From an uncultured Prevotellaceae bacterium (GTDB lineage Bacteria > Bacteroidota > Bacteroidia > Bacteroidales > Bacteroidaceae), in NCBI GenBank assembly GCA_902778535.1, contig CACYYG010000042.1, positions 1 through 57,265 of the forward strand: a stretch of DNA of 57,265 nucleotides, in the 5' to 3' direction. Shown here piece by piece: positions 1 through 57,265 of the stretch; the stretch's first letter is position 1; every line of letters starts with the position of its first letter. Made by a program: the position numbers and the translations under genes. The notes beneath the pieces are model-generated. The model saw nothing but the letters and a program-made list of their open reading frames with translations. It was not told the origin of the DNA and made no database searches.

Positions 1-114
1 ATTGATGTTGTGCTGTTGCTTTTTACTGAAAGCTGCTACTAACGACTCATAAATCTACCCTTAATCGTGTATTGGATGATAGTTGCGGATTTTAGGATTT
101 ATAATAATGTGTTG

Positions 115-123
115 GCAAAGGTA
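115..123 (-). promoter_or_regulatory. Leftward Bacteroidetes -7 promoter element
   Basis: Read on the minus strand this is TACCTTTGC, a match to the Bacteroidetes -7 consensus TAnnTTTG. It points out of the window to the left, so it probably serves a gene beyond position 1. Bases 1-114 hold no convincing ORF and would be the leader or start of that transcript. Confidence 0.5.
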
Positions 124-165
124 TAAAAAAAACGGGAAAAAGCATGGAGTTCCTTATTTTTTTTG

Positions 166-186
166 TAACTTTGCCAACAAGTTGGC
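166..186 (+). promoter_or_regulatory. Upstream -7 element with adjoining inverted repeat
   Basis: TAACTTTG (166-173) matches the -7 consensus. It runs straight into a perfect inverted repeat, GCCAAC-AA-GTTGGC at 173-186, where transcription would begin. The repeat could be an operator or an early hairpin in the mRNA. No good -33 element is visible at the usual spacing, so this may be a weaker second promoter for the dcuB-type gene. Confidence 0.4.
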
Positions 187-226
187 GAACATACTCCGTC
201 TCGGCAAAAAAAAGAAATGAATTTCT

Positions 227-257
227 TTTGTTTTGTTCTCGACTTTTCGTAACTTTG
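227..257 (+). promoter_or_regulatory. Promoter of the C4-dicarboxylate carrier gene
   Basis: TTTG at 227-230 and TAACTTTG at 250-257 are separated by 19 nt, the textbook Bacteroidetes -33/-7 arrangement. Transcription would start near 264, giving a leader of about 25 nt before the ATG at 289. Confidence 0.7.
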
Positions 258-288
258 CCACATTATTGACAACTAAAAACCAAATGAC

Positions 289-1623
289 ATGATTACATTC
301 TCAATGATTCTGCAGTTGTGCATCGTGCTCGGTGCACTGTGGGTGGGTTCGCGCTATGGCTCGCTGGCTCTGGGCGCCATCTCAGGCATCGGCCTGGCCA
401 TCCTCGTTTTCGGATTCGGACTGAAGCCCGGCAATCCGCCAACTGACGTTATCTATATCATCATTGCCGCCGTTACCTGTGCCGGCATTATGCAGGCCTC
501 GGGTGGTATGGACTGGCTCATCCAGATAGCCGAGCGAATGTTGCGCAAGCATCCTGACCGCATCACGTTTTTGGCACCGCTCACCACCTTTTTCCTCACC
601 GTGCTGGTGGGCACTGGCCATGTGGTCTATACGCTGATGCCCATTATCTGTGACATCGCCTTGAAGAAAGGCATCCGCCCGGAGCGTCCCTGCGGCGTGG
701 CGTCAATAGCCTCGCAGGTGGGCATCACCTGCTCGCCCATCGCTGCCGCCGTGGTGGCTTTCGTCACCATCTCGAATGCCAACGGCTTTGATGTCACCAT
801 TCCCGGCGTGCTGATGGTGAGCATCCCCGCCTGTATCTGTGGTTTGATGGCTGCCGCTGCTGCCAGCTATCATCGCGGACTGGATTTGGACAAGGATCCC
901 GTGTTTCAGGCCAAGCTGAAAGACCCTGAGCAGCGTGCCTACATCTACGGTAACAATGCCACGACGCTTGATATGCAGATTCCGCAGTCGGCCAAGAATG
1001 CCGTGTTCATCTTCCTCGCTGCCCTGCTGGTCATTGTGATGTTCGCCGTCTTCCCCAGCCTGTTGCCCTCGTGGGACGGCAAGCCGCTGAAGATGAACAT
1101 TGTCATTCAGATTGTGATGATAGCCGCTGCGGCGCTGATGATTATCTTCTGCAATGCCAAACCAAAGAAGGCCGTGGCAGGTCCCGTGTGGCAGAGCGGT
1201 ATGGTGGCAGTGGTGGCCATCTACGGCATCGCATGGATGGCCGACACTTACTTCTCAAACTACATGCCCGAGATACAGTCGATGCTGGAAAGTGTTGTGA
1301 AGGACTACCCGTGGTCTATCGCCATCGTGTTCTTCCTCGTCTCGGTGCTCATCAACTCACAGGGCGCTGTGGTGGTGTCGATGCTGCCGCTGGCTTACTC
1401 GCTGGGCATCGACGGTCCCGTGCTCTTGGGCGTGCTGCCGAGCGTCTACGGCTACTTCTTCATTCCCAACTATCCTTCTGACATCGCCACCGTGAACTTC
1501 GACCGCTCGGGCACTACCGTCATCGGCAAGTACCTGCTCAACCACTCGTTCATGATGCCGGGCCTCATCTGCGTCATCACCAGCACCATCGTGGCCTACC
1601 TGCTGGCACTGGTCTTCTATTGA
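289..1623 (+). CDS. dcuB: Anaerobic C4-dicarboxylate transporter, DcuA/DcuB family
   Basis: The 444-residue protein is almost entirely hydrophobic, with about ten to twelve membrane segments. It has Dcu hallmarks: the N-terminal GSRYGSLALG stretch, the TGHVVYTLMPIICDIA segment near residue 109, and GVASIASQVGITCSPIAAA near residue 138. Length fits the family (about 430-450). DcuA/B carriers exchange fumarate, malate or aspartate for succinate at the inner membrane and support fumarate respiration, which Prevotella-type succinate producers use. DcuA versus DcuB cannot be decided from sequence alone. The gene stands alone behind its own promoter, and its stop codon directly abuts the stop of the convergent VWA gene. 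Confidence 0.88.
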   Translation: MITFSMILQLCIVLGALWVGSRYGSLALGAISGIGLAILVFGFGLKPGNPPTDVIYIIIAAVTCAGIMQASGGMDWLIQIAERMLRKHPDRITFLAPLTTFFLTVLVGTGHVVYTLMPIICDIALKKGIRPERPCGVASIASQVGITCSPIAAAVVAFVTISNANGFDVTIPGVLMVSIPACICGLMAAAAASYHRGLDLDKDPVFQAKLKDPEQRAYIYGNNATTLDMQIPQSAKNAVFIFLAALLVIVMFAVFPSLLPSWDGKPLKMNIVIQIVMIAAAALMIIFCNAKPKKAVAGPVWQSGMVAVVAIYGIAWMADTYFSNYMPEIQSMLESVVKDYPWSIAIVFFLVSVLINSQGAVVVSMLPLAYSLGIDGPVLLGVLPSVYGYFFIPNYPSDIATVNFDRSGTTVIGKYLLNHSFMMPGLICVITSTIVAYLLALVFY

Positions 1624-2274
1624 TTAGTTTTCTTCATCAAAGAACGAGCCTACGGGCATAACAGCTTCCTCGGCGACACAGCAGTTGTAGCGTTCGCGGC
1701 TGCGGCGTTCACGGGCAAACATGGCCGTGGTGCCTGCTACGGTCTGGGCAAACTTCAGGTGCTCGTCAATGGCAAAGGACTGGGCCATCGTCTCTACATC
1801 GAGGTTGTCGGTGCCGATGAGCGTAAAGGTCCAGTTCTGCTTCTTTAGCTTCTCAATCATCGAGCGGATCATCTTCAGCGTCCACTCCTCGCTGCTGTTC
1901 TCCTCGCCGTCGGTGATGACGGTCACGAGCACGTTGTCGCCGTCTTCCGTCTGAGCCATCGTCTTCGAGATGGCTTTGCCCATCGCGTCGTAGAGCGGCG
2001 TGGCAGCACAGGGGTTGTAGTCTTTCCACTCAAGGTTCTTCGTGTTCTCGGCAGGTTCGTTGTCGTAGTGCCACTTGGTGTGCTCGCTGTCGAAGGTGAT
2101 GAGGGTGACACGCTGCTCCTGGTCGGTGAATTTCTTCTGCATCTGGCGAACGGTCTGCAGCGTTTCGTTCATGCCGGCGAAGGCTTGCTTGCGGATGATG
2201 GACATCGAACCGCTCTCGTCGACAATAATCAGGTTGAACACGCGCTTGGCTTTGTTTGAATCTTGCTTCTTCAT
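1624..2274 (-). CDS. VWA domain protein
   Basis: This is a 216-residue soluble protein that is essentially one von Willebrand A domain. The MIDAS metal site is visible: IIVDESGSMS (DxSxS) near residue 20, a conserved Thr in PCAATPLYDAMG near 93, and VITDGEENSS (Asp) near 120. There is no signal peptide or membrane segment, so it is probably cytoplasmic and binds a partner through a divalent metal. It is divergent from the sigma-like/macro-like fusion gene, about 130 bp apart; a shared function is possible but not shown. The exact role is unknown. Confidence 0.8.
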   Translation of the reverse strand: MKKQDSNKAKRVFNLIIVDESGSMSIIRKQAFAGMNETLQTVRQMQKKFTDQEQRVTLITFDSEHTKWHYDNEPAENTKNLEWKDYNPCAATPLYDAMGKAISKTMAQTEDGDNVLVTVITDGEENSSEEWTLKMIRSMIEKLKKQNWTFTLIGTDNLDVETMAQSFAIDEHLKFAQTVAGTTAMFARERRSRERYNCCVAEEAVMPVGSFFDEEN

Positions 2275-2380
2275 AATCGTAACTTTTTAAAATGGTGAAT
2301 AATGTTCAGTTTCTAAGACGTCTTTTTATTCTTTTGAAGAAGAATTTGCAGAAAAATGAAGCAGGTTTGCGATTTTTTTG

Positions 2381-2388
2381 TATTTTTG
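2381..2388 (+). promoter_or_regulatory. -7 promoter element that fixes the downstream start codon
   Basis: TATTTTTG (2381-2388) fits TAnnTTTG. Transcription would begin about 7 nt later, downstream of the ATG at 2356. That earlier start therefore cannot be on the message, and the ATG at 2407 is preferred for the next gene. Confidence 0.55.
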
Positions 2389-2406
2389 CAGAAAAAATTG
2401 TCGGTC

Positions 2407-3510
2407 ATGTACTATCAGCGACTGTCAGACGAAGAGATATTGAAGGGTTTCCGCAGGGGTGACGCCTGGATTATCCGTGAGTTCTTCTACGGATATTGCC
2501 AGGCGGGCTACCGCATCTTCGACCAGCGCTATCAGCTGAGCGGAAAGGAGAACCTGGACTTCATGTCGCTGGCTCACCAGTATGCGCTCTACCTGATGGA
2601 GCACGACTGGAAGCCGCTGGAGGACCATTCGCCGAATGTCAGCCTGAAAACGTGGCTCATCAACGGTTTCCGCTATGTGGTGCTCGATGCGTTGAAGTGG
2701 TATCGCAAGGAGTACGGCAGCATCACCTTCGAGGATTATCTCATGTCGTTTGACGTGACCAGCGACCTGCGGCTGCAGTTTAACCGCATGGTGGAGGATG
2801 TATGCAATCATGCGTCGTTGAGCCGTGACGAAAGGATTATCATCGACATGCTGCTGCTGCAAGGCTACAAGGGCAAGGAAATAGCCGCGCAGCTGGGAAT
2901 GACGCCGTCGGCCATTTCGCAGAAGTACAACAAGCTGAAGGATCGCATCATAGTGCCCTATTTCAAGAAGAACTTCGACATGGACCTGGATATGCCGGAG
3001 GTGATGGACGAGCGGGCCGTAATGCGCAGAGAGGCTGCTATGAACGAGTCCGTGTCGCCCAGGCTGGGTGCAGCGCCAGGTATGCCCGCTCCGATGGCTT
3101 TCGAGGATATGGATTATTCAATTGTAAAGGAAGAGATGATGCAGAAACGTACGACACCGGAGTTTATTACGGAACTCCAGCCGAACGAAATCTTTGTGTT
3201 CGGCAGCAATCTAAAAGGAATGCACGGCGGCGGAGCGGCTTATATTGCCTATCGCAAGTTTGGAGCTGTCATGGGGCAGGGCGTGGGGCTGCAAGGTCAG
3301 AGCTATGCCATACCCACGATGCAAGGAGGTGTAGACACCATCCGTCCGTATGTGGACGAGTTCATCGAGTTTGCCAAAAGGCATCAGAACCTGACGTTCC
3401 TCGTCACACGCATTGGCTGCGGCATCGCAGGATTTACGAATGAAGAAATCTCTCCGCTGTTCGAGAAAGCCCACGACGTGGAGAATATTGTACTGCCGTC
3501 AGGCTGGTAA
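2407..3510 (+). CDS. Sigma-70-like HTH protein fused to a C-terminal macro-like (A1S_2505-type) domain
   Basis: This is a 367-residue protein. Residues 1-200 resemble a sigma-70 family factor: the opening DEEILKGFRRGD, a core rich in aromatic residues, and a region-4-like helix-turn-helix near 150-180 (LLLQGYKGKEIAAQLGMTPS). After a Met/Pro/Ala-rich linker, residues about 255-367 match the small family often annotated as A1S_2505 phage non-structural protein, with NEIFVFGSNLKGMHGGGAA and VTRIGCGIAGFTNEEI. That domain is related to macro domains, which bind ADP-ribose-like ligands. The combination suggests transcription control tied to a nucleotide signal, which is inference. A start at 2356 is excluded by the promoter at 2381. 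Confidence 0.72.
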   Translation: MYYQRLSDEEILKGFRRGDAWIIREFFYGYCQAGYRIFDQRYQLSGKENLDFMSLAHQYALYLMEHDWKPLEDHSPNVSLKTWLINGFRYVVLDALKWYRKEYGSITFEDYLMSFDVTSDLRLQFNRMVEDVCNHASLSRDERIIIDMLLLQGYKGKEIAAQLGMTPSAISQKYNKLKDRIIVPYFKKNFDMDLDMPEVMDERAVMRREAAMNESVSPRLGAAPGMPAPMAFEDMDYSIVKEEMMQKRTTPEFITELQPNEIFVFGSNLKGMHGGGAAYIAYRKFGAVMGQGVGLQGQSYAIPTMQGGVDTIRPYVDEFIEFAKRHQNLTFLVTRIGCGIAGFTNEEISPLFEKAHDVENIVLPSGW

Positions 3511-3526
3511 CCACATACACAAAACT

Positions 3527-3988
3527 ATGATTAGAAAAGCAGAAATAAACGATGTTGGACGCATCATTGAGCTGTTGCATCAGGTCAATATGGTGCATCA
3601 TGTGATACGTCCCGACTTATTCAAACCCCATACGACCAAATACGATAAGCAAGAACTTGTTGTCATGCTTAACGACTGCAGCAAGCCCATCTTTGTTTAT
3701 GAAGACGGCGATGTGTTGGGCTACGCTTTCTGCCAGATGACTGAAGTCAGAGACGACAAACTGCTGCAGGACATCAAGACGCTATATATTGATGACATTT
3801 GTGTGGATGAGACGGCTCGCGGCAAGCACATCGGGAAGGCATTGTATGAATTTGTGCGTGACTATGCCCGCTCAGCAGGTTGTCACAACATCACCCTGAA
3901 TGTGTGGAAGGGGAATGACGCTGCCATCCATTTCTACACAAACATGGGAATGCAAGTGCAGAAAACGACAATGGAGACACTGTTGTAA
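3527..3988 (+). CDS. GNAT family N-acetyltransferase
   Basis: The 153-residue protein is a single GNAT fold. It begins MIRKAEINDVGRI, the usual first strand and helix. The acetyl-CoA-binding motif A is visible near residue 90-110 (DDICVDETARGKHIGKALYEF, with R/Q-x-x-G-x-G/A spacing), followed by a motif B segment ending HFYTNMGMQVQ. It would transfer an acetyl group from acetyl-CoA to an amine or protein N-terminus; the substrate is unknown. The start at 3527 is chosen because sequence before it overlaps the previous gene and has no family similarity. It lies 16 bp after the fusion gene and may be co-transcribed with it. Confidence 0.82.
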   Translation: MIRKAEINDVGRIIELLHQVNMVHHVIRPDLFKPHTTKYDKQELVVMLNDCSKPIFVYEDGDVLGYAFCQMTEVRDDKLLQDIKTLYIDDICVDETARGKHIGKALYEFVRDYARSAGCHNITLNVWKGNDAAIHFYTNMGMQVQKTTMETLL

Positions 3989-4001
3989 GACTGCGCAGCA
4001 G

Positions 4002-4880
4002 TTAATCGTCGATGAAACGGCGCGTGATGTCACCGTAGCTGTCGATGCGGCGGTCGCGCAGGAACGGCCACCAGCGGCGAACCTGCTCTGAGCGCTTCAT
4101 GTCGATGTCGACAATGGTGCGCTCCTCCTCTTCGCCTGAAGCCTCATAGAGTATTTCACCCTGCGGCCCGCAGACGAAACTGGTACCCCAGAATTGTTGA
4201 GTGTTAAGCGATGAGTGTTGAGAGACCTCCTCGCCTACGCGATTGACAGCTACGACGGGCAGGCCGTTGGCTACGGCGTGGCCACGCATCACCGTCTGCC
4301 AGGCACGGCGCTGGCGCTGCTGCTCCTCGGGCGTGTCGTTGGGGTCGTAGCCTATGGCGGTGGGATAGATGAGCAGCTCGGCGCCCTGCAGGGCCATGAG
4401 ACGGGCAGCCTCGGGATACCACTGGTCCCAGCAGACGAGCACGCCCAAACGGCCTACGCTGGTCTGGATGGGGTGGAAGCCCAGGTCGCCGGGCGTGAAG
4501 TAGAACTTCTCGTAATAGCCTGGGTCGTCGGGGATGTGCATCTTGCGGTACTTGCCGGCTATTGTGCCGTCCTTCTCAAACACCACGGCGGTGTTGTGGT
4601 AGAGGCCTGCCGATCGGCGCTCGAACAGCGAGGTGACCAGTACGATGCCACATTCCTTGGCCAACTGTCCGTAGAGGTTGGTCGACGGGCCTGGGATGGG
4701 TTCGGCCAGGTCGAAGTTGTCTACGTCCTCCACTTGGCAGAAGTAGAGCGAGTTGTGCAGCTCTTGCAGCACGATGAGCTCAGCGCCTTGGTGTGCCAAG
4801 TCGCGGATGCCGTCGCAGAGCCGCTCGATGTTCTTTACGGGGTCAGCAGTATTGTGCTGTTGCAGGAATCCAATCTTCAT
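4002..4880 (-). CDS. aguB: N-carbamoylputrescine amidase
   Basis: This 292-residue nitrilase-superfamily enzyme would hydrolyse N-carbamoylputrescine to putrescine, ammonia and CO2. The Glu-Lys-Cys triad is visible at E40 (IVLQELHN), K113 (KYRKMHIPDDPG) and C150 (GVLVCWDQWYPEAAR), and the PDDPGYYEKFYFTPGD block is typical of AguB. It directly follows aguA on the same strand, with 5 bp between them, so the two form the agmatine-to-putrescine pair. The start MKIGFLQQHN is the family start. Near residue 222 the stretch EVSQHSSLNTQQFW is encoded by a low-complexity ACTCAACACTCA-like run and replaces the usual loop sequence, a possible short-repeat scar. Confidence 0.9.
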   Translation of the reverse strand: MKIGFLQQHNTADPVKNIERLCDGIRDLAHQGAELIVLQELHNSLYFCQVEDVDNFDLAEPIPGPSTNLYGQLAKECGIVLVTSLFERRSAGLYHNTAVVFEKDGTIAGKYRKMHIPDDPGYYEKFYFTPGDLGFHPIQTSVGRLGVLVCWDQWYPEAARLMALQGAELLIYPTAIGYDPNDTPEEQQRQRRAWQTVMRGHAVANGLPVVAVNRVGEEVSQHSSLNTQQFWGTSFVCGPQGEILYEASGEEEERTIVDIDMKRSEQVRRWWPFLRDRRIDSYGDITRRFIDD

Positions 4881-4885
4881 ATTTG

Positions 4886-5887
4886 TTAGAGAATGTGTTC
4901 GGGAAATTGCATGGTGCAGCAATGCAGGGAGCCGTGCTGCTTGATGAGTGAGCGGCAGTCGATGCCTACGATTTCTCTGTCGGGGAAGGCCTCACCGATG
5001 ATGCGCAGCGCCTCGGCGTCGAGGTCGGGCTGAGCGTAAGTGGGGCAGAGTACGGCACCGTTGATGACGAGGAAGTTGGCGTAGGTGGCGGGCAGGCGCT
5101 CGCCGTTGTCATAGATGGGGCGGGGTAGGGGCAGGCGCTTCAGACGATAGGACTTGCCGTCGGTGGTGCGGAAGGTGCGTAGCTGCTCCTCCATCAGGCG
5201 CAGCTCTTCATACTGTTCATCCTTCGGGTCGTCGCAGCCTATATATAATAAGGTGTCGTCGGGCGCGATGCGAACCAGCGTGTCGATGTGTCCGTCGGTG
5301 TCATCGCCTGTGAGATGTCCGTGGTCAATCCACAGCACGCGGTCGGCATAGAGATATTCCTTCAGGCGCTCCTCTATCTGCTCACGCGTCAGCGGCTGGT
5401 TGCGGTGTGGCGCGAGTAGGCAGCAGCTTGTGGTGAAGATGGTGCCCTTGCCGTCGCTCTCTATTGAGCCGCCCTCTAAGACGAAGTCTAAGTGGTCGAC
5501 ATACTCGCCCTTCACGCTTCCCTCGTCATAGAGCCGCCGGTTGATGGCGTTGTCCAAGTCGGCAGGGAACTTCTCGCCCCAGCCGTTGAAGCAAAAGTCC
5601 AGAAGGAGATTCTCTCCGGTTTGTGAGTAATTATTCCCCTCTCCAACGTGAGATGGGTTAGGAGTGAGGCTGATGAACCCGTGGTCGCGTGCCCACGTGT
5701 CGTTGGACGGGGCGCCGACGAGGAGCAGGGCTTCGCGCCGGCGTATCTCGTACGACATCTCATCATAGGTCTTCCTTACCTCGCTGAGCATCGGTGCCCA
5801 GTCGGTATTGGCGTGTGGCCACGTCAGCATGACACCGCTTTGCGGTTCCCATTCGGCCGGCAGTCGGTAGGCTTTTTTGTTAATCAT
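4886..5887 (-). CDS. aguA: Agmatine deiminase (shortened, with an in-frame repeat insertion)
   Basis: This peptidylarginine-deiminase-family enzyme of 333 residues would convert agmatine to N-carbamoylputrescine. Family motifs are clear: YRLPAEWEPQSGVMLTWPH at the start, NDTWARDHG, LEGGSIESDGKGT, the catalytic His region HGHLTGDDTDGHIDT, and a C-terminal HCCTMQFPE with the expected catalytic Cys at 323. Two oddities are seen. A palindromic element is translated as SLTPNPSHVGEG just after the active-site Asp motif. Before it, LLLVGAP runs directly into SNDTWARDHG, where homologues usually have some 25 more residues, so an in-frame deletion is likely. The ATG lies only 5 nt after the promoter element, implying a leaderless message. 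Confidence 0.85.
   Translation of the reverse strand: MINKKAYRLPAEWEPQSGVMLTWPHANTDWAPMLSEVRKTYDEMSYEIRRREALLLVGAPSNDTWARDHGFISLTPNPSHVGEGNNYSQTGENLLLDFCFNGWGEKFPADLDNAINRRLYDEGSVKGEYVDHLDFVLEGGSIESDGKGTIFTTSCCLLAPHRNQPLTREQIEERLKEYLYADRVLWIDHGHLTGDDTDGHIDTLVRIAPDDTLLYIGCDDPKDEQYEELRLMEEQLRTFRTTDGKSYRLKRLPLPRPIYDNGERLPATYANFLVINGAVLCPTYAQPDLDAEALRIIGEAFPDREIVGIDCRSLIKQHGSLHCCTMQFPEHIL
5633..5669. repeat. In-frame palindromic element inside aguA
   Basis: On the aguA coding strand this reads CTCACTCCTAACCC-ATCTCACGTTGGAGAGGGGAA, a degenerate inverted repeat that stays in frame (peptide LTPNPSHVGEG). It resembles the TPNPSPxGEG-coding elements I know from Prevotella and Bacteroides genes. It sits in a surface loop beside the NDTWARDHG motif. 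Confidence 0.55.
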
Positions 5888-5891
5888 GCTT

Positions 5892-5900
5892 GCAAAGGTA
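5892..5900 (-). promoter_or_regulatory. aguA promoter, apparently leaderless
   Basis: The minus strand reads TACCTTTGC ending 5 nt before the aguA ATG (5887). With the usual distance from -7 element to start site, the transcript would begin at or next to the start codon. Confidence 0.6.
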
Positions 5901-5942
5901 CGAATTTTTTTGTTAAATCGTGGTAAATACAATTATTTTCTT

Positions 5943-5950
5943 TAATTTTG
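5943..5950 (+). promoter_or_regulatory. thrA -7 promoter element
   Basis: TAATTTTG at 5943-5950 is followed by C, matching the Bacteroidetes -7 consensus. It gives a leader of about 28 nt before the thrA ATG at 5985. The divergent aguA promoter is 43 bp away. Confidence 0.6.
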
Positions 5951-5984
5951 CAGGCTGAAAATGCAACAAACTATCAGATAAAGA

Positions 5985-8441
5985 ATGAAAGTACTGAAAT
6001 TTGGCGGAACGTCCGTAGGTTCCGTGCCAAGCATCCTGAGCTTGAAGAAAATTGTTGAGGCAGAAGCCGAGCGGGGGCCTGTCGTGGTTGTGGTGAGCGC
6101 CCTCGACGGCATTACCGACAAACTCATCGCCATGGCCCATGTGGCTCAGCAGGGCAGCGAGGAGTGGCGCAACGATTATGAGGCCATTGTCTACCGCCAT
6201 CACCAGATGATAGACGCCGTTATTACCGACGAGACACGTCGTGCCGCCGTGCTGGCCAAGGTTGATGCCCTCTTCGACCAGCTGCAGAGCATCTGCACGG
6301 GCGTGTTCCTCATTCACGACCTGTCGAAAAAGACTGAGGATGCCATCGTCAGCTATGGCGAGCGCCTGTCGTCGAACATCGTGGCTGCCCTCATCGACGG
6401 CGGTGTGCGCATGAATAGCCGCGATTTCATCCGTACCGAGAAAAAGAACGGCAAGCACGTGCTTGATGCTGAGCTGACAGCCAAGCTGGTGCGTGAGGCA
6501 TTGGCCGACGGCAAGGGTGTGATGGTTCTTCCAGGCTTTATCGCCCGCGACCGCGACAGCCACGAGACCACGAACCTGGGCCGTGGCGGCTCTGACTACA
6601 CCGCTGCCATCATTGCTGCAGCCCTCGACGCCGAGGTGCTGGAGATATGGACCGACGTCGACGGCTTCATGACAGCCGATCCGAAGGTAATCCAGTCGGC
6701 CTACACCATCAACGAGCTGAGCTATGTCGAGGCTATGGAGCTGTGCAACTTCGGCGCGAAGGTGGTCTATCCTCCCACCATCTATCCCGTCTGCATCAAG
6801 CATATTCCCATCCGTGTAAAGAATACCTTCAACCCCACGCATCCGGGCACGCTCATCAAGGACAAGATTGACGACGACCTGAAGCCCATCAAGGGCATAT
6901 CCAGCATCAAGGGCACTACGCTCATTACCGTCACCGGCCTCTCGATGGTGGGTGTCATCGGCGTGAACCGCCGCATCTTTACCACCTTGGCCGACCGCGG
7001 CATCTCGGTGTTTATGGTGTCGCAGGCTTCTTCAGAGAACAGCACGTCAATTGGCGTGCGCGACGAGGATGCCGAAGCCGCCGTCGAGGTGCTGAACGAG
7101 GAGTTCGCCAAGGAGATTGAGACGGGTGCCATGTATCCCATGCAGGCTGAGAGCGGTCTCGCCACCATCGCTATCGTGGGCGAGAACATGAAGCACACGC
7201 CTGGCATTGCCGGTAAGCTCTTCGGCACGCTGGGCCGCAGCGGCATCAGCGTCATTGCTTGTGCCCAGGGCGCTTCTGAGACGAACATTTCGTTTGTCGT
7301 CGACGGACGCTTCCTGCGCAAGTCGCTCAACGTGCTCCACGACTCGTTCTTCCTCTCGGAATACAAGGTGCTCAACCTCTTCATCTGCGGCATCGGCACC
7401 GTGGGCGGCATGCTTCTCGAGCAGATTCGTACACAGCAGCAGATCCTCATGCAGCAGAAGCGCCTGAAACTGAACGTGGTGGGCATTAGCGACGTCGACA
7501 ATTTCGTGCTCGACCGCGAGGGCATCGATCTCAACAACTACGAGAAGATTCTGCGCGCCGGCTATCCTGCCAATACCGAGCACATGCGCGATGAGATCAT
7601 CAAGATGAACATCTTCAACAGCGTCTTTGTCGACTGTACCGCCAGCCGTCAGATTGCCGCTCTCTACCAGACTTTCCTCGAGCACAATATCAGCGTGGTG
7701 GCTGCCAACAAGATTGCTGCCTCCAGCGACTACGACAGCTATGTGAAGCTGCGCCAGACGGCGCGCGACCGCGGCGTGTGGTTCCGCTACGAGACCAATG
7801 TCGGCGCCGGACTGCCTATCATCGGCACCATCAACGACCTGTGCAACTCAGGCGACAAGATTCTGAAGATTGAGGCCATCCTCTCAGGTACGCTGAACTT
7901 CATCTTCAACGAGATTGCTGCCGACGTGCCCTTCAGCGAGACTGTGCGCCGTGCGAAGGAGCAGCGCTATAGCGAGCCCGATCCGCGTATCGACCTCTCG
8001 GGCACCGACGTCATCCGCAAGCTCGTCATCCTCACCCGCGAGGCTGGCTACAAGGTGGAGCAGGACGATGTGGAGAAGCATCTCTTCGTGCCCGACGACT
8101 TCTTCGAAGGTTCGCTCGATGATTTCTGGCGCCGTCTGCCTGAGTTGGATGCCGACTTCGAAGCTCGCCGCAAAGTGCTTGAGAGTGAGGGCAAGCGCTG
8201 GCGTTTCGTGGCCACAATGGAGGCCAGTGGTGACCACCAGTCGACGGTCAAGACCAGCGTCGCCCTGAAAGAAGTGCCTTCTACACACCCGTTCTATCCC
8301 CTCGAAGGCTCAAACAATATTGTGCTGCTCACCACCGAGCGCTATCGCGAATATCCCATGCTCATTCAGGGCTATGGCGCCGGAGCTGCCGTCACCGCCG
8401 CCGGTGTCTTTGCCAACATTATGAGCATCGCTAATATCTAA
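5985..8441 (+). CDS. thrA: Bifunctional aspartate kinase / homoserine dehydrogenase I
   Basis: The 818-residue fused enzyme catalyses the first and third steps of the aspartate pathway to threonine and methionine. Residues 1-300 are the aspartokinase domain, opening MKVLKFGGTSVGS and containing NLGRGGSDYTAA and WTDVDGFMTADP. Residues about 310-460 hold two ACT regulatory domains (LITVTGLSMVGVIGV; IAIVGENMKHTPGIAGKLF), which in ThrA give threonine feedback. From about 465 comes homoserine dehydrogenase with the NAD(P) motif FICGIGTVGGML and the catalytic region VGAGLPIIGTINDL. Length is normal. In Bacteroidales the usual next genes are apgM and thrC; here a terminator and a dispersed repeat follow, then apgM, with thrC far away. 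Confidence 0.96.
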   Translation: MKVLKFGGTSVGSVPSILSLKKIVEAEAERGPVVVVVSALDGITDKLIAMAHVAQQGSEEWRNDYEAIVYRHHQMIDAVITDETRRAAVLAKVDALFDQLQSICTGVFLIHDLSKKTEDAIVSYGERLSSNIVAALIDGGVRMNSRDFIRTEKKNGKHVLDAELTAKLVREALADGKGVMVLPGFIARDRDSHETTNLGRGGSDYTAAIIAAALDAEVLEIWTDVDGFMTADPKVIQSAYTINELSYVEAMELCNFGAKVVYPPTIYPVCIKHIPIRVKNTFNPTHPGTLIKDKIDDDLKPIKGISSIKGTTLITVTGLSMVGVIGVNRRIFTTLADRGISVFMVSQASSENSTSIGVRDEDAEAAVEVLNEEFAKEIETGAMYPMQAESGLATIAIVGENMKHTPGIAGKLFGTLGRSGISVIACAQGASETNISFVVDGRFLRKSLNVLHDSFFLSEYKVLNLFICGIGTVGGMLLEQIRTQQQILMQQKRLKLNVVGISDVDNFVLDREGIDLNNYEKILRAGYPANTEHMRDEIIKMNIFNSVFVDCTASRQIAALYQTFLEHNISVVAANKIAASSDYDSYVKLRQTARDRGVWFRYETNVGAGLPIIGTINDLCNSGDKILKIEAILSGTLNFIFNEIAADVPFSETVRRAKEQRYSEPDPRIDLSGTDVIRKLVILTREAGYKVEQDDVEKHLFVPDDFFEGSLDDFWRRLPELDADFEARRKVLESEGKRWRFVATMEASGDHQSTVKTSVALKEVPSTHPFYPLEGSNNIVLLTTERYREYPMLIQGYGAGAAVTAAGVFANIMSIANI

Positions 8442-8462
8442 ACCAGAACACCAACATTACAG

Positions 8463-8495
8463 CGGGCGAATCAGCAAACGATTCGCCCGTTTTTT
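8463..8495 (+). terminator. Rho-independent terminator of thrA
   Basis: CGGGCGAATC (8463-8472) and GATTCGCCCG (8480-8489) form a perfect 10-bp stem with a 7-nt loop, followed directly by six T residues. It separates thrA transcription from apgM. Confidence 0.88.
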
Positions 8496-8541
8496 GTCTG
8501 GGGGAAACGTGCCTCCCGAAATCATCCCAAGTTGTTTCGTT

Positions 8542-8963
8542 TTGTAAAGAAATTTTATTCCGATTTTTTTACAAATGAAATTTCCGAAATAGAAGCGAAA
8601 AGACTTGTTTTTGTAGTCGGTCGGTCATCGGATGAGCATGAGTACGGCTCAAAAACTGCACACCCGCATGGGTTTTGTGCAGCTTTTTGGTCTCTAAAAG
8701 GGCTTATTTTTGCTCCAGAAAGGCATGTTTATGTTCAAAAAGATGGTCCGCGTGAAAAAAAAGCATTGACTTTTTTTCATGGGGATATACCTTTTTGAAA
8801 ACGAGGATGCTCCCGATAAACAGGAAAATGAGCTAAACGACTATCAATCAGCAAAATAGCCAACCCCTCTCATTTTCGCGTTTTTTTCAGCAAATCGTTC
8901 TGTCTTGAATTCTGAGCCATTCTCAGCCTAGTTAAACCCTGTTTTTCCACCTATTTTGTAAAG
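8542..8963 (+). repeat. 422-bp dispersed element, copy 1
   Basis: This stretch is repeated in inverted orientation at 34280-34701. Both copies begin TTGTAAAG, end TTTTGTAAAG and are 422 bp. Internal landmarks (CTGCACA at offset 114, GCATTGAC at offset 221) sit at identical offsets, so there is no net indel. Two conserved hairpins are visible: CTGCACA/TGTGCAG with inner CCC-GCAT-GGG (8656-8682), and TGAAAAAAA/TTTTTTTCA around GCATTGAC (8753-8779). One frame is open through the first 260 nt in both copies, but no good start codon is shared. It encodes no transposase; a non-autonomous repeat or conserved RNA are both possible. It fills most of the gap between thrA and apgM. Confidence 0.8.
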
Positions 8964-9090
8964 AAAAATGATTATCGTAGAACGTTCATTAGGCCGTTAC
9001 GAGTTCTTGCCTTACAGGAAATGAATGTGCTTTGTTCTCTGTGTTTTATAAACATTGTCGAATCGGGGCGAAAAAAACGCGAAAATGCAC

Positions 9091-9119
9091 TTGAATTAGC
9101 ATAAAAAGTTGTAATTTTG
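9091..9119 (+). promoter_or_regulatory. apgM promoter
   Basis: TTG at 9091-9093 and TAATTTTG at 9112-9119 are 18 nt apart, close to the Bacteroidetes -33/-7 pattern. The leader to the ATG at 9142 would be about 16 nt. Between copy 1 of the repeat and this promoter (8964-9090) nothing else was recognised. Confidence 0.6.
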
Positions 9120-9141
9120 CAGCAAATTTGTTTATAAAGAG

Positions 9142-10485
9142 ATGAAACATATCATTATATTAGGCGACGGCATGGCCGACCACGCCGTAGAGCGGTTGGG
9201 AGGCAAAACGTTGCTGCAAACAGCCGACAAGCCCATGATGGACCTGTTGGCAAAGAACGGCAGGACGGGCAGGCTTATTACAGTGCCCGAGGGTTTTCCA
9301 CCGGGCAGCGAGGTGGCCAATACCGCCATTCTGGGCTACGACCTGAACAAAGTGTATGAAGGCCGCGGACCGTTGGAGGCCGCCAGCATCGGCTACGACA
9401 TGCAGCCCGATGATTTCGCCATCCGCTGTAACATCATCACGCTGGACGACGGCAAGATTATTACCCACAACGGCGGCAACCTGCAGACGGAGGATGCCCG
9501 CGTGCTCATCGACTATCTGAATGAGACGCTGGCCAAGCCCATTAACGAGCGCGAGGGCTGCGAGCGGGTGAAATTCATCTGCGGCATCCAATACCGGCAT
9601 CTGCTTGTCATCAAGGGCGGCAATAAGCATATCGAGTGCGCTCCGCCACACGACCATCCTAACGAGCCTTGGCGCCCCCTAATGGTGGCCCCTCTGTCGC
9701 CCCCCGAGAAAGCCCCCCTGTCGTCCCCCGAGGGGGACACTCTTGCTGGCAAGCCCGCACTCAAGTCAAATGAAGCCCCCTCGGGGGCTGTAGGGGGGGC
9801 TCTCTCACCCGAGCAGACCGCAAGCCTGATGAACGAACTCATTCTCCGCTCTCAGAAGCTGCTGCCTCAGCATCCCTACAATCTCGCGAAGGCCGCGAAA
9901 GGCGAGCGCCAGGCCAACAGCATCTGGCCGTGGAGCGGCGGCTATCGTCCGTCGATGCAGACGCTGATGGAGCAGTATCCGCAAATCAAGAGCGGCACCG
10001 TTATTTCTGCCGTTGACCTCATTCAGGGCATCGGCAAATATGCAGGGCTGAAAATTGTGAAGGTGCCCGGTGCTACGGGGCTGGCCGACACCAACTATGA
10101 GGGCAAGGCACAAGCCGCCATCGACGCCCTGCAGCACGACGATTTCGTGTTTGTGCATGTCGAGGCTACCGACGAGGCTGGGCATGATGGCGACCTCGAC
10201 CTGAAGCTGAAAGCCATCAACTACCTCGACCAGCGACTTATCAAGCCCATTTTCCAAGCTGTTGAGCAGATGGAGGAGCCTGTCTGCATGGCTGTTCTGC
10301 CCGATCATCCAACGCCTGTTGAGTTGCGCATCCACGTCAACGAGCCCGTGCCTTTCCTCATTTATCATAAAGGGATAGAAGCCGACGATGTACAGCGCTA
10401 CGATGAAGTGAGCTGCGTCGGCGGAGCCTATGGCTTGTTGCGCCTGAATCAGTTTATGCAAGCTTTTATGGATATTGACTATTGA
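9142..10485 (+). CDS. apgM: Cofactor-independent phosphoglycerate mutase, ApgM family, with repeat insertion
   Basis: The 447-residue protein belongs to the archaeal-type, alkaline-phosphatase-fold phosphoglycerate mutases. In Bacteroidales these accompany thrA and thrC and are often called homoserine-kinase-like. Visible motifs are the metal-binding opening IIILGDGMADHAV, PPGSEVANTAILGYD with the active-site Ser, VHVEATDEAGHDGD, and AVLPDHPTPVELRIH near the C-terminus. About 40 residues (roughly 182-221) between HPNEPWRPLMV and SPEQTASLMNE are low-complexity Pro/Ser/Gly and are encoded by palindromic CCCCCGAGGGGG units. They are absent from typical homologues (about 400 residues), so this is an in-frame repeat insertion in a linker; both flanks remain intact. 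Confidence 0.9.
   Translation: MKHIIILGDGMADHAVERLGGKTLLQTADKPMMDLLAKNGRTGRLITVPEGFPPGSEVANTAILGYDLNKVYEGRGPLEAASIGYDMQPDDFAIRCNIITLDDGKIITHNGGNLQTEDARVLIDYLNETLAKPINEREGCERVKFICGIQYRHLLVIKGGNKHIECAPPHDHPNEPWRPLMVAPLSPPEKAPLSSPEGDTLAGKPALKSNEAPSGAVGGALSPEQTASLMNELILRSQKLLPQHPYNLAKAAKGERQANSIWPWSGGYRPSMQTLMEQYPQIKSGTVISAVDLIQGIGKYAGLKIVKVPGATGLADTNYEGKAQAAIDALQHDDFVFVHVEATDEAGHDGDLDLKLKAINYLDQRLIKPIFQAVEQMEEPVCMAVLPDHPTPVELRIHVNEPVPFLIYHKGIEADDVQRYDEVSCVGGAYGLLRLNQFMQAFMDIDY
9688..9804. repeat. In-frame GC-palindrome elements inside apgM
   Basis: The left arm (AGCCCCCCT, 5 nt, CCCCCGAGGGGG; 9711-9737, preceded by a partial copy) and the right arm at 9772-9802 are reverse complements of the same pattern. 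Each arm also contains its own CCCC-rich palindrome. They translate as SPPEGDT-like and EAPSGAVGGA peptides without a stop or shift. The same pair of arms occurs in the dehydrogenase gene at 17293-17419. Confidence 0.75.
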
Positions 10486-10507
10486 AAATTGAATGTTGGG
10501 CGAATCT

Positions 10508-11407
10508 ATGAAAAAGTTTTTGAGCATATTTCTCGGTTTGTTATTTGCTTTCTCAGCTGTGGCGCAGGAACTGCAGATGAGGGTGACTGTCAACAGCTCG
10601 AAGGTGCAGGGCACCGACAAATCGGTGTTTGAGAATCTTCAGCAGACGCTGGAGCAGTTTATCAACGAGCAGCAGTGGACACCGATGCAGTTTCAGGAGA
10701 ACGAGCGTATACAGTGTTCGATGAACATCACCGTGTCGAAATATGACGCGTCCGAGAATCGTTTTACCTGCTCGGCACTGATACAGGCCAACCGGCCCGT
10801 CTATAATGCCGCCTACACCACCGTCGTTTTCAGTAACAACGACAAAAACTTCGATTTCGATTTTGTGCAGTTCGACCAGCTGAACTTCAACGAAGAAGTC
10901 ATCGACAACCAGCTCGTCGCCCTCTGTGCCTATTATGCGTTGCTCATCATCGGCATGGATCTCGACAGCTTCGCTCCGATGGGCGGCACCGACGTGCTGC
11001 AGCGCTGCATGAATCTGGTGAACAATGCGCAGAACCTGTCGTTTCCGGGCTGGAAGGCTTTCGACGACTCACGCAATCGCTTCGCCATCATCAACGACTA
11101 TCTGAACGAGGCCATGACATCGTTCCGCCAGTTGCAGTACGACTACTACCGGCAGGGCTTGGACGAGATGGCCAGCAATGTGGAGCGCGGACGTACCAAC
11201 GTCACTACGGCCCTGCAGAATCTGAAGAAGGCCCACGAAGACCGTCCGCTGAGTTCGCTGCCCCAGATTTGGACCGACTATAAGAAAGATGAGCTGGCCA
11301 GCATCTACAAAGGCAAGGGAACACCGAAGGAGAAAGAAGGGGTCTACGATTTGCTTTTCAGCATCAATGCCTCTCAGAATAATTCATGGGAAAAAATCAA
11401 GCAATAG
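10508..11407 (+). CDS. DUF4835 family (PorD-like) exported protein
   Basis: The 299-residue protein has a clear signal peptide (MKKFLSIFLGLLFAFSAVAQ). A mature domain typical of DUF4835 follows: an early LQMRVTVNSSKVQGTDKSVF stretch and a central LVALCAYYALLIIGMDLDSF, with PGWKAFDDSRNRF and YYRQGLDEM further on. The family is restricted to Bacteroidetes and has been linked to type IX secretion under the name PorD; I recall this from family annotation and cannot test it here. The start at 10508 is chosen over 10493 because the signal peptide begins there. It lies 22 bp after apgM in the same direction. Confidence 0.75.
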   Translation: MKKFLSIFLGLLFAFSAVAQELQMRVTVNSSKVQGTDKSVFENLQQTLEQFINEQQWTPMQFQENERIQCSMNITVSKYDASENRFTCSALIQANRPVYNAAYTTVVFSNNDKNFDFDFVQFDQLNFNEEVIDNQLVALCAYYALLIIGMDLDSFAPMGGTDVLQRCMNLVNNAQNLSFPGWKAFDDSRNRFAIINDYLNEAMTSFRQLQYDYYRQGLDEMASNVERGRTNVTTALQNLKKAHEDRPLSSLPQIWTDYKKDELASIYKGKGTPKEKEGVYDLLFSINASQNNSWEKIKQ

Positions 11408-11411
11408 TAAT

Positions 11412-12761
11412 ATGAGGAAATTTTTTGTCTTACTTTTGTTGCTGATGGTAACAGTTGCCAGCGCAAAAAAACTCACGCCGTGGACGAAAGGCGGCTTTGA
11501 AACCGGCCAGTATCGTAATGTCTTTGTGGAGATGGGCTATAAGCCTGCCGACGTCGATGCCAAGCTGAAGGAAGTGTTCAACGACGTGTTCCGCGGGCCC
11601 AACAAGGTTTATTTCGAGGTGGGCGACACGATGGGCTATGTCTCCGACGTGAAGAACCACGACGCCCGCACGGAGGGAATGTCCTACGGCATGATGATTG
11701 CCGTGCAGTTTGGCGAAAAAGATATCTTCGACCGTATCTGGCGATGGAGTAAGAAATACATGCAGCATCAGGACGGTTCGCGCAAGGGATATTTTGCCTG
11801 GAGCTGCAAGACCGACGGCACCCGCAACGCCGAGGGCGCTGCCAGCGACGGAGAGCTCTATTACGTCACAGCCCTGCTCTTTGCCTCCAACCGCTGGGGC
11901 AACGACACAGGCATCAACTATAAGGCCGAGGCGCAGCACATTCTCGACTGCATCCAGCCGAAGGAATACACACCGGAGCCAAGGCCTGGCTTCGGAGGCT
12001 TCGGTCCGCAGCAGACCGGCCCCCAGAAGATGTATCTGATTGATCCTGAGACGAAGCTCATCACCTTCACGCCCGACGGCTTCGGCCAGCGCTACACCGA
12101 CCCCAGCTACCATATTCCCGCTTTCTACGAGGTGTGGGCCAGGTATGCCGACGACGGACGCAGCGACTATTGGCAGGAGTGTGCCGACAAGAGCCGCGAG
12201 TTCCTGCACAAGGCCATCAACGAGCAGACGGGACTGAACGCCGACAACTGTCAGTACGACGGCAGCGAGATGCAGATGCCGCGCTTCCCCGGTATGCCGC
12301 AGCGTCCGCAGGGAGCACCGCGCCGCAACGGCAACAACAACTTCCGCTATGACTCGTGGCGTGTGCCGATGAACATCGCCCTCGACTACGAGTGGAGTTG
12401 CGCCGACCGCGAATGGCAGCAGCACTATGGCGAGACCATACAGAACTTCTTCTATTCACAGGGCGTCGACAAGTTCGTCGACCAATACCGTGTTGACGGC
12501 TCCCTGCCCGAGGACAACGAGATTCTGCCTGCCGGTGGCTTCCGCAAGTTGCGCCACAGCATCGGCCTCGTGGCCACCACAGCCGCAGCCTCAGTGATGT
12601 GTTCGCACGAGAAGAGCAAGGAGTTCGTCGATGCCCTCTGGAACGCGAAGCATGTGCCCTTTGAAGACGGATACTTCGATGCCTACTACGACGGCCTGCT
12701 CCGCCTCTTCGCCTTCATGCATCTCAGCGGCAACTACCGTGTTATCACTCCGAAGCAGTAA
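11412..12761 (+). CDS. GH8 reducing-end xylose-releasing exo-oligoxylanase-like enzyme
   Basis: This is a 449-residue exported glycoside hydrolase of family 8. After the signal peptide (MRKFFVLLLLLMVTVASA), the catalytic general acid is E88 in RTEGMSYGMM, and D146 in AASDGELYY is the conserved aspartate that positions substrate and water. The order of motifs (GPNKVYFEVG, GYFAWSCKTDGT, DPSYHIPAFYEVWA) is that of Rex-type enzymes that trim xylose from the reducing end of xylo-oligosaccharides. The start at 11412 is supported by the signal peptide and lies 5 bp after the DUF4835 gene. It shares a likely operon with the GH2 gene that follows. Confidence 0.87.
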   Translation: MRKFFVLLLLLMVTVASAKKLTPWTKGGFETGQYRNVFVEMGYKPADVDAKLKEVFNDVFRGPNKVYFEVGDTMGYVSDVKNHDARTEGMSYGMMIAVQFGEKDIFDRIWRWSKKYMQHQDGSRKGYFAWSCKTDGTRNAEGAASDGELYYVTALLFASNRWGNDTGINYKAEAQHILDCIQPKEYTPEPRPGFGGFGPQQTGPQKMYLIDPETKLITFTPDGFGQRYTDPSYHIPAFYEVWARYADDGRSDYWQECADKSREFLHKAINEQTGLNADNCQYDGSEMQMPRFPGMPQRPQGAPRRNGNNNFRYDSWRVPMNIALDYEWSCADREWQQHYGETIQNFFYSQGVDKFVDQYRVDGSLPEDNEILPAGGFRKLRHSIGLVATTAAASVMCSHEKSKEFVDALWNAKHVPFEDGYFDAYYDGLLRLFAFMHLSGNYRVITPKQ

Positions 12762-16769
<4,008 letters not shown>

Positions 16770-16819
16770 TTCCCCCTTTGCAGTTTTACAGAGAATACAC
16801 ATTATATTACCATCTAGCT

Positions 16820-18457
16820 ATGAAATTGACAGAAATACTGAGCGGCCAGCTGAACGCCGCAGAATGGGAGGCAAAAGGCTACGAGCTTCCCAAGTTTGAC
16901 ATCCAAGCCGTGCGCGAGAAGACGAAAAAGGAGCCCACATGGGTGCACTTCGGCGGAGGCAACATTTTCCGAGCCTTCCCCGCCGCCATCTTGAACGACG
17001 CGCTTAACACAGGCAAGTACGACCGTGGCGTCATCGTGGCCGAGACCTTCGACTTCGAAGTCATCGACAAGGCATACGCACCCTACGACAACCTCTCGCT
17101 ATGTGTTAACCTGTGCTCTGACGGATCCATCGAGAAGAAGGTCATTGCCAGTGTCACAGAGGCTCTGAAGGCCGACCCGCAGTTCCCCGACTGGCAGCGC
17201 CTTGTCGAGATTTTCCGCAACCCCAGCCTGCAGATGATTTCGTTCACCATCACCGAGAAAGGCTACACCTTCAATGAGGCCGACCTGCAAGTAGCCCCCC
17301 CTGAATCCCCCCGAGGGGGGACTTCTGAGGGTCCCAAGTTTGCTATGGGCAAGGTGTGTGCTCTTCTCTATGAGCGTTGGAAGGCATTAGAAGCCCCCTC
17401 GGGGGCCGTAGGGGGGCCTATCACCGTGCAGTCGATGGACAACTGCTCGCACAACGGCGACAAGGTGAAGGCTGGCGTCATGGCCTACGCCGAGCGCTGG
17501 GTGAAAGACGGACTGGTGCCGCCGACATTCCTCGACTACTTGAAGGACGAGACGAAGGTGACCTTCCCCTGGTCGATGATCGACAAGATTACGCCGCGTC
17601 CGCATGAGAAGGTGAAGGAGCTGCTGGCCGCCGACGGCTTCGAAGACAATAACTACATCGAGACCGAGAAGCATACGTTTACGGCTCCCTTCGTCAATGC
17701 CGAGGAAGTGCAGTACCTGGTCATTGAGGACAACTACACCAATGGCCGCCCGCCGCTCGACCTCGGCGGTGCCCTCTACACCACGCGCGACACCGTGGAC
17801 AAGGTGGAGACCATGAAGGTGACCACCTGTCTGAACCCGCTGCACACGGCCATGAGCATCTACGGCTGCATGCTGGGCTATACACTCATCTCAGCCGAGA
17901 TGGCCGACGAGGACTTGCGCCCCTTCATTCAGAAGATAGGCTACATAGAGGCCATGCCCGTCGTCGTTGACCCGGGCGTGCTGAATCCCTACGAGTTCAT
18001 TGGCGCCGTTATCAACCGCCGACTGCCCAACCCCTTCATGCCCGATGCACCGCAGCGCATCGCGATGGATACGAGCCAGAAGCTGCCCATCCGCTTCGGC
18101 GAGACCATCAAGAAATATGTGGCCCGGGGTCTCGATATGAGCAATCTCGTGCTGATTCCCCTCACATTGGCAGGCTACGCCCGCTACCTGAAGGGGCTCA
18201 AGGACGACCTGACCGCCTTCGAGCCGTCGCCCGATCCCATGTTGGCCGAACTGCAGACCATCGTCGCGCCGCTCGAGATTGGCAAGCCCAATCAGGACTG
18301 GAGCCCGCTGCGGCAGCTTTATAGCCGCGCCGACGTCTTCGGCCTCAATCTCTATGAAGCCGGCCTGGGTGAGCAGATAGAGGGAATGGTAAAGGAACTT
18401 TATGCAGGACAGGGTGCCGTACGTGCCACCTTACACAAGTATGTAGCTGCCCGATGA
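16820..18457 (+). CDS. Mannitol dehydrogenase / fructuronate reductase family protein with repeat insertions
   Basis: This 545-residue long-chain polyol dehydrogenase family member oxidises or reduces a sugar acid or polyol with NAD(H); fructuronate reduction (UxuB role) is the best guess. Seen are the NAD-binding WVHFGGGNIFRAFPA near residue 40, SMDNCSHNGDK near 205, CLNPLHTAMSIYGCMLGY with the catalytic Asn and His, and VDPGVLNPYEFIGAVINRR. Two GC-palindrome elements interrupt the NAD domain in frame: APPESPRGGTSEG near 159 and EAPSGAVGG near 191, either side of authentic sequence (MGKVCALLYERWKA). The start at 16820 fits the family. It is 50 bp after the GH2 gene, possibly the same operon. 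Confidence 0.84.
   Translation: MKLTEILSGQLNAAEWEAKGYELPKFDIQAVREKTKKEPTWVHFGGGNIFRAFPAAILNDALNTGKYDRGVIVAETFDFEVIDKAYAPYDNLSLCVNLCSDGSIEKKVIASVTEALKADPQFPDWQRLVEIFRNPSLQMISFTITEKGYTFNEADLQVAPPESPRGGTSEGPKFAMGKVCALLYERWKALEAPSGAVGGPITVQSMDNCSHNGDKVKAGVMAYAERWVKDGLVPPTFLDYLKDETKVTFPWSMIDKITPRPHEKVKELLAADGFEDNNYIETEKHTFTAPFVNAEEVQYLVIEDNYTNGRPPLDLGGALYTTRDTVDKVETMKVTTCLNPLHTAMSIYGCMLGYTLISAEMADEDLRPFIQKIGYIEAMPVVVDPGVLNPYEFIGAVINRRLPNPFMPDAPQRIAMDTSQKLPIRFGETIKKYVARGLDMSNLVLIPLTLAGYARYLKGLKDDLTAFEPSPDPMLAELQTIVAPLEIGKPNQDWSPLRQLYSRADVFGLNLYEAGLGEQIEGMVKELYAGQGAVRATLHKYVAAR
17293..17419. repeat. Paired in-frame GC-palindrome elements in the dehydrogenase gene
   Basis: The left arm at 17293-17326 (AGCCCCCCCTGAATCCCCCC then GAGGGGGGACTTC) and the right arm at 17390-17419 (GAAGCCCCCTCGGGGG then CCGTAGGGGGGCC) are inverted copies of the pattern seen in apgM. 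Unlike in apgM, about 63 nt of genuine dehydrogenase coding sequence lie between them, so they look like two separate insertions in opposite orientation. Confidence 0.72.
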
Positions 18458-18636
18458 CCTGTGGCAAACCATAAAGCTTACTAGACGACAGCCCTCAACG
18501 ACTTAGAGATACAGCGGCGCGTAGGTTGTTGATAAAACGCTCTACGAAGAAAGCGAGGCACGCTTCCAAAACATCAAAGAAGCAGAAAGAAACTCTATAT
18601 GTTGTTCAGGCCAAAATAACGCTTTGTGATAAAACA

Positions 18637-18697
18637 GTAACCACGTGGGTTACTGCCTGTAACCACGCGGGTTACTGACAGTAACCACGTGGGTTAC
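18637..18697. repeat. Three 22-nt-spaced palindromic iterons before the efflux operon
   Basis: The near-palindrome GTAACCACGTGGGTTAC occurs at 18637, 18659 (one change, CGCGGG) and 18681, with starts exactly 22 nt apart. This is about two helical turns, so all sites face the same side of DNA. The rest of the 356-bp gap (18458-18813) shows no ORF and no clear TAnnTTTG promoter. An operator array for the efflux operon at 18814 is the favoured reading; a small hairpin-rich terminator or a dispersed repeat is the alternative. Confidence 0.6.
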
Positions 18698-18813
18698 TAA
18701 AATTTTCGATGATCCGCCATAGTACGACCAGTAGACCTCAAATAAATTCTTCTCTGTTTTAAACAATTCGGGGAGAATAACGTCTAAAAAAATCGATACA
18801 TAACTCGAAAAGA

Positions 18814-20181
18814 ATGAAAGAAAGAAAGAAACTGCTGGCAGTCGCCTTGCTGTTCATATCCACCCTGCCGCTGGGTGCGCAGAAGAAATGGACGCTTGAC
18901 GACTGCATCGGCTATGCCATGCAGAACAACATCACGCTGCAGAAGAGCCGTCTGCAGCAACAGTCGGCAGCTGAGGATGTGAAGGCTCAGAAAGGCGCTC
19001 TCCTGCCCACGCTCAACGCCTCGACCAACCAGAGTGCGGGCTACCGCCCCTGGCAGGACTCCGGGGTGGCCACCGTTACCAACGGACAGGTGAACTCGAA
19101 GGTGAACAAGGACTACTACAACGGTTCCTACAACCTCAATGCGCAGTGGACTGTGTGGAACGGCGGTCGCAATCGCAACAATGTGCGCTTGAGCGAGCTG
19201 ACGGCGCAACAGTCGGAGCTGAACGTGGCCGAGCAGGCCAACAGCATTGAGGAGCGCATTTGTCAGCTCTTCGTGCAGTGTCTCTATCTGAACGAAGCCA
19301 TCGGCGTGAGCCGCTCCACCCTGGAGACCAGCAAGAAGAACGAGGAGCGTGGTCGTGAGATGGTGGAGGTGGGGCTCCTGGCACAGGCCGATTTGGCACA
19401 GCTTACTGCCCAGCGTGCCAACGACGAGTACAACATTGTAGAGGCTGAGACCCAGTTGGCCAGCTACAAGCTGCAGCTGCGCCAGTTGCTGCAGCTGACG
19501 GCTGATGCCGACTTCGACATTGCCGCAGATGCTCCGCTCCCTTGGGGAGAAGCTGTGGGTGGGCTTACTGAGCAGGCCCTGAGCGACATTCCCGCCCTGC
19601 AGACGGTGTATGAGCAGGCGCTCGTCTCACGTCCTGAGATAGAAAATGCCCGCCTCGGCATCGAGAGCAGCAAGCTGAGCATCGCCATTGCAAAGGCTGG
19701 ATGGCTGCCTACACTCAGCCTTACCGGCGGCATCTCGACCAGCACCAACTCGCTGTCGAACAACGGCTGGGGCAATCAGATGAAGACCAACGTCAACATG
19801 AGCGGCGGTCTGTCGCTGAACGTTCCCATCTTCGACGGCAAGCAGACGAAGACCAGCGTGGCCAAAGCACGCATACAGCAACAGCAGGCTGTGCTCGACC
19901 TGCAGGACCAGCAGCAGCAGCTCTACCAGACCATCGAGGGCTATTGGCTCGACGCCACCACCAACCAGCAGAAGTTCCGGGCTGCCTGCACCTCTGTGGC
20001 CAGCAGTCAGGCCAGCTTCGACCTCTTGCAGGAACAGTTCAACGTGGGCCTGAAAAACATCGTCGAACTGATGAACGGCAAGGACAACCTCCTGCAAGCC
20101 CAGCAGAACCAGCTGCAATCAAAATACCTCACATTGTTAAACCAACAGATGCTGCGTTTCTACGCCGGCTCAAACCAATAA
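18814..20181 (+). CDS. TolC family outer-membrane efflux protein
   Basis: This is a 455-residue outer-membrane channel subunit. A short signal peptide (LLAVALLFISTLPLGAQ) is followed by WTLDDCIGYAMQNNITLQKSRL, the classic opening of the first OEP helical repeat, and by two long helical hairpin repeats rich in Gln, Ala and Leu. The second contains LNVPIFDGKQTKTSVAKARI. Length fits TolC/OprM proteins. It heads a four-gene unit (20185, 21389, 22155) with 3-7 bp gaps that together form a MacAB-TolC-type tripartite exporter of macrolides, peptides or lipids; the substrate is unknown. Confidence 0.92.
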   Translation: MKERKKLLAVALLFISTLPLGAQKKWTLDDCIGYAMQNNITLQKSRLQQQSAAEDVKAQKGALLPTLNASTNQSAGYRPWQDSGVATVTNGQVNSKVNKDYYNGSYNLNAQWTVWNGGRNRNNVRLSELTAQQSELNVAEQANSIEERICQLFVQCLYLNEAIGVSRSTLETSKKNEERGREMVEVGLLAQADLAQLTAQRANDEYNIVEAETQLASYKLQLRQLLQLTADADFDIAADAPLPWGEAVGGLTEQALSDIPALQTVYEQALVSRPEIENARLGIESSKLSIAIAKAGWLPTLSLTGGISTSTNSLSNNGWGNQMKTNVNMSGGLSLNVPIFDGKQTKTSVAKARIQQQQAVLDLQDQQQQLYQTIEGYWLDATTNQQKFRAACTSVASSQASFDLLQEQFNVGLKNIVELMNGKDNLLQAQQNQLQSKYLTLLNQQMLRFYAGSNQ

Positions 20182-20184
20182 AAC

Positions 20185-21384
20185 ATGAAAAAGACAATCA
20201 TCATCGCCATTGTAATCATCGCTGCTCTCGTGGCAGCCTGTTTCCTCTTCTTTGGCGGCTCTTCCAAACCAACAGTAGAGTTTGAGAAAACCAAGGTGGA
20301 GCGCACCAACATCCAGAGCAGCATCACTGCCACCGGCACTATTGAGCCTGTGACCAGCGTCACTGTGGGTACGCAGGTGTCGGGCATCGTCAGCCACCTC
20401 TACGTCGATTACAACAGTATTGTGAAGAAAGGACAGGTCATTGCCGAGCTTGACAGAACCAATCTCACAAGCGAGCTGAACACTGCCCGTGCCAATCTGG
20501 CCAGTGCACAGAGTACGCTGAATTTCGAACTGGCCAACTATGAGCGTTACAAGACGTTGTACGATAAGGGTCTGGTCAGCGCCAACGACTTCGAGACGGC
20601 CAAGCTCTCCTACCTCAAGGCCAAGGAGCAGGTGAATACGTCGCGCGAGAGTGTGCAGAAGGCACAGACGAACCTCGGCTACGCCACTATCACCAGTCCT
20701 ATTGACGGCATCGTGCTGTCGAAGAGCGTGGAGGAGGGACAGACGGTAGCCGCATCGTTCAACACGCCTGAGCTCTTTACTATTGCACAGGATTTGACAG
20801 ACATGCGCGTCATCGCCGACATCGATGAGGCCGACATTGGCGGCGTCAAGGAAGGACAGCGCGTGATGTTTACTGTCGATGCCTACCCCGAGGATCATTT
20901 CATGGGCAGCGTCACGCAGGTGCGCCAGCAAGCTACGACGGAAAGCAACGTTGTTACCTATGAAGTGGTCATCTCGGCTCCCAACAACGATTTGAAGCTG
21001 AAGCCCGGCCTTACCGCCAATGTCACCATCTTCACGCAGGAGAAGAACGACGTGCTGGCCGTTGAGAGCAAGGCCCTGCGCTTCATGCCCATCGAGGCCA
21101 TTCTGAGCGAGGGACAGAAGATTGAGGACGTGGAGGCTCCCACGAAGGTTTGGACGTTAGAGGGCAGCACCTTCAAGGCTCATGCCGTGCAGGTTGGCAT
21201 GACCAATGGTATGCTGACAGAGATTGTCAGCGGTGTTGATGCCGGCACGGAAGTGCTGACGGGTTTCAACATCATTGGCGGCGAGCAGCCACGGGGTGAT
21301 CAGGCCAGCAATCCCTTCATGCCACGCCCAAGAGGGAATAACAGGCAACAGAACGGAAACAACCAGCGCCCGCCCAGCAGATAA
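20185..21384 (+). CDS. MacA-like periplasmic adaptor (membrane fusion protein)
   Basis: This is a 399-residue adaptor of the HlyD/RND-MFP family. An N-terminal membrane anchor (residues 4-23) is followed by a biotinyl-lipoyl-like domain (TGTIEPVTSVTVGTQVSGIV), a coiled-coil hairpin around residues 95-155, the second lipoyl half (ATITSPIDGIVLSKSVEEGQ) and beta-barrel domains (VIADIDEADIGGVKEGQRV). The C-terminal 25 residues are rich in Arg, Asn and Gln (RPRGNNRQQNGNNQRPPSR). It bridges the ABC permease and the TolC partner; its gene starts 3 bp after the TolC gene. Confidence 0.92.
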   Translation: MKKTIIIAIVIIAALVAACFLFFGGSSKPTVEFEKTKVERTNIQSSITATGTIEPVTSVTVGTQVSGIVSHLYVDYNSIVKKGQVIAELDRTNLTSELNTARANLASAQSTLNFELANYERYKTLYDKGLVSANDFETAKLSYLKAKEQVNTSRESVQKAQTNLGYATITSPIDGIVLSKSVEEGQTVAASFNTPELFTIAQDLTDMRVIADIDEADIGGVKEGQRVMFTVDAYPEDHFMGSVTQVRQQATTESNVVTYEVVISAPNNDLKLKPGLTANVTIFTQEKNDVLAVESKALRFMPIEAILSEGQKIEDVEAPTKVWTLEGSTFKAHAVQVGMTNGMLTEIVSGVDAGTEVLTGFNIIGGEQPRGDQASNPFMPRPRGNNRQQNGNNQRPPSR

Positions 21385-21388
21385 GAGA

Positions 21389-22147
21389 ATGAATATGGAA
21401 GAGAAGAAAGTTGTCATCGAGCTTCAAAACGTGAAGCGTTACTTTCAGGTGGGCAGCGAGACGGTGAAGGCCCTGCGTGGCGTGTCGTTCAAGATTTACG
21501 AGGGCGAGTTCGTCACCATACAGGGAACGTCGGGCTCAGGCAAGTCAACGCTGCTGAACCAGCTGGGCTGCCTCGACACACCCACCAGCGGCGATTATTT
21601 CCTCGACGGCATCAGCGTGCGCACGATGTCGAAGACACAGCGTGCCCACTTGCGCAACCAGAAGATTGGCTTCGTGTTCCAGAACTACAACCTGCTGGCG
21701 AAGACTACTGCCGTGGAGAACGTGGAGCTGCCGCTGATGTATAACTCGAAATACAATGCGCGCCAGCGTCGTGAGGCCGCCGTCAAGGCGCTGCAGGCCG
21801 TGGGCTTGGGCGACAGGCTGATGCACAAGTCGAACCAGATGTCGGGCGGACAGATGCAGCGCGTAGCCATAGCCCGTGCACTGGTCAACGAACCCGCCGT
21901 GCTGTTGGCCGACGAGGCTACGGGCAACCTCGACACGCGCACCAGCTTCGAGATGCTCGTCCTCTTCCAGGAACTGAACCGCCAAGGGCACACTATCATC
22001 TTCGTGACCCATAACCCTGAGATTGCGGAATACGCTACGCGCAATATCAACCTGCGCGACGGCAAGATACGCGAAGACACCATCAACCCCAACGTGAAGT
22101 CGGCGGCTGAAGCCTTGGCAGCGCTGCCGAAGATACAAGACGACTAA
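21389..22147 (+). CDS. MacB-type ABC transporter ATP-binding protein
   Basis: This is a 252-residue ATPase with all key motifs: Walker A GTSGSGKST, Q-loop FQNYNLL, signature MSGGQMQRVAIARAL, Walker B AVLLADEATGNLD and the switch His in IIFVTHN. It belongs to the LolD/MacB class, here on a separate chain from the permease. The start at 21389 (MNMEEKKVVIELQNV) is chosen because sequence upstream overlaps the adaptor gene and has no similarity to the family. It energises the efflux complex at the inner membrane. Confidence 0.94.
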   Translation: MNMEEKKVVIELQNVKRYFQVGSETVKALRGVSFKIYEGEFVTIQGTSGSGKSTLLNQLGCLDTPTSGDYFLDGISVRTMSKTQRAHLRNQKIGFVFQNYNLLAKTTAVENVELPLMYNSKYNARQRREAAVKALQAVGLGDRLMHKSNQMSGGQMQRVAIARALVNEPAVLLADEATGNLDTRTSFEMLVLFQELNRQGHTIIFVTHNPEIAEYATRNINLRDGKIREDTINPNVKSAAEALAALPKIQDD

Positions 22148-22154
22148 AGAAAGT

Positions 22155-23375
<1,221 letters not shown>

Positions 23376-23381
23376 CAGCGC

Positions 23382-24302
23382 ATGGAGAACATCGTGGTCA
23401 TGGTGACGCTCTTTGCCATCGTCATCGTGGGATTTGTCGCTGGCAAGCTTGGCTATATGGGAGGCGACTTCGACAAGCGCCTCTCATCGCTCGTTGTTGA
23501 CATCACCTGTCCGGCGCTCATCCTCTCTTCGACGATGAGCGGTCAGCTGCCCGACCGTAAGATGATTCTGCCGCTGCTGCTCATCAGCCTGCTCACCTAT
23601 ATCCTGCTCACAGGGGTGGCACTGCTCGTGCCGCGCTGGCTGACGAAACGACGCGACGACGAGGGCGTTGTGGGCTTTGCCCTGATGTTTGGCAATGTGG
23701 GGTTCATCGGCTATCCCGTCGTAGCCAGCATCTTTGGCCATGAGGCGGTGTTCTATGCCGCCGTGCTAAACGTGGTGAACACCTTTGCCGTCTTCACTAT
23801 TGGCGTTATGCTTATTATGGGTGGCCGTGGCGCCTACACGTTTCGTATGAAAGTGCTATGGAGCACGCCCATGCTGGCCGCCTATATGGCCATCCTCATC
23901 GTGGCCTTGGGCATCGGCGACGTGCCGCGTGTCATCAGCCAGCCATTGACGCTCATCGGTCAGATTACCGTGCCGGCAGCACTGCTCATCATCGGTTCCA
24001 GCATGTCACATCTCTCAGCACGTACTATGCTGGGCAACAGCACTGTCTACACCACCACTGTTTTCCGCCTCGCTTTGCTGCCGTTAGCCCTCTTCTTCCT
24101 CTTCAGCGCCTTGGGATTCCGGCAGCTGGTGGTCAACATCAACACGGTGGTCATCGCCATGCCTGTGGCAACCTACGGCACCATCCTGTGCCTGAAACAC
24201 GGGCGCGACACTACGCTCATCACCGAGGTGACTTTTATTACGACACTCTTGTCTGTCATCACCATTCCGCTTGTCGCCATGTTCTTCGAAATGATGGCAT
24301 GA
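23382..24302 (+). CDS. AEC family transporter
   Basis: This is a 306-residue integral membrane protein of the auxin efflux carrier family, with about ten membrane segments in two inverted halves. Typical features are GYMGGDFDKRLSSLVVDITCPALIL with the broken helix proline in the first half, MFGNVGFIGYPVV, and the second half LIGQITVPAALLIIGSSMSHLS. Members carry organic anions such as malate. It starts 6 bp after the MacB permease, so it may be read from the same transcript, but a functional link to efflux is not evident. No terminator was seen before the thrC promoter. Confidence 0.87.
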   Translation: MENIVVMVTLFAIVIVGFVAGKLGYMGGDFDKRLSSLVVDITCPALILSSTMSGQLPDRKMILPLLLISLLTYILLTGVALLVPRWLTKRRDDEGVVGFALMFGNVGFIGYPVVASIFGHEAVFYAAVLNVVNTFAVFTIGVMLIMGGRGAYTFRMKVLWSTPMLAAYMAILIVALGIGDVPRVISQPLTLIGQITVPAALLIIGSSMSHLSARTMLGNSTVYTTTVFRLALLPLALFFLFSALGFRQLVVNINTVVIAMPVATYGTILCLKHGRDTTLITEVTFITTLLSVITIPLVAMFFEMMA

Positions 24303-24346
24303 TAGTTTTTTTCGGGGGATTATTCGTGGGAATGAAATCTTTTTTG

Positions 24347-24354
24347 TATATTTG
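24347..24354 (+). promoter_or_regulatory. thrC -7 promoter element
   Basis: TATATTTG followed by C matches the Bacteroidetes -7 consensus and lies 26 nt before the thrC ATG at 24381. This gives thrC its own promoter away from thrA and apgM. Confidence 0.6.
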
Positions 24355-24380
24355 CACGCAGATTATAATCGGAAAACACT

Positions 24381-25739
24381 ATGCAATACTACAGCACGAA
24401 TGGGAAGGCCCCGATGGCCGACCTGCAGAAGGCCGTCGTGAAGGGACTGGCCGAAGACCGCGGGCTCTACATGCCCGAGAGGATTAACCGCCTGCCGAAG
24501 GCTTTCTTCGATGACATGCCGGCGATGCGCTTCCAGGACATCGCCTACAACGTGGCCGCTGCTTTCTTCGGCGAGGACATCGACGGTGACGGCCTGAAAG
24601 AACTGGTCTACGACACGCTGCAGTTTGACTGCCCTATTGTCAAGGTGAAGGAAAATATCTATGCGTTGGAGCTTTTCCATGGTCCCACGCTGGCCTTCAA
24701 GGATGTGGGCGCCCGTTTTATGGCCCGCCTGCTGCAGTATTTCCTGCGCAGCGGTTCTGTAGGTTGCGACTCATCCGCAGCAAACGGGACGGTGAATGTG
24801 CTCGTGGCCACCAGCGGCGACACTGGCTCGGCTGTGGCCAACGGCTTCCTCGGTGTAGAGGGTATCCACGTCTATGTACTCTATCCCAAGGGAAAGGTAA
24901 GCCCCATTCAAGAATGTCAGTTCACCACACTTGGCCAGAACATCACAGCAGTGGAGGTGGATGGCGTCTTCGATGATTGCCAGGCTCTGGTGAAGAGTGC
25001 GTTCATGGATAAGGAACTGAACAAGCACATGATGCTCACGTCGGCCAATTCTATCAATGTGGCCCGCTTTCTGCCGCAGGCGTTCTATTACTTCAATGCC
25101 GTAGCGCGTCTCACCTCGCTGCTCTCACCTCTCACCTCTGACATCGTGATGTGTGTTCCATCCGGCAACTTTGGCAACATTTGTGCCGCCCTCTTCGGTC
25201 ATGAGATGGGCTTGCCCGTAAAACGCTTCATTGCTGCAAACAATGCCAATGATGTGTTCTACAACTACTTGCAGACTGGCCAATACGAGCCGAAACCCTC
25301 TATACAGACGCTAGCCAACGCGATGGACGTAGGCGATCCGTCGAACTTCGCACGCATCATCAATCTCTACAGCGAGAATGGCCAACTGTCTCCAGAAGAG
25401 ACACACCAGCGCATCACCTCGCTTATTAGTGGCGCGACCTATAGCGACGAGCAGATCAAGGAGACGATGCGCAAGTGCTACGAAGAGACAGGCTATATCC
25501 TCGACCCGCACGGTGCTTGTGGCTACCGGGCTCTTGAGGAGCAGCTTGAAGAAGGCGAAGTGGGTATCTTCTGTGAGACAGCCCATCCGGCAAAGTTTAA
25601 GGAAAAGGTGGACGAAATTTTGGGAATTGACGTTGAGATCCCCGAGCGTTTAGCCGCCTTTATGCGTGGCGAGAAGCAGAGCGTGCCAATGGCCAACGAC
25701 TTTGAAGCCTTTAAGCTTTTCCTTTTGGAAAGAGCTTAA
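24381..25739 (+). CDS. thrC: Threonine synthase
   Basis: This 452-residue PLP enzyme converts O-phosphohomoserine to threonine. It has the family opening MQYYSTNGKAPMADLQKAVVKG, the PLP lysine K107 in TLAFKDVGARF, the phosphate-binding VLVATSGDTGSAVA and CVPSGNFGNICA motifs, and a full C-terminal domain. A CT-rich repeat is read in frame just before VMCVPSGNFGN (peptide LTSLLSPLTSD), lengthening the protein slightly. thrC is normally close to thrA and apgM in Bacteroidales; here the efflux and glycosidase genes lie between. Its 3' end overlaps the end of the convergent permease gene by 29 bp. Confidence 0.95.
   Translation: MQYYSTNGKAPMADLQKAVVKGLAEDRGLYMPERINRLPKAFFDDMPAMRFQDIAYNVAAAFFGEDIDGDGLKELVYDTLQFDCPIVKVKENIYALELFHGPTLAFKDVGARFMARLLQYFLRSGSVGCDSSAANGTVNVLVATSGDTGSAVANGFLGVEGIHVYVLYPKGKVSPIQECQFTTLGQNITAVEVDGVFDDCQALVKSAFMDKELNKHMMLTSANSINVARFLPQAFYYFNAVARLTSLLSPLTSDIVMCVPSGNFGNICAALFGHEMGLPVKRFIAANNANDVFYNYLQTGQYEPKPSIQTLANAMDVGDPSNFARIINLYSENGQLSPEETHQRITSLISGATYSDEQIKETMRKCYEETGYILDPHGACGYRALEEQLEEGEVGIFCETAHPAKFKEKVDEILGIDVEIPERLAAFMRGEKQSVPMANDFEAFKLFLLERA
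25110..25140. repeat. In-frame CTCACCTCT run in thrC
   Basis: The stretch CTCACCTCGCTG then CTCTCACCTCTCACCTCTGAC is the same low-complexity motif as in the GH2 gene. It is translated without interruption between the AVARL helix and the VMCVPSGNFGN strand. Confidence 0.6.
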
Positions 25740-26328
25740 AGTCTGCAATCCAGATGGTCAAAACGATGGCCATTATCGCAGCGGTTATGGCTGCCGCCCA
25801 TGTCATCAGCGTGATGACAAGGGCGGCAGTTATCGTTGCGCCGAAGAGCAGCAGCGTGCAGAACAACACTAGCATTGCTAAAGGCATGTGTGACGAGCGC
25901 TGCCACAACATCGGCAGAACGGCGGCGCGCATGCTGCGGTGCACGCTGGGTACGATGCTTTCAAAATGTGTGGCACCATTGGCCATCAGGTAGCGGCGAT
26001 GCGCTTCCGTATGCTTCAGACTGCGCAGGTAGACTTCGAAAGCGTAAGGCGTCGAGCCCAAAAGACACACCAGCAGTATGATGAACATGGGCCAGAACGC
26101 ATGACACGACAGACTTAACGCCATGCAGCCCGTCAGCGCAAGGGCGCTCAACAGCATGGCGCCAAACAGCGGCAACCACAATGATTTTTGCACACGCGGC
26201 AGATGGATGCTCGGGCGCAGCGCCTTTCTCACGGTTCTCTTGTCAACAATCCACAGGATGGCAACGGCTGCACCCATCAGCACGATGACCAACAGAATTC
26301 CCCACACAGATATTTGTCCGAAATTCAT
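25711..26328 (-). CDS. FetB-like (UPF0014) ABC transporter permease
   Basis: This 205-residue protein has five or six hydrophobic segments. The family-like region is around residues 88-135: TPYAFEVYLRSLKHTEAHRRYL then MANGATHFESIVPSVHRSMRAAVLP. It recalls the FetB/YbbM motif in which a long cytoplasmic helix ends in a GAT element and is followed by basic residues. In E. coli FetAB is an iron exporter; the substrate here is unknown. It lies 15 bp downstream of the degenerate ATPase, its likely partner. The match is by pattern only, and the family assignment is moderate. Confidence 0.6.
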   Translation of the reverse strand: MNFGQISVWGILLVIVLMGAAVAILWIVDKRTVRKALRPSIHLPRVQKSLWLPLFGAMLLSALALTGCMALSLSCHAFWPMFIILLVCLLGSTPYAFEVYLRSLKHTEAHRRYLMANGATHFESIVPSVHRSMRAAVLPMLWQRSSHMPLAMLVLFCTLLLFGATITAALVITLMTWAAAITAAIMAIVLTIWIADFKLFPKGKA

Positions 26329-26343
26329 CTATTACCACAAATT

Positions 26344-26892
26344 TTACAAGTTAAACGAATTGCAGTCCACGACGTTGTCGGCGGCATTGATGACGGCATC
26401 GTCGGTAGAGCTGACAATGACGATGCGTCCGCTCATGGCCTGTTTGCGCAGATAGGGCAGCATGGCGGCATCGGGCTCTTCCACCAGAAGAATGGGCCGC
26501 TGCCGCAATACGGCGATAGCTAAGAGACGGGCCTGCTGCGCATTGGCACTTCCCGTCTGCTTTGCCTCTTCCTCCAGTGTCTCGTCCGAAAGCTGACGGT
26601 TGGCACGCAGGGCAAATACGTCATCGGCAGTAGGCGCCTCATAGCGCACCAGCTCTCCCACATCGTCGAGGCGGCGCGGGGCGAAAGCCATTTGCCGGCG
26701 TAGCGCTTGGGCTGTCTTCGGCGTCAGCGGCTCGCCGTCGATGCTGATGAAGCCCGCCGTGACAGGCTCGAAACCCATCATGGCGTAGAGCCACCGCGCA
26801 CTGCCCACCACGCAGGTGATTTGCCGCTCGTAAGCCATCAGCGACAGTGTGTGCGATTCGCCTTCTATCAGTACGTCGTTCAGTTCCAGCAT
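26344..26892 (-). CDS. Degenerate ABC-transporter ATP-binding protein
   Basis: The 182-residue protein follows the ABC ATPase layout but key motifs are eroded. Where Walker A should be it reads CVVGSARWLYAMMG, with no GxxGxGKS/T and no lysine. The signature region is GSANAQQARLLAIAVLRQ instead of LSGGQ. Walker B is relaxed to PILLVEEPDAA, and the final part (IVIVSSTDDAV) lacks the switch His. The fold appears kept while ATP hydrolysis is doubtful. It is the second-last gene of the minus-strand run, 3 bp after purM and 15 bp before the FetB-like permease. The ATG at 26892 is preferred to the GTG one codon earlier. Confidence 0.65.
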   Translation of the reverse strand: MLELNDVLIEGESHTLSLMAYERQITCVVGSARWLYAMMGFEPVTAGFISIDGEPLTPKTAQALRRQMAFAPRRLDDVGELVRYEAPTADDVFALRANRQLSDETLEEEAKQTGSANAQQARLLAIAVLRQRPILLVEEPDAAMLPYLRKQAMSGRIVIVSSTDDAVINAADNVVDCNSFNL

Positions 26893-26895
26893 CAC

Positions 26896-28062
26896 TTACT
26901 CGTAGTTGAACGTGCCGTATTCACTCTTGATGGTGAGTGAGCGAGGGCCTTCCTCGATGTGGCCCACCACCTGTGCGTCGATGTTGAAGCTCTTGTTGAT
27001 GGCACATACTTGCTCTGCCACTTCCGGTCGCACATAGATTTCCATCCTGTGCCCCATATTGAACACCTGATACATCTCCTTCCAGTCGGTGCCTGAGCAC
27101 TCGTGAATGGCTCGGAACAACGGTGGCACAGGGAACATGTTGTCCTTGACAACGTGACAGTTCTCGCCTACGAAATGTAGCACCTTCGTCTGTGCGCCGC
27201 CCGTGCAGTGCACCATGCCGTGAATCTCAGGCCGCAGCTCGTCGAGCAGGCGCTTGATGACCGGGGCGTAGGTGCGGGTGGGGGAGAGGACCAGCTGGCC
27301 GGCATCGACGGGAGAACCGTCGACAGCGTCCGTCAGACGGAACTTGCCGCTGTAAACCAGCTCCTCGGGCACGGCGTGGTCAAAGCTCTCGGGATATTTC
27401 TCGGCGAGATACTTGGCGAAGACATCGTGGCGGGCAGAGGTGAGTCCGTTGCTGCCCATGCCGCCGTTGTAGCGCTTCTCGTAGGTGGCCTGCCCCGTTG
27501 AGGAGAGCCCCACGATGACGTCGCCCGGGCGGATGTTCGCGTTGTCGATGACGTCGGCGCGCTTCATGCGGCAGGTAACGGTGCTGTCGACAATGATGGT
27601 GCGCACCAGGTCGCCCACGTCGGCTGTCTCGCCGCCTGTCGGCCAGATGCCGATGCCCATCTCGCGTAGCTCGGCAAGCAACTCGTCGGTGCTGTTGATG
27701 ATGGCGCTGATGACTTCGCCCGGGATGAGCAGCTTGTTGCGCCCGATGGTGCTGCTGACAAGGATATTGTCCGTAGCACCCACGCAGAGCAGGTCGTCGG
27801 TGTTCATCACGATAGCATCCTGCGCAATGCCTTTCCACACACTCAGGTCGCCGGTCTCCTTCCAGTACATGTAGGCCAAGGCCGACTTCGTGCCGGCGCC
27901 GTCGGCATGCATGATGTTGCAGTATGCCGGGTCGCCGCCCAGAATATCGGGGATGATCTTGCAGAAAGCCTGCGGAAAGAGACCCTTGTCGATGTTTTTG
28001 ATAGCAGCGTGCACGTCTTCCTTGGCGGCAGAGACGCCACGCTGCATGTAGCGGTTGTCCAT
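26896..28062 (-). CDS. purM: Phosphoribosylformylglycinamidine cyclo-ligase
   Basis: The 388-residue AIR synthetase catalyses step five of purine synthesis, closing formylglycinamidine ribotide with ATP. It shows the PurM opening YMQRGVSAAKEDVHAAIKNID, the glycine-rich HADGAGTKSALAYMYW, QDAIVMNTDDLLCVGA, GGETADVGDLVRT, and the C-terminal HCTGGAQTKVLHF. Length is that of the long Bacteroidetes form. It shares the minus-strand run with purC, which may explain a common purine-linked control, although several unrelated genes lie between. Confidence 0.95.
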   Translation of the reverse strand: MDNRYMQRGVSAAKEDVHAAIKNIDKGLFPQAFCKIIPDILGGDPAYCNIMHADGAGTKSALAYMYWKETGDLSVWKGIAQDAIVMNTDDLLCVGATDNILVSSTIGRNKLLIPGEVISAIINSTDELLAELREMGIGIWPTGGETADVGDLVRTIIVDSTVTCRMKRADVIDNANIRPGDVIVGLSSTGQATYEKRYNGGMGSNGLTSARHDVFAKYLAEKYPESFDHAVPEELVYSGKFRLTDAVDGSPVDAGQLVLSPTRTYAPVIKRLLDELRPEIHGMVHCTGGAQTKVLHFVGENCHVVKDNMFPVPPLFRAIHECSGTDWKEMYQVFNMGHRMEIYVRPEVAEQVCAINKSFNIDAQVVGHIEEGPRSLTIKSEYGTFNYE

Positions 28063-28071
28063 TCCTTAAAC

Positions 28072-28677
28072 TTACTTTCTGCTGAAGTCGGTGGTCTGTT
28101 CCTCGGTGCCGGCAGGAGCCTCATAGTAGAACATGGGCTGGAAACCGAACATACCTGCGAGGATGTTATTGGGGAACGTCTGCACCTTGACATTGTAGAC
28201 CTTGGCCTGCTCGTTGTATTTACGGCGAGCTTCAGCCAGACGGTTGACGGCACCCGACAGTTTGTCCCTCACGTCCTGGAAGGCCTTTAGGTCGCGCAGT
28301 TCGGGATAGTTCTCATCGGCCACCATCAGGCGTCCGAGAGCCTGTGTGAAGTCACCCTGTGCCTGGTTCCATGCCTTCATCTGCTCAGGCGTGCAGTTTG
28401 AGGGGTCGATGGTGATGGAGGTAGCGCGAGCGCGGGCTTCGGTCACGTCTTTCAACGTTCCCCTGATCAGTTCCTCTTCACGTCCGAGGAGGTTGTCCAA
28501 CGAATTCAGGTCCTGGAAGTTGCGCTTCAGCACGATGTCAATCTGCGAGAAGGCCTCCTTGCCGTTCTCACGTGCCACTACCATGCCGTTGTAGGCTCCT
28601 TTCACCCAGAAAAATACTACGAGCACCACGAGAATCACAGCTCCGAGGCAGCCCAGTCCAATGTACTTTTTGTCCAT
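28072..28677 (-). CDS. LemA family protein
   Basis: The 201-residue membrane-anchored protein has an N-terminal hydrophobic segment (residues 7-27) followed by the LemA four-helix domain: YNGMVVARENGKEAFSQIDIVLKRN, then DLNSLDNLLGREEELI, then FPNNILAGMFGFQPMFYYEA near the end. The last stretch (FP-N-x-x-A-G-x-F/L-G-F) is the family signature. It sits just downstream of the TPM-domain gene; LemA and TPM proteins are commonly paired, with unclear roles in envelope maintenance. Confidence 0.92.
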   Translation of the reverse strand: MDKKYIGLGCLGAVILVVLVVFFWVKGAYNGMVVARENGKEAFSQIDIVLKRNFQDLNSLDNLLGREEELIRGTLKDVTEARARATSITIDPSNCTPEQMKAWNQAQGDFTQALGRLMVADENYPELRDLKAFQDVRDKLSGAVNRLAEARRKYNEQAKVYNVKVQTFPNNILAGMFGFQPMFYYEAPAGTEEQTTDFSRK

Positions 28678-28719
28678 AGCTTTTTGATTGTTTAATGTTT
28701 ATAATTCAATTTTCAATTA

Positions 28720-29925
28720 TCACCATTTCCTTGATGCACCGCCACCGCCGAAGTGGCCGCCGCCATAGCTGCCACGGCTGACACTGCGACCGCTGCTATA
28801 GCCGCGACTGCGGCTATGACCGCTTCCGTAGGCAGAGCCTGCTCCGGCGCTTCTGAGTAGCTCGATGGTGGGGTTGGGCGCCACAGTTCTCAAAGGCGTA
28901 TAGTTCTCTTTCATCAGTCCCTTCTTGCCCAGCCTGCCGCGCAGCAGAGCCAGCAGCCCCCACAGTCCCAAGGTGCCGGTGCCCATGATGCCCAGATCGC
29001 GCTCTTCATCGCTGGCGGGCTTCTCGTAGACAGGCGACAGCTCGTCCTGATTGCGCAGCACTTCCAAGAGGGCACGCGTGAGATAGAGCATAGCGCTGTC
29101 GGGCTGGTTCTTCTTCAGGAAGGGTACGGCATAGTCGTCGAGCAGCCGGCCGCACTTGCCGTCGGTGAGGGTAGACTCCAGGCCTGTGCCTGGCGAGATG
29201 TTGATGTCGTGGTCGCCGTATGCCATGACGACGACGAGGCCGCGGTCGTTGCGCCCCACGCCGTATTTATTGCCCATGTCCTGTGCTAAGCGGAAGGCTT
29301 CTTCACCCTCTACGTAGTTCACGATGGCAAAAGCAGTCTCGACGCCCAGCTCTTTGTCCATTCTTTGCAGCATGACGTTCATGCTGTCGACGGTTTCCTT
29401 TGAGAGCACCTTGTCGGGGTTGGCCACATACTGGCTCTCGTCCTCTAAGTGCGGCATGGGTATGTTTTCAGCGTTCCATGCCGATGTCTCGCCCATCAGT
29501 TTCTGCGGCTCCTCTTCCTCAGAGCAGGCCACATAGCAGCCCGAGCCGAAGCAGCAGGTGAGACTGGCCAGCACGCCGCCATAGATGACTTTGTTCCAGA
29601 AGGCACGCACGGGATTCTTTTTCTCAGGCGGTGCCTCGATGGCCTTGACCTGACTGTCGTACTCCTCGCGCATACCGTTGTAAATATTGGTGACATCCTT
29701 TTTCAATGCAGCAATGGCCTCTTTGTCGTCCCCGTGCAGCTTTTTTGCAGTCACATAGCTTGACCTAAGACTACTCACTTTGCTGTTGAACTGGTCTGTC
29801 AGCTTGTTCACCTCGTTCTCGCGAATGGGACCTTCAACCTTCGTCGGCAGTTTGTTCACCACGGCGAAGCCGTAGGTCGCAAAACCTATCAGCACCAGTC
29901 CAATTAACGTAAATACTAATAACAT
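28720..29925 (-). CDS. TPM domain protein (YgcG family)
   Basis: This is a 401-residue membrane protein. It has a hydrophobic N-terminal segment (residues 2-23), a helical cytoplasmic stretch, a second hydrophobic segment with four Cys around 120-140, and then the TPM domain (about 165-300: ANPDKVLSKETVDSMNVML, NKYGVGRNDRGLVVVMAYGD, INISPGTGLESTLTDGKCGR). The C-terminus is Gly/Ser/Arg-rich, ending GGGHFGGGGASRKW as is usual for this family. Its partner LemA is the next gene. The neighbouring aroE gene ends 66 bp upstream of its start. Confidence 0.88.
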   Translation of the reverse strand: MLLVFTLIGLVLIGFATYGFAVVNKLPTKVEGPIRENEVNKLTDQFNSKVSSLRSSYVTAKKLHGDDKEAIAALKKDVTNIYNGMREEYDSQVKAIEAPPEKKNPVRAFWNKVIYGGVLASLTCCFGSGCYVACSEEEEPQKLMGETSAWNAENIPMPHLEDESQYVANPDKVLSKETVDSMNVMLQRMDKELGVETAFAIVNYVEGEEAFRLAQDMGNKYGVGRNDRGLVVVMAYGDHDINISPGTGLESTLTDGKCGRLLDDYAVPFLKKNQPDSAMLYLTRALLEVLRNQDELSPVYEKPASDEERDLGIMGTGTLGLWGLLALLRGRLGKKGLMKENYTPLRTVAPNPTIELLRSAGAGSAYGSGHSRSRGYSSGRSVSRGSYGGGHFGGGGASRKW

Positions 29926-29991
29926 AGATTATCTATTTTGTTTTTGTTTTTGTCAGCGACGCTACACAAATGACTATGGCCGGATAAGTAA

Positions 29992-30741
29992 TTACTTTTC
30001 ACGGCCAGTCCAGAACTCCCACGACGCGAATGCCTGGAGCAGCAGCATCTCCAGTCCGTTCTTCACCTGTGCTCCGCGCTCGGCCCCCTTCTTCATAAAC
30101 AGGGTCTCGTCGGGGTTGTAGATAAGGTCGTAGAGAATGTTCTTCTCGTCTAATGCCTCGTAGGGTAGGGCAGGACACTCGTTGGTTTTCGGGAACATGC
30201 CCAACGGCGTGCAGTTTACGATGACGTTGTACTCTTGTACCACCTCCGGCGTGACGCTTTTGTACTGTATGGTGCCGGGTCGCTCATAGCGGCTGACGAG
30301 TACCGGCTCGATGCCCAGAGACTTCAGCCCGTAGCAGATTGCTTTCGATGCGCCGCCCGTGCCTAAGACGAGCGCCTTCTTGTGGTGGCTCTCAATCATT
30401 GGCTCGATGCTTTGCACAAAGCCGATGACGTCGCTGTTGTAGCCGCGCAGCACAGTCTTCGACCCCTCGTGCAGCACGCGGATGACATTGACGGCCCCGA
30501 TGGCCCGCGCCTCAGGGCTGATATAGTCCAGATACTCCATTACCTTCTCCTTGTAGGGGATGGTGACATTCAGTCCTTTCAGCTCCGGATTCTGGCTGAG
30601 CACTTCTATGAGCTGCTCAATGTTGGGAATCTCGAAGTTGATGTACTTCGCGTTGATGCCTTCGTCGGCAAAGCGCTGGTTGTGGTAGCCGATGGAGAAC
30701 GAGTGTCCCAGGGGATAGCCAATTAAACCGTATTTATCCAT
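29992..30741 (-). CDS. aroE: Shikimate dehydrogenase
   Basis: The 249-residue NADPH enzyme reduces 3-dehydroshikimate to shikimate in aromatic amino acid synthesis. The substrate site [18 protein letters not shown] opens the protein. [15 protein letters not shown] carries the catalytic Lys, [15 protein letters not shown] is the nucleotide-binding loop, and [15 protein letters not shown] is present as expected. The start at 30741 ([14 protein letters not shown]) is the family start; its first bases overlap the end of menG by 8 bp, implying translational coupling. Confidence 0.94.
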
Positions 30742-31474
30742 TTTTCTGAGCTGTATATAATGTGCAGATGCCAAAGGTGAGTCGGCGGAACGCCGTGTGC
30801 TGAAATCCGGCCTGCTTGAGTATTTCCATCATGCGCTCGCCCTGCGGGAATGCCTCGATGGTGCGCCGCAGGTAGGAGTAAGCGCTTTTGTCCTTCGACA
30901 CGAGCCGACCGTAGACGGGCAGCACTGTGTGTGAGTAGAGGCCGAACAGCTGCTTCATGGGGAAGCGCGGCGGCGTGGTCAGCTCGACGATGACGAGGTG
31001 TCCGCCGCTTTTGAGCACGCGGCACATCTCCTTCAGACCCTTGTCCAGGTCGGCGAAGTTGCGGATGCCGAAGGCCGCCGTCACGGCGTCGAAGCTGCCG
31101 TCGGCATAGCTGAGGTTCAGACAGTCTTCCTTTTCGAAGGCGATGACGTCCTGCAGCCCCAGCTGCGCCACCTTCTTACGTCCCACCTCCATCATGCCCT
31201 CGCTGATGTCGGCGCCTGTGAGGCGCTGCGGCTTGAGCATTTGTGCGGCCATAATGGCGAAGTCGCCGGTGCCGGTGGCGATGTCGAGCACCGTCTGCGG
31301 CTTGTATTGCTGCAGGAAGGCGATGGCCTTGCGGCGCCAGCCCTTGTCGATGTTCCACGACAGGCGGTGGTTCAGCGTGTCGTAGGTAGGCGCAATGTTG
31401 TCGAACATTGCCTCCACCTGCTCTGCTTTCGCCCCGTCGTTATAGGGCTTGATTGCTTCCTGCTGATAGGTCAT
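30734..31474 (-). CDS. menG: Demethylmenaquinone methyltransferase
   Basis: This 246-residue UbiE/MenG-family SAM-dependent methyltransferase performs the last step of menaquinone synthesis. Motif I is [17 protein letters not shown] near residue 60. The family signature [31 protein letters not shown] follows, and the C-terminal [15 protein letters not shown] is present. It is 7 bp after purC and overlaps aroE, so the three form one transcription unit. Menaquinone use fits fumarate respiration with the Dcu carrier. Confidence 0.94.
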
Positions 31475-31481
31475 GGGGCTG

Positions 31482-32438
31482 CTAAGGCTGTTGGGTCTTT
31501 AGCCAGTTCTTGACGTTCTGCTCAATTCGGGCTGCGATGTCGCCTTCTTCCTTGGCTTTGTCGAATGTCTCGCCTGTGATGTGCTCGTAGAGTTCGATGT
31601 AGCGGTCGCTGACGCTGGCCACGTATTCGTCGGTCATCTCGGGCACCACCTGGCCGGGCTCGTTCATGAAGTTGTGCTCGATGAGCCACTGGCGCACGAA
31701 CTCCTTCGACAGCTGGCGCTGCGGCTCGCCCTTGGCCAGTTTCTCCTCGTAGCCGTCGGCGTAGAAATAGCGACTGGAGTCGGGTGTGTGAATCTCGTCG
31801 ATGAGGATGACCTTGCCGTCGCGCTTGCCAAACTCGTACTTCGTGTCGACAAGAATCAGTCCGCGCTTGGCGGCAATCTCCTGTCCGCGGGCGAAGATGC
31901 GGCGTGTGTAGTCCTCCATCACCTCATAGTCTTCCTTTGAAACGAGCCCCTGTGCGATGATTTCCTCCTTCGAGATGTTCATGTCGTGCCCCTCGTCGGC
32001 CTTCGTGGTCGGTGTGATGATGGGCTCGGGGAAGCGCTCGTTTTCCTTCATGCCGTCGGGCAGTTTCACTCCGCACAGCTCGCGTACGCCGTTTTTGTAT
32101 TCGCGCCAGGCCGAGCCGGTGAGGATGGAGCGGATAATCATCTCCACACGGAAGCCCTCGCACTTCAGACCCACGGTGACCATCGGGTCGGGCGTGGCTA
32201 ATTTCCAGTTCGGGCAGATGTCCGTCGTGGCGTCGAGAAACTTAGCGGCTATCTGGTTCAGCACCTGTCCCTTGAAGGGTATGCCCTTGGGCAGCACCAC
32301 GTCGAAGGCCGAGATGCGGTCAGTGGCCACCATTACCAGCAGGTCGTCGTTGATATCATACACGTCGCGCACCTTGCCATGATACACGCTCTTTTGTCCA
32401 TCGAAGTGGAACTCTGTCTTTGTTAATGCGTTTGCCAT
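31482..32438 (-). CDS. purC: SAICAR synthase
   Basis: The 318-residue phosphoribosylaminoimidazole-succinocarboxamide synthase of purine synthesis is of the long form found in Bacteroidetes. Motifs seen are [20 protein letters not shown] at the N-terminus (ATP binding), [18 protein letters not shown], the substrate-binding [10 protein letters not shown], and [22 protein letters not shown] with HTPDSSRYF. It heads the minus-strand run down to the FetB-like permease, driven by the promoter at 32508-32516. Confidence 0.95.
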
Positions 32439-32507
32439 ATTTTTTATTTAATCGTTTGATTCGTGCAATATCCAGAAGATACCATATCTGTGTTCGAAAA
32501 ATCGTTT

Positions 32508-32516
32508 GCAAAGATA
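32508..32516 (-). promoter_or_regulatory. purC -7 promoter element
   Basis: The minus strand reads TATCTTTGC, a match to the -7 consensus, leaving a leader of about 60 nt before the purC ATG (32438). No PUR-box-like operator was recognised. Confidence 0.55.
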
Positions 32517-32717
32517 CAAAATAATATCAAAAATCGGAAATACTTTTCAGAAAATAATCTGTACAGTAGCGTTTTGCTGATGAATATCGGCTTTGCCAGC
32601 CTGTCAGATCTTCGTCTTATTCATTACGTCACAGTTTTTTGGTGCCTTGCTTTCGGGTTCTGCTGGTGCAAAGTTACGGAAAAAATACGAAACAAGCGCA
32701 ACATTTGGGGAAAACTT

Positions 32718-32998
32718 GTAGATTGCAGACGAAAAGCATGTGTTCTTGAAAGGTTTTTAAAAAGACAACTTGGACAACTTGGACAACTTTTTTGGCTGCG
32801 CACTTGGATGTCGTAGACGAAAAGCGTGTGTTCTTGAAAGGTTTTTAAAAGACAACTTGGACAACTATTTGGCTGCGCACTTGGATGTCGTAGACGAAAA
32901 GCGTGTGTTCTTGAAAGGTTTTTTAAAAGACAACTGGGACAACTTTTTTGGCTGCGCATGGGAATGTCGTAGACGAAAAGTTGTCCCAGTTGTTTATG
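32718..32998. repeat. Tandem array 1: about 3.3 units of 77-95 bp ending in an inverted copy
   Basis: Units start at 32718, 32813, 32890 and (partial) 32969. Each carries GTAGACGAAAAGCGTGTG, then TTCTTGAAAGGTTTTT, AAAGACAACTTGGACAAC and TTTGGCTGCGCACTTGG. The first unit has an extra GGACAACTT. The array ends with an inverted piece: ACAACTGGGACAACTTTT (from 32932) is exactly complementary to AAAAGTTGTCCCAGTTGT (32978-32995), an 18-bp stem. ORFs across it are periodic artefacts. It occupies most of the gap between purC and terC. Confidence 0.85.
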
Positions 32999-33025
32999 TT
33001 GTCTTCTTATAAACAGATGTGAGGG

Positions 33026-34123
33026 CTAATGCTGCTCCTTGTAGCGTGACATGATGACTGACATGCCCATCGACAGTACAAGCAGACCGAAAATGATGGT
33101 TAACGACAGCAGCGTGGGCACTTCGATGTGCGGCATGTTCAGGTCGAGGCCAAGCCACGAGCCTATCTGGTTGATGTATTCGTTCATGGCCAGCAGCATC
33201 TTGATGCCTACGAAGATGAGGATGACGCCCAGACCGTATTTCAGGTAGGTGAAATACTTGGCCACGGCAGCCAGGGCGAAATAGAGGGCGCGCAGACCGA
33301 GGATGGCGAAGATGTTGCTGGTGAGCACGATGAACGGGTCGCGGCTCACGGAGAAGACGGCGGGGATGCTGTCGACGGCGAAGGCCACGTCGGTGGTCTC
33401 GATGACGATAAGAGCGATGAACAGCGGAGTGGCTACGCGGCGCAGTTTCTTTCCACTCTCCTCTCTCCACTTTCCTCTTTCCTCTTGTGACATTTCTCTT
33501 TCCTCTTTCCTCTCTCCTCTCTCCTCTTTCACATTACCTCTCTCCTCTAAAACAAAGAACTTGTCCTCGTGCATCTTGTCGGTGACGGGGAAGAAGCGCT
33601 TAAAGATCTTGACGATGAAATTGTTGCCCGGGTCGGTCTGGGCCTCCTCGTCGTGGGTGAACATTTTCGAACCGGTGTAGAGCAGGAACAGGCCGAAGAG
33701 CCCGAGCACCCACTCAAAGCGCTCTACCATAGCTGCGCCGGCAAAGATGAACACGCTGCGCAGCACCAACGCGCCGAAAATGCCCCAGAACAACACCTCG
33801 TGCTGGTATTTACGCTGGATGGCAAAGTAGGAGAAGAGCATCAGAAACACGAAGAGATTGTCCATCGACAGCGATTTCTCTATCAGATAGCCCGCCAGAA
33901 ACTCCATCGCCTTCTCGTGAGGGTCGACAGGATAGAAGAAATAGATGCCGGTGCAGAAAACGAGCGACACGCCTATCCATACGGCGGTCATCTTCAGCGC
34001 CTCTTTTACGTTCACCTCGTGCTGGCCTTTCTTGCCGAACATCTTCAGGTCGGCAATGAGCATGATAAACACCAGCACGTAGAACACAATCCATGCCCAC
34101 AAGGGCATTCCCATCAAATTCAT
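33026..34123 (-). CDS. TerC family membrane protein with charged insertion
   Basis: This is a 365-residue TerC/Alx-type integral membrane protein with about eight segments. Family motifs are IEKSLSMDNLFVFLMLFSYF in the first half and IETTDVAFAVDSIPAVFSVS in the second, both with the acidic residues thought to bind metal ions (Mn2+ efflux in characterised relatives). Between FFVLE and LRRVATPLF there are about 30 residues of Glu/Arg/Lys repeats (KEERGERKEEREMSQEERG) encoded by a purine-rich run; relatives have only a short loop there. The start at 34123 (MNLMGMPLWAW) is chosen because upstream sequence crosses the promoter. Confidence 0.9.
   Translation of the reverse strand: MNLMGMPLWAWIVFYVLVFIMLIADLKMFGKKGQHEVNVKEALKMTAVWIGVSLVFCTGIYFFYPVDPHEKAMEFLAGYLIEKSLSMDNLFVFLMLFSYFAIQRKYQHEVLFWGIFGALVLRSVFIFAGAAMVERFEWVLGLFGLFLLYTGSKMFTHDEEAQTDPGNNFIVKIFKRFFPVTDKMHEDKFFVLEERGNVKEERGERKEEREMSQEERGKWREESGKKLRRVATPLFIALIVIETTDVAFAVDSIPAVFSVSRDPFIVLTSNIFAILGLRALYFALAAVAKYFTYLKYGLGVILIFVGIKMLLAMNEYINQIGSWLGLDLNMPHIEVPTLLSLTIIFGLLVLSMGMSVIMSRYKEQH
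33445..33550. repeat. In-frame purine/pyrimidine-rich repeat in terC
   Basis: On the plus strand this is a run of CTCCTCTCT, CTTTCCTCTTTCCTC and CTCTCCTCTCTCCTC units, read on the terC strand as GAGGAGAGAGGAAAGAGG-type codons (EERGERKEER). It sits in the cytoplasmic loop of TerC and keeps the frame. It is prone to slippage and could vary between strains. Confidence 0.65.
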
Positions 34124-34148
34124 TTTAGAGATTATTAAGTTTCGGGGT

Positions 34149-34157
34149 GCAAAGGTA
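34149..34157 (-). promoter_or_regulatory. terC -7 promoter element
   Basis: The minus strand reads TACCTTTGC, 25 nt upstream of the terC ATG at 34123. Between this and the dispersed element (34158-34279) no gene was recognised. Confidence 0.6.
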
Positions 34158-34279
34158 CGAAATAACGAGAGAAGTCCAAAGGAAATAACATTTTTTATAC
34201 ACGGCTTTCCACGTGGTTCTGGGTCATGGCGTGACACAGTTTCTTCTGCTGCAGCACATCAGTGACGATGGTGAAAAAA

Positions 34280-34701
34280 CTTTACAAAACGGGTTGAAAA
34301 ACCGTGCTCAACGAGGCTGAGAATGGCTCAGAATTCACGACAGGACAATTTGCTGGAAAAAACGCGAAAATGAGAGGGGTTGGCTATCTCGTTGACTGGT
34401 AGTTGCTTAGCTCATTTTCCTGCTTTTGGGGAGCATCCTCGTTTTCAAAAAGGTATATCCCCATGAAAAAAAGTCAATGCCTTTTTTTCACGCGGAGCCT
34501 CTTTTTTAGTAAAAGTAAGCCGTTCTGAGGTGAAAATTGACCCTTTCAGAGGCCGAAAAGCTGCACAAAACCCATGCAGGTGTGCAGTTTTTGAGCCGCA
34601 CTCATGCTCGGCTGATGACCGACCGGCTACAAAAAACGGTCTTCCCGCTTCTATTTCACGAATTTCGTTTGTAAAAAAATCGGAATAATTTTTCTTTACA
34701 A
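34280..34701 (-). repeat. 422-bp dispersed element, copy 2 (inverted)
   Basis: This is the reverse-complement copy of 8542-8963, identical in length and with the same internal offsets. It keeps both hairpins: CTGCACA-CCT-GCAT-GGG-TTT-TGTGCAG, where one C to T change still pairs as U-G on this strand, and TGAAAAAAA/TTTTTTTCA. The most conserved part, from about offset 207 to 390, includes TTTTTTTCATGGGGATATAC and GTTTTTT(T/C)CAGCAAAT. The least conserved is around offset 150-205. It ends 7 bp before tandem array 2. Confidence 0.8.
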
Positions 34702-34708
34702 TTTCCCT

Positions 34709-35060
34709 TGAAAAATTTTAGAAGACAACATGGACAACAAGGACAACTTGTGGCCTGCGGCTTCCCGGTGAGCAGCCAAAAAGTTGTTTGCTTGAAAAAT
34801 TATAGAAGACAACATATACAACAAGGACAACTTATGGCCTGCGGCTTCCCGGTGAGCAGCCAAAAAGTTGTTTGCTTGATAAATTGTAGAAGACAACATG
34901 GACAACAAGGACAACTTATGGCCTGCGGCTTCCCGGTGAGCAGCCAAAAAGTTGTTTGCTTGAAAAATTATAGAAGGCAACATGGACAACAAGGACAACT
35001 TATGGCCTGCGGCTTCATGCTGAGAAGCCAAATAGTTGTCCTTGTTGTTCAAGTTGTCTT
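34709..35060. repeat. Tandem array 2: four 83-84-bp units ending in an inverted copy
   Basis: Units start at 34709, 34792, 34876 and 34960. Each reads TTGAAAAATTATAGAAGAC, then AACATGGACAACAAGGACAA, CTTATGGCCTGCGGCTTCCC and GGTGAGCAGCCAAAAAGTTG. The last unit diverges and closes with AGTTGTCCTTGTT, complementary to AACAAGGACAACT in the same unit (13-bp stem), then GTTCAAGTTGTCTT. The GACAAC/GGACAAC core and inverted ending match array 1 although the linkers differ. The 118-residue ORFs on both strands are period artefacts. Confidence 0.85.
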
Positions 35061-35135
35061 TTGAATACTACAGAAACTTTACGGCATGGTTTGGTTAAAA
35101 AAATATAAATAATTTAAATTTGACAGTATTTGGGG

Positions 35136-35166
35136 TTGTGTATATGAATAATAATGAGTACCTTTG
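35136..35166 (+). promoter_or_regulatory. Promoter of the S10-spc ribosomal protein operon
   Basis: TTG (35136-35138) and TACCTTTG (35159-35166) are 20 nt apart, a good Bacteroidetes promoter. Transcription would start near 35173, about 200 nt before rplC. Confidence 0.65.
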
Positions 35167-35173
35167 CAGCCGC

Positions 35174-35374
35174 AAAAGTGGTCATTGCGCTGGCGTTAAG
35201 CTAACAATACACTGAAAAAGAACGGTTTAGCTTCAAAAAAAGACAACTATTCCGTTTCTTCTTTAAGTGTGTGTGCACGGAAGCCGAGAGGTGAAAGGGG
35301 TGCGGATGCCACTGGCGAAAAAGAATCAAAACATCAACGTATTACACATTATTATTTAATTATTAAAAACTGAA
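35174..35374 (+). promoter_or_regulatory. Long 5' leader of rplC, possible autoregulatory region
   Basis: This is about 200 nt of untranslated leader. AAGCTAA (35198-35204) can pair with TTAGCTT (35227-35233), and a G-rich part (35270-35330: GTGCACGGAAGCC, AGAGGTGAAAGGGGTGCGG, ATGCCACTGGCG) looks structured. Leaders of S10 operons are often bound by L4, encoded here as the second gene; that role is inference. No S10 coding remnant is seen. Confidence 0.4.
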
Positions 35375-35932
35375 ATGCCAGGATTAATTGGAAGAAAAAT
35401 CGGAATGACATCCGTTTTCAGTGCCGACGGTAAGAATGTACCGTGCACTGTTATCGAAGCTGGTCTGGGTTTTGGCGAGGCTAAGGAGAAGAACACGACG
35501 AAGCCCATGATGGGTGTGTTCAAGAAAGCCGGCACAACACCGAAGGCCCACTTGGCCGAGTTCAAGTTTGACGAGGACTACAACCTCGGTGACACTATCA
35601 CCGTCGAGCTCTTCGCAGATGCAGAGTTCGTAGACGTAGTCGGTACTTCGAAGGGTAAAGGTTTCCAGGGCGTTGTGAAGCGTCATGGTTTCGGTGGCGT
35701 AGGCCAGAGCACTCACGGTCAGGACGACCGTCTGCGCAAGCCCGGTTCCATCGGTGCCTGCTCGTACCCCGCAAAGGTGTTCAAGGGCATGCGCATGGGT
35801 GGCCACATGGGTGGTGACCGCGTGACCACGCAGAACCTGAGAGTGTTAAAGGTAATCCCCGAAAGCAACCTGCTCATCATCAAGGGCAGCGTGGCCGGGT
35901 GCAAAGGTTCAACCCTCTTAATCAAGAAGTAA
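35375..35932 (+). CDS. rplC: Ribosomal protein L3, lacking about 19 internal residues
   Basis: L3 binds 23S rRNA near the peptidyl transferase centre and starts 50S assembly. The 185-residue product opens [20 protein letters not shown] and contains [19 protein letters not shown] and [19 protein letters not shown]. After VPCTVIEAG it goes straight to [14 protein letters not shown]. Homologues have about 19 residues here (a PCVVTQVKT...DGY-AVQ segment), so roughly 57 nt are missing in frame. The normal length is about 205. First gene of the operon; rplD follows after 3 bp. Confidence 0.9.
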
Positions 35933-35935
35933 GCT

Positions 35936-36565
35936 ATGGAACTGAGCGTATTGAACATCAAAGGTCAGGAGACCGGAAGGAAGGTGACTCTTAATGACGC
36001 CATCTTCGCTATTGAGCCCAACGACCACGTCATCTATCTCGACGTGAAGCAGTACATGGCTAACCAGCGCCAGGGCAACGCCAAGAGCAAGGAGCGCAGC
36101 GAGATAAGCGGCTCTACCCGCAAGCTCGGACGCCAGAAGGGCGGCGGCGGCGCACGTCACGGCGACATCAACTCACCCCTGCTGCGCGGCGGCGGCCGTG
36201 TGTTTGGCCCGAAGCCCCGCGACTACTCGTTCAAGCTGAACAAGAAGGTGAAGGAGCTCGCCCGCAAGTCGGCCCTGTCCTACAAGGCACAGGAGAACGC
36301 CATCGTGGTGCTGGAAGACTTCAACTTTGAGGCTCCGAAGACAAAGGATTTCGTGGCTATTGCCAAGAACCTCAAGGTGGACGGCAAGAAACTGCTCCTC
36401 CTGATGCCCTCTGCTAACAAGAATGTATATTTGTCGGCCCGCAACTTGCAGCGTGCCGAGGTGCTGGAAGCCGACAAGCTGAACACCTACAAGGTGCTGA
36501 ACGCCGACGTCCTCCTGATCACCGAGCAGTCGCTGCAGGCCATCGACAATATCCTCGGGAAATAA
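35936..36565 (+). CDS. rplD: Ribosomal protein L4
   Basis: The 209-residue large-subunit protein lines the peptide exit tunnel and is often the autorepressor of S10 operons. It has the conserved loop [20 protein letters not shown] and the [19 protein letters not shown] motif. Length is normal. Its downstream spacer contains AAATTGTAAATTG short repeats before rplW. Confidence 0.96.
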
Positions 36566-36600
36566 ATCGTAAATTGTAAATTGTCAAATTGTAATTAGAC

Positions 36601-36897
36601 ATGGCATTCATCATTAAACCCCTGGTCACTGAGAAGATGACCAAACTGACGGAGAAGCGCCCCAACGTGTATGGCTTCATCGTGCGTCCCGAGGCTAACA
36701 AGATTGAGATCCAGAAGGAAGTCGAGGCAACCTACAACGTTACCGTTGAGGACGTGAACACCGTGCGCTACGCTGGCAAGCGTAGCCAGCGCTATACGAA
36801 GGCCGGTCTCGTGAGGGGACATAAGAGCGCCTTCAAGAAGGCTATCGTCACCCTGAAGGCTGGCGAGGAAATTGATATTTACAGCAATATTGAATAA
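36601..36897 (+). CDS. rplW: Ribosomal protein L23
   Basis: The 98-residue protein sits at the tunnel exit and docks trigger factor and SRP. It opens [20 protein letters not shown] and contains the YTFIV-like [19 protein letters not shown] and the [14 protein letters not shown] stretch. Length is normal and the frame intact. Confidence 0.95.
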
Positions 36898-36902
36898 CAG
36901 AA

Positions 36903-37635
36903 ATGGCAGTACGTAAATTAAAGCCCGTAACTCCGGGTCAAAGACACAAGATTATTGGCACGTTCGAGGATATTACTGCATCCGTGCCAGAGAAGTCTGA
37001 TCGACTTCAAGCGAGAGAAAGATGGTGTTCCTGCCGTAGTAAAGACAATCGAGTACGATCCGAACCGCTCGGCACGCATCGCATTGCTCTTCTACGCAGA
37101 TGGTGAAAAACGCTACATTATTGCTCCCAATGGACTGCAGGTTGGCACGACACTGCTGTCAGGGGCTGAGGCAGCACCTGAGATTGGTAACGCCCTTCCC
37201 CTTGCCAACATTCCCGTGGGTACGGTGATCCACAACATCGAGCTCCGTCCCGGTCAGGGTGCCCTGCTTGTTCGTTCGGCTGGTAATTTTGCTCAGCTTA
37301 CTTCTCGTGAAGGAAACTACTGCGTGATTAAGCTCCCCTCAGGAGAGACACGCAAGATCCTTTCTGCATGCAAGGCTACCGTAGGTGCCGTTGGCAACTC
37401 CGATCACGCTCTGGAGCAGTCGGGTAAGGCAGGCCGCAGCCGCTGGCTGGGACGTCGCCCGCACAACCGCGGCGTGGTAATGAACCCGCACGATCACCCG
37501 ATGGGTGGTGGCGAAGGCCGTCAGAGCGGTGGACATCCGCGTTCACGCAAGGGTCTGTATGCTAAGGGTCTGAAGACACGCGCACCGAAGAAGCTTTCGA
37601 ACAAGTACATCATCGAGAGAGCTAACAAGAAGTAA
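36903..37635 (+). pseudogene. rplB: Ribosomal protein L2 gene with about 95-nt internal deletion and frameshift
   Basis: The first 32 residues ([20 protein letters not shown]...SVPEKS) are read from 36903. The rest, from [20 protein letters not shown] to the end, is read from 37000 in the +1 frame, ending at 37635. The segment between, about 31 residues in homologues (a GKKSTGGRNNEGK...GGGH-like stretch), is absent. The gene is 733 nt; adding 95 gives a normal 275-codon L2. The junction at about 36996-37000 is AAGTCTGATC. L2 is essential for peptidyl transferase and subunit joining, so a sequence or assembly error is likelier than true loss, or an intact copy exists elsewhere. Confidence 0.88.
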
Positions 37636-37660
37636 TCACGAAGTTTAAACTGAGAAAATT

Positions 37661-37927
37661 ATGAGTCGTTCATTAAAGAAAGGTCCGTACATCAACGTCT
37701 CTCTCGAGAAGAAAGTTCTCGCCATGAATGAGAGCGGCAAGAAGACAGTCGTGAAGACTTGGGCCAGGGCATCAATGATCTCCCCCGACTTCGTGGGGCA
37801 CACTGTTGCAGTTCATAACGGTAACAAATTCATCCCTGTTTACATTACTGAGAACATGGTGGGCCACAAGCTCGGCGAGTTTGCTCCCACACGTCGTTTC
37901 GGCGGTCATGCCGGCAACAAGAAGTAA
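37661..37927 (+). CDS. rpsS: Ribosomal protein S19
   Basis: The 88-residue small-subunit head protein is complete: [19 protein letters not shown] at the start and [20 protein letters not shown] with [11 protein letters not shown] at the end. It binds 16S rRNA with S13. The next spacer contains an AATTGAAAATTG repeat run before rplV. Confidence 0.96.
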
Positions 37928-37975
37928 TGCCCCGGGGGAAATTGAAAATTGAAAATTGTAAATTGAAAATTAACA

Positions 37976-38383
37976 ATGGGAGCAAGAAAACATATTAAGG
38001 CTGAAGAAAGAAAAGCAGCTCTTAAGACACAGTATTTTGCAAAGCTGAAAGGCTGCCCCTCTTCTCCGCGCAAGATGCGCTATGTCGTGGACATGATCCG
38101 TGGCATGGAGGTGAACCGCGCCCTCGGCGTGCTTCACTTCTCGAAGAAGGCCGCTGCCGCCGACGTGGAGAAGCTCCTCCGCTCGGCCATCAACAACTGG
38201 GAGCAGAAGAACGACCGCAAGGCTGAGGCCGGCGAGTTGTTCATCACCCGCATCTTCGTCGACGAAGGTGTTACACTGAAGCGAATGAGACCGGCGCCTC
38301 AGGGCCGTGGCTACCGCATCCGTAAGCGCAGCAACCACGTGACTCTGTTTGTCGACGCTAAAACTAATGACGTAAAAGAATAA
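37976..38383 (+). CDS. rplV: Ribosomal protein L22
   Basis: This is a 135-residue exit-tunnel protein. It has [21 protein letters not shown] in the globular part and the beta-hairpin tip [20 protein letters not shown] that reaches the macrolide site. Length is normal. The upstream 48-bp spacer contains tandem GAAAATTG repeats. Confidence 0.95.
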
Positions 38384-38386
38384 ACA

Positions 38387-39127
38387 ATGGGACAGAAAGT
38401 AAATCCGATTAGCAACCGTCTGGGTATTGTACGCGGTTGGGATTCCAATTGGTTCGGAGGCAAGGACTTCGGAGATAACCTGGTGGAGGATCAGAAAATC
38501 CGCAAGTACCTCAACGAGCGCCTGGCCAAGGCCAGCGTGTCGAAGATTGTCATCGAGCGCACATTGAAGCTGGTTACCATTACCATCTGCACAGCCCGTC
38601 CGGGTCTCGTCATTGGTAAGAGCGGTCAGGAAGTCGACAATCTGAAGGACGAGTTGAAGAAGCTCTTCGACAAGGAGATTCAGATTAACATCTATGAAGT
38701 GAAGCGCCCGGAGCTCGACGCTACAATCGTTGCCACAAACATCGCTCGCCAGATTGAGGGCAAGATTGCTTACCGCCGCGCCATCAAGCAGGCTATCCAG
38801 AACACCATGCGCGCCGGCGCTGAGGGCATTAAGGTCCAGATCTCCGGCCGTCTGAACGGTGCTGAAATCGCACGCAGCGAGATGCTGAAGGAAGGTCGTA
38901 CGCCTTTACACACCTTCCGCGCTGACATCGATTTCTGTCAGGCAGAGGCCCTTACCAAGGTCGGTCTGCTGGGCATCAAGGTGTGGATCTGCCGTGGTGA
39001 AGTCTATGGAAAGGTTGACCTCGCACCCAACTTCTCACAGGAGAAGCAGAGCCCCCGCGGCAACGCAGGAGGCGGCAGGGACGGCCGTAAGTTCCGTGGT
39101 GGCGACAAGAAAAGAAATAACCGTTAA
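38387..39127 (+). CDS. rpsC: Ribosomal protein S3
   Basis: The 246-residue protein forms part of the mRNA entry channel. It has [20 protein letters not shown], the KH domain motif [15 protein letters not shown], and the C-terminal [14 protein letters not shown]. The tail is Gly/Arg/Lys-rich ([20 protein letters not shown]), as is common in Bacteroidetes. Confidence 0.96.
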
Positions 39128-39144
39128 AAGAAAGAGAAGCTATC

Positions 39145-39573
39145 ATGTTACAGCCTAAGAGAGTAAGATATAGAAGGCCTCAGGACGGACGCGGCAACAA
39201 AGGCAACGCCCACAGAGGCACGACGCTGGCTTTCGGCAGCTTCGGCATCAAGACCATGGATGCCAAGTGGATTGACAGCCGCCAGATTGAGGCCGCCCGT
39301 GTGGCCATCAACCGTTACATGAACCGTGAAGGTCAGGTGTGGATCCGCATCTTCCCCGACAAACCCATCACCCGCAAGCCTGCTGACGTGCGAATGGGTA
39401 AGGGTAAGGGTGATCCCGCAGGATGGGTTGCTCCCGTCACACCCGGCCGTATCCTCTTTGAAGTCGAGGGCGTTCCCTTCGAAGTGGCAAAGGAGGCTCT
39501 GCGCCTCGGTGCCCAGAAGCTGCCCGTGAAGACTAAGTTTGTTGTAAGACGTGACTACGATAAAAATGCCTGA
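39145..39573 (+). CDS. rplP: Ribosomal protein L16
   Basis: The 142-residue protein lies near the A site and the L7/L12 stalk base. It shows [39 protein letters not shown] and the [16 protein letters not shown] signature. Length is normal. Confidence 0.96.
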
Positions 39574-39578
39574 TTAGT

Positions 39579-39773
39579 ATGAAAATGCAAGAAATCAACG
39601 GCCTCGAGACCAAAGACCTGGCCGAGCGCTTAGAGGAGTCGGTTGCCAAGTACAACCAGATGAAGTTCAACCACAACGTCACTCCGCTGGAGAATCCCTC
39701 ACTGATCAAGGCCGCACGTCGCGACATCGCACGCATGAAGACGGTGCTCCGTCAGAGAGAACTTAACAAATAA
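39579..39773 (+). CDS. rpmC: Ribosomal protein L29
   Basis: The 64-residue two-helix protein of the tunnel exit has the conserved ends EINGLETKDLAERLEESVAKY and LIKAARRDIARMKTVLRQRE. It lies 5 bp after rplP. Confidence 0.93.
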   Translation: MKMQEINGLETKDLAERLEESVAKYNQMKFNHNVTPLENPSLIKAARRDIARMKTVLRQRELNK

Positions 39774-39784
39774 CAATGGTCCAG

Positions 39785-39932
39785 ATGGAAACAAGAAATT
39801 TAAGAAAGACAAGACAGGGTGTCGTTATCAGCAACAAAATGGATCGGCGACACCGTGCTCATCATGGAGACACGTCCTCTGTCGAAGACGAAGCGCTGGA
39901 GATTAGTACAAATCGTAGAAAAAGCCAAGTAA
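39785..39932 (+). pseudogene. rpsQ: Ribosomal protein S17 gene with about 110-nt internal deletion and frameshift
   Basis: The first 20 residues, [20 protein letters not shown], are read from 39785. The C-terminal 29 residues ([19 protein letters not shown] to EKAK) are read from 39843 in the +1 frame and stop at 39932, 3 bp before rplN. The central 36 or so residues of S17 (the KTITV...HPIYGKF part) are missing. The gene is 148 nt instead of about 258, a difference of 110. The junction is ATGG|ATCGGCGAC. S17 is a core early-assembly protein, so this should be checked as an artefact first. Confidence 0.87.
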
Positions 39933-39935
39933 ATT

Positions 39936-40301
39936 ATGATACAAGCAGAATCAAGACTTACAGTAGCTGACAACAGCGGTGCACGCGAGGCTCTCTGCAT
40001 CCGTGTACTCGGCGGTACCCGCCGTCGCTACGCCAGCGTGGGCGACGTCATCGTCGTGGCCATCAAGAACGCCATTCCTACGAGTGACGTGAAGAAAGGT
40101 ACAGTGTCGAAGGCTCTGATTGTCCGCACCAAGAAGGAAATCCGTCGCGCCGATGGCTCGTACATCCGCTTCGACGACAACGCCTGTGTGCTGCTGAACA
40201 ACGCCGGCGAGCTCCGCGGCAGCCGTATCTTCGGCCCCGTGGCTCGTGAGCTGCGCGCTGTCAACATGAAGGTCGTATCTTTGGCACCTGAGGTTCTTTA
40301 A
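39936..40301 (+). CDS. rplN: Ribosomal protein L14
   Basis: The 121-residue protein forms an intersubunit bridge. It is complete: [20 protein letters not shown], then [20 protein letters not shown], then [13 protein letters not shown] and FMKIVSLA-like [12 protein letters not shown]. Confidence 0.96.
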
Positions 40302-40320
40302 CATTTAAAGTATTAGAGTA

Positions 40321-40638
40321 ATGAGCAAGTTACATATCAAGAAAAATGACACAGTCGTCGTCCTGGCCGGTGAGGACAAGGGCAAGACTGGCAAGGTGCT
40401 GAAGGTCTTGGTGGAGAAGCAGCGTGCCATCGTTGAGGGTGTGAACATCGTCAACAAGAGCACAAAGCCCAGCGCCAAGAATCCTCAGGGAGGCTTCGAG
40501 AAGGTTGAGGCTCCCATCCATATCTCTAATTTAAGTTTGATTGACCCGAAGAGCGGCAAGCCCACACGTGTCTCCATCAAGCACGAGGGAAAGAACGTCA
40601 TCCGTGTCGCCAAAAAGTCAGGGGAGGAGATTAAGTAA
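40321..40638 (+). CDS. rplX: Ribosomal protein L24
   Basis: The 105-residue KOW-domain protein opens [20 protein letters not shown]. It helps to initiate 50S assembly. Its stop overlaps the rplE start in TAATG, which suggests translational coupling. Confidence 0.95.
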
Positions 40639-41195
40639 TGGCAAATACAGCACAGTTAAAGAAAACGTACCGCGAGCAGATCGCTCCGGCACTGAAGAAG
40701 CAGTTCAACTATACGTCTGCCATGCAGATTCCCGAACTGAAGAAGATCGTCGTGAACCAGGGTCTGGGCGACGCTACGCAGGACAAGAAGATCATCGAGG
40801 TGGCTATCAACGAGATTACCGCCATCTGCGGCCAGAAGGCTGTCGCCACCTACTCGAAGAAGGATATCGCCAACTTCAAGGTGCGTAAGAAGATGCCCAT
40901 CGGCGTGATGGTCACACTGCGCCGTGAGCGCATGTATGAGTTCCTCGAGAAGCTCGTCCGCATCGCCCTGCCGCGTATCCGCGACTTCAAGGGTATCGAG
41001 AGCAAGCTCGACGGACGTGGCAACTACACGCTCGGCATTCAGGAACAGATCATCTTCCCTGAGATTAACATCGACAGCGTCGACCGCATCCAGGGTATGA
41101 ACATCACCTTCGTTACCACGGCCAAGACCGACGAGGAGGGCTACGCTCTGCTGAAGGCTTTCGGCCTCCCTTTCAAGAACGCTAAAAACGACTAA
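40638..41195 (+). CDS. rplE: Ribosomal protein L5
   Basis: The 185-residue 5S rRNA-binding protein has [40 protein letters not shown] and the C-terminal [20 protein letters not shown]. Length is normal. Confidence 0.96.
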
Positions 41196-41200
41196 GAGTT

Positions 41201-41518
41201 ATGGCAAAAGAATCAATGAAGGCCCGTGAGGTCAAGCGTGCCAAGCTGGTTGCCCGCTACGCTGAGAAGCGTGCTGCACTGAAGAGCATCATCGCACATG
41301 CCGACGTGAGCACTGAGGAAGGTGCAATGGCTGCCTACGAGGCTGCCCGCAAGCTGCAGGACATTCCCCGCAACGCCAATCCTATCCGCCTGCACAACCG
41401 CTGCAAGGTTACAGGTCGTCCCAAGGGTTATATGCGCCAGTTCGGTCTGTCGCGTATCCAGTTCCGTGAGATGGCTTCCAGCGGTCTCATCCCTGGAGTG
41501 AAGAAGGCCAGCTGGTAA
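41201..41518 (+). CDS. rpsN: Ribosomal protein S14
   Basis: The 105-residue zinc-free form has [20 protein letters not shown] and the C-terminal [20 protein letters not shown], then [20 protein letters not shown]. It is slightly longer than the common 89-99 residues because of an Ala/Glu-rich stretch near residues 30-50. Confidence 0.95.
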
Positions 41519-41582
41519 AAAGAAAGAAGCATTTTTATTTAATATTGTCGGGGGAGTCCCGATTAATTAAACAACATTTTTT

Positions 41583-41978
41583 ATGACAGATCCAATAGCA
41601 GATTTTCTGACGAGGTTGAGAAACGCCATCATGGCTCATCACCGTGTGGTGGAAGTACCAGCTTCCAACTTGAAGAAGGAGATTACTAAGATCCTCTTCG
41701 AGAAGGGCTACATCCTGAACTACAAGTTCATCGAGGACGGCCCTCAGGGTACGATCAAGGTTGCCTTGAAGTACGACCCTGTGACAAAGGAGAACGCCAT
41801 CAAGTACCTGAAGCGCGTCTCCACACCAGGTCTTCGCCAGTACACTGGCTACAAAGACATGCCGAGAGTGATTAACGGACTGGGCATCGCAATCTTGTCC
41901 ACGTCTAAAGGTGTAATGACAGACAAAGAGGCTGCACAGCTGAAAATCGGCGGTGAGGTGCTTTGCTACGTCTATTAA
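41583..41978 (+). CDS. rpsH: Ribosomal protein S8
   Basis: The 131-residue protein opens TDPIADFLTRLRNAIMAHHR and ends STSKGVMTDKEAAQLKIGGE. It binds 16S helix 21 and is the classical spc-operon repressor. A 64-bp AT-rich spacer with GGGGGAGTCCCG (possible small hairpin) precedes it. Confidence 0.95.
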   Translation: MTDPIADFLTRLRNAIMAHHRVVEVPASNLKKEITKILFEKGYILNYKFIEDGPQGTIKVALKYDPVTKENAIKYLKRVSTPGLRQYTGYKDMPRVINGLGIAILSTSKGVMTDKEAAQLKIGGEVLCYVY

Positions 41979-41993
41979 TTGGAGGACTGAACT

Positions 41994-42563
41994 ATGTCAA
42001 GAATAGGTAAATTGCCAATTAGTATTCCTGCAGGCGTAACTGTCGCCCAGGACAAGGACGGTGTCGTTACGGTGAAGGGCCCCAAGGGAGAGCTCTCTCA
42101 GAAAGTCGACAAGTCTATCAACGTGAAGATTGAGGACGGTCATGTGACCTTCGAGGTAGACGAGCAGAGCCCCGTCAACCAGAAGCAGAAGCAGGCATTC
42201 CACGGCCTCTATCGCGCACTCATCAACAACATGGTGGTGGGTGTCAGCGAGGGTTACAAGAAGGAAATGGAGCTCGTAGGTGTTGGCTACCGCGTCAGCA
42301 ACCAGGGCAACCTCATCGAGTTCTCACTGGGCTATACGCACCCCATTTTCATCCAGCTTCCCAAGGAAGTGAAGGTTGAGACAAAGTCGGAGCGTAACCA
42401 GAACCCGCAGCTCATCCTGGAGTGTGCCGACAAGCAGCTCCTCGGTCTCATCTGTGCTAAAATTCGTTCTTTCCGCATGCCTGAGCCGTACAAGGGCAAG
42501 GGTATCCTGTTCAAGGGTGAGGTCATCCGTCGTAAGTCGGGTAAGTCGGCATCCGCTAAGTAA
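41994..42563 (+). CDS. rplF: Ribosomal protein L6
   Basis: This is a 189-residue protein with two tandem L6 folds: MSRIGKLPISIPAGVTVAQD at the N-terminus, then ELVGVGYRVSNQGNLIEFSL and the PEPYKGKGILFKGEVIRRKSG signature near the C-terminus. Length is normal. Confidence 0.96.
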   Translation: MSRIGKLPISIPAGVTVAQDKDGVVTVKGPKGELSQKVDKSINVKIEDGHVTFEVDEQSPVNQKQKQAFHGLYRALINNMVVGVSEGYKKEMELVGVGYRVSNQGNLIEFSLGYTHPIFIQLPKEVKVETKSERNQNPQLILECADKQLLGLICAKIRSFRMPEPYKGKGILFKGEVIRRKSGKSASAK

Positions 42564-42599
42564 TCTTTGAAAAATTGAAATTTTAAAAGTAGAAAGATT

Positions 42600-42944
42600 A
42601 TGACAACGAAGAAAGTTGAAAGACGAATCAAGATTAAATACAGAATTCGTAAGAGTGTTTTTGGAACTGCCGAGCGTCCTCGCATGAGTGTTTTCCGCTC
42701 GAACAAGCAGATTTATGTCCAGGTCATTAACGACGTAGAGGGCAAGACCCTCGTCGCCGCTTCGTCGCTCGGTCTCGAGGCTATGCCGAAGATCCAGCAG
42801 GCTGAGAAGGTGGGTGAGCTGATTGCCGCCAAGGCTCAGGAAGCTGGCGTGAAGGCTGTGGTCTTCGACCGCAACGGCTACCTCTATCATGGACGTGTGA
42901 AGTCGCTTGCTGATGCAGCTCGTAAAGGTGGACTTAATTTCTAA
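42600..42944 (+). CDS. rplR: Ribosomal protein L18
   Basis: The 114-residue 5S rRNA-binding protein has [20 protein letters not shown] and [20 protein letters not shown] near the end. The basic N-terminus ([20 protein letters not shown]) is typical. Confidence 0.95.
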
Positions 42945-42950
42945 ACGATT

Positions 42951-43463
42951 ATGGCAATGAACAGAGTTAAAATAAATAGTGACGTAGAGTTGAAAGACAG
43001 ACTGGTTGCCATCAACCGTGTTACCAAGGTGACCAAGGGTGGTCGTACCTTCACTTTCGCAGCCATCGTGGTTGTCGGCGACGGCAACGGCGTTATCGGC
43101 TGGGGCCTGGGTAAGGCCGGTGAGGTGCAGGCAGCCATCGCCAAGGGTGTAGAGTCTGCCAAGAAGAACCTCGTGAAGGTTCCCGTGCTCAAGGGCACCA
43201 TCCCCCACGAGATGGAAGCACGCTACGGCGGTGCTCAGGTATTCCTGAAGCCTGCTGCTGCCGGTACTGGCCTCGTGGCTGGTGGCGCTATGCGTGCCGT
43301 GCTTGAGAGCGCAGGCATTAAGGACGTGCTGGCCAAGTCGAAGGGGTCCTCGAACCCCCACAACCTGGTGAAGGCTACCATCGAGGCTCTGAGCCTCATG
43401 CGTGACCCCTACACCGTGGCCGGAACACGTGGCATCAGTATGGACAAAGTCTTTAACGGATAA
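42951..43463 (+). CDS. rpsE: Ribosomal protein S5
   Basis: The 170-residue protein of the mRNA entry site shows [40 protein letters not shown] and GVKDVL-like [20 protein letters not shown]. Length is normal. Confidence 0.96.
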
Positions 43464-43479
43464 TTAGGAGGTAAACATC

Positions 43480-43656
43480 ATGGCAACAATCAAGATTAAG
43501 CAGATTAAGAGTAAGATCGGTTATCCCGTTGACCAGAAGCGTACCCTTCAGGCACTGGGTCTTCACAAGATCTCCCAGGTTGTCGAGAAGGAGGATACCC
43601 CCGTTGTTCGTGGTATGATTCGCAAGGTGCATCACTTGGTGACCGTCATTGACTAA
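43480..43656 (+). CDS. rpmD: Ribosomal protein L30
   Basis: The 58-residue product ([20 protein letters not shown] at the start, [12 protein letters not shown] at the end) is in the standard position between rpsE and rplO. A Shine-Dalgarno-like TTAGGAGGT lies 8 nt before the ATG, unusually strong for this phylum. Confidence 0.94.
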
Positions 43657-43688
43657 ACAGTATTCACATTAAAAACGAATTCGAGATT

Positions 43689-44135
43689 ATGAAACTGAAT
43701 AATTTGAAACCTGCTGAGGGCTCTACCCACGCACGCCGCAGAATTGGCCGCGGTCCCGGTTCGGGACTCGGTGGCACGTCTACCCGTGGTCACAAGGGCG
43801 CAAAGGCTCGCTCGGGTTATAAGAAGAAGATTGGCTTCGAAGGCGGTCAGATGCCTCTGCAGCGCCGTCTGCCGAAGTCGGGCTTCAAAAATATCAACCA
43901 TAAGGAGTATTTCGCTGTCAACCTCTCGACACTGCAGAAGCTGGCTGAGGCCAAGGGCTACACCAAGATTGGTGTGGAGGAACTGGTCGCTGCTGGTCTG
44001 ACCAACGGCAAGGAGCTGATTAAGGTCCTGGCTAATGGTGAGCTGAAGGCCAAGGTTGACGTGGTGGCCAACGCTTTCTCGAAGAAGGCTGAAGAGGCTA
44101 TCAAAGCAGTAGGTGGTAACACAACAATAATCTAA
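43689..44135 (+). CDS. rplO: Ribosomal protein L15
   Basis: The 148-residue protein has MKLNNLKPAEGSTHARRRIG, the glycine-rich GRGPGSGLGGTSTRGHKGAK and a C-terminal EELVAAGLTNGKELIKVLA domain. It is 9 bp before secY. Confidence 0.95.
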   Translation: MKLNNLKPAEGSTHARRRIGRGPGSGLGGTSTRGHKGAKARSGYKKKIGFEGGQMPLQRRLPKSGFKNINHKEYFAVNLSTLQKLAEAKGYTKIGVEELVAAGLTNGKELIKVLANGELKAKVDVVANAFSKKAEEAIKAVGGNTTII

Positions 44136-44144
44136 TCAAAGAAG

Positions 44145-45488
44145 ATGAAGAAGTTAATCAACACCCTCAAGAACATTTGGAAGATCGAGGACCTGCGCCA
44201 GCGCATCCTCATCACCGTGCTGTTTGTGGCAATCTACCGTTTCGGTTCAAAGGTCTTGCTGCCCGGTATCAGCTATAACCAGCTGGACGACCTGCGCAAG
44301 CAGACCGCCAGCGGCCTGATGTCGCTGCTCGACATGTTCTCGGGTGGAGCATTTTCCAATGCCTCGATCTTTGCGTTGGGAATCATGCCTTACATCTCAG
44401 CTTCTATCGTTATGCAGCTGCTCGCCGTCGCAGTGCCCTACTTCCAAAAGATGCAGCGCGAAGGCGAGAGCGGCCGCAAAAAGATCATGATGTACACCCG
44501 CTATCTCACGGTGGGCATCCTGCTGTTCCAGGCTCCCAGCTATTTGGTGAACCTGCAGAACCAGATTGGTCCCGCATTTGATCCGGGTGTTTCGACAGGA
44601 CTGTATCTCATCCTTGCTTCCGTCATCCTTGCTGCAGGCTCTATGTTTATCCTGTGGCTGGGTGAGCGCATCACCGACAAGGGTATCGGCAACGGCGTTT
44701 CGCTGATCATTATGATTGGTATCATCGCCCGCCTGCCCGAGGCATTCGCTCAGGAAGTCGGTTCTCGCTTCGCTGCTGCCACTGGCGGCGGTCTGGTGAT
44801 GTTCCTCATCGAGATTATCATCCTCTATGCTGTCGTCTGCGCTGCCATCGTGCTGGTGCAGGGAGTCCGCAAGATTCCCGTGCAGTATGCCAAGCGCGTG
44901 GTGGGCAACAAGCAGTATGGCGGTGCCCGTCAGTACATCCCCTTGAAGCTTTTTGCTGCCAACGTGATGCCTATCATCTTCGCACAGGCCCTGATGTTCA
45001 TTCCTCTGGCATTGGTTCGCTACACCAATCCGAATGATGCCTCATGGTTTATGCGCTCGATGATGGATCACCACAGCTGGCTGTACAACCTCATCTTTGC
45101 CCTGCTGATCATTGCATTCACGTATTTCTATACGGCAATCACGCTGAACCCGACCCAGATGGCCGAGGACATGAAGCGCAACAATGGTTTCATACCTGGT
45201 GTGAAGCCTGGTAAGGATACTGCCGAGTACATTGATACCATCATGTCTCGCATCACCCTGCCCGGATCGCTCTTCATTGCTTTCATCGCCATCATGCCTG
45301 CCTTTGCCAGCTTGCTGGACGTGCAGGACGAGTTCTCGCAGTTCTTCGGCGGTACATCGCTGCTGATTCTCGTTGGTGTGGTGCTTGATACACTGCAACA
45401 GATTGAGAGTCACCTGCTGATGCGCCACTATGACGGCCTGCTGAATTCTGGACGTGTGCGTGGCCGTGGAGGCATGACTGCTTATTGA
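44145..45488 (+). CDS. secY: Preprotein translocase subunit SecY
   Basis: This 447-residue channel subunit of the Sec translocon has ten membrane segments. Seen are IAIYRFGSKVLLPGI-like VAIYRFGSKVLLPGISYNQL in segment 1, GIMPYISASIVMQLLAV in segment 2, the cytoplasmic ribosome/SecA loop with RKIPVQYAKRVVGNKQYGGA, and IGGTSLLILVGV-like GGTSLLILVGVVLDTLQQIE near the end. It is complete and in its usual spc-operon place. Confidence 0.96.
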   Translation: MKKLINTLKNIWKIEDLRQRILITVLFVAIYRFGSKVLLPGISYNQLDDLRKQTASGLMSLLDMFSGGAFSNASIFALGIMPYISASIVMQLLAVAVPYFQKMQREGESGRKKIMMYTRYLTVGILLFQAPSYLVNLQNQIGPAFDPGVSTGLYLILASVILAAGSMFILWLGERITDKGIGNGVSLIIMIGIIARLPEAFAQEVGSRFAAATGGGLVMFLIEIIILYAVVCAAIVLVQGVRKIPVQYAKRVVGNKQYGGARQYIPLKLFAANVMPIIFAQALMFIPLALVRYTNPNDASWFMRSMMDHHSWLYNLIFALLIIAFTYFYTAITLNPTQMAEDMKRNNGFIPGVKPGKDTAEYIDTIMSRITLPGSLFIAFIAIMPAFASLLDVQDEFSQFFGGTSLLILVGVVLDTLQQIESHLLMRHYDGLLNSGRVRGRGGMTAY

Positions 45489-45495
45489 TGGGCTG

Positions 45496-46296
45496 ATGAA
45501 GATATTTCTGAAGACTGAAGATGAAATTGAGCTAATGCGCCAAGCGAACCGACTCGTCGGTAAAACGCTTGGCGAATTGGCGAAACATATTAGGCCGGGG
45601 GTAACAACCTTGCAGCTGGACAAGATTGCCGATGAGTTCATTCGTGACCACGGCGCTACGCCCACCTTTAAAGGTTTCCCGAATCCCTACGGCGGACCGT
45701 TTCCCGCCAGTATCTGCACCTCTGTCAATGACGTCGTGGTACATGGTGTGCCTGACAATGACACTGTGCTGAAAGAAGGTGATATCATATCGATAGATTG
45801 TGGTACCCTTCTAAACGGCTACAACGGCGACTCCTGCTATACATTCTGCGTGGGAGAAGTCTCCGAAGAGGTGAAACAGCTGCTGGAAGTAACAAAGGCA
45901 TCGCTCTATAAAGGAATAGAACAGGCTGTTGCAGGCCACCATGTGGGTGACATCAGCGCTACCGTGCAGGACTACTGCGAAGGTTTTGGCTATGGTGTGG
46001 TGCGCGAACTCACAGGTCACGGAATAGGCCGCGAGATGCATGAAGACCCGCAGGTGCCCAACTACGGACGCCGTGGCAACGGTCCATTGTTGAAAGCCTC
46101 CATGTGCATCGCCATCGAGCCCATGATTACAATGGGCAAGCGTGACATCTATCTGAAGGCCGACCGCTGGAGCGTATGTACCCGCGACGGAATGGCGGCA
46201 GCTCATTTCGAGCATACCATTTGCGTGCGCAAGGGAAAGGCTGAGATTTTATCCTCATTCGAAGAAATAGAAACAGTTATTAAGAGCAAAGATTAA
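45496..46296 (+). CDS. map: Methionine aminopeptidase, type I
   Basis: The 266-residue M24-family dimetal peptidase removes N-terminal Met from nascent chains. Metal ligands are recognisable: Asp in SIDCGTLLNGYNGDSCYTF (two Asp), His in GHGIGREMHEDPQVPNYG, Glu in CIAIEPMITMG and Glu in AAHFEHTICV. The gene follows secY by 7 bp and precedes infA by 3 bp. Confidence 0.95.
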   Translation: MKIFLKTEDEIELMRQANRLVGKTLGELAKHIRPGVTTLQLDKIADEFIRDHGATPTFKGFPNPYGGPFPASICTSVNDVVVHGVPDNDTVLKEGDIISIDCGTLLNGYNGDSCYTFCVGEVSEEVKQLLEVTKASLYKGIEQAVAGHHVGDISATVQDYCEGFGYGVVRELTGHGIGREMHEDPQVPNYGRRGNGPLLKASMCIAIEPMITMGKRDIYLKADRWSVCTRDGMAAAHFEHTICVRKGKAEILSSFEEIETVIKSKD

Positions 46297-46299
46297 AGA

Positions 46300-46518
46300 A
46301 TGGCAAAACAGTCTGCTATTGAGCAAGATGGAACCATACTCGAGAGCCTCTCGAATGCTATGTTCCGTGTAGAACTGGAGAACGGTGTGCAGATTATCGC
46401 GCATATCTCAGGTAAGATGCGTATGCACTACATCCGCATCCTCCCTGGTGACAAGGTGAAGGTAGAGATGAGTCCATACGACCTCACGAAGGGAAGAATT
46501 GTTTTTCGATACAAATAA
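46300..46518 (+). CDS. infA: Translation initiation factor IF-1
   Basis: The 72-residue S1/OB-fold factor opens [20 protein letters not shown] and contains [20 protein letters not shown] and [13 protein letters not shown]. It occupies the A site during initiation. Confidence 0.96.
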
Positions 46519-46533
46519 ACAAACCACAACGAC

Positions 46534-46650
46534 ATGAAGACAAGAGCATCACTGAAGAAGCGCACCCCCGACTGCAAGATTGTACGTCGCAAGGGCCGCC
46601 TGTTCGTTATCAACAAGAAGAACCCTAAGTACAAGATGCGTCAGGGCTAA
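46534..46650 (+). CDS. rpmJ: Ribosomal protein L36
   Basis: The 38-residue product ([20 protein letters not shown] at the start, ending NPKYKMRQG) lies 15 bp after infA. Only one of the usual zinc-ligand cysteines is kept (C14), so it is the zinc-free form. Confidence 0.93.
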
Positions 46651-46721
46651 GAAATTGTTAAATAAGCATAAGAAAGTGAGGGAAAGTAAATGAATTTCAA
46701 GGAAATATCAATTTATTTCCT

Positions 46722-46729
46722 TACCTTTG
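46722..46729 (+). promoter_or_regulatory. Internal promoter for the alpha operon
   Basis: TACCTTTG followed by C matches the -7 consensus in the 140-bp gap between rpmJ and rpsM, about 60 nt before the rpsM ATG. rpsM-rpsK-rpsD-rpoA-rplQ can therefore be transcribed separately from the upstream ribosomal genes. Confidence 0.65.
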
Positions 46730-46790
46730 CACGCTATTTAGCAACATTACAAGTTTAAACTTATTTTATTTTATCATTTTTCACTAACAA

Positions 46791-47171
46791 ATGGCAATAA
46801 GAATTGTTGGAGTAGATTTGCCCCAGAACAAGCGTGGCGAAATCGCATTGACCTATATCTACGGAATAGGTCGAAGTAGTTCAGCAAAGATATTGGACAA
46901 GGCCGGCGTGAGCCGCGACCTGAAGGTCAACGAATGGACTGACGATCAGGCAGCCAAAATCCGTGAAATCATCGGCGCTGAATTCAAAGTAGAAGGTGAT
47001 CTCCGCAGCGAGATCCAGCTGAACATTAAGCGACTGATGGACATTGGTTGCTATCGTGGAGTACGTCATCGTAACGGCCTTCCCGTCCGTGGACAGAGCA
47101 CCAAGAACAACGCTCGTACACGTAAGGGTAAGAAGAAGACTGTTGCAAACAAGAAGAAGGCCACGAAGTAA
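46791..47171 (+). CDS. rpsM: Ribosomal protein S13
   Basis: The 126-residue protein has [34 protein letters not shown] and the C-terminal [20 protein letters not shown]. It contacts the large subunit and P-site tRNA. The 84-bp spacer to rpsK carries a 6-bp hairpin TCGCCT-TGC-AGGCGA at 47212-47226. Confidence 0.96.
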
Positions 47172-47255
47172 TTTTGTGAGTTAAAAATTTTGATTTTAGA
47201 ATTAAGAGTTGTCGCCTTGCAGGCGAGTAACAATTAAGATTAAAGAATTACTATT

Positions 47256-47645
47256 ATGGCAAAGAAAACAGTCGTATCGAAGAAACGCAACGTGAAGGTC
47301 ACCGCTTTGGGTCAGCTTCATGTGCACAGCTCTTTTAATAATATCATTGTGTCGCTGGCAAACGACGAGGGTCAGGTCATTTCCTGGTCGTCAGCTGGTA
47401 AGATGGGCTTCCGCGGCTCAAAGAAGAACACTCCGTATGCTGCCCAGATGGCTGCCGAGGACTGTGCCAAGGTGGCTTACGACCTGGGTCTGCGCAAGGT
47501 GAAGGCCTATGTGAAGGGTCCCGGCAACGGACGTGAGTCCGCTATCCGTGCTATTCACGGAGCCGGTATCGAGGTGATGGAGATCGTCGATGTCACTCCG
47601 CTGCCGCACAACGGTTGCCGTCCTCCGAAGCGTCGTCGCGTGTAA
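47256..47645 (+). CDS. rpsK: Ribosomal protein S11
   Basis: The 129-residue platform protein contains [29 protein letters not shown]-like [20 protein letters not shown] and the end [17 protein letters not shown]. The 110-bp spacer after it holds inverted AATTGAAAA/TTCAATTCTTCC short repeats. Confidence 0.96.
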
Positions 47646-47755
47646 AGAATTGTAAAATTTAAGAATTGAAAAATTTAAGTTATTAACCGAAGAACCCTGA
47701 GAGCATAGGAAGACTTCAATTCTTCCATCTTTCAATTCTTCCATTTTAAATAATT

Positions 47756-48364
47756 ATGGCAAAGTATATTGGACCGAAATCTAAGATTGCCCGCCGTTTT
47801 GGTGAACCCATCTACGGGCCGGACAAAGTTTTGTCCAGGAGAAACTTCCCTCCTGGACAGCATGGCAATAACCGTCGCCGCAAGCAGTCGGAGTATGCTG
47901 TCATGCTGGCAGAGAAGCAGAAAGCCAAGTACACATACGGAGTGCTTGAGCGCCAGTTCCGCATCATGTTCGAGAAAGCCGCCAAGGCTGAAGGCATCAC
48001 CGGTGAGGTGCTGCTGCAGCTTCTTGAGAGCCGACTCGACAACGTGGTGTTCCGTCTGGGCCTTGCTCCCACACGTGCCGCTGCCCGCCAGCTGGTAGGC
48101 CATCGTCACGTGGTTGTTGACGGCAAGGTAGTCAACATTCCTTCCTTCTCTGTGAAGCCCGGCCAGATTGTTGGCGTGCGCGAGAAGTCGAAGTCCCTCG
48201 AGGTCATTGCCGATGCCCTTGCAGGCTTTAACCACAGCAAGTATCCTTGGATTGAGTGGGACGAGCAGCAGAAGGCAGGCAAGTTCCTGCACCGCCCCGA
48301 GCGTGCCGACATTCCCGAGCCCATCAAGGAGCAGTTAATCGTTGAGTTGTACTCTAAGAACTAA
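47756..48364 (+). CDS. rpsD: Ribosomal protein S4
   Basis: The 202-residue protein opens [20 protein letters not shown]. It has the S4 RNA-binding domain [20 protein letters not shown] then [21 protein letters not shown]4 starts 30S assembly and commonly represses the alpha operon. Confidence 0.96.
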
Positions 48365-48376
48365 ATCAATAAATTA

Positions 48377-49369
48377 ATGGCGATATTAGCATTTCAAAAA
48401 CCCGATAAAGTGGTTATGCTGGAAGCCAGCGACCGATTCGGCAAGTTCGAATTCCGTCCGCTGGAGCCGGGCTTCGGTGTCACCATCGGAAACGCCCTGC
48501 GACGCATACTCCTTTCATCGCTTGAGGGCTATGCCATCAACACCATCCGCATTGCCGGTGTTGAGCATGAGTTCTCATCCGTTCCTGGTGTAAAGGAAGA
48601 CGTCACCAACATAATCCTGAACTTGAAGCAGGTTCGCTTCAAGCAAGTAGTAGAAGAATTCGAGAACGAGAAAGTGTCTATCAACGTCGAGGACGTCACA
48701 GAGTTCCGTGCTGGCGACATAGGCAAGTATCTGACCGGATTTGAAGTGTTAAATCCCGATCTCGTCATCTGTCACCTCGATTCCAAGGCATCTATGCAAA
48801 TTGATCTCACGATCAACAAAGGCCGCGGATATGTCGTTGCTGACGAGAATCGTGAATACTGCACCGACGTCAATGTCATCGCCATTGATTCTATCTACAC
48901 ACCTATCCGTAACGTCAAATACACCGTTGAGCCTTATCGCGTCGAGCAGAAGACCGACTACGACAAGCTCGTACTGGAAGTGACCACGGACGGTTCCATT
49001 CACCCGAAGGACGCCCTTAAAGAGGCCGCCAAAATCCTCATCTATCACTTCATGCTCTTCTCCGATGAGAAGATTACGCTCGAGAACAATGAGAGCGAGA
49101 CCAATCAGGAGTTTGATGAGGAAGTGCTGCACATGCGCCAGCTGCTGAAGACTAAGCTTGTCGACATGAACCTCTCTGTTCGTGCCCTCAACTGTCTGAA
49201 GGCCGCCGACGTCGAGACCCTTGGCGATCTCGTGCAGTATAACAAGACCGACCTCCTGAAGTTCCGCAACTTCGGTAAGAAATCGCTCACGGAGCTTGAT
49301 GATTTGCTCGAGAGTCTGAATCTGTCGTTTGGAACCGACATTTCAAAGTATAAACTGGACAAGGAGTAG
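48377..49369 (+). CDS. rpoA: DNA-directed RNA polymerase subunit alpha
   Basis: The 330-residue subunit has a complete N-terminal dimerisation domain ([20 protein letters not shown]) and a C-terminal domain. The latter has [20 protein letters not shown] and [20 protein letters not shown], which contacts UP elements and activators. Confidence 0.97.
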
Positions 49370-49412
49370 TCGATGATGACCACCCACCTTGCCCAAAAAC
49401 AAGTAAAAACAA

Positions 49413-49910
49413 ATGAGACACAATAAGAAATTCAATCATCTGGGCCGTACTGCAGATCATCGTCGCGCCATGCTTGCCAACCAGGCCATTTCGCTGATCA
49501 TGCACAAAAGAATCACTACGACCCTCGCAAAGGCAAAGGAGCTCAAGAAGTACGTTGAGCCCCTCATCACCAAGGCAAAGGAAGACAGCACCAACGCACG
49601 CCGCGTTGTGTTCAGCTACCTGCAGAACAAGGAAGCCATCAAGGAGCTCTTTGGCCCCGTGGCTGAGAAGGTGGGCGACCGTCCCGGCGGCTACACCCGC
49701 ATCATTAAGCTTGGTTTCCGTCAGGGCGATGCTGCACAGATTTGCTTCATCGAGCTTGTCGACTTCGATCCCGAAATGGCAAAGGGCGAGACCAAGAAGA
49801 AGGCCACACGCCGTAGCCGTCGCGGAGGTCAGAAGACCGCTGCTGCCGAGGCACCTGCTGCCGAGGCTCCCGCTACAGAGGCTCCTGCTGAGGCACCCGC
49901 TGCTGAGTAA
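49413..49910 (+). CDS. rplQ: Ribosomal protein L17 with Ala/Glu/Pro-rich tail
   Basis: The core (residues 1-125) is standard: [20 protein letters not shown] and [20 protein letters not shown]. The last 40 residues include a basic stretch ([15 protein letters not shown]) and an acidic repeat of AEAPA units. Such extended L17 tails occur in other Bacteroidetes. The gene ends the alpha operon, 21 bp before the terminator. Confidence 0.95.
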
Positions 49911-49931
49911 TCTACGCAGACATGTAATGAG

Positions 49932-49963
49932 AAAGCCCTCACCGCTTTGGTGGGGGCTTTTTT
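49932..49963. terminator. Terminator after rplQ, probably bidirectional
   Basis: AAAGCCCTCACC (49932-49943) pairs with GGTGGGGGCTTT (49949-49960) around a GCTTT loop, with one mismatch, followed by T residues. On the other strand the stem is followed by T residues as well, so it can also end the convergent metallopeptidase gene. Confidence 0.88.
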
Positions 49964-49975
49964 AGTGCTCTGTCT

Positions 49976-50530
49976 TCATCCCTCCTGTCTGGAGATGCGC
50001 CGCGTCTCCTTCCTTGCCTCTCTCCAGCGGGGGAAAAAGCGGTCCATGAGAGCGTGGAAGCGAGCGTTGTGCGAGGGCTCCAGCAGATGGCACAGCTCGT
50101 GCACCACGACATGCTCGACACACCAGTCGGGCAACAGTAGCAGATAGGCTGAGAAACAGATGCTACGGTCTGTCGTGTTGCATTTGCCCCAGCTTGAGAT
50201 GTTGGCTTTGTAGTAGATGTCACCGGGTTTCACGTTCATCTCCCTGGCATGGCGTTCCACCATCGGTACTATCAGCGCCTGCAGACGTTGCAGGGCATCG
50301 TCGCGCTCTTCCTGCGTCTTCAGTGGAAGCCGGTTGTAGAACTCTGCCCGCTTTCGCTCATACTCAAAGGTCTTTTCCCTCGTTTCGGCTATCCACTTCC
50401 TGTTCTCGTTGATAAACGTTTCGATATTGGCACGCGACAGTCCCCGTGGCGCCGACACGTGCACGTCACCGTTCTTCACGATGCGCATGCTCAGTCTGCC
50501 TGTGTTTTTGTAGGTAATGATAACTTTCAT
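49976..50530 (-). CDS. YgjP-like (M48/WLM-type) zinc metallopeptidase domain protein
   Basis: The 184-residue protein belongs to the YgjP/DUF45 group. It has KANISSWGKCNTTDRSICFS and the HExxH site in HVVVHELCHLLEPSHNARFH, where the distal His serves as third ligand. The N-terminal beta-rich part (GRLSMRIVKNGDVHVSAPRG) is typical. Its role is unknown in most species. Its start overlaps the stop of an upstream tsaE-like fragment by 4 bp (ATGA). Confidence 0.88.
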   Translation of the reverse strand: MKVIITYKNTGRLSMRIVKNGDVHVSAPRGLSRANIETFINENRKWIAETREKTFEYERKRAEFYNRLPLKTQEERDDALQRLQALIVPMVERHAREMNVKPGDIYYKANISSWGKCNTTDRSICFSAYLLLLPDWCVEHVVVHELCHLLEPSHNARFHALMDRFFPRWREARKETRRISRQEG

Positions 50531-50670
50531 AAAAGCGCTGGCGAGGTGATAACTTCCTTGCCGAAGAAGGCATCGGCGGCTTGTGTGCCAATCTGTTCGA
50601 TGAAATGGCGTGCAGCCTCGTGTATATGGCTAAGGTCCTGTGTCTTTATTTCAATGGTTATATGTAATGA
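50527..50670 (-). pseudogene. tsaE-like fragment with most of the gene missing
   Basis: Downstream of a -7 promoter element the frame reads ITIEIKTQDLSHIHEAARHF, then IEQIG, AADAFFGKEVITSP and stops in ATGA. TsaE, the tRNA threonylcarbamoyladenosine ATPase, begins with a similar helix, then FAFYGKMGAGKTTF and later ITSPTF. The fragment would lack the Walker A loop between FFGK and EVITSP and everything after ITSP, as if two deletions had occurred. No ATG, GTG or TTG lies in frame after the promoter. The tsaE assignment rests on short motifs and is tentative. Confidence 0.4.
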
Positions 50671-50674
50671 TACT

Positions 50675-50683
50675 GCAAAGTTA
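50675..50683 (-). promoter_or_regulatory. -7 promoter element for the tsaE remnant / metallopeptidase unit
   Basis: The minus strand reads TAACTTTGC. It would start transcription near 50668 and cover the fragment and the YgjP-like gene. Between here and 50890 no gene is seen; TTCAG-TTTTAAG-CTGAA (50775-50791) may be a weak terminator for the abi gene. Confidence 0.55.
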
Positions 50684-50890
50684 CGAAAAAAGTATGTAAC
50701 TAAAGACGGATTTTGGAGAATTAACGCAGAATAACCGTAAATAAAAGGCAAGACGGGGAAAATCGAGGAAGTTCAGTTTTAAGCTGAATGCAAATTTGGG
50801 AGGAATAAAGAAGTAGTTAGTTTTCTTATCCGTAACTCCAGAATCGTCAAAAGTAATGAGGTATGCTGAACTTTTATCATTCTGTATACT

Positions 50891-51787
50891 CTATAACTGC
50901 CAAAGGGGTTCCTGTCGCCAGTTTGACGGGAATCCCATCATGGCTGGATCTATTGACGGATTGCGAAGCAGCAATAGCTTGAGGTCGCCAACGAAAGTGT
51001 TGTTGGCGTCGATAGCATTCAGCCAATAGGCAATACAGCAGAGTTGGGCATATAGCGACTCTTCCCTGAATGTGAAGTTGGTAATCCACCTGTTGGGCAT
51101 TACTTGTGGTGTCGCTGGCTTCAAAGGATATGCACGATTCCATACTCTCGCATGGTGGGCACAATGATTACGCAGCGAGGTCAGACTTTCCAGCCAACTT
51201 GAAAGAAACTTGTGGTGATTCAGTCCAAACTCATGTGCAACATTATGTTTCAGTTGCGAATCATTGAAGTTGTTGAAGAGTTTTGAGAGTTCACCCAATG
51301 AAATCACCTCCAGCGTTTTCCAGACAGGCGGCAGGTCTGGATCAGAGTATTTGCGGAAGTGTTCACGGATATACCGCTCCTTAGAGCGACCGACTTCTTT
51401 TTTGATGGTGTCAAGGTTGGTCTGGAAACGCCTTTGATTTACAGCCTTTGTTTCATCCATAAACCAGAACGGACCACAAGTTGGGGCAAAGTGTTTGATG
51501 ACCTTTGATCTGACCGCCACCTCAATAGTCTGAATAGCCTTGAAGAGCAAAGCCTTCAAGTCCTTGTCGAAAAAGTAACAAGCTAATACCTCTTCAAAAT
51601 GACTGTTGGGAAGGAACTGATGAGTATGATGATCAGCTTCCAAATGAAACCAGTAGTCAGCCAATCGGAAGTAACTGATAGCATCAAGAGCTTGTTCTGC
51701 CTTATTGGTATCAGCAATCATCAGACCTCTGCCTTGCAGTGTCTGAATCTGCTGTGCCAGCGTCATTGCTTGTTTGGTATATCTCAT
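50891..51787 (-). CDS. Abi_2/AbiF-type HEPN abortive-infection protein
   Basis: This 298-residue protein is of the AbiD/AbiF (Abi_2) family, phage-defence toxins with an HEPN RNase fold. The family's conserved pieces are YFRLADYWFHLE, YFFDKDLKALLFKAIQTIEV, VWKTLEVISLGELSKLFNN and, at 206-211, the RNHCAH catalytic motif (R-x4-H) within SLRNHCAHHARVWNR. The start at 51787 (MRYTKQA) is used; the TTG 12 nt earlier lies in the leader RNA hairpin's tail. The leader carries a structured element like the AbiF RNA. Recent work links AbiF toxins and their RNAs to the origin of Cas13; that is established knowledge of the family, not seen here. Confidence 0.85.
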   Translation of the reverse strand: MRYTKQAMTLAQQIQTLQGRGLMIADTNKAEQALDAISYFRLADYWFHLEADHHTHQFLPNSHFEEVLACYFFDKDLKALLFKAIQTIEVAVRSKVIKHFAPTCGPFWFMDETKAVNQRRFQTNLDTIKKEVGRSKERYIREHFRKYSDPDLPPVWKTLEVISLGELSKLFNNFNDSQLKHNVAHEFGLNHHKFLSSWLESLTSLRNHCAHHARVWNRAYPLKPATPQVMPNRWITNFTFREESLYAQLCCIAYWLNAIDANNTFVGDLKLLLLRNPSIDPAMMGFPSNWRQEPLWQL

Positions 51788-51795
51788 GTCTATAT

Positions 51796-51851
51796 ACAAA
51801 AAATGTCCCGCTGGGTACGCTGTTCTTATGGGAAGCGGGCGGGATTTGTCG
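51796..51851 (-). ncRNA. AbiF-RNA-like structured leader or antitoxin RNA
   Basis: Between the promoter and the abi start the transcript folds: UCCCGC (51844-51839) pairs with GCGGGA (51811-51806), an inner CGCU (51837-51834) pairs with AGCG (51821-51818), and six U residues follow (51803-51798), like a terminator. This matches the kind of RNA (abiF motif) reported upstream of abiF genes, which may act as an antitoxin and attenuator. I recognise it by position and shape, not by alignment. Confidence 0.6.
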
Positions 51852-51853
51852 TT

Positions 51854-51862
51854 GCAAAGTTA
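51854..51862 (-). promoter_or_regulatory. Promoter of the abi RNA and gene
   Basis: The minus strand reads TAACTTTGC. A start about 7 nt later (near 51848) would put the whole hairpin into a short RNA, with read-through producing the abi mRNA. Confidence 0.6.
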
Positions 51863-51998
51863 GGCATTTTTCTTTTAACTTCCAAGTTTTTTGAGGCTTT
51901 TCCGCTATTTTTCGCTCAAAAAGTGGTTTCACAAGCCTTGTGAAAGGTTATTTTTATTCTTTTTTGGGGTAAAGCGATACAAATTCCTAAAAATTTCG

Positions 51999-52006
51999 TA
52001 TCTTTG
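51999..52006 (+). promoter_or_regulatory. Promoter of the unidentified structured RNA
   Basis: TATCTTTG followed by CAG matches the -7 consensus. It is divergent from the abi promoter, 137 bp away, and precedes 360 nt without a credible ORF. Confidence 0.6.
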
Positions 52007-52012
52007 CAGTGT

Positions 52013-52371
52013 TTTCGGAACCGTACCAGTTTGCTGGCTTACTGCCATCGGGAAGTAAGAATGCCGAAGCCCAAGGGTGGAGGCTGCGGGACGGGAACCT
52101 ATATATAGGAAAGGCGTTACTTGACGCTTTGTGCTTGACGCATCGGAATCTGGCAGTTCCAAACTAGTAGTCAGGAATCAAAGCAACAATGACGCTCATG
52201 GATATGTAGTATCCGACATTGGTCTGCTGACAGCCATTATTGGCTTCGATGCAGTCATAGCCGTTTATATACATATCGGCGTGGGCTTCGGCGTTGCTCG
52301 TTCAACTACTAGGGCGATGCCAGAGCCTCGATGCGTGGGACGAGTGACAGGAAGGTTCCCACGCTTCTTTT
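52013..52371 (+). ncRNA. Candidate structured non-coding RNA, about 360 nt, unidentified
   Basis: A promoter (51999) and an intrinsic terminator (GCGTGGGA 52333-52340 with TCCCACGC 52357-52364, then TTCTTTT) bound this unit. Many local hairpins are visible: CCAG-TTTG-CTGG, CTTACT/AGTAAG, AGCC/GGCT, CCTA-TATA-TAGG, GGATA/TATCC and AGCC-ATTATT-GGCT. Exact long-range complements are GCCGAAGCCC (52063) with GGGCTTCGGC (52283), CTAGTAG (52164) with CTACTAG (52306), and ACGCATCG (52138) with CGATGCGT (52329). The second pair lies in the loop of GGCGTTGC/GCGATGCC, a pseudoknot. RNase P and tmRNA hallmarks were looked for and not found. Confidence 0.6.
52333..52371 (+). terminator. Terminator of the structured RNA
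   Basis: An 8-bp GC-rich stem (GCGTGGGA/TCCCACGC) with a 16-nt loop is followed by TTCTTTTATG. Its left arm overlaps CGATGCGT, which can pair instead with 52138-52145, so two exclusive folds are possible. Confidence 0.7.
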
Positions 52372-52443
52372 ATGTGTAGCCTAACCCTTATTTGACAACC
52401 GCCATTCATTGGGAGTCTGTTTGGCATAAATGCTCAGTGAAGT

Positions 52444-52626
52444 ATGAGTGTAAAGTTAGGCATAGACTTCGACGATGAAGTCCGTCCAGTATTTATTAAG
52501 GGTGAAACAAAGAATGGCGTGTTTCATGTCAGAACTGAAGACTTCGAAACATACCCAGACCTTTCAGATTCAGATCGAAAAGATATTAGGAATGTTCTTA
52601 GAAACAGTAACGTAGTAATTGATTAG
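52444..52626 (+). CDS. Small hypothetical protein
   Basis: The 60-residue acidic product (MSVKLGIDFDDEVRPVFIKG at the start, then DRKDIRNVLRNSNVVID) is in the same direction as the lipoprotein genes after it, 14 bp before the next start. It has no signal peptide, membrane segment or known motif. Codon use and the ATG context look reasonable, so it is likely real, but no family is recognised. Confidence 0.5.
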   Translation: MSVKLGIDFDDEVRPVFIKGETKNGVFHVRTEDFETYPDLSDSDRKDIRNVLRNSNVVID

Positions 52627-52640
52627 AAGCTTTATTGGAT

Positions 52641-53474
52641 ATGAAAAGGGGATTCATTGTTTCAGTGGCGATTTTGACGTTATTGTCAATACTGTGTGCC
52701 TGTAGTAATAAAAAAGCAATTGCAGATAAAAGATGTCCTGCTTTAGTTGAAAAAGCAGAGTATTATAATGCGCAAACAGCCAATGGTACCAAGGAAGGAC
52801 CTATGGGTATGAGGATGAGTGTCGAATATGTTGACTCCGTATATCGTATTATTCAAATCGTTGATGAAAGCATTATACCGACTGAAAAGATAAAAATGTT
52901 CTTAGGGAACATGAAGCAAAATATGATAGTTGGAATCTCGTCATCCTCTGGTTCGGAAAGACGTGACTACCAGCAGATGGTTGACTATCGCGTTACATTC
53001 GAGCATGTTGTAAAAAGCAAGAGCACAGGCAACGTAATAGTTCGTAACACAATGACACCAGATGAAATTGCAGACGCTCTTGAAAAGCAATTAACTCCTT
53101 TGGATGAATTGAAAATGAATGTGACTACACAAAAAGGCACATTGCCAAGGGAGATGGAAGCAGGATACACGATGAATAGTATTTCATGTTCAGATGGAGT
53201 GGTCAACATCGAGATAATCGTAGATGAAAACATGAAGGATTTTGATGAAGCCACAAAACTCAAGGCTTGGTCAAAGGCAGAACAGGCTGTTACCTTGGCA
53301 GACCTAACAACGGGTTTGACTTTCTGGAGTGTTGCTGCTCAAGTTCCTGCGGAGTTTGATTTTCATTTCATCAGCTCAATAGGCAAGAACGATTTACACA
53401 TACGATTCTCGAAAGATGAGGTGGTTCAGTATAACGAGGTAATGAAGAGAATAAAAGACCAACAATATAAATAG
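52641..53474 (+). CDS. Putative lipoprotein, unknown function
   Basis: The 277-residue protein has a lipoprotein signal (MKRGFIVSVAILTLLSILCAC; lipobox near Cys 21). The mature part is hydrophilic with alternating strands and helices, including VEYVDSVYRIIQIVDESIIP and VWSVAAQVPAEFDF-like FWSVAAQVPAEFDFHFISS. No family was recognised. It is AT-rich compared with the ribosomal region and is probably co-transcribed with its neighbours. ATG 52641 is used rather than the TTG two codons before. Confidence 0.7.
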   Translation: MKRGFIVSVAILTLLSILCACSNKKAIADKRCPALVEKAEYYNAQTANGTKEGPMGMRMSVEYVDSVYRIIQIVDESIIPTEKIKMFLGNMKQNMIVGISSSSGSERRDYQQMVDYRVTFEHVVKSKSTGNVIVRNTMTPDEIADALEKQLTPLDELKMNVTTQKGTLPREMEAGYTMNSISCSDGVVNIEIIVDENMKDFDEATKLKAWSKAEQAVTLADLTTGLTFWSVAAQVPAEFDFHFISSIGKNDLHIRFSKDEVVQYNEVMKRIKDQQYK

Positions 53475-53483
53475 GAGGTTGTT

Positions 53484-54773
53484 ATGTATTGTAGATATTG
53501 TGGGAAGGAACTCCCTAATGATTCCAACTTCTGCCCAAATTGTGGGAAGAAGCAGAAAGATGAAGGCTCTGTAAGAAAAACGAGCCTTGAATACATTCTG
53601 AAAGAACACAAGAAACTTTCATATGCCTATTTAGTGTGGCTTTTACTACATCTTACTCTATTTCTAAGTTCCACTAAAAATAACCCTGACGGTTTTTATC
53701 CGTGGAACAAGTCTATAAGCTATCTGTTAGGTGGTGGCTCGTATTATCGTTTCTCTTTGTTGGATGAGTATAATGTTTACGACTTCTCTGAGTTCTTTTT
53801 CTATACAATTGTTTTGCCAATTGTAATCTTTGGAATTATTAGACTATATCCGATGGTTTTGCCATCATTGAATAAATTGAAAGACAACTATAAAAAATGG
53901 CAAGAATCGAACGCAAAGAAAATAGACGAATATCAGGGTAACATTTCGGCATACAAAGCGCAACAAAATGAAGAAACCATTGTTGAACCTGTTCAAATTA
54001 GCCCTATTGTAAAAGATGTGGCAATACCTGAACAGCAAGAATCGGAGGTGGATAGTGAAGAGGCTGACATAAAGGGGGAAAGTGGCTCTGACACAGATGT
54101 TCTGCAACAAGAAGTACAGCTGCAAAACGAGGCGTCCCTTGTAGAAACCGAGAAAGAAGTAAAAAAGATGCCATTACTCACAAGGTTCGTTGGCAGTATC
54201 ATTGACAAAATTTTCATACTCATTATCTTCGTTGTTGGTTTTACTGCCATTAGCCCCTATGGAGCACCTGGAAAGATGGGAACATATATAGGATTACGTA
54301 ATACACCACTAGATCTTTACGAATATATTGATAAATCTCAAATGAATAGCTATGGTACTTATAACGATGGAGTCAGCCGGTATTATCAAGATATGGAACG
54401 ATTAGCAAATGACCCTCCACACATCGGCTCAACTTTGGAATTAGATATGAGTATTACTTTCACATTCATACTTCTAAACTTGCTCTTCTATATCATATTT
54501 GAATCCATACTATCCGCATCCCCAGGTAAACGCATGCTCGGAGGAGTGATTCTTGACAGCGCAGATGATAAGATTAGCTTTGGAAAGGCACTGACGAGAG
54601 GATTATGTGGTGGAGCCTTGATGGCAGGTACATACTTCTTACTACATTTGCAAGGAGGGTTAACTAACACAGTTGTTGTGGTTGTGTTCTTTCTCTTGTT
54701 AGATTTGCCTGTACTTTTCACCAAGAAGTCTCTGCTCGATTTGTGTACGGGAACGACTTATGCAAAAAGATAA
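53484..54773 (+). CDS. Zinc-ribbon and RDD domain membrane protein
   Basis: This is a 429-residue protein with three parts. Residues 1-25 form a zinc ribbon with four Cys (C3, C6, C17, C20; YCRYCGKE and FCPNCGKK). Two membrane segments lie around 50-65 and 105-130, followed by a charged Glu/Gln-rich stretch to about 225. An RDD domain with membrane helices fills 230-429 (LLTRFVGSIIDKIFILIIFV; SPGKRMLGGVILDSADDKIS; FTKKSLLDLCTGTTYAKR). RDD proteins are poorly understood; some act as ion exchangers. It is 9 bp after the lipoprotein gene. Confidence 0.83.
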   Translation: MYCRYCGKELPNDSNFCPNCGKKQKDEGSVRKTSLEYILKEHKKLSYAYLVWLLLHLTLFLSSTKNNPDGFYPWNKSISYLLGGGSYYRFSLLDEYNVYDFSEFFFYTIVLPIVIFGIIRLYPMVLPSLNKLKDNYKKWQESNAKKIDEYQGNISAYKAQQNEETIVEPVQISPIVKDVAIPEQQESEVDSEEADIKGESGSDTDVLQQEVQLQNEASLVETEKEVKKMPLLTRFVGSIIDKIFILIIFVVGFTAISPYGAPGKMGTYIGLRNTPLDLYEYIDKSQMNSYGTYNDGVSRYYQDMERLANDPPHIGSTLELDMSITFTFILLNLLFYIIFESILSASPGKRMLGGVILDSADDKISFGKALTRGLCGGALMAGTYFLLHLQGGLTNTVVVVVFFLLLDLPVLFTKKSLLDLCTGTTYAKR

Positions 54774-54788
54774 CAAAGGAATACCAAT

Positions 54789-55388
54789 ATGAAACGAGTT
54801 TTTTTGATTCTACCATTATTTGCCACCATCCTTTTTTCTGGATGCTGGGAATCTAAACATGTAAGTGATGTTGAGCTATATGGTAACACCTTTATTCACG
54901 TTGGATATGAGGATTTTTCTGCTCCAGACAGCTGGGTAACTCATAATTTGTTCGATAGCGCCTTTCAAATCAAGTTGCCTCCATATATGCGCAATACAGA
55001 AAGCTATCCAATGAGAGATGGCTGTGCCAGCACAATATTTATGTACCGTGATACTACCGACGCTGACGAATACCACTATGGAAGAATTGGCATTGATTAT
55101 TACTACCACGGCTTTGGTGATTTCAACAAAGCAGATGAATATATATCCTATTCTGATCAAGAGAAAACCCTTGCGCCTGTCGTTAGTAGAGCATTAAGTG
55201 GTGGACAAAAGATATTAGATTATACAGTTCCTGATGGTGAATTGTTGAATGGCCCCTTTTATGATTCTCACCACATTTATGACCGCAAGTTCTTTTATGC
55301 CTACGATGCATATTACAGACGGGAAGGACACACCAGAGGCTGCATTAATGACAGTATCTTTCCACGACAAAGATTCTGTACTCTTTGA
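54789..55388 (+). CDS. Putative lipoprotein with a frameshift near its C-terminus
   Basis: The product opens with a lipoprotein signal (MKRVFLILPLFATILFSGCW, Cys 19). The intact frame gives 199 residues, but near 55320-55335 the natural continuation moves to the +1 frame: KDTPEAALMTVSFHDKDSVL then FDNLFNVVKTFKWAKYNE, stopping at 55440. The in-frame tail (RGCINDSIFPRQRFCTL) looks like nonsense. A full protein would be about 216 residues. A one-base gain or two-base loss explains it; sequencing error or a recent mutation cannot be told apart. No family was recognised. Confidence 0.65.
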   Translation: MKRVFLILPLFATILFSGCWESKHVSDVELYGNTFIHVGYEDFSAPDSWVTHNLFDSAFQIKLPPYMRNTESYPMRDGCASTIFMYRDTTDADEYHYGRIGIDYYYHGFGDFNKADEYISYSDQEKTLAPVVSRALSGGQKILDYTVPDGELLNGPFYDSHHIYDRKFFYAYDAYYRREGHTRGCINDSIFPRQRFCTL

Positions 55389-55485
55389 TAACCTATTTAA
55401 TGTTGTCAAGACATTTAAGTGGGCAAAATATAACGAATAATAAAGCAACACATCTCCATCAATGTATATTCAAAATGTATCGATT

Positions 55486-56703
55486 ATGAAAAAGTTAGTC
55501 CGTATCATTTTTGCTCTTTTCGTTTGTGCCCTTTTTTTCTCCTGTCAGAATTACAAGTATCGTGATATGGATCTTTATCCTATCATGGAGAATGGCCTCT
55601 ATGGATTTATAGACACATTAGGGAATAAGGTTGTAATCCCCCAATACATCTGCGTATCTAATTTTGAAAATCATTTGGCAGCTGCCGTGATTGATACTTT
55701 CTACGCATATCGTTCAGATAGTACGATGCACAAATTGGGATTGGGTTATGCAGAAGAAGTTCCCGTAGAACGTTTCCTATATGTGCGATATGGATACATA
55801 AACATTGAAAATGAATTTGTAATACCACCCAAATTGTTAAGGCGCTTTAAGGTAGATAACAAGCAAAATGTTCTTGCTTCTGGCTTGGAAAATGCATCTG
55901 CTGCACTCTCTTTTCATGAAGGCATGGCAGCATATCAAGATTCTGTTACCTTCTTGTTTGGCTTCGTGGATACATTAGGGCATCAGAAGGTTCCTGCCTT
56001 ATATTACAATTATAAAGATTTCTCTACAGGCAAAGCCGCTGTACAGATATTCAAATGTAATGATGAAGAGCCTGTTACCGATGCATGTTTCAAATGGGGC
56101 TACATAGGTAAAGACGGAGAAAGAAAGTCGGATTTTGTTTATATGAACTTGTCTTCATGTGTAAATGGGCGTTCATTTGGCTCAATGTGGTCTTTGGCTA
56201 AAGATCAAGAAAAGCATACCGTGGTTAGACAAAATGAAAATGGTGAACTTGAATTTGAAGAACCCGACATTGACGATAGTATGCCAATACAATCAATTGT
56301 AACAGTTTTGTTAGATGAAAATGGGAAAGTGATAAATAATAACCTGCCATCTATCTATCATTATTATGATTATACCGAAGACGGGGTAGCTGTTGCGGAA
56401 AGACAGGGAGCAGAAGTTTTTGGGCCAGACTTAAAATTCTTAGATAAAGAAGGGAAGTATCTAGAACCACGTGATGTTAATAATCCGAAGTCCATGTATA
56501 TTGGGATAGTTCCAGATGAATATCGTTTCTTTGACGTAACAGCAATGTCAGAAGGATATGCAGGTGTTATGGGAAATGATGGTAAATGGATTTTTGTCGA
56601 TAAGAACTTGAATGTTTATGCTCCTATTAACGATACCACTTACGATGATGTAAAGGTGTTCCATAATGGACTTGTTGGCGTTTGTCAAAATGGGATTGGG
56701 TAG
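55486..56703 (+). CDS. WG-repeat lipoprotein, frameshifted at the end
   Basis: The protein has a lipoprotein signal (MKKLVRIIFALFVCALFFSC) and WG/KWG-type beta repeats such as GLYGFIDTLGNKVVIPQY, FGFVDTLGHQKVPALY, KWGYIGKDGERKSDFVY and GKWIFVDKNLNVYAP. Such proteins are probably surface or periplasmic repeat scaffolds. The frame stops at GVCQNGIG. In another frame the repeat goes on as WDWVGNAGKHLMKVAQVDKK to a stop at 56828, which one missing G in ATGGGATT (56690-56697) would explain. The start at 55486 is set by the signal peptide. Confidence 0.78.
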   Translation: MKKLVRIIFALFVCALFFSCQNYKYRDMDLYPIMENGLYGFIDTLGNKVVIPQYICVSNFENHLAAAVIDTFYAYRSDSTMHKLGLGYAEEVPVERFLYVRYGYINIENEFVIPPKLLRRFKVDNKQNVLASGLENASAALSFHEGMAAYQDSVTFLFGFVDTLGHQKVPALYYNYKDFSTGKAAVQIFKCNDEEPVTDACFKWGYIGKDGERKSDFVYMNLSSCVNGRSFGSMWSLAKDQEKHTVVRQNENGELEFEEPDIDDSMPIQSIVTVLLDENGKVINNNLPSIYHYYDYTEDGVAVAERQGAEVFGPDLKFLDKEGKYLEPRDVNNPKSMYIGIVPDEYRFFDVTAMSEGYAGVMGNDGKWIFVDKNLNVYAPINDTTYDDVKVFHNGLVGVCQNGIG

Positions 56704-56828
56704 GAAATGCAGGGAAACATCTTATGAAGGTGGCTCAAGTAGACAAAAAATCTCACATGGTGATAGAGTCATATATAAATAGAAGAGATTCTATCGTATG
56801 GCAAAGAATTGACAATAGAAATAAATAG
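56697..56828 (+). pseudogene. Displaced C-terminal end of the WG-repeat gene
   Basis: Read in the frame shifted by +2 (one base missing) from the preceding ORF, this encodes WDWVGNAGKHLMKVAQVDKK and ends IVWQRIDNRNK before TAG. The first part completes the last WG repeat, so it belongs to the gene at 55486. Confidence 0.6.
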
Positions 56829-56837
56829 CAAGTTATT

Positions 56838-57265
56838 ATGCGAAAAATTCCATTCATAACACTTCTGATTATATGCTTTGTCATTTCCATAATGGCACAG
56901 GCTCAATCAACAATCTATTCATGTAATGGAAAGTATCGAATTGAGTTGCCAAACAAATTGGAATTGCAATCGTCAGAACTAAATAGTTTCAGAAACATTG
57001 CTGCTCAGAATAAAAAGCCACAAATAAATAATGCAGACGTAAAATCAGCCTACAACAAATATTGTCGGGTCATCATTGAATATTTCAAAGAAGATAGAAG
57101 CGACCCCACTTATGGTAGGGGTGATCCCATCATCGTTGATAGGGATGTTCTATATGCTATAAATGATGCTGCAAAAGAGAACTGTCGAGTTTCAGGAACG
57201 CCACTAATGAAGATTATATCTACAGAATCTATGGTGATAAATGGTTTTCCTGTACTATATTATTC
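56838..57265 (+). CDS. Exported protein of unknown function (partial, runs off the window)
   Basis: The frame is open from ATG 56838 to the window end, 142 complete codons. It opens with a signal peptide (MRKIPFITLLIICFVISIMA QAQ). The visible part (YRIELPNKLELQSSELNSF; VIIEYFKEDRSDPTYGRGD) recalls small Bacteroides proteins that read out peptidyl-substrate-like domains, but no family is recognised. It continues the run of envelope proteins. Confidence 0.65.
   Translation, partial: MRKIPFITLLIICFVISIMAQAQSTIYSCNGKYRIELPNKLELQSSELNSFRNIAAQNKKPQINNADVKSAYNKYCRVIIEYFKEDRSDPTYGRGDPIIVDRDVLYAINDAAKENCRVSGTPLMKIISTESMVINGFPVLYY

Follow-up and report, generated by a model that had tools for sequence, protein, structure and literature searches.

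The window, which is the whole stretch of 57,265 nucleotides analysed here, comes from an uncultured Prevotellaceae bacterium and carries on its forward strand an element that begins with a promoter-like box at 51999 and extends beyond 52371, to a complementary site at 52411-52417 and a gene at 52444. It specifies a folded RNA of about 300 nt that stands in front of diverse surface and defence-like genes of gut and rumen Bacteroidales and resembles a switch for the expression of the gene behind it. On the reverse strand lies a gene for an Abi_2 family protein (50891-51799, Pfam E 9e-53), before which, at 51795-51865 of the same strand, a possible GC-rich hairpin can be drawn (z -1.45, equalled by 16 of 200 shuffles, and without a match in Rfam). 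The features of the element are as follows, with the kind of evidence given in brackets for some of them.

51999-52006, +, Bacteroidetes-type -7 box TATCTTTG, promoter-like (TAnnTTTG in homologues)
52022-52059, +, insertion of about 38 nt close to the 5' end, specific to a subfamily and lacking in the close relative L005
52063-52073, +, helix F, 5' strand GCCGAAGCCCA, partner 52282-52292
52110-52130, +, local hairpin P3, AAAGGCGTT..GACGCTTT
52113-52118 with 52191-52196, +, helix E, alternative to P3
52138-52145, +, helix A, 5' strand ACGCATCG, 8 pairs (covariation)
52149-52154, +, helix B, 5' strand TCTGGC, inside the loop of hairpin GGAA..TTCC (P5)
52164-52171, +, helix C, 5' strand CTAGTAGT (cis-matching)
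52182-52187, +, helix X, 5' strand AGCAAC, partner 52293-52298
52278-52285, +, helix P1, 5' strand GGCGTGGG, pairs with 52358-52365
52282-52292, +, helix F, 3' strand TGGGCTTCGGC, sharing bases with P1 and with the 3' module's local hairpin
52296-52303, +, helix PK1, 5' strand GCTCGTTC, pairs with 52338-52345
52305-52312, +, helix C, 3' strand ACTACTAG (cis-matching)
52319-52324, +, helix B, 3' strand GCCAGA (covariation)
52329-52336, +, helix A, 3' strand CGATGCGT (covariation)
52333-52364, +, terminator-like hairpin T, GCGTGGGA..TCCCACGC (covariation, folding)
52365-52374, +, U-tract after the stem (T-run count)
52411-52417, +, site D, GGGAGTC, complementary to 52354-52360 (GGTTCCC)
52444-52626, +, first gene behind the leader, 60 aa, no Pfam match, opening a same-strand gene run

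The RNA family and its distribution

A DNA search (E up to 0.001) gave matches, some of them short, in 87 of the 200 genus genomes, the own genome among them, and a pattern scan of named genomes gave at least 118 loci. Among the matches listed, 80 of the at least 118 loci, nearly all belonged to Bacteroidales or groups within them, and they included Prevotella, Bacteroides, Phocaeicola oris, Hallella mizrahii, Xylanibacter rodentium, Paraprevotella xylaniphila, Muribaculaceae and Salinivirgaceae, as well as two metagenome bins labelled Clostridiales and Clostridium. A profile built from 31 members found the element, after one iteration, in 192 of 193 loci; it yielded 190 full-length rows, and 146 were left after dropping rows at least 92% alike. 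Using a covariance model of the 3' part, we detected five copies in the own genome (110.9 to 37.6 bits), up to 16 copies in members of the GTDB family (94 of 151 genomes, 19 of 22 genera), and matches for the order in 35 of the 247 genomes and 25 of the 166 genera covered, and in three of 394 genomes of the phylum sample, where the sole hit outside the order was weak (E 4.6e-4). These family, order and phylum lists consist of fairly complete genomes only and include the own genome.

The four further copies of the own genome lie at C40:19145-19249 (L195), C14:19346 (L196), C2:149908 (L197) and C11:56027 (L198). The last three are highly diverged and, as judged by eye, keep several helices and site D in different letters; in L197 and L198 the hairpin T is apparently missing and P1 is kept. 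Of the own-genome copies outside the window, one precedes a protein with an AbiH-like beginning. No match to the element was found in phage records. Two Phocaeicola plasmid records matched by BLAST over the 3' part, and the profile also aligned the core there; viral contigs contained one element, L193, on a putatively viral IMG/VR contig. On L193 (553-8970) this copy precedes a run of five ORFs that share its strand, and one of these has, by eye, an Hsp70-like start. A looser pattern picked out six stretches in viral contigs, L193 and L267 included, and L267, as read by eye, looks like a chance match. Weak antisense profile matches over the element (L014, L062, L195 and L199, opposite strand) were also noted; such antisense matches probably stem from its self-complementary strands.

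The RNA folds better than its shuffled counterparts (minimum free energy -138.4; the shuffles average -113.3, z = -4.7, and 0 of 100 are equally good). The original prediction could name no known RNA for the span, and neither could we: with Rfam 15, there were no matches in the window at curated thresholds and none at E up to 5 in the 2.8 kb around the element, and 17 homologous loci gave four sub-threshold matches, none of them on the element. The element represents a real and apparently uncatalogued RNA family. In the parts of the literature that the search returned, no description of it was found, and a search with four of its sequence strings led to one unrelated paper. Fremin and Bhatt reported 3161 candidate structured RNAs of 27-219 nt from human microbiomes (PMC8040213), and that set may include a piece of this element.

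A -7 promoter had been proposed at the start of the span, and the box TATCTTTG is indeed a recurrent feature of the family: TAnnTTTG was found 40-260 nt upstream of the conserved core in 126 of the 139 homologues with enough sequence (7 of 146 left out), whereas the opposite strand of these stretches had it in 32 of 139 and mononucleotide shuffles in 14%. Transcription would probably start a few bases past the box. The proposed lack of a credible ORF was borne out as well. The core lengths of the 146 elements are spread over the three phases (43, 50 and 53), so that no reading frame is conserved, and the two window ORFs inside the span matched no Pfam family at E up to 1. A protein encoded in the span was rejected on the phase spread and the absent Pfam matches, although open stretches of at least 60 aa, in one frame or another, occur in 92 of the 146 elements. 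Another candidate, a small ORF upstream (ATGACGCTCATGGATATGTAG in the window's copy), was dropped, since by eye it is not retained by the distant members among the homologues inspected.

Long-range helices between the 5' and 3' blocks

The exact complements of at least 7 bp within 51999-52371 include F (11 bp), A and C (8 bp each), B (7 bp), P1, P6, one with the terminator arm and two further candidates of 7 bp. The three long-range complements announced at the outset (10, 7 and 8 bp) correspond to F, B and either A or C. Covariation confirms the helices A, B and C, F is supported, and the local hairpins claimed in the span are likewise present in the sequence.

The strongest evidence concerns helices A and B. 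All eight pairs of helix A form in 122 of the 137 elements with full-length segments, with 108 different letterings among the 146. In a separate MAFFT alignment of 25 divergent sequences chosen to be less than 70% alike, A and B together pair in 98.9% of cells (shuffled, 71.4%; slid, at most 52.6%), and 106 cells are changed on both sides compared with a shuffled mean of 29.3, with up to five pair types per position. Moreover, under a tree-based null the top eight column pairs, all belonging to A or B, exceed the maximum of all 12 simulated alignments. Some column combinations outside any base pair, such as 66-71 and 103-107, come close to it, so that part of this signal reflects kinship or misalignment. 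In the same test the pairs of C, E, T, P5 and P6 stay inside the null range, and those of P3 and E do not rise above it, except for the borderline pair 32-104 (E 0.25). As to its geometry, helix B may form a nested rod or a loop-loop contact, and both fit.

Helix C is characterized by matching in cis: at least 6 bp form in 143 of the 146 elements, with 133 distinct best-pair strings, and swapped 3' partners give 22%. Thus, the covariation among homologues to which the original prediction had pointed as a check is found in A and B, which stand above the tree null, while C is matched in cis. Helix F is less regular than A, B and C; it has 8 or more base pairs in 66 of the 142 elements covered (swapped 29%, shuffled 13%; 4 of 146 were left out, and the profile alignment begins after the F 5' strand). 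Where the 5' end has the motif GCxGAAG, the base x can form a Watson-Crick pair with the variable position of GGGCTTCNGC in 30 of 36 cases.

P4, P5, X, P3, P6 and PK1 were barely or not superior to swapped partners in the cis test, in which P3 scored 15.98 in cis and 15.38 swapped, its alternative E 14.66 and 12.63, and X 15.65 and 15.60. Helix X gave no covariation signal; its 5' strand is nearly invariant in the main subfamily, and by eye the two strands change together in some divergent members. Helix P4 (CTTGAC:GTCAAG; 14.21 in cis, 13.19 swapped) was rejected, as was the complement 52093-52100:52353-52360 with the terminator arm, which has no advantage in cis (13.78 against 13.80 swapped). 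Among 22 diverged loci inspected by eye, three of them from the own genome, many keep A, B, C, PK1 and D in other letters, and T or a clear D is missing in some.

The size of the RNA, its pseudoknots and its nearly invariant stretches are what would be expected of a self-cleaving or otherwise catalytic RNA, a reading that we consider very improbable, given that nothing over the element matches Rfam, ribozymes included, and that nothing points specifically to catalysis. The resemblance to RNase P, tmRNA or ribozyme-class free-standing RNAs suggested earlier was not sustained either: the homologues directly precede genes, ARAGORN finds no tmRNA genes in the window, and there is no conserved frame.

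The 3' module and site D

The 3' part of the element combines two further helices with the terminator-like end. P1 and PK1 are each paired in 96.1% of cells; P1 shows both-sided changes in six of its eight pairs, and PK1 has a covariation score of 0.385 against 0.293 shuffled. The alignment used for these values was fitted to a model without PK1 and without all but three of the P1 pairs. The antisense matches L170 and L032 were included in the P1 and PK1 covariation and excluded from the counts of the T/P1/PK1 overlap and of the hairpin. T itself shows both-sided changes in four of six pairs. On its own the stem has a folding energy of -16.1 kcal/mol, and four or more T in a row come directly after it in 95.8% of 144 homologues, compared with 5.3% of random stretches (2 of 146 were left out of the U-tract and site D counts). 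A stem and U-tract conserved in place are a feature of attenuators. The intrinsic terminator of the original prediction is thus supported by stem and T run, but a simple terminator scan, which allows loops of 3-8 nt, called none, the loop of T being about 16 nt.

When folded alone, the 3' module (-41.8 kcal/mol) forms T and a long hairpin (GGCTTCGGCGTTGC:GCGATGCCAGAGCC), 13 of whose 14 pairs form in 71 to 98% of usable rows (89 rows); the 14th is a conserved C-A mismatch, formed in 7 of 82. B, X and F would need the strands of this hairpin as well. T overlaps PK1 in three pairs and has an arm in common with P1. A competition of one long-range complement with the terminator stem, as first proposed, is seen in the window, where the 3' strand of A shares the four bases 52333-52336 with GCGTGGGA (52333-52340); across the whole family, the conflict between A and T is confined to two columns. 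Mutually exclusive folds may exist, with strands overlapping among T, P1, PK1 and F and between the local hairpin and B or X; competing folds before a U-tract have the layout of a conditional terminator.

Beyond the U-tract lies site D, about 48 nt downstream (10th to 90th percentile, 37-55) and flanked, as seen by eye, by GCCA and TGGC (52401-52404 and 52422-52425). Its complement score is at least 14 in 74% of the 144 elements, compared with 14% for shuffled sequences and 44% when downstream regions are swapped; the 36 elements whose arms are unusual score only modestly better with their own site (14.98) than with downstream sequence from other loci (13.13). Folding of 52350-52445 alone gave neither D nor its small hairpin and was no better than shuffles (z +1.08). 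Because D comes after the U-tract, it cannot act while RNA polymerase is at the U-tract, and it would have a further role in the full-length mRNA.

This leaves room for a leader that does not attenuate transcription and acts on translation, mRNA stability or the resistance of RNA polymerase to termination, with the U-tract as a linker or weak pause. D lies some tens of bases or less upstream of the start codon and could pair with the arm only in full-length mRNA, and P1 closes the 3' domain even without T in 10 of the 89 rows (by the threshold used, neither was present in 8). We nevertheless regard such a leader as unlikely, since a run of at least four T after the stem in nearly all homologues is hard to square with a linker.

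Position before genes and candidate mode of action

In 116 of 122 elements the next ORF downstream with 60 aa or more runs on the same strand, and in six it runs on the opposite one; it begins within 130 nt in 96 of the 122 (median 80 nt), which amounts to a conserved leader position. Another 22 of 144 elements, having less than 900 nt downstream, were omitted from this count. Upstream neighbours are on the same strand in 75 cases and on the opposite strand in 50, and the contrast between downstream and upstream is strong (Fisher p about 9e-12). A same-strand downstream gene at a narrow gap is the pattern of a leader and not of a free-standing RNA gene. Judging by position, we assign the element the role of a 5' leader RNA with high confidence; that it is a conditional terminator or other switch we hold with moderate confidence. 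Consequently, of the structured RNA with its own promoter and terminator that was originally proposed, the promoter-like box, the terminator-like end and the novelty with respect to Rfam are retained, and the free-standing 360-nt transcript is replaced by a leader before genes.

A promoter-like box and a terminator-like end do bracket the RNA as they would a small RNA, and sRNAs derived from 5' regions have been reported in B. thetaiotaomicron (PMC7366714). That the element is mainly a trans-acting sRNA, placed before genes by chance, is in our estimation improbable, as it leaves both the strand bias and the narrow distance of the neighbours to coincidence, and as D, which lies outside the putative sRNA, matches its own element better than others.

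The genes behind the leader were compared with Pfam, using 119 of 122 distinct first genes (the doubtful ORFs of L032, L049 and L052 were left out), 91 of 163 later genes and 110 of 125 upstream genes. The commonest matches of the first genes were BspA-type LRR_5 (14), LRR_8 (10), PEGA and CarboxypepD_reg (5 each), AbiH (4), BACON_2, DUF2971, DUF6140, LytTR and LRR_4 (3 each) and protein kinases (2), and the later genes include FHA, BACON, LPP20, Sel1, TerD, HSP70 and dynamin-like families. LRR_5 lies outside the best 25 families of the upstream genes, and so occurs at most once there; taking one, Fisher p is about 0.0008. By a crude signal-peptide rule, 44 of 100 first genes score, compared with 26% of 310 control ORFs. 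The downstream genes are thus diverse and without an evident common pathway, and defence genes are a minority of the neighbours. The suggested tie to an AbiF-type or other defence locus does not hold for the family, in which Abi_2 occurs upstream in 4 of 110 homologues and AbiH is the first downstream gene in 4 of 119; homologues are not regularly found near abi genes, and the Abi_2 neighbourhood in the window is incidental. HU-HIG DNA-binding proteins (4 of 110) and AAA_14 (5) were also observed upstream of homologues.

Many copies per genome before unrelated genes could also be produced by a mobile DNA repeat that spreads as a promoter cassette. This is extremely improbable, as the own-genome copies are very diverged (see the range of bit scores above), compensatory changes preserve the helices, and no transposase is found among the best 25 of the 94 Pfam families matched by the first genes.

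We consider it fairly likely that the element is a riboswitch-like, bistable, cis-acting leader that controls readthrough. Comparison of homologues establishes that a 5' block (the 5' strands of A, B and C) is complementary to a 3' block (the 3' strands of C, B and A). In one state, the 5' block would dock on the 3' block via A, B, C and X, together with PK1, P1 or F; in the alternative state, a local fold of the long hairpin and T would form, and the stem with its U-tract would terminate transcription. The choice between the states might be set by a ligand, a protein or the speed of transcription, and its outcome would decide whether transcription continues into the gene. If it does, site D of the resulting mRNA may keep the arm out of the terminator or may act on translation. 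That a single genome uses the element repeatedly before unrelated genes suggests that the signal is a general cellular one and not tied to one metabolic pathway.

Several known systems share parts of this layout. Orphan riboswitch candidates and attenuators, too, are long, structured 5' leaders in which alternative stems overlap and a U-tract precedes the gene, whereas the element has no Rfam match, diverse genes behind it and an extra pairing site after the U-tract. GEMM-type c-di-GMP riboswitches occur in many copies per genome before unrelated genes, as the element does; unlike them, it has no Rfam match in the window or in the 17 homologous loci. The put and EAR processive antitermination RNAs are leader RNAs before operons; the comparison with them is via Rfam only, and the terminator-like end, in contrast, belongs to the element itself. 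In the HMP-PP (thiS) riboswitch, whose aptamer is embedded in the terminator according to PMC6478431, the folded domain overlaps the terminator stem, as in the element, which differs in being pseudoknotted, in lacking an Rfam match and in not being bound to one gene family.

Bacteroidales are major members of gut and rumen communities, and to our knowledge riboswitch-type control is thinly charted in them. We tentatively put forward, as a possibility, that the elements constitute a new widespread class of signal-sensing leaders in Bacteroidales, in which two blocks are locked via the hypervariable, self-matching helices A and C, which would respond to a general signal in controlling dispersed surface, secreted, signalling and defence-like operons at up to 16 sites per genome, and in which D would be a second control point before the start codon. 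One RNA class at many sites per genome would link genes that are unconnected by annotation (LRR surface proteins, PEGA, FHA and kinase, AbiH), and the shared leader would offer a handle on the signal that such genes may have in common. Additionally, since two hypervariable helices match in cis, paired mutations offer a simple test of the fold.

In the window, the 60-aa first gene is followed by a gene with a lipoprotein-like start, a zinc-ribbon gene with a sub-threshold RDD match, and more ORFs, including one for a WG-repeat protein. A similar first gene (60-68 aa) stands behind the leader in four genomes (L001, L005, L026 and L145), and the second gene is lipoprotein-like in L001, L005 and L026, the three in which a second gene was examined. 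By eye, the leader of L026 looks degenerate, with PK1 poorly paired.
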